Source of the DNA: an uncultured Hyphomicrobiales bacterium
GTDB lineage: Bacteria > Pseudomonadota > Alphaproteobacteria > Rhizobiales > Beijerinckiaceae
Direction: 5' to 3'
NCBI GenBank assembly: GCA_903851305.1
Contig: CAINNX010000171.1
Coordinates: 17,176 to 81,175 of the forward strand
Length of the DNA stretch: 64,000 bases
A program made the position numbers and the translations under genes. The notes beneath the pieces were generated by a model. That model had not been told where the DNA came from and searched no databases. It was given only the letters and a program-made list of their open reading frames with translations. Shown piece by piece: positions 1 to 64,000 of this stretch (within the stretch, counting starts at the first letter, position 1; every line of letters starts with the position of its first letter).

Positions 1-800
1 GTGTCGATCTGGAAGACAAGGGCATTGAAATCGCCAATGCACGCGTCTCCCATCGCAACAATGCCTATGCGCAATTCCTCTATGAGCGCCTGCAGCGCAA
101 AGGCTATTTGTTGCGCGATTGCGCACGCCTGATTAATCAGGACCGCAATCATTTCGCCGCCGCCATGGTGGCGCTGGGCGATGCAGACGCCATGGTGACA
201 GGTGTCACCCGCAACTTCTCCATCGCGCTCGAAGAAGTGCGCCGCGTGATTGATCCCAAGCCCGGCCATCGCGTCATGGGCCTATCGATGATCCTCTCGC
301 GTGGTCGCCCGGTGCTGGTTGCGGATACGGCGATCACAGAAATGCCGACGGCGGAAGAACTGGCGCAAATTGCGATTGAAGCCGCAGGTGTGTCGCGCCG
401 CTTGGGCTATGAACCGCGCGTTGCCATGCTGGCTTTCTCGACCTTCGGACATCCCGAAGGTGAGCGCTCAGCGAAAGTCATCGAAGCCGTCAAAATTCTC
501 GATGGCCTGCGCGTTGATTTTGAATATGACGGCGAAATGGCAGCCGATGTCGCGCTCAACAAGGAGCTGATGGGCACTTACCCCTTCTGCCGCCTGACTG
601 ACACGGCCAATGTGTTGATCATGCCGGCCTTCCACTCTGCGTCCATCTCGACAAAGATGCTGCAGGAGCTGGGCGGCGCGACCGTCATCGGGCCAATGAT
701 TGTGGGTCTCAACAAGCCCGTGCAGATCGTGCCGCTCGGCGCCAAGGATTCCGACATCGTCAATATGGCAGCACTCGCCGCCTATAACGTCAGCGGCTGA
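1..800 (+). CDS. maeB: NADP-dependent malic enzyme, C-terminal phosphotransacetylase-like domain (5' truncated by window edge)
   Basis: Frame 3 is open from base 3 (VDLEDKGIEIANARVSHRNNAYAQFLYERLQRKGYLLRDCARLINQDRNHFAAAMVALGDADAMVTG...) to the stop at 800; matches the PTA-like domain of MaeB/TME enzymes. Confidence 0.88.
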   Translation, partial: VDLEDKGIEIANARVSHRNNAYAQFLYERLQRKGYLLRDCARLINQDRNHFAAAMVALGDADAMVTGVTRNFSIALEEVRRVIDPKPGHRVMGLSMILSRGRPVLVADTAITEMPTAEELAQIAIEAAGVSRRLGYEPRVAMLAFSTFGHPEGERSAKVIEAVKILDGLRVDFEYDGEMAADVALNKELMGTYPFCRLTDTANVLIMPAFHSASISTKMLQELGGATVIGPMIVGLNKPVQIVPLGAKDSDIVNMAALAAYNVSG

Positions 801-828
801 TACCAGCTGCACTAGAAGAGGGTTTGCG

Positions 829-2133
829 ATGCGTATCGCCATGATCGGCTCAGGCTATGTGGGCCTGGTTTCCGGTGCCTGCTTGGCCGACTTCGGCCAT
901 AGTGTCATTTGCGTCGACAAGGACGCCAATCGCATTGCCATGCTGGAGCGTGGCGAAATCCCGATCTTCGAGCCCGGGCTGGAAGATCTTGTCGCCACCA
1001 ATGTGAAGCAGAAGCGGCTCTCCTTCACCATGGATCTTGCGCAGGCTGTTGGCGGTGCGGATGCTGTTTTCATTGCAGTAGGCACGCCGTCGCGCCGTGG
1101 CGATGGACATGCAGACCTCTCCTATGTCTATGGCGCGGCCAAAGAGATTGCGGCCGCCATCACCGGCTATTGCGTGGTGGTGACCAAATCGACCGTGCCG
1201 GTCGGCACTGGCGATGAGGTTGAAAAGATCATTCGCGAAGCGCGTCCAGATCTCGAATTCGCAGTGGTCTCCAATCCGGAATTCTTGCGCGAGGGGGCCG
1301 CCATCTCCGATTTCAAACGCCCGGACCGCATTGTGGTGGGCGCAGAGACCGAGCGTGCGCGTGACGTGATGAGCGAAATCTATCGTCCGCTCTATCTCAA
1401 CCAGGCGCCGCTGCTGTTCACCGGTCGGCGCACGTCAGAACTCATCAAATATGCCGCCAATGCGTTTCTGGCGACCAAGATCACCTTCATCAATGAAATG
1501 GCAGATCTGTGCGAAAAAGTCGGTGCAAATGTGCAGGATGTCGCCCGCGGCATCGGCCTTGATAATCGCATTGGCTCGAAATTCCTGCATGCAGGCCCCG
1601 GCTATGGCGGCTCTTGTTTCCCGAAAGATACGCTGGCACTGGTACGCACCGCGCAAGAAGCGGGCGCGCCTGTGCAGATTGTCGAAACGGTCGAACGCGT
1701 TAACAAAGCGCGCAAGAAGGCCATGGCCGAGCGCATCATTGCGGCCTGCGGTGGCAGTGTTAGGGACAAGAAGATCGGCCTGCTTGGCCTCGCCTTCAAA
1801 CCCAACACGGACGACATGCGCGATGCGCCCTCGCTCGATATTGTCGACGCATTGCTCGCTGCTGGCGCGAAGGTTCACGCCTTTGATCCGGAAGCGATGG
1901 GCCAAGCGCGACCCATGATGCCCGGCATTGCGTTTGAAGAAGAGCCCTATGCTTGCGCCGATGGGGCTGATGCTCTGGCCATTGTCACCGAATGGGACGC
2001 GTTTCGCGCGCTTGATCTGAAGCGCGTGAAAGAGAGCATGAAAAGCCCGGTGGTCGTGGATATGCGCAATATTTATCGCCCAAGCGATATGACCAAGCAC
2101 GGCTTTATCTATTCGAGCATCGGGCGGGTTTGA
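829..2133 (+). CDS. ugd: UDP-glucose 6-dehydrogenase
   Basis: MRIAMIGSGYVGLVSGACLADFGHSV... Rossmann start and GPGYGGSCFPKD active-site motif; ATG at 829 is inside the longer ORF. Confidence 0.95.
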   Translation: MRIAMIGSGYVGLVSGACLADFGHSVICVDKDANRIAMLERGEIPIFEPGLEDLVATNVKQKRLSFTMDLAQAVGGADAVFIAVGTPSRRGDGHADLSYVYGAAKEIAAAITGYCVVVTKSTVPVGTGDEVEKIIREARPDLEFAVVSNPEFLREGAAISDFKRPDRIVVGAETERARDVMSEIYRPLYLNQAPLLFTGRRTSELIKYAANAFLATKITFINEMADLCEKVGANVQDVARGIGLDNRIGSKFLHAGPGYGGSCFPKDTLALVRTAQEAGAPVQIVETVERVNKARKKAMAERIIAACGGSVRDKKIGLLGLAFKPNTDDMRDAPSLDIVDALLAAGAKVHAFDPEAMGQARPMMPGIAFEEEPYACADGADALAIVTEWDAFRALDLKRVKESMKSPVVVDMRNIYRPSDMTKHGFIYSSIGRV

Positions 2134-2137
2134 GGCG

Positions 2138-2172
2138 TTAAAAAAAGGCGGGCCAGAGCCCGCCTTTTTTGT
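2138..2172. terminator. Bidirectional intrinsic terminator between convergent ugd and kup
   Basis: aaaaaaaggcgggccagagcccgccttttttg: GC-rich stem flanked by A-run and T-run. Confidence 0.85.
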
Positions 2173-2203
2173 ATGGATTGCTTCGCTCCGCTCGCAATGA
2201 CGG
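2173..2203. repeat. REP-like palindromic repeat, copy a
   Basis: atggattgcttcgctccgctcgcaatgacgg; ends directly at the kup stop codon (complement of cta, 2204-2206). Confidence 0.7.
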
Positions 2204-4199
2204 CTACACCGTGACCTGCGCGCCCAATTCCACGACGCGATCAGAGGGAATCGAGAAGAAGTCCGTTGCATTGGCGGCTTGGCGCGAGAGCATGATGAAA
2301 AGACGATCTTGCCAGACCGGCATGCCGGAATTGGGGCTCTCTTTCAGCGAACGGCGCCCCAAGAAGAACGATGTTGTCATAATGTCGAACTTCAGACCGG
2401 CTTTGCGCATGGTCGCCAAAGCAGCCGGCACACGTGGATTTCCATAAAGCCGAAATGCAGCGTGACCTTGGTGAAATCGTCTGAGAGCTTTTCAATCTCA
2501 TAGCGCTTGTCTGCACTGACACGCGGCGTCTGCTCCGTGTTCACGGATACGATAAAGACGCGCTCATGCAGCACTTTATTGTGCTTGAGATTATGCATCA
2601 GCGCGGAGGGGGCCACTTCCGCGTCCGACGTCAGAAACACCGCCGTGCCAGACACGCGCGTCGGTTTGGATTTGTCCAGCATGCGAATGAGATCGCGCAT
2701 GGGGATGGAATCGCGATGCGTCTTTGAGGTCAGGAAGTATGAGCCGCGCAGCCAGGTCCACATCATCAAGACGACCATGCCGCCAACCAGCACCGGCACA
2801 CAGCCACCTTCAAAGAGTTTCAAAAGATTGGCTGAGAAGAACACGCTTTCAATCACAAAGAAGGTGCCCATCGTCGCAAAGGCACGCCACACTGGCCATT
2901 TCCACAAGCGCCAGAGCACGACGAAGGCGAGCATGGAATCGACCACCATCGAAGCCGTCACCGCAATGCCATAGGCCGAAGCCAGCGCGTTGGAAGATTT
3001 GAACATCGCCACCAGCAGCAGCACGCCGACCAAAAGCGTTCGATTAACGCGCGGAATATAGATCTGGCCTTCCTGCTTGTCGGATGTGTGGTGGATTTCC
3101 AGACGCGGCAACAGGCCCAGCTGAATAGCCTGGCGTGCCAGCGAGAAAGCACCGGTGATCGTCGCTTGGCTGGCAATAATGGTTGCAACCGTTGCCAGGA
3201 TCACCAGCGGCAGCAGCGCCCAATCCGGTGCCATCAGGAAGAAGGGATTGTCCATCGCTTCTGGATTGGCCAGCAGCAACGCGCCTTGCCCCAGATAATT
3301 GATGATCAAAGCGGGGAGCACAAAGAACGACCATGCGAGCTGGATGGGGCGGCGGCCAAAATGGCCCATGTCGGCATAGAGCGCCTCCGCGCCTGTCACA
3401 GCCAGAAACACCGAGCCCATCACCACAAAGCTGAGCAAGCCGTGCGAGAACAGGAAGGTCAGCCCATAGAGCGGATTGAATGCAAAAAGAATGCGTGGCG
3501 CATCACCCAGATGCGAGGCCCCCATCGCCGCCAGCGACAGGAACCACAGCACCATGATCGGGCCAAAGAATTTCGCCACACTGCCCGTGCCATGGCTTTG
3601 CACCATGAACAAAGTGATCAGGATCACGAAGGTGATCGGCAAAATATAATGGTCGAGCGCGGGCGCGACGAGTTTCAGGCCCTCCACCGCAGAGAGCACG
3701 GAGATGGCGGGCGTGATAATGGCATCGCCCGTAAACAGCGATGCGCCCAAAATGCCCAGAAAAAAACGCCAATAGACCTGCGGCCAATGGCCGATTGCGC
3801 CAGCGCCATCAAAGCCAACGTGCCGCCTTCGCCGCGGTTGTCGGCGCGCATGACGAAGATCACATATTTAATGGTGACGATCAGAAACAAAGCCCAGATG
3901 AGCAGCGAGACCACGCCCAGCACATTCTCATCATGCAAGCCCACGCCCGCCGTATGCACCAGAGATTCACGCAAAGCGTAAAGCGGACTGGTGCCGATAT
4001 CACCATAGACCACGCCAATCGAGCCCAGCGTCAGCGAAGCAATGCTGCCATGGCTGTGGCTTTGGCTGTGGCTGTGGCTGTGGCTTTGACCATGGTCATG
4101 CCCGTGATCATGGTGATGATCCTGAGACCCATGCGAGCTGTGTGGAATGGTGCCAGCCTCGATCTTGTGCGAGTTTTGGTCTGACGGGCCATGGGGCAT
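2204..4199 (-). pseudogene. kup: Low-affinity K+ transporter Kup, interrupted by two apparent frameshifts, with a His-rich N-terminal extension
   Basis: Three overlapping minus-strand ORFs in different frames (3675..4199, 2392..3750, 2204..2431) join to a full Kup: [21 protein letters not shown] / [29 protein letters not shown] / [29 protein letters not shown]...[11 protein letters not shown]. Confidence 0.85.
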
Positions 4200-4376
4200 G
4201 GAATCGGTCCTTAGAGGCTATTCCTCTGGCGGCCTGTCGAGCAGGCCCGCGGGCATATACTCCTTTCCGCAGTGCGAGAGAAGGGGCAAGGCCAAAGCCC
4301 ATCAAAGATAGTTGCTAAGGGCCGCCCCGAGCCGGGCTGGCTTTGCTGACTTGCCCGAAGCCTCTGTTTTTGAGAC

Positions 4377-6878
4377 ATGAAGCCCATGGCCCATGCCCCC
4401 GCCGACTTCTCCTTTGCCCTGCCTATCGATGCAGTGCTGGGAGACGTGCGCGAAAGAACAGCCGATGGCACCCGTCTGGTCCTCGTCGCCCCACCTGGTG
4501 CGGGCAAAACCACGCGCGTCCCGCTGGTCCTGAAAGACGAGGTTTTTGCGGCGGGCGGCAAGATCATCCTGCTGGAACCGCGCAGACTGGCCGCACGCGC
4601 GGCGGCCGAGCGCATGGCAGCCACACTTGGGGAGAGTGTCGGCGAGACGGTCGGCCTGCGTGTGCGCCTGCAATCGCGCATCTCGGCCAAGACACGCATC
4701 GAAGTTGTCACCGAAGGCGTCTTCGCGCGGATGATTTTGGATGATCCCGAGCTGAAAGGCGTGGCCGCCGTTGTCTTCGATGAATTCCACGAGCGTTCGC
4801 TGGATGCAGATCTGGGCCTTGCACTCGCACTCGAAGCGCAAGCGGGTTTTCGTGAGGATTTGCGTATTCTGGTTATGTCAGCGACGCTTGACGGCGCGCG
4901 TGTTTCAAAACTGATGAGCGATTGTCCTGTCATTGTCAGCGAAGGCCGCGCGTTTCCGATTGAGACACGACACTTGCCGCGTGACGCGCGCTCACGGCTT
5001 GATGAAGATATGGTGCGCGCCATCCAGACGGCACTGCGCGTAGAAACGGGCTCCATTCTGGCCTTTCTGCCAGGCCAAGGCGAAATCCGGCGCGTCGCGC
5101 AAATGCTCGAGGGCAAACTGCCAGCAAATGCCGAGCTTGCTCCGCTCTATGGCGCGATGGATCGGAGCGCGCAGGATCGCGCGGTGCTGCCCGCCAAAGC
5201 GGGCCTGCGCAAAATTGTGCTCGCAACATCGATTGCCGAAACCTCGCTCACCATTGAATGTGTGCGTGTGGTGATCGACAGCGGGCTCGCGCGTGTGCCG
5301 CGCTTTGAGCCTGATCTTGGACTGACAAGATTGGAAACTGTGCGCGTGTCGCGCGCCGCCGCCGACCAGCGGCGTGGGCGCGCCGGGCGCACGGAACCTG
5401 GCATTTGCTACAGGCTGTGGGAGGAAGCGGGAACCGGCGCATTGGAAGCTTTTTCGCAGCCTGAAATTCTGTCAGCCGATCTGTCCAGCCTGTTGCTTGA
5501 TCTGGCAGCCTGGGGTGTGCGTGATCCCAACCAACTCGCCTGGCTTGACCCACCACCTGCGCCTGCTTTGAAAGAAGCCCGCCAATTGCTGGTTTCTTTG
5601 CAGGCACTCGATGAAACCGGTGCCATCACGCCACAAGGCGAAGCCATTCGTGCACTCGCTCTACCGCCGCGCCTTGCGCGCATGGTGATTGAAGCGGCCC
5701 GCATGGGCGAGGCCACTCTGGCTGCTGATCTGGCAGCTGTCCTGGTTGAGCGTGGCTTGGGGGGTGAGCGCATTGATCTATCAGAGCGCGTTGAAAGTTT
5801 CCGCCGTGATCGTGCGCAGCGCGCGGAAGATGCGCGCCGCTTAGCACGCGGTTTTGCTGATGAGGCGGCGCGCCAAACTGGCCGTAAGGACCAGAATGAT
5901 GGTGATCTTTCGGATTGCGGTCGTCTCATTGCCATTGCCTACCCTGACCGCATCGCCAAAGCGCGCGGACGCGACGGCGAGTTCCTGATGGTCAATGGCC
6001 GCGCAGGCAGCATGGAAGCGCATGAGCGTCTGGCGCGTGCGCCTTTTCTGGCTATTGCTGAAATCTCTGGCCGTGCAGGCGCGGCGCGTATTCTGGCGGG
6101 TGCTGCACTGATTGCCGAAGATATCGAGATGATCGCGGGTGTGCAGATTGTCGAACGCGACGAGGTGACTTTCGACAAGCAAAGTCTGAGCCTGCGCCGC
6201 AGACGTGCGCGCAAGTTTGGTGCGATTGCACTGGCTGAACAGATTTTGCCGCTTGAAGCCAATGCACAAACCGCTGCGGCTCTGGCCAAAGGTGCAGCCT
6301 CCGTCGGCATCGGCAAATTGCCTTGGACGAAAGCACAAAACCAATGGCGCGACCGCGTGATGTTTTTGCGCCGCGCCGAGGGTGACGATTGGCCTGATCT
6401 GTCCGATGAAGCGCTTGCGCAATATCCAGAAGATTGGCTCGCGCCGTTCATCGAAGGACGCACATCGCTCAATTCGATCACACCAACCGACCTTGATGCC
6501 GCACTGTCCGCACTTCTGCCGTGGGAAATGACGCGGCGCCTCGATGCTGAAGCGCCCACGCATTTTGAAGCGCCCACCGGCTCGCGCGTCGCCGTGGATT
6601 ATGACGCGGAAGGTGGGCCAGTGCTGGCCATCCGCGTGCAGGAATTATTCGGCCTTTCGACCCATCCAGCCCTTGCGGGTGGACGTGTGCCGCTGACCCT
6701 GCATTTGCTCTCGCCTGCGCACCGACCGATCCAGATCACCAAAGACCTCCCCGGTTTCTGGAAAGGCTCATGGGCGGCTGTCAAATCCGACATGAAAGGC
6801 CGCTATCCGCGCCACCCCTGGCCTGACGACCCCGCCGCGGCAGCGCCCACCACACGGGCGAAGCCTAGGGGGACGTAG
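4377..6878 (+). CDS. hrpB: ATP-dependent helicase HrpB
   Basis: APPGAGKTTRVPLVL (Walker A), DEFHERSLDADLGLAL, RRGRAGRTEPGICYRLW; length and C-terminal region fit HrpB. Confidence 0.93.
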   Translation: MKPMAHAPADFSFALPIDAVLGDVRERTADGTRLVLVAPPGAGKTTRVPLVLKDEVFAAGGKIILLEPRRLAARAAAERMAATLGESVGETVGLRVRLQSRISAKTRIEVVTEGVFARMILDDPELKGVAAVVFDEFHERSLDADLGLALALEAQAGFREDLRILVMSATLDGARVSKLMSDCPVIVSEGRAFPIETRHLPRDARSRLDEDMVRAIQTALRVETGSILAFLPGQGEIRRVAQMLEGKLPANAELAPLYGAMDRSAQDRAVLPAKAGLRKIVLATSIAETSLTIECVRVVIDSGLARVPRFEPDLGLTRLETVRVSRAAADQRRGRAGRTEPGICYRLWEEAGTGALEAFSQPEILSADLSSLLLDLAAWGVRDPNQLAWLDPPPAPALKEARQLLVSLQALDETGAITPQGEAIRALALPPRLARMVIEAARMGEATLAADLAAVLVERGLGGERIDLSERVESFRRDRAQRAEDARRLARGFADEAARQTGRKDQNDGDLSDCGRLIAIAYPDRIAKARGRDGEFLMVNGRAGSMEAHERLARAPFLAIAEISGRAGAARILAGAALIAEDIEMIAGVQIVERDEVTFDKQSLSLRRRRARKFGAIALAEQILPLEANAQTAAALAKGAASVGIGKLPWTKAQNQWRDRVMFLRRAEGDDWPDLSDEALAQYPEDWLAPFIEGRTSLNSITPTDLDAALSALLPWEMTRRLDAEAPTHFEAPTGSRVAVDYDAEGGPVLAIRVQELFGLSTHPALAGGRVPLTLHLLSPAHRPIQITKDLPGFWKGSWAAVKSDMKGRYPRHPWPDDPAAAAPTTRAKPRGT

Positions 6879-7009
6879 AGACGACGCCCCTCCCTCCCCT
6901 CAAGGGGAAGGAGATAGGTTCAGCTCATTTCTGTTCATGAAATGTTCTTGACGTTCTTTGAAACATAAGCGAAGCTTCAGCCTGCCCTTGGGGTAAGTGG
7001 AGCGGGATC

Positions 7010-8548
7010 ATGGTGGTCAGGGTTGCAACCGTTGCCTTTGAAGGGATAGAGGCCCGCCCGGTGGACGTGCAGGTGCAGATTGCCAATGGCAATGTCGCCT
7101 TTTCGGTCGTGGGGCTGGGTGACAAAGCGGTGGGAGAATCGCGCGAGCGCGTGCGCGGTGCACTGATGGCCTCGGGTCTGGCCATGCCGGCACGCCGCGT
7201 CATCGTCAATCTGGCACCTGCCGACATGCCCAAGGAAGGCAGCCATTATGATCTGCCCATTGCGCTCGCCATTATGGCCGCCATGGGGGCCATACCATCG
7301 GACGCGCTGGCCGGTTTCACCATTCTGGGTGAATTGGCGCTGGATGGCTCTATCACGCCGGTCGCAGGATGTCTGCCTGCGGCGGTTGCTGCCAATATGC
7401 GCGGCCATGGCCTCATTTGTCCGGCGGCCTGTGGTGCAGAAGCCGCCTGGGCTTCGGCCGAGATCGATATTCTCGCCCCCCGCTCACTGATCCAGCTCGC
7501 CAATCATTTCAAAGGCACGCAAGTGCTGTCCCGCCCCCTGCCCGCCATTCGCACAAGCGGCGCGCCGCAACCTGATCTTGCCGACATCAAAGGACAGGAA
7601 GGCGCCAAACGCGCGCTCGAGATTGCCGCGGCTGGCGGCCACCACCTGCTGATGAATGGCCCGCCGGGCGCTGGCAAAAGCATGCTGGCCGCGCGTCTGC
7701 CTTCTATTCTGCCGCCGCTGTCGCCACGCGAATTGCTCGAAGTATCGATGGTACATTCGGTCGCCGGCTTGCTGGCAGGTGGCGAATTGACAGATCGCCG
7801 ACCGTTTCGCGCGCCCCACCATTCGGCCTCGATGGCTGCACTTACTGGAGGCGGCTTGCATGCGCGACCGGGCGAAGTGTCGCTCGCCCATCATGGCGTG
7901 CTGTTTCTCGATGAGTTGCCGGAATTTTCCATGCAGGCGCTCGACTCGCTACGCCAGCCAATTGAAACAGGAGAAGTCAGCGTCTCACGCGCCAATCATC
8001 GCGTGACCTATCCGGCGCGTTTCCAACTCGTGGCCGCCATGAATCCCTGCCGCTGCGGCCACGCGATCGATCCCGGCTATGCCTGTTCGCGCCAGCCCAA
8101 TACGCGCTGCATGGCGCAATATCAGGCGCGACGCTCGGGCCCCCTGCTAGATCGTTTCGACATGACGATTGAAGTGCCAGCCGTATCCGCGAGCGACCTG
8201 TTATTGCCGCCCTCAGCTGAGGGCTCGCGTGATGTGGCCCTGCGGGTGGGCCATGCGCGCGCACGCCAACGCCAACGCTTTCTCGACATGGGCCTGCCCC
8301 AGTTCGACACCAATGCAGCTGCGCCCGCCCAAGTCGTCGAACGCATGGCGCAGCCGGATGCGGCGGGCGCGACACTCATCCGCGAGGCGGCAGATCGCCT
8401 GCGGCTGACCGCGCGCGGTTTCCACCGGGTTTTGAAACTCGCCCGCACGCTCGCCGATCTCGACGAATCGGACGCTGTGCGCCGCATTCATGTGGCCGAG
8501 GCCCTATCGTGGCGTGGGCGGCCCGCGCCTGCAGCTGAGGCGGCCTGA
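7010..8548 (+). CDS. YifB/ComM-family Mg chelatase-like AAA+ ATPase
   Basis: GLGDKAVGESRERVRGAL, GPPGAGKSMLAARLPSILPPL, VLFLDELPEF, AAMNPCRCG. Confidence 0.94.
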   Translation: MVVRVATVAFEGIEARPVDVQVQIANGNVAFSVVGLGDKAVGESRERVRGALMASGLAMPARRVIVNLAPADMPKEGSHYDLPIALAIMAAMGAIPSDALAGFTILGELALDGSITPVAGCLPAAVAANMRGHGLICPAACGAEAAWASAEIDILAPRSLIQLANHFKGTQVLSRPLPAIRTSGAPQPDLADIKGQEGAKRALEIAAAGGHHLLMNGPPGAGKSMLAARLPSILPPLSPRELLEVSMVHSVAGLLAGGELTDRRPFRAPHHSASMAALTGGGLHARPGEVSLAHHGVLFLDELPEFSMQALDSLRQPIETGEVSVSRANHRVTYPARFQLVAAMNPCRCGHAIDPGYACSRQPNTRCMAQYQARRSGPLLDRFDMTIEVPAVSASDLLLPPSAEGSRDVALRVGHARARQRQRFLDMGLPQFDTNAAAPAQVVERMAQPDAAGATLIREAADRLRLTARGFHRVLKLARTLADLDESDAVRRIHVAEALSWRGRPAPAAEAA

Positions 8549-8647
8549 TAGTAAAGACTTTTATGTACATACTGGCACTTGGAATAAAATGTCATAAAAG
8601 CTTCTGACAATTGTGATGTCTGATGTTTCATCAGGGGGTGAAGACGC

Positions 8648-9559
8648 ATGGCATTGATGAGCGCATCGACCGACATGATCCGGACGGCATTTCAAGCGGG
8701 GTTAAACGTGTTTCCCAAAGCACTGCCGCGTGCTGTGCGCCATCATGGCTCGCTTGATCCCAGCCTTGGCCGCATGGGTTCACTCGAAGTGCGTCTTGCC
8801 GTCACCAAAAAAGACATACGCCGCGCACAGAAATTGCGCTACCGCGTGTTCTTTGAAGAGGGCGGCGCCATTGCAGATGCACGCTCAAGCCTATCACGCC
8901 GCGACATTTGCCCGTTTGATCGCATCTGCGATCACATGCTTGTCATCGATCATGAAGCGCGCAGCAAATTCGGGCGCAAAAAGCCGAAAGTGGTCGGCAC
9001 CTATCGACTGCTGCGCCAAGACGTCGCCGACAAGAATGGTGGCTTCTATAGTGCGCAGGAATTTGATCTGGCACCCCTGCTCGCGCGCCACACAGATACG
9101 CGCTTTCTTGAACTTGGCCGCTCTTGCGTGCTTCCCGAATATCGCTCGAAGCGCACCATTGAGCTGCTATGGCGCGGCATTGCCAGCTATATGCAGCATT
9201 ACCGCATTGGTGCGATGATTGGCTGCGCGTCCTTTGAGGGCACCAATCCGCTGGCGCTGGCACTGCCTCTGTCTTTCTTGCATCACCATGCGATGGGCGA
9301 AGGTGACTGGTCAGCCAGCGCTCTTCCGGAACGCTTTGTGTCGATGGACATGATCTCGAAAGAGGCCATTGACCTGCGCCGCGCGCTCGACGCTTTGCCG
9401 ACCCTCATCCGCGGCTATTTGCGTGTGGGTGCGAAATTTGGCGCAGGCGCTGTCGTTGACCGCCAATTTGGCACAACAGATGTGCTGGTAATTTTGCCCG
9501 TGGCAGCGATTGAAGCGAAATATCTGGACCATTTTTCGCCGACCCAACGCGCGGCATAA
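8648..9559 (+). CDS. olsB: GNAT-family N-acyltransferase, OlsB-like (ornithine lipid synthesis)
   Basis: LEVRLAVTKKDIRRAQKLRYRVFFEEGGA...FDRICDHMLVIDHE...VVGTYRLLRQ...LELGRSCVLPEYR resembles OlsB/Acetyltransf_5 proteins. Confidence 0.65.
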   Translation: MALMSASTDMIRTAFQAGLNVFPKALPRAVRHHGSLDPSLGRMGSLEVRLAVTKKDIRRAQKLRYRVFFEEGGAIADARSSLSRRDICPFDRICDHMLVIDHEARSKFGRKKPKVVGTYRLLRQDVADKNGGFYSAQEFDLAPLLARHTDTRFLELGRSCVLPEYRSKRTIELLWRGIASYMQHYRIGAMIGCASFEGTNPLALALPLSFLHHHAMGEGDWSASALPERFVSMDMISKEAIDLRRALDALPTLIRGYLRVGAKFGAGAVVDRQFGTTDVLVILPVAAIEAKYLDHFSPTQRAA

Positions 9560-9569
9560 CGCAGCCTCA

Positions 9570-9665
9570 TCATTGCGAGGAGCGATAGCGACGAAACAAT
9601 CCATGGCGCAACACTCATTGCCACAAGCCCGGCCATGGATTGCTTCGCTACGCTTTCAATGACGG
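9570..9665. repeat. REP-like repeat, copy b: two inverted units
   Basis: cattgcgaggagcgatagcgacgaaacaatccatgg ... ccatggattgcttcgctacgctttcaatgacgg; the second unit contains the 3' end and stop of the SDR gene. Confidence 0.7.
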
Positions 9666-10499
9666 ATCGGTTTCAAGCAATCCCTTCAGCCCCTCCCGAT
9701 AGGTCGGATACTGAAACTCAAAGCCCAATTCGCTTTTGATGCGCACATTGGAAACGCGCTTGTTCTCGCCATAGAAGGAGCGCGCCATTGGCGTCATTTC
9801 GCTGGTTGCAAAATCACGCTCAGGCGGCGGCGCGAGCCCCAGCAATTCTGCCGCGTAAGCCACGACATCCTGCGGGGGTGCGGGCTCGTCATCTGTGACA
9901 TTGTAAATGCGCCCCGGCTGCCCGCGCGCAATGCAGGCGGCGATGGCATCGGCGATATCTTCTACATGAATGCGATTGAAGACCTGCCCCGGCTTGATGA
10001 TGCGCCGCGCCGTGCCTTCGCGCAGATTGACCAGCGCGTTTCGCCCGGGCCCATAAATTCCTGACAGGCGCAAAATGTCGAGTTCCGCGCCCATGTCGGC
10101 CGCGCATTCCGCCCAATCCTGTTCGGCCGCCAAGCGCGCATGCGAGCGCTCGGCCACCGGCACACATGGCGTCTCCTCGCTCACCCATGCGCCCTGATGA
10201 TCGCCATACACACCGACCGTTGAAAGATAGATGATGCGCGTGGCGCTGCTCTCCATCATCGCTTCGTCATAAAGGTCGAGAACAGGATCGCTGTCGGCAC
10301 CCGGCGGCACCGAGACAAGCAGCACATCTGCCTGCACCAAAGCCTCGTGAGCTTCGGAAAAGAGCAGTGGCGTCACGCCCACCATCTGCGCTTTCTTGTC
10401 CACGCTGCGCGTAGTTGCAAAAATATCAGAGAAAATATCGCCATATCGCGCAACAAAGGCATGGGTGGAATAGCCGTGACCAAAGATCAACAGATTCAT
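9648..10499 (-). CDS. SDR-family NAD(P)-dependent epimerase/dehydratase-like protein
   Basis: MNLLIFGHGYSTHAFVARY...IIYLSTVGVYGDHQGAWVSEETPCVP...RLSGIYGPGRNAL; start overlaps the queG stop as ATGA. Confidence 0.8.
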   Translation of the reverse strand: MNLLIFGHGYSTHAFVARYGDIFSDIFATTRSVDKKAQMVGVTPLLFSEAHEALVQADVLLVSVPPGADSDPVLDLYDEAMMESSATRIIYLSTVGVYGDHQGAWVSEETPCVPVAERSHARLAAEQDWAECAADMGAELDILRLSGIYGPGRNALVNLREGTARRIIKPGQVFNRIHVEDIADAIAACIARGQPGRIYNVTDDEPAPPQDVVAYAAELLGLAPPPERDFATSEMTPMARSFYGENKRVSNVRIKSELGFEFQYPTYREGLKGLLETDPSLKA

Positions 10500-11632
10500 A
10501 AGCTCACTCCCAGCGCGCGCCATTCGGCCAGCACGCTATCATCTGTTTCGTCTTGATACGCGCGCGCAAGGGCGGCGATCTCGCCAGACGAAAAAAGCTG
10601 CCCCACAGCCCAGACCGCCATGGCGCGCACTTGGCTGTCGGGAAAGCGCAAATTGTCAATCACATGTGGGCGCATATGCGTGTCACCCGAATTGCCCATT
10701 GCAATCATCAGATTGCGCCGGAAGCGCGCAAGCCCGATGCGCTTGATTGGCGACCCTGAAAAATGTGCCCGGAAGGATGCGTCATCAAGGCTTGCCAACG
10801 CATCGAGACCGGGGGCGCGCAAATCGTCGCGCGCCTGCAATTTTGCTTCGCGTGCGACTTGCGCAAATTTGTTCCACGGGCACGCTGCCAGACAATCATC
10901 GCAGCCATAAATGCGATTGCCCATGCTCTTGCGAAACTCAGTCGCAATCGGCCCGTGATGCTCAATCGTCAGATAAGAAATGCAGCGCCGCGCATCGAGT
11001 TGATAGGGGGCGGGAAAGGCTTGTGTCGGGCACGCCTCCATACAAGCCGTGCAGGATCCGCAATGGTCGATCTCCGGCTCATCAGCGGGCAGATCAATAT
11101 TGAGAAAGATCGACCCCAGAAACAGCCATGATCCAAATTCGCGCGAGACAAGATTGGTGTGCTTGCCCTGCCAGCCAAGACCTGCGGCTGCGGCCAGCGG
11201 CTTTTCCATCACGGGTGCCGTATCGACGAACACTTTCATCTCAAGTGCCGGCTCTTTTTTCGCTTCGCCCGCAATCCAGGAGGCCAGCATTTTCAGGCGG
11301 CCTTTGACAAGATCATGATAATCGCGATGGCGCGCATAGACAGAGATCGCGCCTTTGGAATTTTGCGCCAGCACATCGCGCGGATCAGAATCGGGCCCGT
11401 AATTCATGCCCAGCATAACAATTGAGCGCACATCCGACCACAACACGCGCGGGTCCGCTCGTCGCTCGGCTGTCTCGCGCATCCAATTCATATCGCCATG
11501 CGCACCAGCTTCAAGCCATTCGCTCAGACGATGCGGGGCTTCAGGAATCGCATCAGGCCTGACGATGCGCAGCGCATCGAAGCCAAGGTCTTGTGCGCGT
11601 GCGCGCAGACGGGTGAGGAACGCGGCGTTCAG
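10496..11632 (-). CDS. queG: Epoxyqueuosine reductase QueG (proposed CTG start)
   Basis: CGSCTACMEACPTQAFPAPYQLDARRCISYLTIEHHGPIATEFRKSMGNRIYGCDDCLAACPWNKFA (two 4Fe-4S motifs). No ATG/GTG/TTG lies close to the conserved N-terminus; CTG at 11632 overlaps the GST stop. Confidence 0.9.
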   Translation of the reverse strand: MNAAFLTRLRARAQDLGFDALRIVRPDAIPEAPHRLSEWLEAGAHGDMNWMRETAERRADPRVLWSDVRSIVMLGMNYGPDSDPRDVLAQNSKGAISVYARHRDYHDLVKGRLKMLASWIAGEAKKEPALEMKVFVDTAPVMEKPLAAAAGLGWQGKHTNLVSREFGSWLFLGSIFLNIDLPADEPEIDHCGSCTACMEACPTQAFPAPYQLDARRCISYLTIEHHGPIATEFRKSMGNRIYGCDDCLAACPWNKFAQVAREAKLQARDDLRAPGLDALASLDDASFRAHFSGSPIKRIGLARFRRNLMIAMGNSGDTHMRPHVIDNLRFPDSQVRAMAVWAVGQLFSSGEIAALARAYQDETDDSVLAEWRALGVSL

Positions 11633-12324
11633 AAATCGAGGTCCGCATATTCCGGGGAGGGCGTGATCCCCGGCAGACGATCGCTCAAAATCGCGCGGAA
11701 CGACGGGCGAGACTTCACCCGCGCATACCAATGTTTTGCTGCTTCGTCCTCGCCCCATGGCACATCGCCCAGGAAATCCACGCTCGACAGATGCGCGGCA
11801 GCTGCCAGATCAGCATAGGTCATGGTGTCACCCGCCAGCCAATTGCGTGACTGCACCAACCAGCCGATGTAGCGCAGATGATAGCGGATATTCTGGCGCG
11901 CAGCACGCACCAACTCCATATCGGGTGCACCACCACCCTGATCCGAGCGCATCTGGCGTTTGAAGACTTTTTCCTGAAGCAGCCATTGCGTAACTTCGGC
12001 AAAAAATTTGGAATTGAACCATTCGAGCAGGCGGCGCACTTCAACGCGCCCAGCCGGATCTTCGGGCATGAGGCGGCGTGCACCCAACGCCAGCCCGCGC
12101 GTCTCATCCAGATATTCGGCAATCACATTAGCGCCAACAATGGCCGAGACCATCTGGCCATCGGTCAGAACAGGCGTGGTATTGGCGGGGTTGAGCATCA
12201 GAAATTCTTGGCGGCGCTCAAAAATGCGCTCCTCGATCATCTCTGGTTCCATGCCGTATTCGGCCATCACAATGCGGATGAAACGCGAATGCGGACAGAA
12301 CGGATGATAATAAAGCTGCGCCAT
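11629..12324 (-). CDS. Glutathione S-transferase family protein
   Basis: MAQLYYHPFCPHSRFIRIVMAEYGMEPEMIEE...NTTPVLTDGQMVSAIVGANVIAEYLDE; thioredoxin-fold N-domain and GST C-domain. Confidence 0.85.
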   Translation of the reverse strand: MAQLYYHPFCPHSRFIRIVMAEYGMEPEMIEERIFERRQEFLMLNPANTTPVLTDGQMVSAIVGANVIAEYLDETRGLALGARRLMPEDPAGRVEVRRLLEWFNSKFFAEVTQWLLQEKVFKRQMRSDQGGGAPDMELVRAARQNIRYHLRYIGWLVQSRNWLAGDTMTYADLAAAAHLSSVDFLGDVPWGEDEAAKHWYARVKSRPSFRAILSDRLPGITPSPEYADLDF

Positions 12325-12382
12325 AACGCCCCACACGAACATCGAACAAACCTTGCGCGCATTGCCAAGGTGGATGGAATTG

Positions 12383-12408
12383 TGCACTCCCTATAGAACC
12401 GGAGTGCA
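12383..12408. promoter_or_regulatory. Perfect 8-bp inverted repeat in the GST/uppP divergent region
   Basis: TGCACTCC-ctatagaacc-GGAGTGCA. Confidence 0.45.
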
Positions 12409-12485
12409 TGGCTCACAACCCGAATCGCATGCAGCGCGCGCATGAGCCGCATGTGTTCCACGCTGTGCTGGTTAAGGAGAAGTTA

Positions 12486-13289
12486 ATGTCGCTGATCGAC
12501 GCGCTTAAAGCACTGCTGCTGGGCGGCATTGAAGGCCTCACGGAATTTCTTCCCGTTTCGTCAACGGGCCACCTGCTGCTGGTCGGGCATTTTCTGGGCT
12601 TTGAGTCCAAGGGAAAGTCGTTTGAAGTGTTGGTGCAGCTCGGCGCCATCCTCGCCATTCTCTATGCCTATGCGCATAAGATCGTCGCAATCCTGCGAGG
12701 ATTGAAAGATGATCCAAAAGCACGCCGCTTTGTGATTGCCGTGCTGCTGGCCTTTCTGCCTGCCGCCGTGATCGGTGCTGGCGCTCATTCTATGATCAAA
12801 GGCGTGCTGTTCAATCCGTTCATTGTCTGCGTCATGCTGATTGCGGGCGGGCTTGTGCTTCTGGCTGTGGATGATCTGACACCCAGTCCCACCTTTGATG
12901 ATGCGATGGACATGCCACTGAAGACGGCTTTGCTTGTCGGCTTGTTTCAATGTCTGGCGATGATCCCCGGCGTGTCGCGCTCAGGCGCGACCATTGTGTC
13001 GGCCATGTTCTTGGGTGCGTCCAAACGCGCGGCGGCAGAATTCTCGTTCTTTCTGGCCATGCCCACCATGGCTGGGGCCTTCGCCTATGATCTGTTTAAA
13101 AATTACAAGCTGCTCGAGCTCAACGACACGCTTCTGATCGTCATCGGCTTTATCGCTGCTTTTATTTCGGGCCTGTTTGTTGTGCGCGGATTTTTGAACT
13201 TTATTTCGCGCCACGGATTTGCACTCTTTGCGTGGTGGCGGATTGTGGTGGGCTCTGCCGGATTGATCGCACTCTTCGCACTGAAATAA
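12486..13289 (+). CDS. uppP: Undecaprenyl-diphosphatase
   Basis: [20 protein letters not shown] and GVSRSGATI motifs typical of BacA/UppP. Confidence 0.95.
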
Positions 13290-13292
13290 ATT

Positions 13293-13532
13293 TCAGGCTG
13301 CGTTGCGCACGCGGCAACCAAGCCATTCAGCGATGTGACACAGATCGGCCAGTGTCATATCCTCCTGCGCAACAAAGCGGCAAACAGGATCGCGCAGAGC
13401 AAATGGAAAAGCGGAAGCTTGTCGATCAGCGCCCGTGACGACAGCATGAATGGCATCATGGCGGCGCAACATGGCACTGACCATGTCGCGCTCGTCAAAA
13501 GTCCAATCCTCTAGGTCAGCTGGTCCGAGCAT
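13293..13532 (-). CDS. Small hypothetical protein (79 aa)
   Basis: Open frame filling the gap between uppP and nth (MLGPADLEDWTFDERDMVSAMLRRHDAIHAVVTG...); no family recognised. Confidence 0.4.
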   Translation of the reverse strand: MLGPADLEDWTFDERDMVSAMLRRHDAIHAVVTGADRQASAFPFALRDPVCRFVAQEDMTLADLCHIAEWLGCRVRNAA

Positions 13533-13573
13533 GTGGAAAAGCTAGCACGGGCGACACTGCCCGGCAAAAAGGC

Positions 13574-14362
13574 TCACAATATTTTGTCGCTAGATGTGCA
13601 AATGTCTGAAATCAGACAGCGTTCACATTCAGGGCGGCGCGCCTTGCAAATATAGCGGCCATGCAGAATCAGCCAATGATGGGCATGGCGCTTGAATTCA
13701 GCGGGAATGATTTTCTCCAAGCCCAGCTCTATGGCGAGCGGTGTTTTGCCGATCGCCATCGGAATGCGGTTTGAGACTCGGAAGAGATGCGTGTCCACTG
13801 CAATGGTTGGCTCGCCAAAGGCCATATTCATCACAACATTAGCCGTCTTGCGGCCGACACCTGGCAAGGTTTGCAATATGTCGCGCGAGCGCGGGACTTC
13901 GCTGTTGTAATTTTCAATCAGCTGTTGCGACAGCAAAAATACATTTTTGGCTTTGGTGCGAAACAGGCCGATGCTTTTGACATAATCACGGATACGCTCT
14001 TCACCCAGTGCCACCATTTTTTCCGGCGTGTCCGCAATGGCAAACAACGCGCGCGTGGCTTTGTTGACGCCAACGTCCGTGGCTTGCGCTGACAAGACAA
14101 CAGCCACCAGCAGCGTAAACGGATTGACATAGTCCAGCTCGCCCTTGGGCTCGGGATTGGACTTCTGAAAACGGGCAAAAATCTCATGCACAGCCTCAGG
14201 GCCAACGGGGCGGCGGCCTTTGGGCTTCTTGGTTGAAGGCTTGGCTGCAGGCTTGGCTGCAGGCTTGGCGACAGCCACCTTGGCGCGCGCGGCTTTGCGC
14301 GGCGGCGCCTTTTTGGTGGCGCTTTTCTTTTTAATGGGGACTGGGCTCTTTTTTACGGGCAT
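13574..14362 (-). CDS. nth: Endonuclease III with a Lys/Ala/Pro-rich N-terminal extension
   Basis: LSAQATDVGVNKATRALF, LPGVGRKTANVVMNMAFGEPTIAVDTHLFRVSNR, C-x6-C-x2-C-x5-C cluster; N-terminus KKSPVPIKKKSATKKAPPRKAARAKVAVAKPAAKPAAKPSTKK. Confidence 0.93.
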   Translation of the reverse strand: MPVKKSPVPIKKKSATKKAPPRKAARAKVAVAKPAAKPAAKPSTKKPKGRRPVGPEAVHEIFARFQKSNPEPKGELDYVNPFTLLVAVVLSAQATDVGVNKATRALFAIADTPEKMVALGEERIRDYVKSIGLFRTKAKNVFLLSQQLIENYNSEVPRSRDILQTLPGVGRKTANVVMNMAFGEPTIAVDTHLFRVSNRIPMAIGKTPLAIELGLEKIIPAEFKRHAHHWLILHGRYICKARRPECERCLISDICTSSDKIL

Positions 14363-14428
14363 GAGCGCGTTATAATAGCAAACAGACAGAGACAGAAGCC
14401 GCGCAACCCGAACCGCGAGGCCTTTTCA

Positions 14429-14932
14429 GTGGACCAGATCGCACCCGTCGACCAAACGCTCTTCTCGGCGCGGCTCACCCCGCATCGATCGCTGACGCAA
14501 TCCAACTTCCGCCTGCTCTTGATGATCTTTTGTGCTGCCGCTTTGGTGACTGCCCTGCCCTTTATCTTTCTGGGAGCTTGGCCTGTCATGGGCTTTATGG
14601 GTCTGGATGTGGCGCTGTTCTATCTGGCCTTCCGCGCCAATTTCCGTGATGCTCACGCTTATGAAGATGTGAGTGTCACCGCGCTAGATTTGCATCTGGC
14701 CAAAGTGTCGCCAAAGGGCGCGCGGGCAGATTATCATTTCAATCCGCTTTGGGTGCGCCTCGAAAAGGAAGAGGACGACGAATTCGGTTTGCAAAAACTG
14801 GCTGTCGTCTCGCGCGGAGCCAGTATTGAAGTTGCCAATTACCTTGATCCGGATCGCAAGGCCGCCTTTGCGCGGGAGCTGTCAGGTGCCTTGGCCGAAG
14901 CGCGGCGCGGACAGCGCTATGATTATGAGTGA
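14429..14932 (+). CDS. DUF2244 domain-containing protein
   Basis: SARLTPHRSLTQSNFRLLLMIF...GAWPVMGFMGLDVALFYLAFRANFRDAHAYEDVSVT; typical DUF2244 pattern. Confidence 0.8.
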   Translation: MDQIAPVDQTLFSARLTPHRSLTQSNFRLLLMIFCAAALVTALPFIFLGAWPVMGFMGLDVALFYLAFRANFRDAHAYEDVSVTALDLHLAKVSPKGARADYHFNPLWVRLEKEEDDEFGLQKLAVVSRGASIEVANYLDPDRKAAFARELSGALAEARRGQRYDYE

Positions 14933-15470
14933 GCGCGCCACACCCCGCCACATGTCGCGCGAGGCCTTCGCAGCCTCCGGCCTTTCCTTCACCTATGCTT
15001 TTCACAATACCCCCTTGGGCGATGTGATTGCGCTAGTCTGTGATGGCGCCTTGGCGGGATTGGGCTTTGCCCCAGACCACTCCAGTGCGCTGGCTGATAT
15101 GCAGAGGCGCTGGCCAAAGGCCAACATGGTGCATGAGCCAAATGCGGGAGCAAATTTCGTCATGGATGTCTTTGGCAAAGGCTCGCCAGCGACTGTCCCC
15201 CTGCTGCTGATCGGCGGCGAGCTGGATCGCGCTGTCTGGGCAGGACTGCTCATGCTTGGGGCTGGCGAGACCATCACCTATGGCGCTCTTGCCGCCCGCC
15301 TTGGCCGCCCGAAGGCAGCTCGTGCCATTGGCGCGGCCGTTGGGCGCAACCCTATTTGCGTGGCCGTGCCCTGCCAACGCGTGAATGGCAAAGACGGGTC
15401 GCCCACCGGCTATCATTGGGGCTTGGCCACCAAGCAAGCCTTGCTCGATTGGGAAATTAAACATTTATAA
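14925..15470 (+). CDS. ogt: Methylated-DNA-[protein]-cysteine S-methyltransferase with a PCQRV active-site variant
   Basis: GETITYGALAARLGRPKAARAIGAAVGRNPICVAVPCQRVNGKDGSPTGYHWGLATKQALLDWE; start inside the DUF2244 3' end. Confidence 0.85.
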   Translation: MSERATPRHMSREAFAASGLSFTYAFHNTPLGDVIALVCDGALAGLGFAPDHSSALADMQRRWPKANMVHEPNAGANFVMDVFGKGSPATVPLLLIGGELDRAVWAGLLMLGAGETITYGALAARLGRPKAARAIGAAVGRNPICVAVPCQRVNGKDGSPTGYHWGLATKQALLDWEIKHL

Positions 15471-15509
15471 TTTGTAGAATAATTATATTCACATCTCAAA
15501 AAAGGCTGT

Positions 15510-15538
15510 TTGACAAAAAGAACGAACCGTCCTAGATA
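15510..15538 (+). promoter_or_regulatory. Candidate housekeeping promoter of the sulfonate-type ABC operon
   Basis: TTGACA-N17-TAGATA, 51 nt before the ATG at 15589. Confidence 0.6.
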
Positions 15539-15588
15539 AGGAACACAGCCCGCATGCAAGCAGGGCTGCTTGGTGCAAGGAGCCTCTC

Positions 15589-16551
15589 ATGTTTGCGTTC
15601 ACCCGCCGCGCGGCTTTGGCCGCTACTTTGTCGCTGGCCGTCTCCGCCCCCGCTCTCGCGCAGGTTTCCGAAATCCGCGTTGATTATGCGACCTACAATC
15701 CGCTTTCCCTGGTGATCAAGGACCAGAAGCTTCTCGAAAAGGAATTCGAGAAGGACAAGATCGGCGTGCGCTGGGTGTTTTCGGCTGGCTCCAACAAGGC
15801 GCTGGAATTTCTGAATGCCGGCTCGCTCGACATCGGCTCGACGGCTGGTGCGGCCGCTCTGATCGCCCGCATCAATGACAATCCGGTCAAGGCGGTCGGC
15901 ATTTTCTCGCGCCCCGAATGGACCGCGCTGGTCACCGGCAAGGATTCCAAGATCACGAAGCTCGAAGAGCTGAAGGGCCTGAAAATCGCTGTGACCCGCG
16001 GCACGGATCCGCACATCTTCCTCGTGCGGGCACTGGATAAGGCTGGCCTCACCGAGAAAGACGTGAAGCTGGTCCTCCTGCAGCATGCCGATGGCAAGAC
16101 CGCGCTGGTGCGTGGCGATGTCGATGCCTGGGCTGGTCTCGACCCGCTGATGGCGCAGGCCGAAGTGGAAGAAGGCGCCAAGCTGCTCTACCGCAAGGCC
16201 GAGGACAACACCTGGGGCGTGCTCAATACCCGCGACGACTTTTTGGCCAAGAACCCCGAGCTCGTGAAGCGCGTGCTCAAGGTCTATGAAGAAGCCCGCA
16301 TCTGGGCGCGCGCCAATCCGGACGCTCTGAAAAAGGCGCTCGTGGCTGAAACCAAGCTGCCCGACGCCGTCATCCAGCGCCAGCTTGAGCGCACCGACCT
16401 GACCAATGCCTCGATCACCCCGGCCACGACCGAAACCATCCTGCAGGCAGGTCTGGCTTTGCAGAAGGCGGGCGTGCTGAAGCCTGAGACCGATGTGAAG
16501 GCTGCTGTCGGCAGCCTGATCGATACCCGCTTTGCGGTGTCGGCCAAGTAA
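15589..16551 (+). CDS. ABC transporter substrate-binding protein, aliphatic sulfonate (SsuA-like)
   Basis: Signal peptide then VSEIRVDYATYNPLSLVIKDQKLLEKEF...LNAGSLDIGSTAGAAALIARINDNPVKAVGIF. Confidence 0.82.
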   Translation: MFAFTRRAALAATLSLAVSAPALAQVSEIRVDYATYNPLSLVIKDQKLLEKEFEKDKIGVRWVFSAGSNKALEFLNAGSLDIGSTAGAAALIARINDNPVKAVGIFSRPEWTALVTGKDSKITKLEELKGLKIAVTRGTDPHIFLVRALDKAGLTEKDVKLVLLQHADGKTALVRGDVDAWAGLDPLMAQAEVEEGAKLLYRKAEDNTWGVLNTRDDFLAKNPELVKRVLKVYEEARIWARANPDALKKALVAETKLPDAVIQRQLERTDLTNASITPATTETILQAGLALQKAGVLKPETDVKAAVGSLIDTRFAVSAK

Positions 16552-16566
16552 GGCTAGAAGGCGGGC

Positions 16567-16592
16567 TCCGGCGGCGAGACTCTCCCGCCGGA
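16567..16592 (+). other. Intercistronic hairpin after the substrate-binding protein gene
   Basis: TCCGGCGG-...-CCGCCGGA followed by cccgtttt. Confidence 0.5.
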
Positions 16593-16611
16593 CCCGTTTT
16601 CTGGAGCTGAT

Positions 16612-17445
16612 ATGAGCGAGGCTACGCTCGACACGTCACCAACAACAAACGCGCAGCCCCAGGCTGCGCGATTTGCCGTTTTTGGCACGTCTTTCGTGAT
16701 CGGCCTCGTGCTGCCGGTGACAGCCGCCCTTCTCTATGAAGGCGCCTTTCGTCTGGGCCTTGTGCAGGCGCGCCTGCTGCCACCACCCAGCCGCATTTTC
16801 ACGACCCTCTGGACGCTGGCAAAAACCGGCGAGCTGACCACACATGTGCTCGCCACGACCGTTCGTGTCGGCATGGGTTTTGGTCTGGGTGCGCTGGTCG
16901 GCATGTTCCTTGGTGCACTCACCGGTGCCTCGCGCAATGCGCGCCGCCTGCTCGATCCAACGCTGCAAGGTTTGCGCGCCATTCCGTCTCTTGCCTGGGT
17001 GCCGCTGTTCATTCTCTGGCTTGGCATTTTCGAAAGCTCGAAAATCGCGCTGATAGCAGTGGGCGTGTTCTTCCCCGTCTATCTCGGCGTGATGGCCGCT
17101 ATTGCCAACGTCGATCGCAAGATCGTCGAAGTGGGCCGTGCCTTTCGTCTGTCGCGTCTAGCCCTTGTTCGCCGTGTTTTGCTGCCAGCTATCTTGCCTG
17201 ATTTCATCATTGCCATTCGCTCAGGTCTTGGCATGGGCTTCATGTTTGTGGTGGCGGCTGAAATCATGGGCGCATCGGAGGGCTTGGGCTATCTGTTGGT
17301 CGACGGACAACAGCTCGGCAAGCCTGATCAGATTCTGGCGGCCATCATCGCCTTTGCGGTGCTTGGCAAATTTGGTGACTGGTTGATTGTTGTGCTGACC
17401 AAGCCGTTTCTCACCTGGCAAGACACGCATCAGAGGGGCGCATGA
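16612..17445 (+). CDS. ABC transporter permease (SsuC-like)
   Basis: BPD_transp_1 pattern GLRAIPSLAWVPLFILWLGIFESSKIALIAVGVFFPVYLGVMAAI. Confidence 0.85.
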   Translation: MSEATLDTSPTTNAQPQAARFAVFGTSFVIGLVLPVTAALLYEGAFRLGLVQARLLPPPSRIFTTLWTLAKTGELTTHVLATTVRVGMGFGLGALVGMFLGALTGASRNARRLLDPTLQGLRAIPSLAWVPLFILWLGIFESSKIALIAVGVFFPVYLGVMAAIANVDRKIVEVGRAFRLSRLALVRRVLLPAILPDFIIAIRSGLGMGFMFVVAAEIMGASEGLGYLLVDGQQLGKPDQILAAIIAFAVLGKFGDWLIVVLTKPFLTWQDTHQRGA

Positions 17446-17446
17446 C

Positions 17447-18235
17447 ATGCTGACCATTGATGCTCTGTGCAAAATTTATCCCAACGGCACACAGGCGCTC
17501 GAACAGATCAGCCTGAATGTCGATGCCGGCGAGATTGTTGCGCTGGTGGGCGGATCAGGCTGCGGCAAGACCACGCTTTTGCGCATGATTTCGGGCCTTG
17601 AAGCGCCAACCCGCGGCCATGCCGCGCTCGATGGCGAAGAGATTCGGGCGCCCCATCCTGCTGTCGGTATGGTGTTTCAGGAAGCCCGCCTGCTGCCTTG
17701 GCTGACGGTCGCTGAAAATATTTCCTTCGGGCTTGATGATCTGCCCAAGGCCGAACAGGACGCGCGCGTCGATGAAGCGCTTTTGCGCGTTGGCCTTGCT
17801 GGCTATGGCAAACGCTGGCCGCGTGAATTGTCAGGCGGGCAAGCGCAGCGCGTGTCGATTGTGCGCGCCCTTGTTACGCAGCCCAAAGCGCTCTTGCTGG
17901 ATGAGCCGTTCTCGGCGCTCGATGCTTTGACGCGCACAAAATTGCAGGATCATTTGCTGGCGCTTTGGGAAACCCATCGCCCGACACTCGTGCTTGTCAC
18001 GCATGATGTGGAAGAGGCGGTCGCACTGGCTGATCGCGCCATTGTTTTGCAGCCTAAACCCGGCCGCATCTTTGCTGATATTCCGATTGACTTGCCCCGT
18101 CCCCGCGACAGGCTCTCGCCAGAATTTGCAGAAGCCAAACGTCTCGTGCTGAAAGCACTCGACGGCTCCATCAACCAACCCAATCCGCACCAGCCGGGCA
18201 AAGTCTACAGCCCTGCCGCTGGCGGCAGTTTTTAA
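17447..18235 (+). CDS. ABC transporter ATP-binding protein (SsuB-like)
   Basis: GGSGCGKTTLLRMISGLEAPTRG, LSGGQAQRVSIVRAL, LLLDEPFSALD. Confidence 0.9.
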   Translation: MLTIDALCKIYPNGTQALEQISLNVDAGEIVALVGGSGCGKTTLLRMISGLEAPTRGHAALDGEEIRAPHPAVGMVFQEARLLPWLTVAENISFGLDDLPKAEQDARVDEALLRVGLAGYGKRWPRELSGGQAQRVSIVRALVTQPKALLLDEPFSALDALTRTKLQDHLLALWETHRPTLVLVTHDVEEAVALADRAIVLQPKPGRIFADIPIDLPRPRDRLSPEFAEAKRLVLKALDGSINQPNPHQPGKVYSPAAGGSF

Positions 18236-18258
18236 ACACCACAACAGGAGATCGCACG

Positions 18259-18768
18259 ATGGATGCCAATGCGCTGCGCGCCATGCAGGCTCCCTACAAG
18301 GACAAATACAAGAACGATCCCAATGCCGCCGTCATCACGCTGAAGGCGCATGGCACGCTGGATGAGAGCAAGATCGCCTGCAAGGTCGAGACCGGCCGTG
18401 CCTTGGCGATTGCCGGGCTGCACCCAGCCACTGGTGGCTCGGGCGCCGAACTCTGCTCAGGCGACATGCTGCTCGAAGCCCTTGTGGCATGCGCTGGCGT
18501 GACGCTGAAGGCGGTCGCCACCGCACTCGCCATTCCGCTGAAGAGCGGCACGGTGCGCGCCGAAGGTGATCTGGATTTCCGCGGCACGCTGGGCGTGGAC
18601 AAGGAAGCACCGGTCGGCTTCCGCGAGATCCGCCTGAGCTTCGATCTGGACACGGATGCCAGCGAAGAGCAGATCGCCTCGCTGATCAAACTGACCGAGC
18701 GCTATTGCGTGATCTTCCAGACGCTCAACAAGCCGCCCAAGCTCGGGCTGGTTGTGAATAAGGTCTGA
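18259..18768 (+). CDS. OsmC family protein
   Basis: GGSGAELCSGDMLLEALVACAGVTLKAVATAL... fits the OsmC fold with its conserved Cys. Confidence 0.82.
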   Translation: MDANALRAMQAPYKDKYKNDPNAAVITLKAHGTLDESKIACKVETGRALAIAGLHPATGGSGAELCSGDMLLEALVACAGVTLKAVATALAIPLKSGTVRAEGDLDFRGTLGVDKEAPVGFREIRLSFDLDTDASEEQIASLIKLTERYCVIFQTLNKPPKLGLVVNKV

Positions 18769-18811
18769 TTAGCCTCGTCATTGCTTTTCAGTTTCATTCA
18801 CTTGCTGATCG

Positions 18812-18968
18812 AAACCTCCTCCCCCTTGTGGGGAGGACGACTCGGGCGACAGCCCGAGCGAAGTGGGGGTCGTGAGACTGTCAGATCTGAAAATCGTGTC
18901 TGTCCGAATTATTTCATAAGCATTGCGCGACCCCCACCCCTAACCCCTCCCCACAAGGGGGAGGGGAA
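18812..18968. repeat. Composite inverted-repeat element (two ~50-bp arms) between osmC-like gene and dnaK
   Basis: cctcctcccccttgtggggagga...gtgggggtcg and, inverted, cgacccccacccctaacccctccccacaagggggagggg; inner hairpin ctcgggcgacagcccgag. Confidence 0.75.
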
Positions 18969-19052
18969 TGCGGCCTCCTTGCAATGACGGCCTCATGGCT
19001 TTGGTAGGGGCAACCTTCCTCCAAAAACCTCATTATTTTGCCCCATTCCCGT

Positions 19053-19081
19053 CTTGCACCGCTCGGGGGGCGTTCCCATAT
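19053..19081 (+). promoter_or_regulatory. Candidate RpoH (sigma-32) promoter upstream of dnaK
   Basis: CTTG-N18-CCCATAT, 144 nt upstream of the dnaK ATG. Confidence 0.4.
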
Positions 19082-19224
19082 CGGGCTCATCAGAACGGCC
19101 TCCCCGCTATTTCACGCGTCAATCAATATGGGGACCCGGACCGGACGGCTGGTTCAAGCGCCGCCCGGGCCAGATCGGATCGCTTCGGGGTCCGTGGGTT
19201 CCGCCACACAAAGGATGAGTTCAA

Positions 19225-21141
19225 ATGGCTAAAGTCATCGGTATCGATCTCGGCACCACCAATTCCTGCGTTGCCGTCATGGATGGCACCTCGCCAAAGG
19301 TGATCGAAAACGCTGAAGGTGCCCGCACCACCCCCTCCATCGTCGCCTTTACCGATGATGGCGAGCGCCTTGTCGGCCAGCCCGCCAAACGTCAGGGCGT
19401 GACCAATCCCGAGCGCACCTTCTTCGCGATCAAGCGCCTCATCGGCCGCACCTTTGAAGATCCGATGACACAAAAGGACATGTCGCTGGTTCCCTATCAG
19501 ATCGTGAAAGGCGGCAATGGCGATGCTTGGGTCAATGCCGACGGCAAGCAATATTCGCCATCGCAGATCTCGGCTTTCACGCTGCAGAAGATGAAGGAAA
19601 CCGCTGAGGCGTATCTCGGCCAGCAGGTCACGCAGGCCGTCATCACGGTGCCTGCCTATTTCAATGACGCCCAGCGTCAGGCAACCAAAGACGCTGGCAA
19701 GATTGCTGGCCTCGAAGTGCTGCGCATCATCAACGAGCCCACCGCTGCGGCACTCGCCTATGGCCTCGACAAAAAGGGCGCTGGCACGATTGCCGTCTAC
19801 GATCTGGGCGGCGGCACGTTCGACGTGTCGATCCTCGAAATCGGCGATGGCGTCTTTGAAGTGAAGTCAACCAATGGAGACACATTCCTGGGCGGCGAAG
19901 ATTTCGACATGCGCCTCGTGGAATATCTGGCCGCCGAGTTCAAGAAGGAACAGGGCATTGACCTGACCAAGGACAAGCTCGCCCTGCAGCGCCTGAAGGA
20001 AGCCGCTGAAAAGGCCAAGATTGAATTGTCGTCTGCCACGCAGACAGAAATCAACCTGCCCTACATCACCGCAGACGCATCCGGCCCCAAGCATCTCGCG
20101 CTGAAGCTGACGCGCGCGAAGTTTGAGGCACTGGTCGATGATCTCATCCAGAAGACCGTCGAGCCTTGCAAAAAGGCGCTGAAGGATGCGGGCCTCACAG
20201 CTGCTGAGATTGATGAAGTGGTTCTCGTCGGCGGCATGACCCGCATGCCGAAGGTGCAGGAAATTGTGAAGTCCTTCTTCGGCAAAGAGCCGCATAAGGG
20301 CGTCAACCCGGATGAAGTCGTGGCCATTGGTGCGGCTGTTCAGGCAGGCGTCTTGCAGGGCGATGTGAAGGACGTTCTGCTGCTCGATGTGACGCCGCTG
20401 TCGCTGGGCATTGAAACGCTGGGTGGCGTGTTCACACGCCTCATCGACCGCAACACGACCATCCCGACGAAGAAGAGCCAGGTCTTCTCAACTGCTGAAG
20501 ACAACCAGACGGCTGTGACGATTCGCGTCTTCCAGGGTGAGCGTGAAATGGCTGCTGACAACAAGATCCTTGGCCAGTTTGATCTGGTGGGTATCCCGTC
20601 AGCTCCGCGTGGCGTGCCGCAGGTTGAGGTGACCTTCGACATTGATGCCAACGGCATTGTGAATGTCACGGCAAAAGACAAGGCAACCAACAAGGAACAG
20701 CAGATCCGCATTCAGGCGTCTGGTGGTCTCTCGGATGCTGACATCGATAAGATGGTCAAGGATGCAGAGCTCAACGCCGCTGAAGACAAGCGCCGCCGCG
20801 AAATGGTGGACGCGAAGAATCAGGGCGAAGCGATGATCCATTCGGCTGAGAAGTCGCTCTCTGAACATGCTGACAAAGTGTCGGCCGCTGACAAGAGCGC
20901 GATCGAAACGGCTGTCGCCGGCCTCAAGAGCGCGCTTGAAGGCGATGACATTGAAACCATCAAGGCCAAGACTAATGATCTCGTGCAGGCTTCGATGAAA
21001 CTGGGCGAAGCCATGTACAAAGCCCAGCAGGGCGCAGAAGGTGCACCTGCTGAAGGCGCAGATCAGCATGATGCGCATAAGGACGACGTGATTGACGCAG
21101 ACTTCAAGGAAGTCGGCGGCGACGAGAAGAAGAAGTCGTAA
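19225..21141 (+). CDS. dnaK: Molecular chaperone DnaK
   Basis: [21 protein letters not shown]...[38 protein letters not shown]. Confidence 0.99.
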
Positions 21142-21157
21142 ATCACAAGTTAAAAGC

Positions 21158-21182
21158 GGCGGGCGGGGATTTCCCGCCCGCC
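21158..21182 (+). other. GC-rich hairpin between dnaK and dnaJ
   Basis: ggcgggcggg-gattt-cccgcccgcc followed by actttctt. Confidence 0.55.
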
Positions 21183-21226
21183 ACTTTCTTGTCTGCACTC
21201 GAGGCTTGAGCGAAACGTGAAGACCC

Positions 21227-22360
21227 ATGGCCAAGGCTGACTTTTACGAAACACTTGGCGTGAGCCGCTCAGCCACCGATGCTGAATTGAAATCCGCATT
21301 CCGCAAGCTTGCCATGCAATTCCACCCCGATAAAAATCCGGGTGACGCCTCAGCCGAGCAGAAATTCAAAAACATCAACGAGGCTTATCAGTGCCTGTCC
21401 GACGGACAAAAGCGGGCAGCCTATGATCGCTTCGGCCATGCCGCCTTTGAAAACGGCGGCGGTGGACCAGGCGGTATGGGTGATGGATTTGCTTCATCCA
21501 TGTCAGATATTTTCGAAGACCTGTTCGGTGACATGGTCGGTGGCGGACGCCGTGGGCGCGCCAATGGTCGCGAACGCGGTTCAGACCTGCGCTATAATCT
21601 CGAAATCACGCTGGAAGACGCCTTCAAGGGCTCAACGGCGACGATCAAAGTCCCGAGCCTGATGAGTTGCGAAGCCTGCACAGGCACCGGCGCGAAAGCT
21701 GGCTCGAAGCCCAAGACCTGCGGCACCTGTGGTGGTGCAGGGCGCGTTCGTGCGCAGCAAGGTTTCTTCGCGATTGAACGCACCTGCCCGACCTGTCAGG
21801 GCCGCGGCGAGATGATCGAGAACCCCTGCGATTCCTGCCGTGGCGCGGGACGGGTCACCAAAGAGCGCTCGCTTTCCGTCAATATTCCAGCCGGTGTCGA
21901 AGATGGCACGCGCATTCGTCTGTCCGGTGAAGGGGAAGCTGGCCTGCGTGGTGGTCCGTCAGGTGATCTTTATATTTTCTTGGCGATGAAAGCCCATCCG
22001 TTCTTCCAGCGTGATGGCTCCGATCTGTTCTGTCGTGTGCCCATCTCCATGGTCCACGCAGCACTTGGTGGTGAATTCACCGTGCATACGGTTGATGGGT
22101 CAGAAGCCAAGGTGAAAATTCCTGAAGGCACGCAGTCAGGAAAACAATTCAAGCTGAAGGGCAAAGGCATGCCCATTCTACGCACGCGCGATTTTGGTGA
22201 TCTCTATATCCAAGCTAATGTCGAGACACCGCAGAATCTCACCAAGCGCCAGCGCGAATTGCTGGCTGAGTTTGAAACGGAATCGTCCAACAAGACGCAT
22301 CCGGAATCATCAGGGTTTTTTACACGTATGAAGGACTTTCTGACCGGCGCCCAAAGCTGA
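21227..22360 (+). CDS. dnaJ: Chaperone DnaJ
   Basis: J domain with HPDKNPGD, four CxxCxGxG-type zinc repeats. Confidence 0.98.
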
Positions 22361-22433
22361 AGCGTCTAACCTTGGTGCTGACCTGCCCCTTTATCGACGT
22401 TGGCTATCGTGTTCTTCATGAGTATTTGACCTG

Positions 22434-23234
22434 TTGGTCAGACGGAGTGGTATCTTGCGTCCAAACTTGAATAGAGCCGAGACCAAAGGCACCAGTCGGA
22501 CAAAAGCACCGCGACGGAAAACGGTTTTTCAAACAAGCCTTACCGAACAAGCGCGTTTCATGCGCGCTTGGTTTGATAATCCTGCCACAACAGGTGCTGT
22601 CTCACCCTCAGGCCGGTTTTTGGCGCGCAGTATGGCAGCCCATGTTGACCCACAAGATGAGGGCTTGGTCGTCGAGCTCGGGCCTGGCACTGGCCCCGTG
22701 ACGCAGGCACTGATTGCTCGCGGCATTGCTGAAGACCGCCTAGTACTGGTGGAATCAGATTCCGACTTCTGTAGATTGCTCGAGCGGCGTTTTCCGCTCG
22801 CCAAAATTATCCAGGGCGATGCGCTGGATCTCACGCGCACGCTTGGTGACAAAATCAACGGGCCGATTGCGGCCATCGTCTCAAGCCTGCCTTTGCTGAA
22901 TTTGCCTGATGCCCAGCGGCTGACTTTGCTGGGTGATGCTTTTAAGCTGATGCAGGGCCAAGGACGCTTCGTGCAATTCACCTATGGGCTCACCTCGCCC
23001 ATGCCCAAGCACTCCAAAGAGGACGAGGCCGTTGGCTTCTCGTCGCAAGTCTCGGCACCCGTGTGGCTCAACCTGCCGCCGGCGCGTGTCTGGGTTTATC
23101 GTCCGCAGCTTGTGGCCCCGTGCCTTGAGCGACCCAAAGGCCAAGCCAAAGGTGGCGCTTTGATTGCCAGAATGGTGAGGGAAATGCGCCTGCGCCAGGC
23201 CCGTGCCCGCGCTTCACGCATAATCGGTGGCTGA
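22434..23234 (+). CDS. Class I SAM-dependent methyltransferase, PmtA/rRNA-dimethylase-like (TTG start uncertain)
   Basis: RAWFDNPATTGAVSPSGRFLARSMA...VVELGPGTGPVTQALIARG...IVSSLPLLNL resembles phospholipid N-methyltransferases. Confidence 0.7.
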   Translation: MVRRSGILRPNLNRAETKGTSRTKAPRRKTVFQTSLTEQARFMRAWFDNPATTGAVSPSGRFLARSMAAHVDPQDEGLVVELGPGTGPVTQALIARGIAEDRLVLVESDSDFCRLLERRFPLAKIIQGDALDLTRTLGDKINGPIAAIVSSLPLLNLPDAQRLTLLGDAFKLMQGQGRFVQFTYGLTSPMPKHSKEDEAVGFSSQVSAPVWLNLPPARVWVYRPQLVAPCLERPKGQAKGGALIARMVREMRLRQARARASRIIGG

Positions 23235-23309
23235 TAAGCCCGTCCCGCCTCTCGACAGGCCACGCCCTTGCGGTGCATCAGAGAGGCAATGCAACGGGAC
23301 CTCCAGACC

Positions 23310-24014
23310 ATGGCCGATACGATCTCTCCCCGCGACCGCCTCATCGTCGCACTCGACCTCGCCAATACAAAAGCTGCTGAAGCCATGGTGGCAGAACTTG
23401 GCGATGCTGTGAGCTTTTACAAAATCGGGCTGGAGCTGACCTATGGCGGCGGTCTCGGGCTTGCCCACGACCTTATCAAGAGCGGCAAGCAGATCTTTCT
23501 GGATCTGAAATTCCACGACATCCCCAATACAGTGGCGCGCGCCACCGAGCAGGTTGCAGAGATGGGCGCGACCTTTCTCACCGTCCATGCTTTTCCCCAG
23601 ACGATGAAGGCCGCCGTCGGCGCGCTTGGCGTCTCACCGATGAAGATCCTGGCTGTGACAGTCATGACCTCCTACGACGATGATGATCTGCGCGAAGCCG
23701 GCTATGCCCTGCGCGTGCCCGAGCTGGTGGGACGGCGCGCCCAGCAAGCCAAGGCGGCCGGTATCCACGGGCTGATCCTCTCGGCTGAAGAGGTGAAGGC
23801 CATGCGCGGGATCGTTGGCCCCGACATGCTGCTGGTGACACCGGGCATCCGCCCGGCAGGTGCTGCCATAGGCGACCAGAAGCGCGTCATGACGCCCGCA
23901 GAGGCCATCAGAGGGGGCGCTGACCACCTCGTCGTTGGCCGCCCAGTCACACAGGCCCCCGACCCCAAGGCCGCCGCTGAAGCCATCGTCGCGGAGATTG
24001 CTGGCGCCTGTTAA
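23310..24014 (+). CDS. pyrF: Orotidine-5'-phosphate decarboxylase
   Basis: [58 protein letters not shown]. Confidence 0.96.
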
Positions 24015-24029
24015 GATGACGTATTTTTT

Positions 24030-24058
24030 GTTATACATTTTATATTTATCGTTATACA
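24030..24058. repeat. Direct repeats GTTATACA, 21-bp period, before the BrnA-like gene
   Basis: GTTATACA at 24030-24037 and 24051-24058 in an AT-rich promoter region. Confidence 0.45.
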
Positions 24059-24089
24059 GAAATTATTAAGGTCTGCTTGCGGCGCGCGC

Positions 24090-24395
24090 ATGAAGATGAG
24101 GTTGCTCGCTATGTCAAAAAAGCAAACTGACAACTTCTATCCAAAGGGGCCGGTCACCGACCCGGAGAACCCAGAATGGACCGATGAGGACGTTAAAAAC
24201 GCCCTCCCTTGGGAAGCCCTGTCCGATCTCGAAAAATCCGTGTTCAAGCGCCCGCGCGGGCGCCCGGTGCTGGAGTCACCCAAAAAGCTCGTCTCATTAA
24301 GGCTGGATGCTGATGTCTGGGAGGCGCTGGAAGCCTCTGGCCCCGGCTGGCGGGCGCGCGCCAATGCCATTTTGAAGGCGGCCCTGAAGGCATAA
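24090..24395 (+). CDS. BrnA-like antitoxin family protein (possible start 24111)
   Basis: DPENPEWTDEDVKNALPWEALS...RPVLESPKKLVSLRLDADVWEALEASGPGWRARANAILKAAL; BrnA-type DNA-binding C-terminus. Confidence 0.72.
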   Translation: MKMRLLAMSKKQTDNFYPKGPVTDPENPEWTDEDVKNALPWEALSDLEKSVFKRPRGRPVLESPKKLVSLRLDADVWEALEASGPGWRARANAILKAALKA

Positions 24396-24400
24396 AAAAA

Positions 24401-24425
24401 CGCCGGGCGTACATCCGGCCCGGCG
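24401..24425. terminator. Hairpin after the BrnA-like gene, A-run on its 5' side
   Basis: aaaaaaa-CGCCGGGC-gtacatccg-GCCCGGCG; U-tract would form only for minus-strand transcription. Confidence 0.5.
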
Positions 24426-24586
24426 CTCAATCGCAAGGATTGGGGGACAATCTCTCAGCGACTTGAGGAAAACTTAGACTACGATTGTGACGTAACAATG
24501 ACCGCGGCGCTTTGTCTTTGCGCCCGCGGCCTGTGAAGGCTATAGAGCCGAAACATCTTTTTTCTCCAGTCCTCAGGGAGGTTTTC

Positions 24587-25402
24587 ATGAGCGGAATGCG
24601 GCTCGTCGTGGCAGGTGCTGCCGGACGCATGGGGCGCATGCTCGTGCAAGCCATCCATGAAACGGAAGGCGCCACACTGGCCGGCGCGCTGGAGCGTACG
24701 GGCTCCCCTTCACTGGGTCAGGATGCAGGTCTGCTGGCAGGCATCGGCGCCAATGGCGTGATCATTTCTGACAAGGCGCTGGAAGTCTTGGCGCAGGCCG
24801 ATGGCCTGATCGATTTTACGTCCCCTGCCGCGACGATTGCTTATGCGGGCCTCGCCGCACAGGCGCGCATTGTTCATGTGATCGGCACAACCGGCCTTGC
24901 TGCCGACGATATTGAAAAGATTGATGCAGCCGCGCGCCATGCCGTTGTCGTGCGCTCGGGCAATATGAGCCTTGGTGTCAATCTGCTCGCGGGCCTCGTC
25001 AAAAAAGTCGCGCAGACGCTGGGCGAAGATTTCGACATTGAGATCGTGGAAATGCATCATCGCATGAAAGTCGATGCGCCGTCTGGCACAGCGCTTCTGC
25101 TGGGTGAAGCCGCAGCCAAGGGTCGCGACATTGATCTGGCCGCGCGCTCCGTTCGCGCACGTGATGGACATACGGGCGCACGCCACGCAGGCGACATCGG
25201 CTTTGCCACATTGCGCGGCGGCACAGTGGTCGGCGACCACCAAGTGATTTTTGCCGGCACTGGCGAGCGGATTGAACTCGCCCACCGTGCAGAAGATCGC
25301 GGCATCTTTGCGCGCGGCGCTTTGAAAGCGGCTCTCTGGGGACATGGACGCAAACCTGGCCATTACAATATGGCTGACGTGCTTGGCCTGAAAGACATCT
25401 GA
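24587..25402 (+). CDS. dapB: 4-hydroxy-tetrahydrodipicolinate reductase
   Basis: [46 protein letters not shown]. Confidence 0.96.
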
Positions 25403-25430
25403 AACACACAACCCTGAAACAGGAGCGATT

Positions 25431-26054
25431 ATGGAACGCACTCTTGTGCTCGTGCGCCACGGCCAGAGCGACTGGAATTTGAAAAACCTTTTCACCGGCT
25501 GGAAAAATCCGGACCTCACGCCTGTGGGCATTGAGGAAGCGAAAAAAGCTGGCCAGGAAATCGGCAAGCTCGGAATCAAATTCGACAAGGCTTTCACATC
25601 CGGCCTGACACGTGCGCAAGACACCTGCGATCTCGTGCTGAAAGAACTCGGCCAATCCTCTTTGGCTGTGGTGAAAGACATTCAGCTGAATGAACGCGAC
25701 TATGGTGATCTGTCTGGCCTCAACAAGGCGGAAGCTGCGCAGAAGTGGGGCGAGGAGCAGGTCATGATCTGGCGCCGCTCTTACGATACACCCCCGCCCG
25801 GTGGTGAATCACTGAAGGACACGCTCGCCCGCGTGCTACCCTATTATTGCCAGAACATTCTTCCCTGCGTGCTGCGCGGCGAAAAGACCATTGTTGTCGC
25901 GCATGGCAATTCGCTGCGCGCACTCTTGATGGTGCTGGAGCGCGCCACGCCTGAAACAATCACAGGCATTGAGCTCGAAACCGGCGTGCCAGTTGTCTAC
26001 AAGCTGAATGCAGATTCCACCGTGGCTGAGAAGAAGGTTCTCCATCACGCATAA
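25431..26054 (+). CDS. gpmA: 2,3-bisphosphoglycerate-dependent phosphoglycerate mutase
   Basis: [29 protein letters not shown]...[14 protein letters not shown]...[11 protein letters not shown]. Confidence 0.96.
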
Positions 26055-26064
26055 TCTGCGCTGC

Positions 26065-26150
26065 TATTGCGAGCGTATGCGAAGCAATTCAGAACGGCCA
26101 CCCGTGTTGCCTATGGATTGCTTCGTCGCTCTCGCTTCTCGCAATGACGG
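26065..26150. repeat. REP-like repeat, copy c: two inverted units
   Basis: tattgcgagcgtatgcgaagcaattc ... tatggattgcttcgtcgctctcgcttctcgcaatgacgg; contains the first possible alkB ATG (26144). Confidence 0.7.
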
Positions 26151-26773
26151 ATTTAAACATGCTTGAGATTGTTCCTGGCCTCCTCCACGCGCCCGGCTAT
26201 CTCACGCGTGAAGAGCAGGAAGAGCTTGTCGCAGATTTGCGGGAGGCTGTGCGCGCAGCTCCCCTCTTCACCCCGCGCATGCCGCGCACGGGCAAAGAAT
26301 TTACGGTGCGCATGACCAATTGCGGGCCGCTGGGCTGGGTCTCAGACCGCGAGCGCGGCTACCGCTATCAGGCGACACATCCAGACACAGGCGCGCCATG
26401 GGCGCCGATCCCGCGCCTCGCGCTGCGCGCATGGGATGATCTCTCACCCTACAAACATCCCCCCGAAGCCTGTCTCGTCAATTTCTATGATGGCTCGGCC
26501 CGCATGGGCCTGCATCAGGATCGGGATGAAGAGGATTTCGATGCGCCCGTCGTGTCGCTGTCGCTGGGCGATTCTTGTGTCTTCCGCATTGGCGGCACCG
26601 AGCGCAAAGGATCGACGAAAAGTTTCAAACTGCATTCGGGTGATGCGATGATGCTGTCAGGCCCCGCGCGCCTCGCTTTTCATGGCGTCGATCGCATTAT
26701 GAGTGGCTCATCGACTTTGCTGCCGCAAGGCGGGCGGCTCAACCTGACGCTGCGCCGCGTGACAAAGGCTTAA
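26144..26773 (+). CDS. alkB: Alpha-ketoglutarate-dependent dioxygenase AlkB (start 26144 or 26159)
   Basis: NFYDGSARMGLHQDRDEEDFDAPVVSLSLGDSCVFRIGG...MMLSGPARLAFHGVDRI...RLNLTLRRV. Confidence 0.93.
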   Translation: MTDLNMLEIVPGLLHAPGYLTREEQEELVADLREAVRAAPLFTPRMPRTGKEFTVRMTNCGPLGWVSDRERGYRYQATHPDTGAPWAPIPRLALRAWDDLSPYKHPPEACLVNFYDGSARMGLHQDRDEEDFDAPVVSLSLGDSCVFRIGGTERKGSTKSFKLHSGDAMMLSGPARLAFHGVDRIMSGSSTLLPQGGRLNLTLRRVTKA

Positions 26774-26831
26774 GGCAATCCAACGGCCCCACAAGGCGCC
26801 TCTGGATTGCTTCGCTTCGCTCGCAACGACG
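26774..26831. repeat. REP-like repeat, copy d
   Basis: ggcaatccaacggccccacaaggcgcctctggattgcttcgcttcgctcgcaacgacg filling the whole gap between alkB and grpE stops. Confidence 0.65.
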
Positions 26832-26832
26832 A

Positions 26833-27438
26833 TCAGTTGACGGTCTCAGCCTTCGGGCCACCACGCGCCACGCCCACTTTGGCGGGACGCAGACAACGGT
26901 CGCCGATGGAGAAACCATCTTCCATCACCTGAACCACGGTGCCGGCGGGCACGCTGGGGTCGGGCACTTCGAACAAGGCTTCGTGCATGTTGGGGTCAAA
27001 CTTTTCACCCTTCGGCTCAAGCTTCTTGACGCCGACACGCGCCAGACGTGACAGAAAATCGCGTTCGGTCAGCTCAATGCCTTCGACAAAAGATTGCAGA
27101 GCAGCGCTGGCGCCCTCTTTCTCTTCTGCCGGAACGCTCTCCACCGCACGACGCAGATTATCGGCGAAGGTCAGCATGTCGCGGGCAAATGACGTGACGC
27201 CATAGAGCTTGGCATCAGCCACTTCGCGCTCGGTGCGGCGGCGCAGATTTTCCATCTCGGCCAGAGTGCGCAGCACCTTGTCCTTTAGGGCATTATTTTC
27301 CTGCACAAGATTTTCAATCTCGGTGAAGGGCTCGGGCTCGCCGATGGGCGATTGGGGCGAAGCCTCCGCATTGAGCGAGCTCTCGTGCCCCTGCTCAGCG
27401 TGGATCGGGTCATGGTCTGGCGTGTTTTGTTCGGTCAT
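26833..27438 (-). CDS. grpE: Nucleotide exchange factor GrpE
   Basis: [41 protein letters not shown]...[28 protein letters not shown]. Confidence 0.96.
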
Positions 27439-27518
27439 TTCAAAACTTCAGGTCAAATGGAGGGTCAGGCCCCATATCAGGGTGCCGGTGCGAAAATTCA
27501 AGGCCGAAACATCAAGGC

Positions 27519-30356
27519 TCAGCCAACCTCAGCCTTGCGCTTAGGCAGGGTTTTGGCAGGCCCCTCGAAAACATCCAGCAGGGCTTTGCGGATCGTGCCT
27601 TGCCGATTGACGGCAGTGATCTTCAGCCCCGTGAGGTCGGTCACATAGAAGACGTCGACCGCCTTTTCACCAAAGGTCGCCACATGCGCCGAGCCAATGT
27701 TGAGGTTGAGACGCGACAGGGCCGCGGTGAGGTCAAACAGCAGGCCTGGACGATCAAGGCCAGAGACCTCCAGCACCGTGTATTTGTTCGACAGATTGTT
27801 GTCGATGGTGACGTCGGGTGCCAATGGGAAGGTTTTGTCGACAGGCTTGGGGCCACCCAGTCGATTGGCAATGGCCTCCGACAGGCGGATTTCACCGCGC
27901 AGCGCCTTTTCAATCGCATCAGCCACACGTGCGGCGCGACGCAATTCATCCTCATCACGATCAAAGGCGCGGCTGATGGCAATCGTGTCCAGCGCCAGAC
28001 CATCGGTCGTCGTGAAAATCTGCGCATCGACAATATTGGCGCCAGATGCCGCGCAAGCCCCGGCAATGATCGACAGGAGGCGCGGATGGTCCGGCGCAAT
28101 CACGGTCAATTCTGTCACTCCGCGGAAAGCATCCGTTGCCACTTCTGTGGCAAGCGAGCGCATTTCGACCTCCGTGAGGCGCAAAAGATGAGCATGTTTG
28201 ATCTTGTGGGTGAGATCAACCTTGAGCCAGTAGGCGGGATAATGGCGCGCCGCATAAGCGTCAAATTCCGGATCAGATAGTCCGGGGAGCGCCGCGCGCA
28301 GATCTTCCTGTGCCTTGATCACGCGCTGCTTGCGGTCGATGGCTGAGTGACCACCTGCTAGCAGGACTTCTGTTTCCCAATAGAGCGTGCGCAACAGCTG
28401 ACCTTTCCAGCCGTTCCACACACCCGGACCCACGGCGCGGATATCGCACACGGTGAGCACGAGCAGCATGCGCAGACGCTCCAGCGTTTGCACCGTATTG
28501 GCAAACATCTGGATCGTTTTGGGATCCGACAAGTCGCGACTATGGGCCACATTGGACATGACCAGATGCGTATCGATCAACCAGGCAACCGTATCAGTCT
28601 CCGCATCTGACAGACCCAGCCGCGGGCACAGCTCACGTGCCACGCGGGCACCCGCAATCGAATGATCTTCTTCACGCCCCTTGGCAATGTCATGCAAGAA
28701 AAGTGCAACATAAAGCGCAGTGCGATTGGAAATAGAAGGCAGGATTTCCGAACAGACGGGGTGGTCTTCCGCCAAACGCCCGCTTTCGATGCCTGACAAA
28801 ATACCGACGGTGCGCAGCAAATGCTCATCAACCGTATAGTGATGATACATGTTGAACTGCATCAACGCGACAATGCGACCAAAATCGGGGATGAAGCGGC
28901 CCAGCACGCCTGCTTCATTCATCGCGCGCAAAACGCTTTCGGGCATTTTGTTGGAGGTCACAATGTCGATGAAGAGCCTATTGGCTTCAGGGTCTTTGCG
29001 CAGTTTCGCATCAATGCGCTTCAGCGATTGCGTGACAAGGCGCGTGGCGTCCGGATGGATCGCCAGCTCATGCTTGTCAGCCAATTGATAGAGCCGCAGC
29101 AGATTGACGGGATCCTTTTCGAACACTTTGTCAGAGGTGACGGTGATGCGTCCATGTTCACTGGCAAAATTGCCGCCCGGCAGAGCGCGCTTGCTTGGAC
29201 GCAGTTTCCCAATGAAACGGTTCAGCATCGCGCGCGGCTTAGCCTGACGCTCTTCCATAGCTGCGCAAACGATGGCGGTGAGATCACCCACATCTTTGGC
29301 CATCAGGAAGTAATGCTTCATGAAGCGTTCGACGTCAGACAGGCCGGCATGACTGACATAGCCCAGGCGCTGTGCAATCGCGCGTTGCACGTCAAAGCTT
29401 AAGCGCTCTTCAGCACGGCCTGTGAAAAAATGCAGCTGGCAACGCACCCGCCACAAAAATTCTTCGCAGCGATGAAACAGGCGCAATTCAGTGGCGCTGA
29501 ACAGACCAGCTTCCACCAATTGTGACGCATCGCGCACGCGATAGACATATTTGGCAATCCAGAACAGCGTGTTGAGATCACGCAAGCCCCCCTTGCCCTC
29601 TTTGACGTTAGGTTCGACCAGATAGCGTGATGTACCTGCACGCTGGATGCGCTGATCGCGCTCGGCCAATTTTGCAGCCACAAATTCGGCTGCTGTATTT
29701 TTGACAATCTCATTGTCAAAGCGATCACGCATTTCAGCAAAGAGTTGCTTGTCACCCAGAATATAGCGGGCTTCAAGCAAGGCCGTGCGAATGGTCATGT
29801 CATCTCTTGCCTGACGCAGGCACTCTTCCACCGAACGAGTCGAATGGCCGACCTTCTGGCGCAAATCCCACAGCACATAGAGCATGGCTTCCACCACGCT
29901 TTCACCCCATGGCGTCTGCTTGTAGGGCAGCAGGAACAGCAAATCGATGTCGGAGCCCGGCGCCAACGTGTCGCGCCCGTAGCCGCCGACCGCCACCACA
30001 CACAAACGCTCAGCCGCGGAGGGATAGGGCGAGGGATAAACATGCGTCACAACATAGGTGTAGATGGCGCGGATCAGCTCGTCTTCGAGGTATGAGAGCC
30101 GCTGCGCGCAAGCAATGCCACGGCCATTCTCGTCAAGCAGCCGGCGCGCAATTTCGCGCCCTTCATCCAGAGCTTCACGGAACCGCGCCACAGCAGCAAT
30201 GCGCAGTGCTTCTTTATTGTCTCCAAGCGCCCGCGCCAGCTCCGCAATATCAGCGTCGAGCCTCTGGCTATCAATAACAGCTGTGCGGCCAGGCTCCGTG
30301 CGACTGCGGGAGCGCTTGGCTGGCGGGTTTGAGATGCTGGAAGAGGCGAGGGTCAT
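27519..30356 (-). CDS. glnD: [Protein-PII] uridylyltransferase / UMP-removing enzyme
   Basis: VVAVGGYGRDTLAPGSDIDLLFL nucleotidyltransferase motif, HD domain (FLHDIAKGREEDHS), two C-terminal ACT domains. Confidence 0.97.
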   Translation of the reverse strand: MTLASSSISNPPAKRSRSRTEPGRTAVIDSQRLDADIAELARALGDNKEALRIAAVARFREALDEGREIARRLLDENGRGIACAQRLSYLEDELIRAIYTYVVTHVYPSPYPSAAERLCVVAVGGYGRDTLAPGSDIDLLFLLPYKQTPWGESVVEAMLYVLWDLRQKVGHSTRSVEECLRQARDDMTIRTALLEARYILGDKQLFAEMRDRFDNEIVKNTAAEFVAAKLAERDQRIQRAGTSRYLVEPNVKEGKGGLRDLNTLFWIAKYVYRVRDASQLVEAGLFSATELRLFHRCEEFLWRVRCQLHFFTGRAEERLSFDVQRAIAQRLGYVSHAGLSDVERFMKHYFLMAKDVGDLTAIVCAAMEERQAKPRAMLNRFIGKLRPSKRALPGGNFASEHGRITVTSDKVFEKDPVNLLRLYQLADKHELAIHPDATRLVTQSLKRIDAKLRKDPEANRLFIDIVTSNKMPESVLRAMNEAGVLGRFIPDFGRIVALMQFNMYHHYTVDEHLLRTVGILSGIESGRLAEDHPVCSEILPSISNRTALYVALFLHDIAKGREEDHSIAGARVARELCPRLGLSDAETDTVAWLIDTHLVMSNVAHSRDLSDPKTIQMFANTVQTLERLRMLLVLTVCDIRAVGPGVWNGWKGQLLRTLYWETEVLLAGGHSAIDRKQRVIKAQEDLRAALPGLSDPEFDAYAARHYPAYWLKVDLTHKIKHAHLLRLTEVEMRSLATEVATDAFRGVTELTVIAPDHPRLLSIIAGACAASGANIVDAQIFTTTDGLALDTIAISRAFDRDEDELRRAARVADAIEKALRGEIRLSEAIANRLGGPKPVDKTFPLAPDVTIDNNLSNKYTVLEVSGLDRPGLLFDLTAALSRLNLNIGSAHVATFGEKAVDVFYVTDLTGLKITAVNRQGTIRKALLDVFEGPAKTLPKRKAEVG

Positions 30357-30398
30357 GGCCCCATTATTAGCATGCCCGCGCCACACAGGGCCAGCGTG

Positions 30399-31343
30399 TC
30401 AGACGCCACGCTTGGCCTCAATCGCGTCCCAAATGTCGAGGGCCAGGTCAGGCCCGCCAAGCCGTTTGATCGCCCGCACACCCGTGGGAGAGGTCACATT
30501 GATTTCGGTCAGATTGCCATCAATGACGTCAATTCCGACAAAAAGCAGGCCCCTTTTCCTGAGCTCCGGCCCAATGGTCTCACAGATTTCTCGCTCACGC
30601 GGGGTGAGGTCGGTCGCGGCTGCCGCGCCGCCACGCACCATATTGGAACGGATATCATCTTCGGCTGGCACGCGGTTCACCGCGCCTTTGGCCACGCCAT
30701 CAACCAGAATGATGCGCTTGTCGCCCTTGGACACCGCTGGCAAGAATTTCTGTATGACCCAAGGCTCGCGGAACGTCACCGTGAACATGTCAAACAGCGA
30801 TCCAAAATTGGGGTCCCGCTGCGCGATCTTGAAGACAGCCGACCCGCCATGGCCATGCAATGGCTTCATCACCACATCGCCATGCTCGGCGCGGAATGCT
30901 TCGATCAGCGCTTTGTCACGTGCAATCAAAGTTGGCGGCATGAGATGGGGGTAATTCATCACAAACAGCTTTTCAGGCGCATTGCGCACGCTGGCGGGAT
31001 CATTGACCACCAGCACTTTGGGATGCACACGCTCCAACATGTGTGTGGAGGTGATATAGGCCAGATCAAACGGCGGATCTTGGCGCAGCAAGATCACATC
31101 CATCTCTGTCAGATTGCGCTCTTGGGGGGGGCCGAGCGTCACATGATCGCCCACCACATCACGCACGGTGATCGACTGCATATTCGCGACAATGTCACTG
31201 CCGCGCTGGCCGAGCTTGTCAGGCATATAATAGAAAAGTTTATGTCCGCGCGCTTGCGCTTCGAGCAGAAGCGCGAAAGTGGAATCGCCCGCAATATTGA
31301 TCTTTTCAATCGGGTCCATCTGGACGGCGACGGTCAGAGACAT
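30399..31343 (-). CDS. gshB: Glutathione synthase
   Basis: [34 protein letters not shown]...[16 protein letters not shown]...[28 protein letters not shown]. Confidence 0.97.
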
Positions 31344-31385
31344 GTTTTGATCCTCATTGATGCAGGCCCGTTTGTTATAGAGGAA

Positions 31386-31766
31386 TTACAGCGCCAATTC
31401 AAAAGCGCCCGGCACATGCTCTGGTAGCCGCCACGGCACAAGCAGCATCGCATCGCCGCGGAAACTGCAGGCCTGATGAGCGTGATGGCGCGCCAACCAA
31501 TGACGCGCGGCTTTGGAGATGCGTTGCACTTTGGGGCCATCAATAGCGAAAAGTGCGCCGTCGCGGGTCTGGCGTGCTTTCACTTCCACGAAAATGACGA
31601 GGCCTGCGCGCCGCGCGACAATATCAATCTCACCGCCATGGGCTGTATATGAGAGATTAAGAATACGCCAGCCATGCAAGCGCAACCACAACCGCGCAAA
31701 AAATTCTGCCTCGATCCCGAGACCTCGGGCGCGGCGCCGACTTTGTGTTGAACGCTGGCCGCTCAG
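31386..31766 (-). CDS. YraN family protein (UPF0102), proposed CTG start
   Basis: From CTG at 31766: (M)SGQRSTQSRRRARGLGIEAEFFARLWLRLHGWRILNLSYTAHGGEIDIVARRAGLVIFVEVKAR...; the ORF track starts only at an internal TTG (31691). Confidence 0.85.
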   Translation of the reverse strand: MSGQRSTQSRRRARGLGIEAEFFARLWLRLHGWRILNLSYTAHGGEIDIVARRAGLVIFVEVKARQTRDGALFAIDGPKVQRISKAARHWLARHHAHQACSFRGDAMLLVPWRLPEHVPGAFELAL

Positions 31767-32680
31767 CCGTCGCCTCCATCAGCTTCCGCCGACAATTGAA
31801 TGGCGCGCGCGTAGACGCGCCGGCGTGGCAGACCAACTTCAGCGGCCACGACACTGGCGGCATCCTTCACCGAAAACTTTTGCATCGCTTCGATGAGACG
31901 TGAATCAAGATCAGCAGCGCCCACTTCAGCATCATCTGCACCGGGCGGGCCGACCAGCAGCACAATCTCGCCCTTGGGCGGATCTTCTGCTGCCAGTTGA
32001 TCAGCAAGGCTGCGCAATGAACCACGCCGCACCGTCTCGAAATGCTTGGTCAATTCGCGCGCCACAGCCGCTTCGCGCCGACCCAGCACAACGGCAAGAT
32101 CGTTCAAAGTTTCGGCCAATCGGCGGGGGCTTTCAAAAAACACCAGAGTTCCGGGAATGGCCGCCAATTCGCCAATGCGCTGGCGACGCGCGCCTGATTT
32201 CGAGGGCAGAAACCCTTCGAAGAAAAAACGATCCGTCGGCAAGCCCGCCACAACAAGCGCGGCCAGCACAGCTGACGCGCCCGGCACAGCGGTCACAGGC
32301 GTGCCTTGATCAACGGCATCGGCTACCAGTTTGAAGCCAGGATCAGAGACGAGCGGCGTGCCTGCATCAGACACCAACGCAAGCGCCGCTCCCTCTTTCA
32401 AGCGTGCCAGCAAATGCGGGCGCACCACAGCCGCATTATGTTCGTGATAGGCCACCAGCGGCGTCGAGATGCCGTAATGGGCGAGGAGATTTTTGGTGAC
32501 GCGCGTGTCTTCCGCCAGCACGGCATCCGCTGCAGCAAGGGTTGATAAAGCGCGCAGCGAAATATCACGCAAATTGCCAATGGGTGTTGCGACCACATGC
32601 AGCCCCGGCGCAAGCGGCTCCGCCTCGGCCTTGAGGCCAAGCGCCGTATAAGAGCCACCCCTGCTAGTATGTCCGCTCAC
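31763..32680 (-). CDS. rsmI: 16S rRNA (cytidine(1402)-2'-O)-methyltransferase
   Basis: GLHVVATPIGNLRDISLRAL, AEDTRVTKNLLAHYGI, VSDAGTPLVSDPG, FFEGFLPSKSGAR. Confidence 0.96.
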   Translation of the reverse strand: MSGHTSRGGSYTALGLKAEAEPLAPGLHVVATPIGNLRDISLRALSTLAAADAVLAEDTRVTKNLLAHYGISTPLVAYHEHNAAVVRPHLLARLKEGAALALVSDAGTPLVSDPGFKLVADAVDQGTPVTAVPGASAVLAALVVAGLPTDRFFFEGFLPSKSGARRQRIGELAAIPGTLVFFESPRRLAETLNDLAVVLGRREAAVARELTKHFETVRRGSLRSLADQLAAEDPPKGEIVLLVGPPGADDAEVGAADLDSRLIEAMQKFSVKDAASVVAAEVGLPRRRVYARAIQLSAEADGGDG

Positions 32681-32896
32681 CCGACTGTCTCCATCTCACG
32701 TCCGGCATAGTTTAGCGCCCCAGACTGACCAGGGTCGTTCTTTATATCGTTTATTTTGTCCTGTATAGAGAACAGAAGACCAAAGCCTCGCCACAGTTTA
32801 GGCCTTTTTCCTACCCCATATTGCCGCTCGACGCGCTTTGTGGCTTTTCATGGGGGCGCGCCGCCAGCGCTTGTGAACGGCGGCCCGGAGGCAATT

Positions 32897-34093
32897 GTGC
32901 AATACGCTCTTTCGAACATATCCATTTTGCGCCGAAACCTTATTATGGCCGCGCCACTTGTGACACTTCTGTTGGCGGGTTGCGGCCCCACGGGTCGCCC
33001 GCAACAGGCCCCCTTGTCGGCCCCAATCACGCCGGTGGAATCAGAAAATCTCACCGCACCGCTCAATGAATCGCGCGCCCGCGTCGCGCTGATCCTGACG
33101 CTCACACAAGGCGGGCGTCCCAGCACTGTTGGCCAAGCCATGCGCAATGCCGCCGAACTCGCGGTGTCGGAAGTGGGCGCGACCAATCTTGATCTCATCA
33201 TCAAAGACGATCTCTCCACACTCGATGGTGCACGCCAGGCAGCGCAAGCAGCCCTTGCCGAGGGGGCCGAGCTGATCATCGGCCCCCTCTATGCACCAAA
33301 TGTAAAAGAAGTCGGGCGCTTGGCCCGCGCCGCCAACAAACCTGTGATTGGTTTTTCAACTGATACCAGCACGGCATCACGCAGCACTTATCTGTTGTCG
33401 TTCCTGATTGAAGGCTATGTCGACCGCGTCATTGATCATGCTTTGTCACGCGGCAAGAAAAACTTTGCCGCCCTCGCCCCTGAAAATGATTATGGCAATG
33501 TGGCGATCAATCAATTTGTTGATCTGGCTGGCAAGCGCGGTTTGCGTGTCGAGATCGAACGCTATGCACCGGGCCAACCCGGCCCCGCTGTGCAAAGGCT
33601 CGCCAGCAAATCCGGTCAGATTGATGCTTTGTTCATTCCAGAACAGGCAGAAAATATGTCCGCCGTTGCAGGTCTGCTGAGCGCCAATGGTCTCGATAGC
33701 AAGAAGGTGCAAATTCTGGGCACGGGCCTATGGAACGATGCGCGCGTGCTCAATCTTCCAGCGCTGCAAGGCGCATGGTTTGCCACCCCCGACAATGCGG
33801 GCTTCAATGCCTTTGCAGGCCGCTATCGCGCGCGCTTTGGTTCAGAGCCCGCACGCATTGCAACGCTGGCCTATGATGCAGCCGCACTCGCCACCGCTTT
33901 GGCCAAAACCCAGGGCGATGCGCGCTTTTCAGAAGGCGTGCTGACATCACCCACAGGCTTTAATGGCACAGATGGACTCTTCCGCTTCACGCCGGAGGGT
34001 TTGAACGAGCGCGGCCTTGCCATTCTTGAAGTGCGCAGCGGTGCTGCCACAACGATCAGTCCGGCAGCCAAATCATTTGCCTCCGGCACTTAG
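32897..34093 (+). CDS. Penicillin-binding protein activator / LpoA-like periplasmic-binding-fold lipoprotein (start approximate)
   Basis: Lipobox LLLAGC, then RVALILTLTQGGRPSTVGQAMRNAAELAVSEVGATNLDLIIKDD...AELIIGPLYAPNVKEVGRLA; next to rsmI-yraN-gshB as in other Alphaproteobacteria. Confidence 0.78.
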   Translation: MQYALSNISILRRNLIMAAPLVTLLLAGCGPTGRPQQAPLSAPITPVESENLTAPLNESRARVALILTLTQGGRPSTVGQAMRNAAELAVSEVGATNLDLIIKDDLSTLDGARQAAQAALAEGAELIIGPLYAPNVKEVGRLARAANKPVIGFSTDTSTASRSTYLLSFLIEGYVDRVIDHALSRGKKNFAALAPENDYGNVAINQFVDLAGKRGLRVEIERYAPGQPGPAVQRLASKSGQIDALFIPEQAENMSAVAGLLSANGLDSKKVQILGTGLWNDARVLNLPALQGAWFATPDNAGFNAFAGRYRARFGSEPARIATLAYDAAALATALAKTQGDARFSEGVLTSPTGFNGTDGLFRFTPEGLNERGLAILEVRSGAATTISPAAKSFASGT

Positions 34094-35256
34094 GCAGCGA
34101 GATCGGCCACAATCGCATCGAGCACAGGAAAACCGGCTGGCGTCACGCGAATGCGCCCGTCGGCTGTTTCCTCGATCATGCCGTCACTCACCAGATTGGC
34201 GACACGCTTGGCATCCAATGTGCGCCCTGAGAGGGCAACAAAGCGCTGCGGATCAATGCCTTCTTTAAGGCGCAGACCCATCAGCAAAAATTCATCACCC
34301 TGCGCTTCTTCGCTGAGCACTTCTGTCTCGATGATGCCGTGCGTTTCGCGCTCGACGAGATCAAGCCATTTTTCAGGATGCTTTTCGGTGGCCTGCGCAA
34401 GACGCCCTTCATTGGTGATGAGACGCCCATGGGCGCCGGGGCCAACGCCTGCATATTCGCCATAGCGCCAATAGACGAGATTATGACGGCTCTCGGCACC
34501 CGGGCGCGCGTGATTGGAAATCTCGTAAGCGGGAAGACCTGCAGCTTGCGTGACGTCTTGGGTCACATCCCATAGCGCACGTGATGTCTCTTCGTCGGGC
34601 ATAGTGAGCTTGCCCGCATCAAAGAGCTTTTGAAACATTGTGTCGGGCTCAATGGTGAGCTGATAGAGCGATAAATGTTCAGCAGCGCGCGCAATCGCAG
34701 ATGTCAGCTCGTCCTTCCAAGCCTTTGGTGTCTGGCCGGGGCGTGCATAGATCAGATCAAACGAGAAGCGATCGAAAATGGACGCAGCAATTGCCACAGC
34801 TGCCATGGCCTCATCTGCTGTATGCATGCGGCCCAAGCGTTTTAGATCAACATCATTCATGGCCTGCACGCCAAGCGATACGCGATTGACGCCTGCGGCG
34901 CGAAAACCACGGAAACGCTCTGCTTCGACACTGGTCGGATTGGCTTCGAGTGTGATTTCAGCGCCGGGCGCAACAGTCCATGCACCTGCGATGGCGTCAA
35001 GAATGGCACCCACAGTCTGCGGTTCCATCAATGACGGCGTGCCGCCTCCGAAGAAAATGGATGTGACCTTGCGGCCAGGTGCCAACCCCGCGCGATGCGC
35101 AATCTCGCGCTGAAAGGCAGCGACAAAGCGCGCCTGGTCAACAGGCTTGTAGCGAACATGCGAATTGAAATCGCAATAAGGGCATTTCGACAGACAGAAG
35201 GGCCAATGGACGTAAACGCCAAAGCCGGGAGCGAAATTTTGCGGAGTGGATGACAT
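34090..35256 (-). CDS. hemW: Radical SAM family heme chaperone HemW
   Basis: GVYVHWPFCLSKCPYCDFNSH, FFGGGTPSLM, NRVSLGVQAMND. Confidence 0.95.
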   Translation of the reverse strand: MSSTPQNFAPGFGVYVHWPFCLSKCPYCDFNSHVRYKPVDQARFVAAFQREIAHRAGLAPGRKVTSIFFGGGTPSLMEPQTVGAILDAIAGAWTVAPGAEITLEANPTSVEAERFRGFRAAGVNRVSLGVQAMNDVDLKRLGRMHTADEAMAAVAIAASIFDRFSFDLIYARPGQTPKAWKDELTSAIARAAEHLSLYQLTIEPDTMFQKLFDAGKLTMPDEETSRALWDVTQDVTQAAGLPAYEISNHARPGAESRHNLVYWRYGEYAGVGPGAHGRLITNEGRLAQATEKHPEKWLDLVERETHGIIETEVLSEEAQGDEFLLMGLRLKEGIDPQRFVALSGRTLDAKRVANLVSDGMIEETADGRIRVTPAGFPVLDAIVADLAA

Positions 35257-35333
35257 GGCGCTTTATCGCATGTTTCGCACGTCATTACGAGCCACGCGCG
35301 CGCCCCTCTCCTGCTTGCAGGAGAAGGGAAGGC

Positions 35334-35972
35334 TCACTTAACGAGGCAAGCCTTCGCCAGATCCTGAAAGGCACGCGCGCGATGCGACAAAGCACGTGAA
35401 CCATCCGCAGGAAGCCCGTGCTTTTCGTCTGATGTCATTTCACCAAAGGTGCGCCCGTGACCTTCCGGCAGAAACATGGGATCATAACCAAAACCCGCTG
35501 TGCCGCGCGGTGGCCAGACGAGATCGCCGTCGATGCGGCCTTCGAAATGCTCGACATGGCCATCGGGCCAAGCAATGCACAGCGCCGAAATAAACCAAGC
35601 CTTGCGCGCAGCCTCTCGACCAATGCCTTTGGCGATGAGCTCGGCATCAATGCGCGCCATGGCGGCATCGAATTTTTTATCAACCGCCCAACGCGCCGAA
35701 TAAATGCCAGGCGCACCATCGAGACCTTCAACACAAATGCCGCTGTCATCGGCGAAGGACGGCAAGCCTGAGGCTTCTGCACCGGCGCGCGCTTTGATTT
35801 CAGCATTGGCCATAAAGGTCAGGCCGGTCTCTTCGGGCTCGCCAAGATTAAGCTCGCCAGCCGAAACGGCCCTAATGCCGTAAGGCTCCAGCAGCTCACG
35901 CATTTCCGCAAGCTTGCCGGCATTATGCGTGGCGATGAGAATTTTGCCTTCGAGGCGACGATGCTCTGACAC
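35334..35972 (-). CDS. rdgB: RdgB/HAM1 family non-canonical purine NTP pyrophosphatase
   Basis: ILIATHNAGKLAEMRELL, SFADDSGICVEGLDGAPGIYSARWA, GFGYDPMFLPEGHGRTFGEM. Confidence 0.96.
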   Translation of the reverse strand: MSEHRRLEGKILIATHNAGKLAEMRELLEPYGIRAVSAGELNLGEPEETGLTFMANAEIKARAGAEASGLPSFADDSGICVEGLDGAPGIYSARWAVDKKFDAAMARIDAELIAKGIGREAARKAWFISALCIAWPDGHVEHFEGRIDGDLVWPPRGTAGFGYDPMFLPEGHGRTFGEMTSDEKHGLPADGSRALSHRARAFQDLAKACLVK

Positions 35973-36055
35973 AAGCGAATCTTTCTGTTTTGACCGGTGC
36001 GCAATCTGTCACGAATGCACACCGAACGAAACAGGGCTTGCGCCCACCCGCTGTA

Positions 36056-37036
36056 TCATTCGATCTTGATTTTCGCAGCATTGACGACTTCTGCCCAACG
36101 CGGAATTTCCTTGGCGATAAAATCTCGGAATTCCTCTGGTGTCGTCACCCAGACATCCGCACCATCGCGCGCCAACGCCGTGACAATATCGGGATCGGTC
36201 ATGGCCTTGCGAATTTCTGCATTGAGGCGATCGACAATCGGCTTGGGTGTGCCAGCGGGTGCCAAAATGCCATACCATTGATCAGCCTCGAAGCCGGGAT
36301 AACCCTGCTCGGCTATGGTCGGGATATCTTTCATGGCCGGCACGCGCTTGGGGCTGGAAATGCCCAGTGCGCGCAAAGTGCCCGCTTCCACATGCGGCAG
36401 AACAGCCGGTGCGCCCGTCATCGTGAGTTGGACAACATTTGCGAGCAGATCCTGCACGGCAGGCGCGGTGCCGCGATAGGGCACATGGGTCATTTGCGTG
36501 CCGGTTGCGACCATGAAGGCCGCCATCGCAATATGGGCCGCACTGCCATTGCCGCCCGAGCAATTATTGAGCTTGCCCGGATTGGCTTTGGCATAGGCCA
36601 CGAGCTCGGCCACATTTTTGACGGGCAAGGTGGGGTGCACGACCAGCACATTATGAACGCTGGCCAACATGGTGAGATGGGCAAACCCCTTCACCGGGTC
36701 ATAGCCAAGGTTGGGATAAAGGCTCGGGTTCACGCCCAGAGTGCCGATATGGCCCATGATCAATGTGTGGCCATCCGGTGTGGCACGCGACACCGCGGTG
36801 GAGGCGACCGCCCCGCCCGCCCCTGCCCGGTTCTCAATCACAAAAGCCTTGCCAAAAGCCTCGCCGAGCTTTTGGCCCAAGAGACGCGCCAGAATATCCG
36901 TCGAGCCGCCAGGTGTGAATGGCACCACCAAGGTCACATTCTGTGTGGGATAGGCACTTTGGGCCAAAGCCTCGCCCATCATCGGCGCAAAGGCGGCCAT
37001 GCTGATCTGGAACTTCAAAAATGAACGGCGATCCAT
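36056..37036 (-). CDS. Tripartite tricarboxylate transporter (Bug family) substrate-binding protein
   Basis: MDRRSFLKFQIS...YPTQNVTLVVPFTPGGSTDILARLLGQKLGEAFGKAFVIENRAGAGGAVAS. Confidence 0.9.
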   Translation of the reverse strand: MDRRSFLKFQISMAAFAPMMGEALAQSAYPTQNVTLVVPFTPGGSTDILARLLGQKLGEAFGKAFVIENRAGAGGAVASTAVSRATPDGHTLIMGHIGTLGVNPSLYPNLGYDPVKGFAHLTMLASVHNVLVVHPTLPVKNVAELVAYAKANPGKLNNCSGGNGSAAHIAMAAFMVATGTQMTHVPYRGTAPAVQDLLANVVQLTMTGAPAVLPHVEAGTLRALGISSPKRVPAMKDIPTIAEQGYPGFEADQWYGILAPAGTPKPIVDRLNAEIRKAMTDPDIVTALARDGADVWVTTPEEFRDFIAKEIPRWAEVVNAAKIKIE

Positions 37037-37371
37037 AAGTCCTCCGATGGTCGGGCCGGTGAGCCCCGGTCTCTGTATGACTTTAACGGCAAGAATGGCT
37101 TGCTCAAGCACGACTTAAGCAAGAGCGGCTGTGCCGCGTTCAAAAATACGGCATACCGCGCCGCTGGGCCGAAGACTGACTCATCATGCGGCGAAGTGGC
37201 GAGGCAGAGGGCAGCTGAGCGCCCTTTTTTGGAAGGCTAAGAATCTGCCTGCCTAATTTTTGAGCACATCGCTGCTCCTAATGAAGCAAAAAGCTCAGGC
37301 ACGGACATCGTCCTCTGCGCTCAAACGAGGCGCCCCTTTGGAAAAGCCCAACAAAGCAGCCCTCACCCCTC

Positions 37372-37387
37372 TGGCACGCCTGTTGCA
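37372..37387 (+). promoter_or_regulatory. Sigma-54 (RpoN) promoter upstream of urtA
   Basis: TGGCACG-cctg-TTGCA, exact match to the TGGCACG-N4-TTGCW consensus, about 87 nt before the urtA ATG. Confidence 0.75.
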
Positions 37388-37473
37388 CTCCTCTTGGCAC
37401 GTCCCTCGCGGACGACATGCAACACACCGGCCCTGTCCTCCCCGTGCAGCCCGGCAACATTTTAGAGGATGCC

Positions 37474-38778
37474 ATGTCTCTTACCCGGCGTTTCATGCTG
37501 CGCACTGCTGGCGCGGCTCTTGGTGGCGCACTTGCCTTTGCTTCCCCGGCCGCCTTCGCGCAAGGCGCGGGCACGATCAAGGTCGGCATTCTCCATTCGC
37601 TCTCGGGCACGATGGCCATCAGCGAGACCACGCTGAAAGATGTCATGCTCATGCTGATCGAAGAGCAGAACAAAAAAGGCGGCCTGCTTGGCAAAAAGCT
37701 TGAGCCCGTTGTTGTTGACCCGGCCTCCAACTGGCCGCTGTTTGCTGAAAAAGCCCGCGAGCTGATCTCGAAAGACAAAGTCTCAGCCACGTTTGGCTGC
37801 TGGACGTCCGTCTCGCGCAAGTCGGTTCTGCCTGTGTTTGAAGAGCTGAACTCGATCCTCTTCTACCCTGTCCAATATGAAGGCGAAGAATCCTCCAAGA
37901 ATATTTTCTACACGGGTGCGGCCCCCAACCAGCAGGCCATTCCCGCTGTTGATTATCTGATGGAGAATGAAAAGGTGCAGCGCTGGGTGCTGGCTGGCAC
38001 CGACTATGTCTATCCGCGCACGACCAACAAGATTCTTGAGGCCTATCTCAAGTCAAAGGGCGTGATGCCGGAAGACATTATGATCAACTATACGCCGTTT
38101 GGTCATTCCGATTGGCAGACGATTGTCGCTGACATCAAGAAGTTCGGCTCAGCTGGCAAGAAGACGGCCGTTGTCTCGACCATCAATGGTGATGCCAACG
38201 TGCCGTTCTACAAGGAACTCGGCAATGCGGGCGTGAAGGCAACTGATATTCCGGTTGTGGCTTTCTCGGTGGGAGAGGAAGAACTCGCGGGTATCGACAC
38301 CAAGCCGCTCATTGGCCATCTCGCGGCCTGGAACTATTTCCAGTCTGTCGACAATGCTGACAACAAGGCCTTTATCGCAAAATGGCGCGCCTTCACGAAA
38401 AACGAAAAGCGCGTGACCAATGACCCGATGGAAGCTCATGTCATCGGCTTCAATATGTGGGTGAAGGCCGTTGAAAAGGCCGGCACCACAGATACGGATG
38501 CCGTGCTGGATGCGATGATCGGCGTGGCCGTGCCCAACCTGACGGGCGGCTATTCGACCATGATGCCGAACCACCACATCACAAAGCCCGTGCTGATTGG
38601 CGAAGTGCAGGGTGACGGCCAGTTCAACACCGTGTGGCAGACATCTGGCCTCGTGGTTGGTGACGAATGGTCTGATTATCTCGAAGGCTCAAAAGATCTG
38701 ATCTCGGATTGGCGCAAGCCCCTCTCCTGCGGCAACTTCAACGTGAAGACCGGCAAGTGCGGCGGCGCCACCAAGTAA
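37474..38778 (+). CDS. urtA: Urea ABC transporter substrate-binding protein
   Basis: IKVGILHSLSGTMAISETTLKDVMLMLIEEQNKKGGLLGKKLEPVVVDPASNWPLFAEKARELI typical of UrtA. Confidence 0.95.
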   Translation: MSLTRRFMLRTAGAALGGALAFASPAAFAQGAGTIKVGILHSLSGTMAISETTLKDVMLMLIEEQNKKGGLLGKKLEPVVVDPASNWPLFAEKARELISKDKVSATFGCWTSVSRKSVLPVFEELNSILFYPVQYEGEESSKNIFYTGAAPNQQAIPAVDYLMENEKVQRWVLAGTDYVYPRTTNKILEAYLKSKGVMPEDIMINYTPFGHSDWQTIVADIKKFGSAGKKTAVVSTINGDANVPFYKELGNAGVKATDIPVVAFSVGEEELAGIDTKPLIGHLAAWNYFQSVDNADNKAFIAKWRAFTKNEKRVTNDPMEAHVIGFNMWVKAVEKAGTTDTDAVLDAMIGVAVPNLTGGYSTMMPNHHITKPVLIGEVQGDGQFNTVWQTSGLVVGDEWSDYLEGSKDLISDWRKPLSCGNFNVKTGKCGGATK

Positions 38779-38825
38779 GCTAACAAGACCTGCTGCACTT
38801 TCCCTCCTCAAGCGCAGCAAACAGA

Positions 38826-38854
38826 GGCCCGGGCGACAACACCTTGCCCGGGCC
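38826..38854 (+). other. Perfect 9-bp GC hairpin between urtA and urtB
   Basis: GGCCCGGGC-gacaacacctt-GCCCGGGCC, no U-tract. Confidence 0.55.
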
Positions 38855-38889
38855 CGTTAAACAAGCAAAACAAATGACAAGAGGCTGCC

Positions 38890-40566
38890 ATGACTCTCAG
38901 ATCGCGTCCGGCACGCGCATGCGCTATCCCGTTGACGGGACCAGCTGGCAAAAGCCTCATCGAAACTTTGTCTTTTGCCGCCGCAGCACTCTTCCTCCTC
39001 ATGCTCGCTCTTTTTGCCACGCCGCAGGCGCGCGCGCAGGGTGAATCCTCGGTCATCATTGGCCTGACCAGCGATAAATTCCCCGACACTGAGCGGGCTT
39101 TGAACGAGCTGCCCGCGTCTGACTTGCCCACGGCACCGCAGATTGTCGAAGCGCTGGCCGCCAATCGCCTCTATTTCAACGGCCCAGCCCGCAAACTCTA
39201 TTTCGCCGATGACGCAGGCAAGATGTTTGATGCCGCAACGGGTGAGCCCGCTGACGTAATGGCTTCCGCGCTGAAGAAAGTGCGCATCAACAATGCGGTG
39301 CGCCGCTCGCTTGATGCCGCGCGTGGCGCACTGACCCTGATGTCGCCGGATCCCGCCAAGCGCAAGGCCGCCGCCGACAGCGTGTTCAAATCACGTGATG
39401 CAACGGCTCTGCCCTTGCTTGAAGCAGCACTTGCCAAAGAAACGCTCTCCTCCACGCGCAAAATTCTCGAAGAAGCACGCGCCGCCATTATTGCTGGCGA
39501 CAGTGGTGCTAGCGAAGTCCAGCGCCTCGAAGCCATCGATATTCTCAAAAGCCGTGGCGATCAGGATGTCGTCAGCGTGCTCACCACTATTGCCTCCTGG
39601 AGTGAGGGCCGCGTGAAAGCGGCAGCTGAATCGGCCTCCTCTGTCATTCAGGCCAAACTGGCGCTTTGGCGCAATGTGCAGAACATCTGGTATGGCCTGT
39701 CACTCGGCTCCGTGCTGCTGCTAGCAGCCATTGGTCTGGCCATTACCTTTGGCGTGATGGGCATTATCAACATGGCGCATGGCGAAATGGTCATGCTGGG
39801 CGCTTACACCACGTTCGCCGTGCAGGAATGGGCGCGCACCAGCCATCCGGGCTTGTTGAATTACTCGCTCTTTATCGCGATCCCGCTGGCTTTTCTGGTG
39901 ACAGCCACAGTCGGCATTCTGATTGAGCGCGTGGTCATCCGCTTTCTTTATGGCCGCCCGTTAGAAACCCTGCTGGCGACCTTTGGCATTTCGCTGATCT
40001 TGCAGCAGGCGGTGCGCACGATCTTTGGTGCGAACAACCGCGAAGTCTCGGCACCGTCTTTTATGGCGGGTTCATTTGATTTCGGTTCGTTGCAAATTGG
40101 TTATGGCCGGATGTGGATCATTGTCTTTGCGCTGGCCGTTTTCTTCGCCCTGCAATTTGTGCTGCGCGCCACCTCCTTTGGCTTGCGCATGCGCGCGGTC
40201 ACCCAAAACCGCCGCATGGCGTCCTCCATGGGCATTGATACCAACCGCATTGATGCTTTGGCCTTTGGTCTGGGCTCAGGCATTGCCGGCATGGCGGGCG
40301 TGGCCTTGTCGCAGATCGACAATGTGTCGCCCAATCTCGGACAGAGCTACATCATCGATTCTTTCATGGTCGTGGTCTTTGGTGGCGTTGGCAATCTGTG
40401 GGGCACATTGCTCGGAGCTTTGACGCTGGGTGTCGCCAACAAATTTCTGGAGCCGATTGCAGGCGCAGTGCTTGGTAAAATTCTGCTCCTCGTCTTCATC
40501 ATCCTCTTCATCCAGAAGCGCCCGCGCGGACTTTTCGCGCTCAAAGGCCGCGCGGTGGAGGCATGA
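38890..40566 (+). CDS. urtB: Urea ABC transporter permease UrtB
   Basis: Long periplasmic N-domain plus LivH-type membrane domain (GLAITFGVMGIINMAHGEMVMLGAYTTF). Confidence 0.93.
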   Translation: MTLRSRPARACAIPLTGPAGKSLIETLSFAAAALFLLMLALFATPQARAQGESSVIIGLTSDKFPDTERALNELPASDLPTAPQIVEALAANRLYFNGPARKLYFADDAGKMFDAATGEPADVMASALKKVRINNAVRRSLDAARGALTLMSPDPAKRKAAADSVFKSRDATALPLLEAALAKETLSSTRKILEEARAAIIAGDSGASEVQRLEAIDILKSRGDQDVVSVLTTIASWSEGRVKAAAESASSVIQAKLALWRNVQNIWYGLSLGSVLLLAAIGLAITFGVMGIINMAHGEMVMLGAYTTFAVQEWARTSHPGLLNYSLFIAIPLAFLVTATVGILIERVVIRFLYGRPLETLLATFGISLILQQAVRTIFGANNREVSAPSFMAGSFDFGSLQIGYGRMWIIVFALAVFFALQFVLRATSFGLRMRAVTQNRRMASSMGIDTNRIDALAFGLGSGIAGMAGVALSQIDNVSPNLGQSYIIDSFMVVVFGGVGNLWGTLLGALTLGVANKFLEPIAGAVLGKILLLVFIILFIQKRPRGLFALKGRAVEA

Positions 40567-41711
40567 TGATGGAAACGCGCAAGCCTCTCCTGCTCTCGCT
40601 CATTGACACGCGTGGTGGAATTTTTCTCGGCGCTGTTGCAGCGGCCACCATTCTCGTGCCCGCTCTCGCACTGATGGTGCCCCCAAACTCTGCCTTTGCA
40701 TTGCCGCCCTATCTCGTCGCGCTGTTTGGCAAATATGTCTGCTATGCGCTGCTTGCCATCGCGCTGGATCTGGTCTGGGGTTATTGCGGTATTCTCTCGC
40801 TCGGCCATGGCGCTTTCTTCGCGCTGGGTGGCTATGCGATGGGCATGTATCTCATGCGCCAGATCGGCACGCGCGGCGTCTATGCGCATCCTGAGCTGCC
40901 AGATTTCATGGTCTTTCTGAACATGAAGGAACTACCCATCACCTGGTGGGGCTTTCAAAGCTTTCCCTATGCCATGCTGATGGTGCTGCTGATCCCGGGT
41001 CTGCTCGCCTTTGTCTTCGGCTTTCTTGCCTTTCGTTCGCGCGTGACCGGCGTTTATCTGTCCATCATCACGCAGGCCATGACCTATGCGCTGCTTCTCG
41101 CCTTCTTCCGCAATGACATGGGCTTTGGCGGCAATAACGGCCTGACCGATTTCAAAGACCTTCTGGGCTTCAATGTGCAGGCGAAAGAAACGCGCGTGGC
41201 GCTGTTTATGGCGAGCTCCATTGCGCTGGGCGTTGGCTATCTGATCGCCCGCGCTGTGACCCAATCAAAATTCGGCAAAGTGGTGATCGCCATTCGTGAT
41301 GCGGAATCGCGCACACGTTTTCTGGGCTATCGCGTCGAGACCTATAAACTGGCCGTCTTCGTATTGTCGGCCATGATGGCCGGTGTGGCAGGTGCGCTTT
41401 ATGTGCCGCAAGTCGGCATTATCAACCCGGGCGAATTTGCGCCTGCCAATTCGATTGAGGCTGTCATCTGGGTGGCTGTGGGCGGGCGCGGCACTTTGGT
41501 GGGTGCAGCGCTGGGCGCGATCATCGTCAATTGGGGCAAGACCTTCTTCACGGGCGCTTTGCCCGAATATTGGCTGTTTGCACTGGGTGCACTGTTTGTG
41601 ATCGTCACGCTCTTCCTGCCCAAAGGTGTGATTGGCGCGCTCGATCAATTCAAGGTGCGCCGACAGGCTGCTAAAAACAGCGGCGCTGCCACGCCGACAG
41701 CGGCGGAGTGA
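40563..41711 (+). CDS. urtC: Urea ABC transporter permease UrtC
   Basis: LDLVWGYCGILSLGHGAFFALGGYAMGMYLM; ATGA overlap with urtB. Confidence 0.94.
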   Translation: MMMETRKPLLLSLIDTRGGIFLGAVAAATILVPALALMVPPNSAFALPPYLVALFGKYVCYALLAIALDLVWGYCGILSLGHGAFFALGGYAMGMYLMRQIGTRGVYAHPELPDFMVFLNMKELPITWWGFQSFPYAMLMVLLIPGLLAFVFGFLAFRSRVTGVYLSIITQAMTYALLLAFFRNDMGFGGNNGLTDFKDLLGFNVQAKETRVALFMASSIALGVGYLIARAVTQSKFGKVVIAIRDAESRTRFLGYRVETYKLAVFVLSAMMAGVAGALYVPQVGIINPGEFAPANSIEAVIWVAVGGRGTLVGAALGAIIVNWGKTFFTGALPEYWLFALGALFVIVTLFLPKGVIGALDQFKVRRQAAKNSGAATPTAAE

Positions 41712-42466
41712 GACTCATGGATGTTGCCAAGAACTCACTTCTCTATCTCGATGGTGTCAGCGTTTCTTTTGATGGTTACAAAGCGCTGCGCGGTCTCTCG
41801 CTCACACTCGCACCGGGCGAAATGCGCGCCATTATCGGCCCAAATGGCGCAGGCAAAACGACGATGATGGATATCATCACCGGCAAGACGCGGCCCGATG
41901 AAGGCGACGTGTTGTTCGGCGGCTCGTATGATCTGACCAAAATGGATGAGGCAGAAATTGCGGAACTGGGCATTGGCCGCAAGTTTCAAAAGCCGACTGT
42001 CTTTGAAAGCCACACGGTCGATGACAATATCCTGCTCGCCTTGAAAGCGCCGCGCTCGGCGCTCGCCACCCTGTTTGGCAAGCCGTCTGCTGACACGCGC
42101 ACCCGCATCGATCAGATTTTGGAGGCCACCAAGCTGAAGGATCATCGCTTCCGCTTGGCAGCTGATCTGTCACACGGGCAAAAGCAATGGCTCGAAATCG
42201 GCATGCTGCTCGCACAAGACCCGAAACTGCTTCTGGTTGACGAGCCCGTCGCTGGCATGACCGATGCCGAAACCGCACAAACCGCTGAATTGCTGCGCGA
42301 GATTGCCATCGACCATTCGGTCGTCGTTGTCGAACATGACATGACTTTCGTGCGTGATCTGGGCGTTAAAGTCACCGTTTTGCACGAAGGCTCTGTGCTG
42401 GCCGAAGGGCCGCTTGATGTGGTCAGCGCAGATCCGCGCGTCATTGAAGTCTATTTGGGGCGCTAA
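41708..42466 (+). CDS. urtD: Urea ABC transporter ATP-binding protein UrtD
   Basis: GPNGAGKTTMMDIITGKTRPDEGDV, LSHGQKQWLEIGMLL; start 41708 (GTGA overlap) or ATG 41717. Confidence 0.94.
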   Translation: MRLMDVAKNSLLYLDGVSVSFDGYKALRGLSLTLAPGEMRAIIGPNGAGKTTMMDIITGKTRPDEGDVLFGGSYDLTKMDEAEIAELGIGRKFQKPTVFESHTVDDNILLALKAPRSALATLFGKPSADTRTRIDQILEATKLKDHRFRLAADLSHGQKQWLEIGMLLAQDPKLLLVDEPVAGMTDAETAQTAELLREIAIDHSVVVVEHDMTFVRDLGVKVTVLHEGSVLAEGPLDVVSADPRVIEVYLGR

Positions 42467-42469
42467 ACC

Positions 42470-43165
42470 ATGCTGGCCGTTGAATCCATCGACCTCTACT
42501 ACGGCGCGGCACAAGCGCTTCGCTCCGTCTCGCTCAATGCCAAGCCCGGGCGCGTGACCTGCGTGATGGGCCGCAATGGCGTGGGCAAGACCTCGCTCAT
42601 GCGCGCCATCTGCGGGCATCAGAACATTGCGGGCGGGCGCATTATGTGGGAGGGCGAGGATGTCTCAAAACTCGCACCCCATGCCCGCGCCAAGCGCGGG
42701 ATTGCCTTTGTGCCGCAGGGCCGCGAAATCTTTCCACTGCTCACCGTGCGTGAAAATCTGGAAACCGGCTTTGCCGCTGCCAAACGCGCCGACCGCTATG
42801 TGCAAGATGAGATTTATGACCTCTTCCCCGTGCTGAAAGACATGCTCTGGCGGCGCGGCGGCGATCTGTCGGGTGGCCAGCAACAGCAGCTTGCCATTGG
42901 CCGCGCGCTGGTGACGCGCCCGCGACTGCTGGTGCTGGATGAGCCGACGGAAGGCATCCAGCCCTCCATCATCAAGGATATTGGCCGCGCCATTGACTAT
43001 CTGCGCCAGAAGGGCGACATGGCCATCGTGCTGGTCGAGCAATATTTTGAATTTGCGCGCGACCTGGCGGATGATTTCTGCGTCATGGATCGCGGTGCTG
43101 TCGTGATCTCGGGTGACAAATCCTCTATGGTGGAGAAAGATGTCCGCAGCCGCCTCTCCGTCTGA
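42470..43165 (+). CDS. urtE: Urea ABC transporter ATP-binding subunit UrtE
   Basis: MGRNGVGKTSLMRAICG, LSGGQQQQLAIGRALVTRPRLLVLDEPTEGIQPSIIKDI. Confidence 0.95.
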   Translation: MLAVESIDLYYGAAQALRSVSLNAKPGRVTCVMGRNGVGKTSLMRAICGHQNIAGGRIMWEGEDVSKLAPHARAKRGIAFVPQGREIFPLLTVRENLETGFAAAKRADRYVQDEIYDLFPVLKDMLWRRGGDLSGGQQQQLAIGRALVTRPRLLVLDEPTEGIQPSIIKDIGRAIDYLRQKGDMAIVLVEQYFEFARDLADDFCVMDRGAVVISGDKSSMVEKDVRSRLSV

Positions 43166-43188
43166 GCGGTGAGTTTCTTCTTTTCCAA

Positions 43189-44025
43189 GTGGTCCCCGTG
43201 AACGCGCCTTTTGTGACCCCTCATGTGCCGCAGACCGCGCGAGCGCGCGGCGCTATCCGTGCGCGTTTTTGCGCGCTCGATGGGCGCAGCGCTTTGGCCG
43301 ACCTCTATGAAGCGGGAGGATTGCGCCTGCGTTTCCCGCGCAACGCACAAACCTGCGAGGCTGTGCTCGTCAATACGGGCGGCGGCATTATCGGCGGCGA
43401 CCGGGCGGAGCTCGCCTTCGAGGTGGATGCGCATGCTGATGCGATGATCACCACACAATCAGCCGAAAAAATCTATCGCGCGCAAAATGTGGCGGCCGAA
43501 GTCGAGCTATCGCTGACAGCGGGCGCCGGCGCGCGACTGGAATGGCTGCCGCAAGAAACCATTCTCTTTGAAGGCGCAAAGCTGAAGCGCACCTTCTCTC
43601 TCGACATGGCAGAGGATGCGCGCGTGACGCTTCTCGAAGCCACGACTTTCGGGCGGCTTGCCATGGGTGAGGACGCCATCAACGGAATGCTGGCCGACAC
43701 CTGGCGTCTGCGCCGTGGTGGCCAACTCATCTATGCTGACAATCTGCGCCTCGATGGCGCATTGGGCGCAACGCTGGACCGCAAGACGTGCGGCGATGGC
43801 GCGCGCGGCACAGCGCTGTTTCTCCATATTGCACCCGACGCCGAGAGCCTGATCGATCTTGCGCGCGATCTTCTGGCCGACGCGCCATGCGCTTGGGGTG
43901 CCAGTGCGTGGAACGGGCTGCTCGCCATTCGTCTTTTATCTACGCAGCCCGAAAATATCCGGGCTGCACTTGTGCCTCTTCTTGAAACTTTGCGCGGTCG
44001 CCCTGGCCCGCGCGTCTGGCAATAG
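43189..44025 (+). CDS. ureD: Urease accessory protein UreD
   Basis: [53 protein letters not shown]; position directly before urease subunits. Confidence 0.93.
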
Positions 44026-44039
44026 GGAGTTTTGTTCCC

Positions 44040-44660
44040 ATGAATCTGACACCACGTGAAAAAGACAAATTGCTGATTGCGCTGGCCGCCATGGTGGCAC
44101 GCAACCGCTTGGCGCGTGGCGTGAAGCTCAATCATCCCGAAGCGATCGCGCTCATTACTGACTTTGTCGTCGAAGGCGCGCGCGATGGGCGCAGCGTGGC
44201 TGAGCTGATGGAAGCGGGCGCGCATGTCGTCACCGCCAACATGGTGATGGAAGGCATTGCCGAGATGATCCACGATGTGCAGGTGGAAGCAACCTTCCCC
44301 GATGGCACCAAACTCGTGACCGTGCATGAGCCGATCCGCGGCTCGGCCTCAAAAGATATTCCCGGCGCCGTCTTTGCGGGCGCAGGTGACGTCTTGATGA
44401 ATGAAGGCCGCGAGACGGTGACACTGAAAGTGTCGAACACCGGCGACCGCCCCATACAGGTCGGCTCGCATTACCATTTCTTCGAGACCAATCCGGGCTT
44501 GTCTTTCGACCGCACCAAGGCGCGCGGCATGCGGCTTGATATTCCAGCAGGCACAGCCGTGCGTTTCGAGCCCGGGCAAACGCGTGATGTTCAACTCGTC
44601 GCGCTGTCAGGAAACCGCGAAGTCTACGGATTGCGCGGCGAAATCATGGGCAAACTCTAA
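44040..44660 (+). CDS. ureAB: Fused urease subunit gamma/beta
   Basis: UreA part [50 protein letters not shown] joined in frame to UreB part [50 protein letters not shown]. Confidence 0.95.
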
Positions 44661-44675
44661 GAGGGAGATGAAGAG

Positions 44676-46388
44676 ATGACAACGAAACTCTCCCGCGCTG
44701 CTTATGCAGACATGTTCGGCCCCACAACCGGCGACAAGGTGCGTCTGGCCGACACAACGCTTGTGATCGAGATCGAGAAAGATTTCACCATCTATGGTGA
44801 AGAAGTGAAATTTGGCGGCGGCAAAGTGATCCGTGATGGCATGGGGCAATCGCAAGTGTCGCGTGCAGATGGCGCGGTCGACACCGTCATCACCAATGCT
44901 GTCGTGATCGACCATTGGGGCATTGTGAAATGCGATGTCGGCCTGCGCGACGGGCGCATCTTTAAACTTGGCAAGGCGGGCAATCCGGAAATCCAGCCGG
45001 GCGTTGATATTATCATTGGTCCGGGAACAGAAGTGATTGCGGGTGAGGGCAAGATTCTCACTGCTGGCGGGTTTGACACGCATATTCATTTCATCTGTCC
45101 GCAGCAGATTGAAGAAGCGCTGATGTCGGGCGTCACCTCCATGCTTGGCGGCGGCACGGGGCCGGCCACAGGAACCTTTGCGACAACCTGCACGCCCGGT
45201 CCCTGGCATATTGCGCGCATGATTGAAGCCTCAGATTCTTTCCCGATGAATCTGGGCTTTGCTGCCAAGGGCAATGCAGCCACGCCACGCGGCCTCATCG
45301 AGCAGATTGAGGCCGGCGCTTGCGCCATGAAGCTGCACGAGGATTGGGGCACCACGCCTGCTGCGATCGACAATTGCCTGTCGGTGGCTGACGACCATGA
45401 CGTGCAGGTGATGATCCACACCGACACGCTGAATGAATCAGGCTTTGTTGAAGACACGATCAAGGCTTTCAAAGGCCGCACCATTCATGCCTTCCATACA
45501 GAGGGTGCGGGCGGTGGCCATGCGCCGGATATTATGCGTGTGGCGGAACTTGAAAACGTGCTGCCGTCATCGACCAATCCGACGCGGCCTTTCACCAAGA
45601 ATACGCTGGATGAACATCTCGACATGCTGATGGTGTGCCACCATCTCGATTCGTCGATTCCAGAGGATCTCGCTTTTGCTGAGAGCCGCATCCGCAAAGA
45701 GACCATCGCAGCCGAAGACATTCTGCATGATCTGGGCGCGCTCTCGATGATGAGCTCGGATTCGCAGGCCATGGGCCGCGTGGGCGAAGTCATCATCCGC
45801 ACCTGGCAGACCGCCGACAAGATGAAGCGCCAGCGCGGGCCGCTGCCTGAAGACAGAGGCGACAATGATAATGCGCGCGTGAAGCGCTATATTGCGAAAT
45901 ACACGATCAACCCTGCCATTGCGCATGGCGTGTCTCGCCATATTGGCTCGGTGGCAGCGGGAAAACTGGCTGATCTTGTTTTGTGGACGCCGGCATTCTT
46001 TGGTGTGAAGCCTGATCTGATCATCAAGGGCGGCATGATTGCCGCCGCTCCGATGGGTGATCCCAATGCCTCGATCCCGACACCGCAGCCCGTCCATTAT
46101 CGCCCCATGTTTGGCTCTTACGGCGCCGCTGTTTCACGCACATCCATGACCTTTGTCTCGCAATTGTCGCTCGACAAGGGTGTTGCGACGAACCTGCGCG
46201 TCAGCAAGCAGATGGTTGCCGTGCAGGACACGCGCAAGCAGATTTCCAAAAAGAGCATGATCCATAATGGCGCGACACCGAAGCTGCGGATTGATCCGGA
46301 GACTTATGCGGTAACGGCTGATGGCATTTTGCTGACCTGCGAGCCGGCCTCGGTTTTGCCAATGGCGCAACGCTATTTCATGTTCTAG
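44676..46388 (+). CDS. ureC: Urease subunit alpha
   Basis: [48 protein letters not shown]. Confidence 0.99.
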
Positions 46389-46397
46389 GGGACACCC

Positions 46398-46934
46398 ATG
46401 ATCCGTGCTGGAAAAATCTTGGCTCAGGCTGCAGGCAAAAATGTCTGCGCTGATACAGTTCTGCTGGATTCCACAGAGCGCCATCGCCGCCGCGCCACGA
46501 TGACCTGCGTGCGTGGCTTGGAATTCCTGCTTGATCTGCCAGAAGCCACCATGCTGCGCTCGGGCGACGCCATCATGCTCGATGACGGGCGTCTCATCGA
46601 AGTGCTGGGCAAAGCGGAGCCGCTCGCAGAAATCCGCTGTGGCAGCCCGCGCGAGCTCGCCAATGTTTGCTGGCATCTGGGCAACCGCCATCTCCCCGTT
46701 CAGATCTTCGACAATCGCGTGCGCATCCGCCGTGACCATGTGATCGAAGACATGGTGCGCGGACTGGGGGCCAAAGTGGCGCTGATTGAAGCCGCCTTTG
46801 ATCCGGAAGGTGGTGCTTACGCGCAGCCTGAGCACGGGCATGAGCATCACGATCATGATCACAAGCATGGCGATGATTGCGGATGCGACCATGACCATCA
46901 GCATGACCACAAACATGACCACAAACATGGCTGA
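46398..46934 (+). CDS. ureE: Urease accessory protein UreE with His-rich C-terminus
   Basis: [16 protein letters not shown]-like N-domain, [13 protein letters not shown], tail [33 protein letters not shown]. Confidence 0.95.
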
Positions 46935-47589
46935 TGGCGCGCATCTACCGCTGGCCATCTGGCTGTCGCCGTCCTTTCCGGTCGGCGCCTTTGCTTATAG
47001 CCACGGCCTCGAATGGGCGGTCGAATGTGGTGATGTGCATGATGCAGCAAGCTTGAGCGCATGGATCAATGATCTTTTGCTGCTTGGCTCTGGGCGCAAT
47101 GATTCTGTGCTGATGGCAGCCAGCCATCGCGCAGCCCATGATGCAAAGACATTGACTGACATCAACGAGCTGGCACTGGCACTGGCACCGTCCCGCGAGC
47201 GGCATCTGGAAACAGCACAGCAAGGCACGGCTTTTGTCGCAGCTATGCGCACCAGCTGGCCTTGCGCAGCGCTGGATGCACTCGATGGCGCGACGGCCTA
47301 TCCGGTGGCGCTGGGTGCGGCGGCAGGTGCGCATGGTCTATCACTCGCCGCTTCGCTTGAACATTTTCTACTCGCTTTCACGGCCAATCTCGTCTCTGCC
47401 GCGGTGCGCCTTGGGCCGATTGGCCAGACGGATGGGCAACGCGTGACAGCAGCAAGCCTGCCTGCCATTGGCGAGACCGCACGCTTTGCGCTTTCCTCCA
47501 CACTGGATGATCTGGGTTCAGCCACCCTCCGCGCTGATCTTTTTTCCATGCAACATGAAACCCAATATTCGAGGCTCTTTCGCTCATGA
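46927..47589 (+). CDS. ureF: Urease accessory protein UreF
   Basis: [31 protein letters not shown]; start overlaps the ureE 3' end by 8 nt. Confidence 0.95.
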
Positions 47590-48227
47590 CCTCTTCGCTC
47601 AATGGCCCTCTTCGCGTTGGTATTGGTGGCCCGGTCGGCTCTGGCAAAACCGCGCTCATGGAAAATCTCTGCAAGGCGCTGCGCGACACTTACGACATCG
47701 CCGCCATTACCAATGATATTTACACAAAAGAAGATGCACGCTTGTTGACGGTGGCGGGCGCGCTGACACCTGATCGCATCATGGGTGTAGAAACAGGTGG
47801 CTGCCCGCATACGGCCATTCGTGAAGATGCCTCTGCCAATCTGGCGGCTGTGTCTGACATGAGCAAAAGGTTTCCGGGCCTTGAAATCATTCTGATTGAA
47901 TCAGGTGGTGATAATCTTGCGGCCACTTTTTCGCCGGAACTCGCGGACCTGACGATCTACGTGATCGACGTATCGGGTGGCGAAAAGATTCCGCGCAAAG
48001 GTGGGCCCGGCATTACGCGCTCGGATCTGCTGGTCATCAACAAGATTGACCTCGCACCTTATGTCGGTGCTTCGCTTGATGTGATGGATGCTGATACCAA
48101 GCGCATGCGCGGCGAGCGGCCTTACGTCTTCTCCAACATGAAGACCAAGCAAGGCCTGCAACCGATTATGAATTTCATTGCCAAGCGTGGCGGTCTGCCC
48201 ATCCGCTCACCAATCACTGCAGACTAA
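47586..48227 (+). CDS. ureG: Urease accessory protein UreG (GTPase)
   Basis: [61 protein letters not shown]. Confidence 0.98.
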
Positions 48228-48234
48228 AACGCCC

Positions 48235-48318
48235 TCATTGCGAGGAGCGCAGCGACGTGGCAATCCAGCTTCTCGCGCGGGGCTTTCTGGATTGCTTCGC
48301 TTCGCTCGCGATGACAGG
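48235..48318. repeat. REP-like repeat, copy e: two inverted units
   Basis: ctcattgcgaggagcgcagcgacgtggcaatccag ... ctggattgcttcgcttcgctcgcgatgacagg between ureG and tal. Confidence 0.72.
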
Positions 48319-48373
48319 GGGAAGTTGCGAGTCTTTGGCCGACAGGGCATGATGCGCCCCTCAGGAGAATCTC

Positions 48374-49357
48374 ATGTCATCCAAGCTCGACCAGCTCAAA
48401 TCCATGACCACGATTGTTGCCGACACGGGCGACATGGACTCGATCCGCGCTTTTCAGCCCACTGATTGCACCACCAATCCAACGCTGATCCTCAAAGCTG
48501 CGCAGATGGAGGCTTATAAGCATCTGGTTGATGAAGCGATTGAATGGGGTCGCAGCCATAATGCTGTTACCAGCCAGATCACAGATCGCCTCGCCGTCAA
48601 TTTCGGTGCAGAGCTTGCCAAAATTGTGCCGGGTCGCGTCTCGACCGAAGTCGATGCTGATCTGTCTTTCGATATTGAGGGCATGGTGACCAAGGGTCGC
48701 GCTATTATTGCGGACTATGAAACGCGCGGCGTCGCGCGCGATCGTGTGCTGATCAAGCTGGCGACAACATGGGAAGGTATTCGCGCCTGTGAGATCCTCC
48801 AGCGCGAGGGCATTGACTGCAACATGACGTTGCTCTTTGCCCTGCCGCAGGCCATTGCTGCAGCCGAAGCCGGTGCCTTTCTCATCTCGCCTTTCGTCGG
48901 GCGTATTCTCGACTGGCACGTGAAGGCGAGCGGCAAGACATTTGGGCCTGAAGAAGATCCTGGCGTTTTGTCCGTACGCAACATTTACGCCTATTACAAA
49001 GCCTATGGCATCAAGACTGTAGTGATGGGTGCCTCATTCCGCTCCATGGGCGAGATTGAAGCACTGGCCGGTTGCGACCGCCTGACCATCGCACCTGCGT
49101 TGCTGGAGGAGCTGAAGAAAAGCGAAGGTACGCTGATACGCAAGCTTGATGCAGCACAAGCTACCAAGACAGCACCTGCCAAAATGTCGCTCGATGAAAA
49201 GACATTCCGCTTCCTTATGAATGAAGATACCATGGCAACTGAAAAGCTTGCCGAGGGCATTCGTCTCTTCACAAAGGATCTACGCAGCTTGCGAGAAATG
49301 GTGGCCGGGCGCCTCGAAAACGCGATTGCAGCCGGGCAAGCCGGCCCGCTGCCGTAA
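48374..49357 (+). CDS. tal: Transaldolase (TalB type)
   Basis: MSSKLDQLKSMTTIVADTGDMDSIRAFQPTDCTTNPTLILKAAQ...VLIKLATTWEGIRAC. Confidence 0.97.
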   Translation: MSSKLDQLKSMTTIVADTGDMDSIRAFQPTDCTTNPTLILKAAQMEAYKHLVDEAIEWGRSHNAVTSQITDRLAVNFGAELAKIVPGRVSTEVDADLSFDIEGMVTKGRAIIADYETRGVARDRVLIKLATTWEGIRACEILQREGIDCNMTLLFALPQAIAAAEAGAFLISPFVGRILDWHVKASGKTFGPEEDPGVLSVRNIYAYYKAYGIKTVVMGASFRSMGEIEALAGCDRLTIAPALLEELKKSEGTLIRKLDAAQATKTAPAKMSLDEKTFRFLMNEDTMATEKLAEGIRLFTKDLRSLREMVAGRLENAIAAGQAGPLP

Positions 49358-49366
49358 GACAATAAA

Positions 49367-49393
49367 CCCGCGTCGGCACTTCACCGACACGGG
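49367..49393. terminator. Hairpin between convergent tal and Bug-family gene
   Basis: cccgcgtcgg-cacttca-ccgacacggg (one mismatch). Confidence 0.5.
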
Positions 49394-49405
49394 CGATCTG
49401 TAGAT

Positions 49406-50434
49406 TTACTTGCCTTCTTCCGGATAGGCCTTGCGGATTTTTTCCAACAGCTCCGGCGTGATGTTGGCGACATCCTGCACGAGCTTTTGAACGTCCTCGC
49501 CCTTCATCGGGTCCAGCCCCATGGACAACCGCTCAAGATCAGCTGCAAAGGCCTTGTCCAGCATGGTTGCGTCAAACGAGCGGCGCAAAGCCTCGACACG
49601 ATCATTGGGTGTCTTGGGCGTCGTAAAATAAGAAATCCCGATGTCTGAGGCCGACATAATGGCGGTCAGAATCTGTTTCTTTTCCTGCGTATCAGCGGTC
49701 TCAATGGCGGTTGGCACATTGGGCAATTCCGGCAGACGCTTCAGACCAAATTGTGACAAGACCTGGATGCTGCCATCTTTGAACCAAGATGGCTTGGCCC
49801 CGCGCACAGCTTCATAAGCGGTCGAGTGCCCCTCAACCTCGCCACGCTCCACGGCAAACATGGCCTCATTGGAGCCTTTATAGCCCATCACCAGTTTGAA
49901 TTTGGTGCCCAGCACATTGTTGAGAACGAGCGGATAGATCGACACGGTCGAGCCTGCCCCCGTGCCGCCCAATGTGGCTTCACGCTTCATGGCGTCTTCA
50001 AGTGTTTTCACAGGTGATGTCTTCCAGGTGAAAACAATATTCACCAGCGGACTGACGCGACCAACCCAGGCCAGTTCAGCCGTCTTGAAGCGGACACCAT
50101 TGGTGCCAAGCTTTTCATCCAGCGCAATGGTGGGCGCACCAAGGCCGATCACTGTGCCGTCTTTGGGCGAGGTCGCGTAGATCTGATTGACTGCAAGGAA
50201 AGATCCGGCACCCGGCATGTTGCGCACCACAACTGTCGGATTGCCCGGAATATGCTTGCCTATATGCTGCGCAATCATGCGCGAATAGATGTCGTTGCTG
50301 CCGCCCGTTGCATAGCCAAGCAGAAATTCGACCGTCTTGCCTTTGTAGAATTCCGCCGGGGCCTGCGCTTGCGCGGGCCCTGCAACAAGCAGAGCACCCA
50401 AGGCGCCCGCTGCGAGATTTTTCATAACACGCAT
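49406..50434 (-). CDS. Bug/TctC-family substrate-binding protein
   Basis: Signal peptide, then FYKGKTVEFLLGYATGGSNDIYSRMIAQHIGKHIPGNPTVVVRNMPGAGSF. Confidence 0.87.
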   Translation of the reverse strand: MRVMKNLAAGALGALLVAGPAQAQAPAEFYKGKTVEFLLGYATGGSNDIYSRMIAQHIGKHIPGNPTVVVRNMPGAGSFLAVNQIYATSPKDGTVIGLGAPTIALDEKLGTNGVRFKTAELAWVGRVSPLVNIVFTWKTSPVKTLEDAMKREATLGGTGAGSTVSIYPLVLNNVLGTKFKLVMGYKGSNEAMFAVERGEVEGHSTAYEAVRGAKPSWFKDGSIQVLSQFGLKRLPELPNVPTAIETADTQEKKQILTAIMSASDIGISYFTTPKTPNDRVEALRRSFDATMLDKAFAADLERLSMGLDPMKGEDVQKLVQDVANITPELLEKIRKAYPEEGK

Positions 50435-50595
50435 GTAATCCTCCCAAGCCGCTGAGCCTTGATGGCATGAGCTTGCCTATGCCTTCCCGATAATCGATCT
50501 GGTGGGCGGAATCTACCCCGTGAACAAGCCATTGGGGCAAGCCTGGACCCTATTGCCTTGCACAAGGCGCGCGCCGGGGCCATGTTGGAGGCATC

Positions 50596-51681
50596 ATGGT
50601 CATCAACACTGGACAACCTAATTTCGATGCGGGCGGGCTTGTAGGTCTGAACACGCGCTCGCGTGAGATTTTCCGCTCGATTGTGGATTCCTATCTGGCA
50701 ACCGGCGAGCCGGTTGGCTCTCGCCACCTCTCGCGCCTGCTCCCAATCACGCTTTCGCCAGCTTCCATCCGCAATGTCATGCAGGATCTGGAAGAGTTGG
50801 GCCTCGTCTATGCGCCCCATACTTCGGCTGGTCGCCTGCCCACTGAAACGGGCTTGCGTTTCTTCGTCGACGCGATGCTGGAGTTTGGTGCGCCCTCTGA
50901 CGAAGAGCGCCGAAAAATCGATGCCGAGGTCAAGGCGGCCTCGCAGGACCGCACGCTCGAAGGCGTGCTGACTGAGGCCTCGAGTCTTTTGTCAGGCCTC
51001 ACCCGGGGCGCTGGCGTGGTGCTCACCACCAAAGACAATATCCGTCTCAAACACATTGAATTTGTGCGCCTCGATGAGGGCCGGGCACTCGCCGTGCTCG
51101 TCTCGGAAGACGGGGCGGTGGAAAATCGCATCCTGCAAGTGCCCCATGATCTACCCGCGAGCGCGCTGGTGGAGGCAGGCAATTATCTCAATGCGCGACT
51201 GCGTGGCCGCACTCTGGCCGATGTGCGCACAGAGATTGAATCAGCGCGCCAATCCGCACAATCAGAGCTGCATGAGCTGACGGCCAAACTGGTTGATGCG
51301 GGGCTTGCGAGCTGGGCGGGCTTGGGTGAAAGCCAACAATTGATCGTGCGTGGCCAGGCCAATCTGCTGGAAGATCTGAAAGCGGTGGAAGATCTGGAGC
51401 GCATCCGCCTGCTGTTTGCCGATCTGGAGACCAAAAAAGACGTGATCGACCTGCTTTCCCGCGCAGAGACGGGCGAGGGCGTGCGGATCTTCATCGGCTC
51501 TGAGAACAAGCTCTTTTCGCTCTCCGGCTCTTCCATGATTGCCGCCTCCTTCCGCGACAGCTCCCAGCGCATTGTCGGTGTTCTGGGGGTTATCGGCCCG
51601 ACCCGGCTCAATTATGCCCGCATCGTACCCATGGTCGATTACACGGCCAAAGTCGTCGGCCGCCTGATGCAGGGGCGATAA
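50596..51681 (+). CDS. hrcA: Heat-inducible transcription repressor HrcA
   Basis: [75 protein letters not shown]. Confidence 0.97.
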
Positions 51682-51701
51682 AACCATTTTTTGATTGATT
51701 T

Positions 51702-51719
51702 TGTAGTCTATAGGATACA
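51702..51719. promoter_or_regulatory. Imperfect palindrome at the toxin-antitoxin operon start (operator candidate)
   Basis: TGTA-GT-CTATAG-GA-TACA: symmetric TGTA/TACA outer arms around a CTATAG core, ending 2 nt before the toxin ATG. Confidence 0.5.
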
Positions 51720-51721
51720 GA

Positions 51722-52021
51722 ATGTTTGAGATTGAGCAGGCTGAACCGTTTAGACGGTGGCTAGAGGCCCTGCGCGACCAAAACGCATACACACGCATCC
51801 GTATGCAAATCGGCCGCCTGAAATACGGGCAGTTTGGAGACGTTAAGCCGGTCGGCGAAGGCGTTTCGGAAGTGCGTATGCATTTTGGGCCGGGCTATCG
51901 GATCTATTTTTATCGCAGAGCTGAAAAGATCATCGTTTTGCTGGCAGGTGGCGACAAAAGCTCACAGACAGCCGATATCAGACAAGCCATCACATTGAAG
52001 CGTGAAATCGAGAAGTCATGA
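51722..52021 (+). CDS. Type II toxin-antitoxin RelE/ParE-family toxin (HigB-like addiction module killer protein)
   Basis: FEIEQAEPFRRWLEALRDQNAYTRIRMQIGRLKYGQFGDVKPVGEGVSEVRMHFGPGYRIYFYRRAEKIIVLLAGGDKSSQTADI. Confidence 0.93.
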   Translation: MFEIEQAEPFRRWLEALRDQNAYTRIRMQIGRLKYGQFGDVKPVGEGVSEVRMHFGPGYRIYFYRRAEKIIVLLAGGDKSSQTADIRQAITLKREIEKS

Positions 52022-52022
52022 G

Positions 52023-52337
52023 ATGAGCGTTCAAATCACCAAATGGGATCTTGCCGCGACTTTCCGTGACACAGCGGATATGAGCCATTACCTCGATACT
52101 GTGTTGGCAGAAGCCGCCGCGACGGGTGACTATACCCTCCTGCCGGATGCACTCGGAGCCATCGCCCGCGCCAAGGGCATGACTGATATTGCCCGTGAAA
52201 CCGGCCTCTCACGCGAGAGCCTCTACAAGGCCCTCTCAGACGAGGGCAACCCGAGCTTTGCCACGGTGATGAAAGTCCTTCAGGCGCTCTCCATTGAGCT
52301 TCACGCCAAAGCCAAGGACGGCCCGGAGGCCGCCTAA
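52023..52337 (+). CDS. HigA-like antitoxin (HTH addiction module antidote protein)
   Basis: ALGAIARAKGMTDIARETGLSRESLYKALSDEGNPSFATVMKVLQALSIELH; starts 1 nt after the toxin stop. Confidence 0.93.
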   Translation: MSVQITKWDLAATFRDTADMSHYLDTVLAEAAATGDYTLLPDALGAIARAKGMTDIARETGLSRESLYKALSDEGNPSFATVMKVLQALSIELHAKAKDGPEAA

Positions 52338-52406
52338 AGCCACGCGCGACAGGAAAGCCTCCGACGAGCCTTGGAAATCAGGCCCACCCCTGCTATCGAC
52401 TGGCCT

Positions 52407-54212
52407 ATGACCACCCATTCAATCGACAACATCCGCAATTTCTCCATCGTCGCCCACATCGACCACGGCAAGTCGACGCTGGCCGACCGTCTGATCCAGA
52501 CGACCGGCACGCTGGCTGAGCGCGACATGGTCGAGCAAGTGCTCGATTCCATGGACATTGAGCGTGAGCGCGGCATCACGATCAAAGCCCAAACCGTGCG
52601 CCTTGAATATAAGGCGCTGGACGGCAAGACCTATATTCTGAACCTCATGGACACGCCCGGCCACGTCGACTTCGCCTATGAAGTTTCGCGCTCATTGGCG
52701 GCCTGTGAGGGGTCGCTGCTTGTCGTCGACGCCTCGCAAGGTGTGGAAGCCCAGACGCTCGCCAATGTCTACCACGCGCTCGACGCGGGGCATGAGATCG
52801 TGCCTGTGCTTAACAAGATCGATCTGCCCGCGGCGGAACCTGATCGCATCAAACAACAGATCGAAGAAGTCATCGGCCTTGATGCCTCACAGGCCGTGCC
52901 GATCTCAGCCAAGACCGGCATTGGCATTGACCTTGTGCTCGAAGCCATTGTGCAACGCCTGCCAGCGCCTAAAGGTGATGAGACCGCACCACTGAAGGCT
53001 CTGCTGGTGGATTCTTATTACGATGCTTATCTTGGCGTTGTTGTCATTGTGCGCATCATCGACGGCACTTTGAAGAAGGGCCAGAAGATCAAGATGATGG
53101 CGGCTGACGCGCATTATTCAGTCGACAAGATCGGTGTCTTCCGCCCCAAAATGCAAGATGTCACTGAGCTTGGACCCGGTGAAGTCGGGTTCATCACCGC
53201 GCAAATCAAGCAAGTCGCCGATACGCGCGTGGGCGATACGATTACGGATGAAAAGAAAGCCTGCACAGAAGCTCTACCGGGCTTCAAACCAGCGCAGCCC
53301 GTTGTCTTCTGCGGACTGTTTCCCGTTGATGCGGCAGATTTCGATGATCTGCGCGCGGCCATGGGCAAGCTACGCCTCAATGACGCGAGCTTCTCGTATG
53401 AAATGGAAAGCTCTGCAGCGCTGGGCTTTGGTTTCCGCTGCGGGTTCTTGGGCCTGCTGCATCTTGAAATCATTCAGGAGCGTCTGCAGCGCGAATTCAA
53501 TCTCGACCTGATCGCCACCGCGCCTTCCGTCATCTACAAACTCGCGCTCAGCGATGGCACGGATATCGAGCTGCACAATCCCGCTGACATGCCGGATGTG
53601 ATGAAGATTGCCGCGATCAACGAGCCTTGGATCCGCGCAACCATCCTCACCCCAGATGAATATCTAGGTTCTGTGCTGAAACTCTGCCAGGACAGACGTG
53701 GAACACAGATTGATCTGAACTATGTCGGCAAGCGCGCCATGGTGACTTATGACCTGCCGCTGAATGAAGTTGTCTTCGATTTTTACGACCGCTTGAAGTC
53801 GATCTCGAAGGGCTATGCGAGCTTCGACTATAACATCAGCGATTATCGCGAGGGTGACCTCGTGAAAATGTCGATCCTCGTCAATGCCGAGCCAGTCGAT
53901 GCGCTGTCCATGCTGGTCCATCGCACGCGCGCCGAAAACCGCGGCCGCGCGATGGTTGAAAAGCTGAAAGACCTCATCCCGCCGCACATGTTCCAGATCC
54001 CGATCCAGGCAGCGATCGGCGGCAAGATCATTGCGCGTGAAACCGTGCGCGCGCTACGCAAGGACGTGACCGCCAAGTGCTACGGCGGCGACGCGTCGCG
54101 TAAGCGCAAGCTGCTCGACAAGCAGAAAGAGGGCAAAAAGCGCATGCGCCAATTCGGCAAGGTGGAGATTCCGCAGGAAGCCTTCATCGCCGCTTTGAAG
54201 ATGGACAGCTGA
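52407..54212 (+). CDS. lepA: Elongation factor 4 (LepA)
   Basis: [58 protein letters not shown]; full LepA length. Confidence 0.98.
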
Positions 54213-54340
54213 GCAAAGCACCTGACAGCTGGTTCTCGCCCCTTGGTGTGATAGCGAAAACGTCAGAAACGGGCATCTGTTCGCCGGGCCTTGTTCGTGG
54301 CATGCTGGAACCAGCACATGAATTTTCGAGGCGCGCACGA

Positions 54341-55174
54341 ATGAAAAATATTCTGGTTCCGGTCGAAACCCATTCAGCCATAGATTCCGTTCTGCAGATC
54401 GCTTTGCTGGCAGCGCGCCGCTTTGATTCCTACGTCGAGGGCATGCCGCTGGGCCCTGACTTGCCTGATCTGGTTGCTTTCGACATGCCGGTCAGTTGGA
54501 GCATGGCAGACCAGAACACCTGGAAAGAATTGGCCGATGAAGGCCATGAGCGGTTTGCCAGTGTCATGCGAGCGGCAGGTTTGGCCGAGCGTGGGCAAAG
54601 CCACCAGCAGCCCTCCTTCGGCTGGACAGGCGAGAGCGCTTTTGGCGAGAGTCAGATCGGCTCTTATGCGCGCATCTTCGATTGCTCTGTGCTGGGTCGC
54701 CCGGGCCCTGAACGTGGTGATCCGCGCATGGCCACCGCAGAGACGGTTTTGTTTGAAAGCGGCAAGCCGATCATTTTAGCGCCACCCAAAACACCAGAGA
54801 AGATGGGCGACACAGTTGTCATTGCCTGGAACAACAGTGTCGAGACTGCGCGCGCCAGCGCCATGGCCATGCCCTTCCTGAAGAAGGCGCAAAAAGTCAT
54901 CGTCATGACGGTCGAGGAATTCCGCTCCGAAGGCCCAGCCGGCGATCTCTATGCCGAAATGCTGCGCAATCATGGAATCAATGCCGAATTTATTCTGCGC
55001 AATGCCAAACACCGCAACAGCGGTGAAGCGGTGTTGCGTGGGGCTGAAGCCTTGGGCGCCGATCTGCTGATCAAAGGCGCTTACACGCAAAGCCGCCTGC
55101 GCCAGATGTTCTTTGGCGGCGCGACCAGCCACATTATGAACTTTGCTGAAATTCCGGTTTTGATGACGAGCTAA
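54341..55174 (+). CDS. Universal stress protein (UspA family)
   Basis: MKNILVPVETHSAIDSVLQIALLAARRF...GAEALGADLLIKGAYTQSRLRQMFFGGATSHIMNFAEIPVLM. Confidence 0.87.
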   Translation: MKNILVPVETHSAIDSVLQIALLAARRFDSYVEGMPLGPDLPDLVAFDMPVSWSMADQNTWKELADEGHERFASVMRAAGLAERGQSHQQPSFGWTGESAFGESQIGSYARIFDCSVLGRPGPERGDPRMATAETVLFESGKPIILAPPKTPEKMGDTVVIAWNNSVETARASAMAMPFLKKAQKVIVMTVEEFRSEGPAGDLYAEMLRNHGINAEFILRNAKHRNSGEAVLRGAEALGADLLIKGAYTQSRLRQMFFGGATSHIMNFAEIPVLMTS

Positions 55175-55177
55175 AGT

Positions 55178-56683
55178 TCAGACGCGGCGCATCGGATTGG
55201 TCCAAGCCAGGATCGATCCGATCGTTGTGATGCCAGACAATGTCAGAAACGCCACACGAAAAGCGGCTGTCACTTCTTCGGTGACGGCCAGTCGGCGCAT
55301 CGGCGACAGATCCGCCAGCGCCGCATGCGCATCCTGCAAAATAGCCCCGAACAATTTGGCGGCTTCCGGATCGCGCGTCGCCAATGTGGCAAACAGGATT
55401 GTGCTGATCGTTGCGGTCCCCAGCGATGCCCCAATCGAACGCGAGAGCTGCACAGAGCTGGAAGCCTGTCCCAATTGTTTGGGACCTGCCGCTGTTTGCA
55501 CGGTTACCTGTGCCACACCCATCACCGAGCCCATGGTGAAGCAATTGAACCAAAGCAAGAAGGCCAATTGCACCGTCGAAAAGCTCTGCCCGTAAAGCGC
55601 AAATACGACCAAACTGATACTGGTAAACATCAGCGTTATAGAGGGGACGATCATGGTCTTGCCGGTGCGCGTCACGATGCGCCCCGTCACAATCGAGCCA
55701 GACCCCACACCGGCAGTGATGGCCAAAAGCACAGTCGAAATATCGCCCGCGCTAGCTTGATGCACGGCACGCAAATAAAGCGGCATAAAAGCCACCAATG
55801 AGACGAGTGTTGCACCGTGACACGCCGCCATGAGATCGGCGCGCCAGATGGCTGCCTGACGCAACAGCCGCACAGGCAACAGTGGCGAGGGTGTTGAAAA
55901 TTCCCGCCGCATCAACAAGGCAAAAGACACAACAGCTACCACCAAAAGCGTGATGATAAGCGGTCGACGTGCAACATCAAAAGCACGCACCTGATCCATG
56001 GCCAACAAAATCGGAACGACAACGCCAGCAAAGAAAATCAAACCCGGAAAATCAAATTGCCAACCTGCCTGATGATTGCCTGGTCGCGCTTTGAGGCGCA
56101 GCGTCAAAGCAAAAGCAATCATCGCGGTTGGCACATGCAAAAGGAAAACAGCGCGCCATCCGAAAAGATCGGTCATAAAGGCACCTGCAATAGGGCCGAA
56201 AGCTGATGCAGTGACAGCAATGCCTGCGAGATAGCCTTGAAATTGTCCGCGTTGGCGCGGCGGCACGGCTTCGCCGATCAAGGCTTGTGAGAGCACCATC
56301 AAGCCGCCGCCGCCAAGGCCCTGCAAAAAGCGTGTGCCCGCCAGAATCCAGATGCTCGGCGCTAATGTGCAACCAATGCAGGCACAGATGTAGATTCCCA
56401 GCGCGATGAACATGAAGCGACGACGGCCATAAATATCACCGAGATAACCATAGACGGGGGCCGCTAGCGTCACTGCGATCAGATAGCCAATGACCGCCCA
56501 TGAGACGCGCTCCACCTCACCCAAGGCCGCCGCGATGGAGGGTAGCGCACTCGCCACAATGGTCTGGTCGCTCATGGCGATGAACATCGGCAGCATGATC
56601 GAGGGGAAAACCGTGAAGAACAGCTGACGTGTGCTGAGTTTGGCCTCGGGAGGCGCGGCGGGAATATCGGTGCCGCTGGTCAA
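55178..56683 (-). CDS. MFS transporter, DHA2 (EmrB/QacA) type
   Basis: SDQTIVASALPSIAAALGEVERVSWAVIGYLIAVTLAAPVYGYLGDIYGRRRFMFIAL; about 14 hydrophobic segments. Confidence 0.9.
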   Translation of the reverse strand: MTSGTDIPAAPPEAKLSTRQLFFTVFPSIMLPMFIAMSDQTIVASALPSIAAALGEVERVSWAVIGYLIAVTLAAPVYGYLGDIYGRRRFMFIALGIYICACIGCTLAPSIWILAGTRFLQGLGGGGLMVLSQALIGEAVPPRQRGQFQGYLAGIAVTASAFGPIAGAFMTDLFGWRAVFLLHVPTAMIAFALTLRLKARPGNHQAGWQFDFPGLIFFAGVVVPILLAMDQVRAFDVARRPLIITLLVVAVVSFALLMRREFSTPSPLLPVRLLRQAAIWRADLMAACHGATLVSLVAFMPLYLRAVHQASAGDISTVLLAITAGVGSGSIVTGRIVTRTGKTMIVPSITLMFTSISLVVFALYGQSFSTVQLAFLLWFNCFTMGSVMGVAQVTVQTAAGPKQLGQASSSVQLSRSIGASLGTATISTILFATLATRDPEAAKLFGAILQDAHAALADLSPMRRLAVTEEVTAAFRVAFLTLSGITTIGSILAWTNPMRRV

Positions 56684-56710
56684 GGTCTACCTCTTGGATG
56701 GGGGAATCAG

Positions 56711-56728
56711 AGGCTCTGTTTAGAGCCT
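56711..56728. promoter_or_regulatory. Perfect hairpin in the MFS/modA divergent region
   Basis: AGGCTCT-gttt-AGAGCCT. Confidence 0.4.
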
Positions 56729-56821
56729 GACCATGACATAGGGCGCAGGGACGGCGCGCCAAGTCAATTGGCGCATGATGCGGCATCAGACGCAGCAAAC
56801 ATGCTTGCCAAGTCAGACAGG

Positions 56822-56845
56822 CGCTATATCCTAGAAGATATAACG
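56822..56845. promoter_or_regulatory. ModE-type Mo-box upstream of modA
   Basis: CGCTATAT-N8-ATATAACG, near-perfect palindrome ending 8 nt before the modA ATG. Confidence 0.7.
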
Positions 56846-56853
56846 AGACCCCC

Positions 56854-57627
56854 ATGATCAACCGTCGTGCCCTTTTGACCCTCACCGCCTGCGCGAGCCT
56901 CGCGAGCCCGACCCGCGCGCAGCAGGTCAGCCGCCTGACGGTCTTTGCCGCCGCCAGCCTGAAAGAGGCGCTGGAGGCCATTGCCGTCGCCTATGGATCT
57001 AAAGGCAGGCCGGCGCCCGTCCTGTCGTTTGCAGGCTCTAACCAGCTTGCCCGGCAGATAGACCAAGGGGCTCCGGCCGATCTCTTTATCTCCGCAGATG
57101 AGGATTGGATGAACTGGCTGGCGGAGCGCAAACTGATCGTGCCCACCAGCCGCCTCGACCTTCTGGGCAATCGGCTGGTGTTGGTGGCACCGTCCGGCGG
57201 TGCACCTGTCACGATCAACGCAAAGCTTGATCTGACGGGTCTGCTCAAAGGTGGCCGCCTCGCTCTGCCTGACCCGCAAGCCGTGCCCGCTGGCAAATAT
57301 GCCAAAGCAGCCCTCATGCAACTTGGTCTTTTCGAGTCCATCAAAGACAAAATTGTCGGCACAGAAAATGTCCGCATGGCCTTGATGCTGGTGGCACGCG
57401 GCGAAGCCCCGCTTGGCATTGTCTATGCGACTGACGCGATGGCTGACAACAAGGTCAGTGTGATCGGCACATTTCCCTCTGATGCACATCCGCCCATCAT
57501 CTATCCTGCAGCACTGACCACCACTGCAAGGTTGGATGCGTCCGACTTTCTTGAATTTATCACAAGCCCGCGCGCGCAGGCCATCTTCACTGAGCGCGGA
57601 TTTACCCCCCTTGTGAGCGCCAGATGA
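56854..57627 (+). CDS. modA: Molybdate ABC transporter substrate-binding protein
   Basis: LTVFAAASLKEALEAIAVAYGSKG...SFAGSNQLARQIDQGAPADLFISADEDWMNWL. Confidence 0.95.
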   Translation: MINRRALLTLTACASLASPTRAQQVSRLTVFAAASLKEALEAIAVAYGSKGRPAPVLSFAGSNQLARQIDQGAPADLFISADEDWMNWLAERKLIVPTSRLDLLGNRLVLVAPSGGAPVTINAKLDLTGLLKGGRLALPDPQAVPAGKYAKAALMQLGLFESIKDKIVGTENVRMALMLVARGEAPLGIVYATDAMADNKVSVIGTFPSDAHPPIIYPAALTTTARLDASDFLEFITSPRAQAIFTERGFTPLVSAR

Positions 57628-58316
57628 ATCTCTCCCTCGCCGACATCACCGCCATCTGGCTCAGCCTGAAAATCGCCTCTGTCGCAACATTGGTGAGTCT
57701 GCCCTTTGCCATTGCTGTGGCTTGGCTGCTCGCGCGGTGTGAGTTTTTTGGCAAGTCGGTAATCAATGGCCTTGTGCATTTGCCGCTCGTCTTGCCACCT
57801 GTCGTCACCGGCTATTTGCTCTTGATCGGATTTGGCAAACAAGGCCCTATCGGCGAGCTGCTCGAGTCATGTTGCGGGATTGTCATGTCGTTCCGCTGGA
57901 CGGGCGCGGCACTGGCTTGCGCCATTATGGCTTTTCCTTTGAGCGTGCGCGCCATTCGCCTGGCGCTTGAATCAGTCGACACAAAATTGGAAGCCGCCGC
58001 CAGCACATTGGGCGCAACGCCCTGGCATGTGTTTGCAACAATCACTGTCCCACTGGCCTTTCCTGGCATTCTGGCAGGCGCTGTTTTAGGCTTTGCAAAA
58101 GCTTTGGGTGAGTTTGGTGCCACCATCACCTTTGTCTCCAATATTCCAGGCGAAACACAGACCATTGCGACCGCCATTTATGGCCACACGCAATCACCCG
58201 GCGGTGATGCGCCTGCATTGCAATTGACCATGATCTCTGTGGCGATTGCCATGATCGCATTGATTGCATCAGAAATGCTGGCACGGCGTGTGTCACGAAA
58301 GGCGGCAGACCTATGA
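57624..58316 (+). CDS. modB: Molybdate ABC transporter permease
   Basis: IWLSLKIASVATLVSLPFAIAVAWLLAR...LPLVLPPVVTGYLLL...FAKALGEFGATITFVSNIPGETQT. Confidence 0.95.
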   Translation: MNLSLADITAIWLSLKIASVATLVSLPFAIAVAWLLARCEFFGKSVINGLVHLPLVLPPVVTGYLLLIGFGKQGPIGELLESCCGIVMSFRWTGAALACAIMAFPLSVRAIRLALESVDTKLEAAASTLGATPWHVFATITVPLAFPGILAGAVLGFAKALGEFGATITFVSNIPGETQTIATAIYGHTQSPGGDAPALQLTMISVAIAMIALIASEMLARRVSRKAADL

Positions 58317-58978
58317 GCCTGTCTTTCGAAATCCAGCATCGCACCGGGCGCTTCACGCTTGATCTTGCTCTGTCGTGCCAGGGACCGGTGACAGCTTTGT
58401 TTGGGCCATCAGGGGCTGGCAAAACGAGCGTGCTGAATATTCTGGCTGGCCTGATCCATCCACAATCGGGCCGGATTACGTTTCAAGGCGAGATCTGGCT
58501 GGATACGCACAAAAACATTTTTGTGCCCGCACATGCGCGCGCCATCGGTTATGTATTTCAAGATGGACGCCTGTTTCCGCATCTCAACGTGCGCCACAAT
58601 CTCGACTACGGCGCACATCTCTCCAAGGATCGGCCTGCACGCGCCTCTTTTGATGATGTGGTTGATCTGCTCGGCCTTAACGCGCTTTTGCAACGCCACC
58701 CACGTAATCTGTCGGGCGGCGAACAGCAGCGCGTGGCCATTGGCCGCGCGCTATTGGCGCGCCCGCGCCTTTTGCTGATGGATGAGCCGCTTGCAGCTCT
58801 TGATGTTGCGCGGCGTGAGGAGATCATGCCCTATTTGGAAAATCTGCGCGCGACCTACGCGCTGCCAACGGTCTATGTCAGCCATTCGATGCCAGAGGTG
58901 CGCCGTTTAGCCGATGAAATTGTTACGCTCGAAGCCAGCCATGTAACCAGCCATCATGCCAACGAACCTCAAGCCTGA
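58313..58978 (+). CDS. modC: Molybdate ABC transporter ATP-binding protein, short form
   Basis: ALFGPSGAGKTSVLNILAGLIHPQSGRI, LSGGEQQRVAIGRALLARPRLLLMDEPLAALD; lacks the usual C-terminal MOP/TOBE domain. Confidence 0.92.
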   Translation: MSLSFEIQHRTGRFTLDLALSCQGPVTALFGPSGAGKTSVLNILAGLIHPQSGRITFQGEIWLDTHKNIFVPAHARAIGYVFQDGRLFPHLNVRHNLDYGAHLSKDRPARASFDDVVDLLGLNALLQRHPRNLSGGEQQRVAIGRALLARPRLLLMDEPLAALDVARREEIMPYLENLRATYALPTVYVSHSMPEVRRLADEIVTLEASHVTSHHANEPQA

Positions 58979-59319
58979 GAAAAGTCCGAAAGCTTTGCTT
59001 CGAGTGCTTCGATACGCTGGGCAAATGTCGCACGCGATTCATGTTCAATGGCGCGATAATGGGCGATCAGCTCGCGGCCGAAACCGGTCAATTTAGCGCG
59101 CCCGCCACCCTTGCCGCCCAATTGGGTCTCCAGCACAGGCGTTGTGAACATGCGATTGACCTCATCGACCAGCAGCCAGGCCCGGCGATAGGACATATCC
59201 ATGGCGCGCGCTGCCGATGAAATGGAGCCGTGAGCCTCAATAATCTCCAGCAGACGCACCTTGCCATGGCCCAGATGGCGCCCATCATCAAAATCAATGC
59301 GAATGGTGACGCGTGTCAC
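58969..59319 (-). CDS. modE: ModE-like winged-helix regulator without a TOBE domain (GTG start)
   Basis: RIDFDDGRHLGHGKVRLLEIIEAHGSISSAARAMDMSYRRAWLLVDEVNRMFTTPVLETQLGGKGGGRAKLTGFGRELIAHYRAIE. Confidence 0.85.
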   Translation of the reverse strand: MTRVTIRIDFDDGRHLGHGKVRLLEIIEAHGSISSAARAMDMSYRRAWLLVDEVNRMFTTPVLETQLGGKGGGRAKLTGFGRELIAHYRAIEHESRATFAQRIEALEAKLSDFSQA

Positions 59320-59492
59320 GCTGGCCTGCCTCCGGCACAAAATCGGGCCCGCCCATATGCCCAGTCCTGATCTTAGCCAGACCAAGCTTTTTGTCGAATG
59401 TTTCGGGCTTGATTTGAATGCCCTCATCCTTGATGCTGGGCCCCAAGCAACAAGAAGCGGCAGGTGCCCCAAAGAGGCCCGCCTGGGAGGAC

Positions 59493-60647
59493 ATGATGGA
59501 TTTCGCGCTGCCCGAAGAACTGCGGATGCTCAAAGACAATCTGCGCCGCTATGTCGACAAGGAAATGATCCCCTTTGAGCGCGAGACCCTCGATGGCGAA
59601 GAGCTGAAGCCAGAATGGCGTGAGAAATTCCAGAAGGCCTCGAAAGAGCTCGGCATCTGGATGATGGAAGTGCCAGAAGAATTTGGCGGCCCGGGCCTTG
59701 GCATTCTGCCGCGCGTTGTCGTCTGGGAAGAGCTAGCCCGCACCATCGCCCTGCCGACCCGCGGCGAAAGCATGATGGGACCATCGGTGCGCGCCATTCT
59801 CTTCGCGCTGGAAGGCGAGCTACGCGAAAAATATCTGATGCCCGTGCTGCGCGGCGAAAAGCGCGCCTGCTTTGCGCAGACAGAACCAGATGCAGGCTCC
59901 GATCCTGGCTCTATGCGCACCACAGCGGTGCGTGATGGCGATGAATATATCATCAACGGTGTGAAGCGCTACATCAGCCATGCTGACAAGGCCGACTTCG
60001 CGCAAGTGATGGCCGCCACCGATCGCGCCAAAGGGTCGCGCGGTGGCATTTCCTGTTTTCTGGTTGATATGAATCTGCCCGGTGTGCGTATCACCACGAA
60101 ATACCAGACCATGATGGGCGATGCGCCATGCGAAATCGTCTTCGACAATGTCCGTGTGCCTGCCCAGAACCGCGTCGGCGAAGAAGGTGAAGGCTTTAAA
60201 TTCGGTCAGAAATGGCTGGGCGTGGGCCGCATCAAACATGGCGCACGTGCGCTGGGTGTGGCGGAACGCTGCCTTGATATGGCGATTGATTATGCCAAGC
60301 AGCGCGTCACCTTTGGCAAGCCTTTGTCTGAACGCCAAGCGATCCAGTTCATGCTGGTGGATTCCTATGTGGAACTGAAACAGGCGCGCCTCTTGGTTTA
60401 TGAAGCCGCCTGCAAAATGGATGCTGGCGAAGAGACGCGCGTGGATGCCTATATCTGCAAATCCAATGCGGATGAGATGGCGTTCCGCGTGGTCGACCGC
60501 TGCATGCAGGTGTTTGGTGGCATGGGTCTGACGACCGACCTGCCGATTGAAAAATTCTGGCGCCAGCAACGCTCGTTCCGCATCACCGAAGGCGCAACGG
60601 AAGTGATGAAAATGGTCATCGCGCGCCATCTGTTCAAGAAATCCTGA
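59493..60647 (+). CDS. Acyl-CoA dehydrogenase
   Basis: CFAQTEPDAGSDPGSMRTTAVRDGDEYIINGVKRYIS...AIQFMLVDSYVELKQARLLVYEAA...QVFGGMGLTTDLPIEKFWRQQRSFRITEGATEV. Confidence 0.93.
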   Translation: MMDFALPEELRMLKDNLRRYVDKEMIPFERETLDGEELKPEWREKFQKASKELGIWMMEVPEEFGGPGLGILPRVVVWEELARTIALPTRGESMMGPSVRAILFALEGELREKYLMPVLRGEKRACFAQTEPDAGSDPGSMRTTAVRDGDEYIINGVKRYISHADKADFAQVMAATDRAKGSRGGISCFLVDMNLPGVRITTKYQTMMGDAPCEIVFDNVRVPAQNRVGEEGEGFKFGQKWLGVGRIKHGARALGVAERCLDMAIDYAKQRVTFGKPLSERQAIQFMLVDSYVELKQARLLVYEAACKMDAGEETRVDAYICKSNADEMAFRVVDRCMQVFGGMGLTTDLPIEKFWRQQRSFRITEGATEVMKMVIARHLFKKS

Positions 60648-61333
60648 TGCTGGCCGCGCATTGGTCACGCCTCGACGGGCGCTTGCTCTATTGCCTCTCG
60701 CTCGTCGGCCGCGCTGAAGACAGCGTGGAAGAAGAGACCGCGCGCGTCATTGATGAAGCACTCGAGATCATCCGCGAGGAAGGTCTCGACAAGCGCCACA
60801 TCATCCGCTCGCGGCTATTCACCGACAGCCGCGAGAATCGCCAATTGGCCAGCGATGTGCGCCGCGCCACTCTCGTTGGCCCACTGCGGGGTGCCAGCTC
60901 CAGCTTTTTCGATGCAAGGCGCCTGCCCGAAGATGGGCGCGTGCAGCTTGATCTTGCCGTGCTGGTGCCCGATGAGCCGCGCGCAACGAAGACAATCATG
61001 GAATATGAGCCGGCGATTGCCCCACCCCGCTTCGTAAGCCTTGATGGGCTCGTCTTCCTGTCGGGCATCACCAGCACGACCCCGGGGCTTGGGGCCCAAA
61101 TACAGACAATCCGCCACAGCATCGATGAATCGCTCAGCCAGGCTGGCACGCGCCTCGAGCGGGCGCTGGCCTTCTCGGTCTTTCTGGCGCGCGAGGAAGA
61201 CCCGCGCGAGGCGCTGGACCTGCTCAGCCAGACATTCAGCACGTGCCCAGTCACACCCGTGCTGACACAGGTGGGTGGTTATTCGGCCCCTGAAAAGCGC
61301 ATCGAGATCGAAATCACCGCCGCTCTGGCCTGA
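60647..61333 (+). CDS. Protein with two RidA/YjgF-like domains
   Basis: N-half RLLYCLSLVGRAEDSVEEETARVIDEALEIIREEGLDKRHIIRSRLFTD; C-half PPRFVSLDGLVFLSGITSTTPGLGAQIQTIRHSIDESLSQAGTRLERALAFSVFLA...EIEITAAL. Confidence 0.65.
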   Translation: MLAAHWSRLDGRLLYCLSLVGRAEDSVEEETARVIDEALEIIREEGLDKRHIIRSRLFTDSRENRQLASDVRRATLVGPLRGASSSFFDARRLPEDGRVQLDLAVLVPDEPRATKTIMEYEPAIAPPRFVSLDGLVFLSGITSTTPGLGAQIQTIRHSIDESLSQAGTRLERALAFSVFLAREEDPREALDLLSQTFSTCPVTPVLTQVGGYSAPEKRIEIEITAALA

Positions 61334-61413
61334 CCAGACTCTTGAGCTTTGCGCGCGAGCGCGGGATAAAGGCGCCAAGCAGCCCATGGGGCTCACGACA
61401 CACGACATTAGGG

Positions 61414-63756
61414 ATGGAAATTATGGGTGAATTTGCTCTCGGCCAACCGGTTCCGCGCTTCGAGGATCCGCGCCTGATCCGCGGTGGCGGGCGTTATGCC
61501 GATGACATCAGCATGCCGGGCCAGACATTCGGCGTGGTCGTGCGCTCGCAATATGCCCATGCGCGCATCAAGAAGATCGACACCAGCGCCGCGCAGGCCA
61601 TGCCCGGCGTGCTCTGCGTGCTGACCGGTGAAGACTGGAAGACATCAGGCTATGCGGATCTGCCCATGCCCAAGGGTCGCAAGCGCCGCGATGGTGCGCC
61701 GATGCACACCGGCAAATTTCCGGCACTCACATCCGACAAGGTGCGCTGGGTTGGCGACTATGTCGCCTTCGTCGTGGCCGAGACGCGCCTGCAAGCGCTT
61801 GATGCCGCCGAGGCCGTGGTCGTCGACTATGAGCCATTGCCCGCCAATATCGTCACGGGGAATGCGCCAAATGATGGCATGCCGCTCGTGTGGGACGATT
61901 GCCCCAATAATATTTCCTTCGTCCATCTCGAAGGCAATAAAGAAGCAACCGATGAGGCTTTCAAAAAAGCCGATGTGATTGTGCGCCGCAAGTTTGTGAT
62001 CAACCGCGTGACAGCTGCAACCATGGAGCCGCGCGCTTGCGTGGGTTATTATGATCCCGCCGCTGATCGCTATACGATTTACACGACCCTGCAGCGCGCC
62101 ATTCATTATCGCGGCCAGCTCGCCCGCACATTGCGCGTGCCCGAAAGCAAAGTGCATGTGATTGCCGGCGACATTGGCGGCTCCTTCGGCATGAAGTCGG
62201 GCGTCTATAACGAGGTCGCGCTGACTTTGTTTGCCTCCAAAGTCACAGGCCGTCCCGTAAAATGGACCTCCACGCGCTCAGAAGGCTTTCTGTCCGATGC
62301 GCAAGCGCGTGACAATGTGACGGAAGCTGCTCTCGCCCTGACAAAGGATGGCAAATTTCTGGGCCTTCATGTGAAGACCATCGCCAATGTTGGCGCCTAT
62401 CTGCAGCCAGGTGGCGATGGCGGTGCGACATCCAACCTCGGCACTCTGGCAGGCGTTTATTTGACGCCCGCTATTCATGTCGACGTGACAGCGGTGTTCA
62501 CCAACACCAATCCGATGCGCCCCTATCGCGGCAACGGTCGACCGGAGGCCGCTTATGTGATTGAGCGCATCATCGATCTGGCGGCGCGCGAATTGAACAT
62601 GGACCCGGCGGAAATCCGCCGCAAGAACATCATCCCACCCGACGCGATGCCCTATAAGACGCCGCTCAAATTCACCTATGATTCCGGCGAATTTGAAAAG
62701 GGCATGGATATGGTGCTCGAAATGGCTGACTGGAAAGGCTTTGAAGCACGCCGCCAGGAATCCAAGAAGCGTGGCAAGCTGCGCGGCATTGGCCTGTCCA
62801 ATTCCATTGAAAAGGCGGCGGCACCGGGCTTTGAAGGTGCTGAAATCCGCTTCGACCGCTCTGGTACAGTGACCATTCTCTCGGGCGCCGTGACGCAAGG
62901 CCAGGGGCATGAGACGATTTTCAAACAGCTCGTCTGCGACCGTCTCGGCGTGAAGCCTGATGATGTGCATTATGTGCAAGGCGACACGGATGCTGTTTTC
63001 TTTGGTGAAGGCACAGGCGGCTCACGCACAGCAACCGTTGGTGGCTCGGCGCTACATCTGGCGGCTGAAAAGATTGTCGCCAAGGCGACCAAAATCGCCA
63101 AGAAAATGCTGGGCGATGAGGATGTCGATTTCAAAGACGGCATTTTCACGGGCCGCAAGACCAATCAAAGCCTGACGATCAGCGAGGTTGCCCGCGGCTC
63201 GACCAATCCGAAAAATCTGCCAGACGATATGGAAGTCGGTCTGATCGCCAGTGCCGTCTACGCCAACGACCTCATGAATTACCCCAATGGCAGCCATGTC
63301 TGCGAATTGGAAATTGATGAAGAGACCGGCACGGTCGAAATCTTGCGCTACAATGTCGTGGACGATGTCGGCACGGTGCTGAACCCGATGTTGCTGAAGG
63401 GCCAGATCCACGGCGGCATTTCGCAAGGCGTGGGCCAGATGCTGATGGAAGATCTGACCTATGATCCTGAAAGCGGTGAATTGCTGGCTGGCTCCTTCAT
63501 GGATTACGCCATGCCCAAGGCTGATCATTTCTGCCCGATTGACGTGGTGAGCAATCCGGTGCCCACGAAAAGCAATCCGCTTGGCGTCAAAGGCGCAGGC
63601 GAAGCTGGCTGCGTGGGCGCGCTTCCCGCTGTTGCCAATGCACTCGCAAATGCGCTGAGCGTTTATGGCATTGACGATGTGCCCATGCCAGCCACCCCCA
63701 TGCGCATCTGGAAGTTGATGCAAACAGCCAAGGCGCAGCTGATCACTCAGAAATAA
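61414..63756 (+). CDS. Xanthine dehydrogenase family molybdopterin-binding subunit (CoxL/aldehyde oxidase-like large subunit)
   Basis: FALGQPVPRFEDPRLIRGGGRYADDISMPGQTFGVVVRSQYAHARI...GGSFGMKSGVYNEVALTLFASKVTGRPVKWTSTRSE...RPYRGNGRPEAAYVIERIID...GVKGAGEAGCVGALPAVANAL. Confidence 0.95.
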   Translation: MEIMGEFALGQPVPRFEDPRLIRGGGRYADDISMPGQTFGVVVRSQYAHARIKKIDTSAAQAMPGVLCVLTGEDWKTSGYADLPMPKGRKRRDGAPMHTGKFPALTSDKVRWVGDYVAFVVAETRLQALDAAEAVVVDYEPLPANIVTGNAPNDGMPLVWDDCPNNISFVHLEGNKEATDEAFKKADVIVRRKFVINRVTAATMEPRACVGYYDPAADRYTIYTTLQRAIHYRGQLARTLRVPESKVHVIAGDIGGSFGMKSGVYNEVALTLFASKVTGRPVKWTSTRSEGFLSDAQARDNVTEAALALTKDGKFLGLHVKTIANVGAYLQPGGDGGATSNLGTLAGVYLTPAIHVDVTAVFTNTNPMRPYRGNGRPEAAYVIERIIDLAARELNMDPAEIRRKNIIPPDAMPYKTPLKFTYDSGEFEKGMDMVLEMADWKGFEARRQESKKRGKLRGIGLSNSIEKAAAPGFEGAEIRFDRSGTVTILSGAVTQGQGHETIFKQLVCDRLGVKPDDVHYVQGDTDAVFFGEGTGGSRTATVGGSALHLAAEKIVAKATKIAKKMLGDEDVDFKDGIFTGRKTNQSLTISEVARGSTNPKNLPDDMEVGLIASAVYANDLMNYPNGSHVCELEIDEETGTVEILRYNVVDDVGTVLNPMLLKGQIHGGISQGVGQMLMEDLTYDPESGELLAGSFMDYAMPKADHFCPIDVVSNPVPTKSNPLGVKGAGEAGCVGALPAVANALANALSVYGIDDVPMPATPMRIWKLMQTAKAQLITQK

Positions 63757-63816
63757 CTGCACAAAATCAAAAGCGCATTTGGTTCCCGCGCAAAATAAAA
63801 AAGTTTAAATTGCCAC

Positions 63817-63853
63817 AAACCCTCAGCTTCGTTATCGAACCTGAGGGTTTTTT
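63817..63853 (+). terminator. Strong intrinsic terminator after the CoxL-like gene
   Basis: aaaccctcag-c-ttcg-ttat-cgaa-c-ctgagggtttttt. Confidence 0.9.
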
Positions 63854-63857
63854 ATTA

Positions 63858-64000
63858 TGTCGTAGATTCAACTTCGAAGTGCAACTTTCCGTAACCTGTT
63901 GAGGTGGCTGAGATTGCGATAAGCTCTCGGTTCCCTTGACCTGGCAGTCGAAGAAGCACAATGACCTATCACCACCTCAGCCGAGAAGAACGTTATCAGA
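63858..64000 (+). mobile_element. Left end of an IS30-family insertion sequence (truncated by window edge)
   Basis: tgtcgtagattcaacttcgaagtgcaac resembles an IS30-type terminal inverted repeat, about 100 bp before an IS30-like transposase start. Confidence 0.7.
63961..64000 (+). CDS. IS30-family transposase, N-terminal fragment
   Basis: atgacctatcaccacctcagccgagaagaacgttatcag = MTYHHLSREERYQ, the characteristic IS30 transposase N-terminus. Confidence 0.8.
   Translation, partial: MTYHHLSREERYQ

Follow-up and report, generated by a model that had tools for sequence, protein, structure and literature searches.

A CTG codon overlapping the rsmI stop as the likely start of yraN in a small clade of Beijerinckiaceae

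Introduction

Where does translation of yraN begin when the codon found at the expected place is a CTG that overlaps the stop codon of the preceding gene? The question is raised by a stretch of 64,000 nucleotides (the window) from an uncultured Hyphomicrobiales bacterium of the family Beijerinckiaceae (the source genome, G000).

Overlapping genes can be coupled by termination-reinitiation, usually with the help of a Shine-Dalgarno (SD) sequence (Huber et al. 2019, PMC6728339). CUG can initiate translation, in E. coli with about 0.86% of the efficiency of AUG, and accounts for 0.024% of bacterial start codons (both figures as cited in PMC11497404). Weak start codons are compensated by stronger SDs, and evolutionary switches to CUG are extremely rare: 2 of 61,358 ancestral AUG starts and 1 of 2,468 ancestral UUG starts, with four switches among about 69,000 ancestral starts (PMC5622118).

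Comparative sequence evidence makes it highly probable that yraN is translated from the CUG overlapping the UGA of rsmI (CUGA). This CTG start is very likely real and conserved in a small Beijerinckiaceae clade.

The junction of rsmI and yraN

Both genes lie on the minus strand. rsmI (31763..32680; taken from the ORF list) encodes the 16S rRNA C1402 2'-O-methyltransferase, matches TIGR00096 with 240 bits, over the cut-off, and has an RsmI_C domain. The gene ends in GAT GGA GGC GAC GGC TGA, with the TGA at 31765-31763. The last glycine codon (GGC) supplies the C of the yraN CTG (31766-31764), and the two genes share the four nucleotides CTGA (31763..31766). Inside rsmI, 6 nt 5' of the CTG, is an SD-like GGAGG (31773..31777). 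Counted from the CTG, yraN (UPF0102/YraN family; PF02021, NF009151) has 126 codons (31386..31766) and reads (L/M)SGQRSTQSRRRARGLGIEAEFFARLWLRLHGWRIL..., with its stop at 31386.

On the 5' side of the CTG the yraN frame is closed by an in-frame TGA (31779..31781), separated from the CTG by four codons (tgg agg cga cgg). Between this TGA and a TTG at 31689..31691 the frame contains no ATG, GTG or TTG. A gene caller restricted to these three codons chooses the internal TTG, which removes the N-terminal helix. The first-pass annotation of this DNA had described the overlap, the upstream stop, the absence of a standard start before 31691 and the caller's forced choice; the bases, the reading and the positions are all correct, the stop and the missing start are both confirmed in the sequence, and the ORF list agrees about the TTG.

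CTGA is a common word in the window (600 observed, 528 expected), where 11 CTGA stops have an in-phase downstream frame of at least 40 codons. Hence, the string alone is weak evidence for a start of yraN. What raises this CTGA above chance is its conservation.

Conservation of the junction and of the YraN N-terminus

We gathered rsmI-yraN junctions from about 165 Beijerinckiaceae loci, 152 of them with a recognisable rsmI tail. The best named relative is a Beijerinckiaceae MAG with 88% identity. The yraN loci at the level of the order mostly lack a recognisable rsmI tail adjoining yraN and added little.

In 108 of the 152 loci the rsmI stop and the yraN frame overlap as NTGA (A in 53, G in 30, T in 12 and C in 13), where the counts are not phylogenetically independent and several of the genomes are MAGs, some incomplete. 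Beijerinckiaceae therefore normally start yraN on the stop codon of rsmI. Six of the 13 C loci carry an ATG or GTG 2-8 nt past the rsmI stop. The remaining seven have the CTG only (L002, L003, L032, L033, L034, L036 and L060, the last from the same species as L032). They represent six species, including the source genome.

Among all 152 loci, these seven alone lack a standard start at least 24 nt 5' of the conserved AE residue; loci outside the CTG clade have a standard start well 5' of the conserved helix. The distance from the CTG to the anchor is 60-63 nt, compared with a median of 57 nt for ATG, GTG and TTG starts. Judged by its placement, the CTG is the orthologous counterpart of the yraN start in the other loci. 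Four of the six CTG species have an in-frame stop 4-6 codons 5' of the CTG.

Sister species (L035, L037, L074) have TTGA at the same base as the CTGA. In a tree of rsmI and yraN five CTG species are grouped, and the sixth (L036) stands beside the TTG species, interleaving the two kinds. This placement would mean that the CTG either arose twice or reverted to TTG. The CTG persists among species with a YraN identity of only about 68%, and because the same CTG is present in six species, sequencing error is ruled out.

YraN matches the profile PF02021 with 66.3 bits (cut-off 23.6). Started at the CTG, the protein passes NF009151 with 135 bits (cut-off 124), whereas started at TTG 31691 it fails with 118.3 bits. 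The earlier statement that the CTG restores a conserved N-terminal helix which gene callers cut off thus holds.

Codons 12-25 of the CTG frame (RRRARGLGxEAEFxAR) all lie 5' of TTG 31691. Their pN/pS is 0.15 among the six CTG species; the remainder of yraN is more weakly constrained, with 0.34 in the same species. Selection on these codons, together with the upstream stop, places initiation between that stop and codon 12. Within this interval the CTG is the only near-start codon common to the CTG species. On this pattern of selection, the yraN frame is translated 5' of every standard start available in the CTG clade.

Are CTGA overlaps a general mode of initiation?

A conserved CTG at one junction could be a single instance of something widespread. 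The first-pass annotation had counted two independent CTGA junctions in the window and read them as a used mode of coupled non-canonical initiation, for which an excess of CTGA over other NTGA overlaps would be expected. That CTGA overlaps are a general and enriched mode in the source genome is unlikely.

Our census covered about 0.25 Mb of G000 (window included) and 1.2 Mb of a relative, G067, for which a purpose-made simple caller gave 1,040 genes. In the 1.2 Mb of G067, the base before TGA is A 80, G 30, T 21 and C 36 times at stops in overlap phase, and C 182, G 83, T 82 and A 31 times at other stops. C is depleted in overlap phase (36 of 167, versus 182 of 378 elsewhere), and nearly all of the overlap-phase C cases have an ATG, GTG or TTG within a few codons. 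Among 93 ortholog pairs of called genes in G000 and G067, yraN alone needs a non-standard start. The depletion and the single pair together argue that the expected excess of CTGA is absent from this 1.2 Mb. The other flagged pairs were set aside as frames that run inside overlapping upstream genes and then meet an ATG, or as broken genes. An ortholog scan that took in every ORF was overwhelmed by antisense frames and was discarded.

The second junction in the window was left unnamed in the first-pass annotation. The best candidate, and presumably the one meant, is the CTG of queG at 11632, which overlaps the end of a fzlA-like (GST-fold) gene (11629-12342, minus strand). We reject this CTG as a start. 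It is conserved, but the fzlA-like protein ends in DLDF and the base is set by the Phe codon (TTY). Two species read CTA at this place, which allows no start. An in-frame ATG (11758-11756) lies 42 codons 5' of the CTG, inside the fzlA-like gene, where it falls at a conserved Pro-Trp (CCN TGG). In the genus, 28 of 29 loci have A as the N and one has G; at all other 4-fold sites of the fzlA-like tail with enough data, A is a minority base. Other families that share the arrangement have A, T or G as the N, and those in which queG has a later start of its own have C. Since an ATG or GTG is conserved here and the base of the CTG is fixed by Phe, queG probably starts at 11758-11756 (predicted extent 10496-11758, minus strand). 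The count of two independent CTGA junctions in the window is thereby left unsupported.

The resulting out-of-frame overlap of queG and the fzlA-like gene would be roughly 126 nt long and would be missed by callers that limit same-strand overlaps. A literature search on the fzlA/queG overlap found nothing relevant. At the queG locus of G170 (L125), the ATG frame, which in other loci continues into queG, stops at a TGA that overlaps the GTG start of the gene (GTGA); the extension looks here like a coupled leader ORF.

Only one other gene in the census clearly lacks a standard start in the way yraN does. It is an SDR gene that follows a ChrR-like (anti-sigma, cupin) gene (G067, C2:235122; G000, C87:31110, locus L348; all loci L346-L356). 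Its CTGA is present in 11 species, with GGAG (GGTG in one) 7 nt 5' of it and upstream in-frame stops as near as three codons to the CTG. The 11 species share no ATG, GTG or TTG there. Outgroups have an ATG at this position or two codons further on, and the first codons after the CTG have a pN/pS of 0.07. The one alternative start is an ATC or ATT codon found after the CTG in most species. By its conservation, the SDR gene is a genuine second CTGA start and the best second example in the genus.

yraN and the SDR gene are unlinked and share the anatomy of an SD followed by CTGA, which is what a general mode would produce. The depletion of CTGA among overlap-phase stops, the one pair in 93 and the upstream ATG of queG all speak against it. 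What remains of CTGA as a used mode of initiation is a rare, recurrent use in the source genus, as indicated by the conservation of yraN and, in 11 species, of the SDR gene.

Two apparently broken genes were met along the way. In the window, at about 2206-4217 (minus strand), a potassium-transporter-like (kup-type) gene appears split over several frames; the syntenic stretch of G067 aligns at 80%, and the region is either a pseudogene or carries assembly errors. On the same contig but before the window, at about 6385 (L075, minus strand), a cpaE-like pilus ATPase frame appears to be broken at a CTGA and so creates a false junction in the census.

Other explanations for the expression of yraN

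Translation of yraN might start downstream, at TTG 31691 or at an ATC, ATG or TTG codon at +50 nt, and produce a shorter protein. TTG 31691 is the ORF caller's pick, and the codon at +50 nt is ATG in L003 and L033 and TTG in L034. However, two species have ATC there and L036 has ATT; therefore the clade shares no standard start at +50 nt. The truncated YraN falls below the NF009151 cut-off, and a start at TTG 31691 would leave out codons 12-25, which purifying selection constrains more than any others in yraN. A downstream start is improbable.

Alternatively, the conserved CTG could be a by-product of codon bias in rsmI, and yraN could start at a codon so far overlooked, AGG or some other near-cognate. 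GGC is the favoured glycine codon (56-58% of Gly codons), so the conserved C alone proves little. But exactly at the first position of the CTG the sister species have T, and the rest of the family A, G or T. Nor do the CTG species share any other near-cognate codon from the upstream stop to codon 12; the AGG at -3 is GGG in two of them. This explanation is quite improbable.

A fusion of RsmI and YraN through programmed -1 frameshifting close to the rsmI stop, without initiation at the CTG, is very improbable. Relative to rsmI, yraN does lie in the -1 frame, and it stays open for some 13 nt 5' of the CTG. In three species, however, these 13 or so nucleotides are all that could be used, and they hold no slippery run of the form X XXY YYZ (GGNGGCGACGGC). 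The 80-nt junction region folds no better than shuffled sequences (z of -0.26 and 0.13), and most relatives have ATG, GTG or TTG exactly at the junction, which makes initiation the ancestral mode for yraN.

A probable mechanism for initiation at CTGA

If yraN starts at the CTG, the most likely mechanism would be SD-assisted termination-reinitiation at the CTGA, with fMet-tRNA reading CUG. Ribosomes finishing rsmI would stop with UGA in the A site and be held by the internal GGAGG. A held ribosome would then shift until CUG lies in the P site and start again with fMet-tRNA, and YraN would begin with methionine. The output of yraN would be low and tied to the translation of rsmI.

An SD-like motif (GGAGG, or GGGGG in two species) is present 6 nt 5' of the CTG in all six CTG species. 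Such motifs occur at 7 of 7 CTG-only, 7 of 12 TTG, 11 of 30 GTG and 13 of 53 ATG junctions, a trend rather than a test because the loci are related. The trend fits stronger SDs compensating weaker start codons and SD-assisted reinitiation at overlaps.

The start base is also the third position of the last rsmI codon. For this reason it has drifted between A, G, T and C across the family; in the CTG clade it became C and remained C. Against the CTG it can be said that CUG is a very poor start in E. coli and that switches to it are so rare. Moreover, the synonymous codons GGA, GGG and GGT at the end of rsmI would give ATG, GTG and TTG, and the C was kept all the same. Codon bias, without selection, may explain this.

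An unusual initiator tRNA was considered as a cause and rejected. The tRNA-fMet genes of G067 (L245) and G152 (L246) have A29-U41 in the anticodon stem instead of the G29-C41 of E. coli. G152 is a TTG species, and the variant is therefore not specific to the CTG clade. It is possibly relevant to start-codon discrimination. No initiator tRNA gene was found in G000.

More tentatively, a post-termination ribosome at an SD-anchored CUGA may restart almost regardless of which base opens the start codon. CUG could then persist through long evolutionary periods, either because it is tolerated or because it acts as a throttle. yraN, in six species, and the SDR gene, in eleven, would exemplify this in nature, and such starts would be missed systematically in annotation. 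We consider this wider reading possible but doubtful. A CUG start is almost absent from bacterial genes, yet in this genus it appears to be kept at two unlinked junctions. This poses a testable question: does restart at an overlapping stop and start relax the choice of start codon? In addition, the yraN case points to a kind of gene whose 5' end is cut short by standard gene callers.

Comparison with known systems

YraN is here an ordinary member of the YraN/UPF0102 family (PF02021, NF009151), and the rsmI-yraN neighbourhood is widespread in Beijerinckiaceae. The start codon is the sole difference. RepFIB RepA is an example of a bacterial CUG start. Such starts likewise have CUG read by fMet-tRNA as the initiator, as we predict for yraN. 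The particular features of the CTGs of yraN and the SDR gene are their position at a stop/start overlap and their conservation in six and eleven species, respectively.

Streptomyces sigR, too, naturally starts at a very weak codon, GTC, but there the weak start serves IF3-mediated repression (PMC5472188).

The closest counterparts are the gene pairs coupled by termination-reinitiation (TeRe) at ATGA and TGATG (PMC6728339), the main text of which does not mention CTGA overlaps. Like them, rsmI and yraN are a co-directional pair with a 4-nt overlap and an internal SD, and the ATGA, GTGA and TTGA junctions of the relatives resemble TeRe overlaps. The pair studied here differs in that its predicted start is CTG and in that coupling is inferred from sequence.
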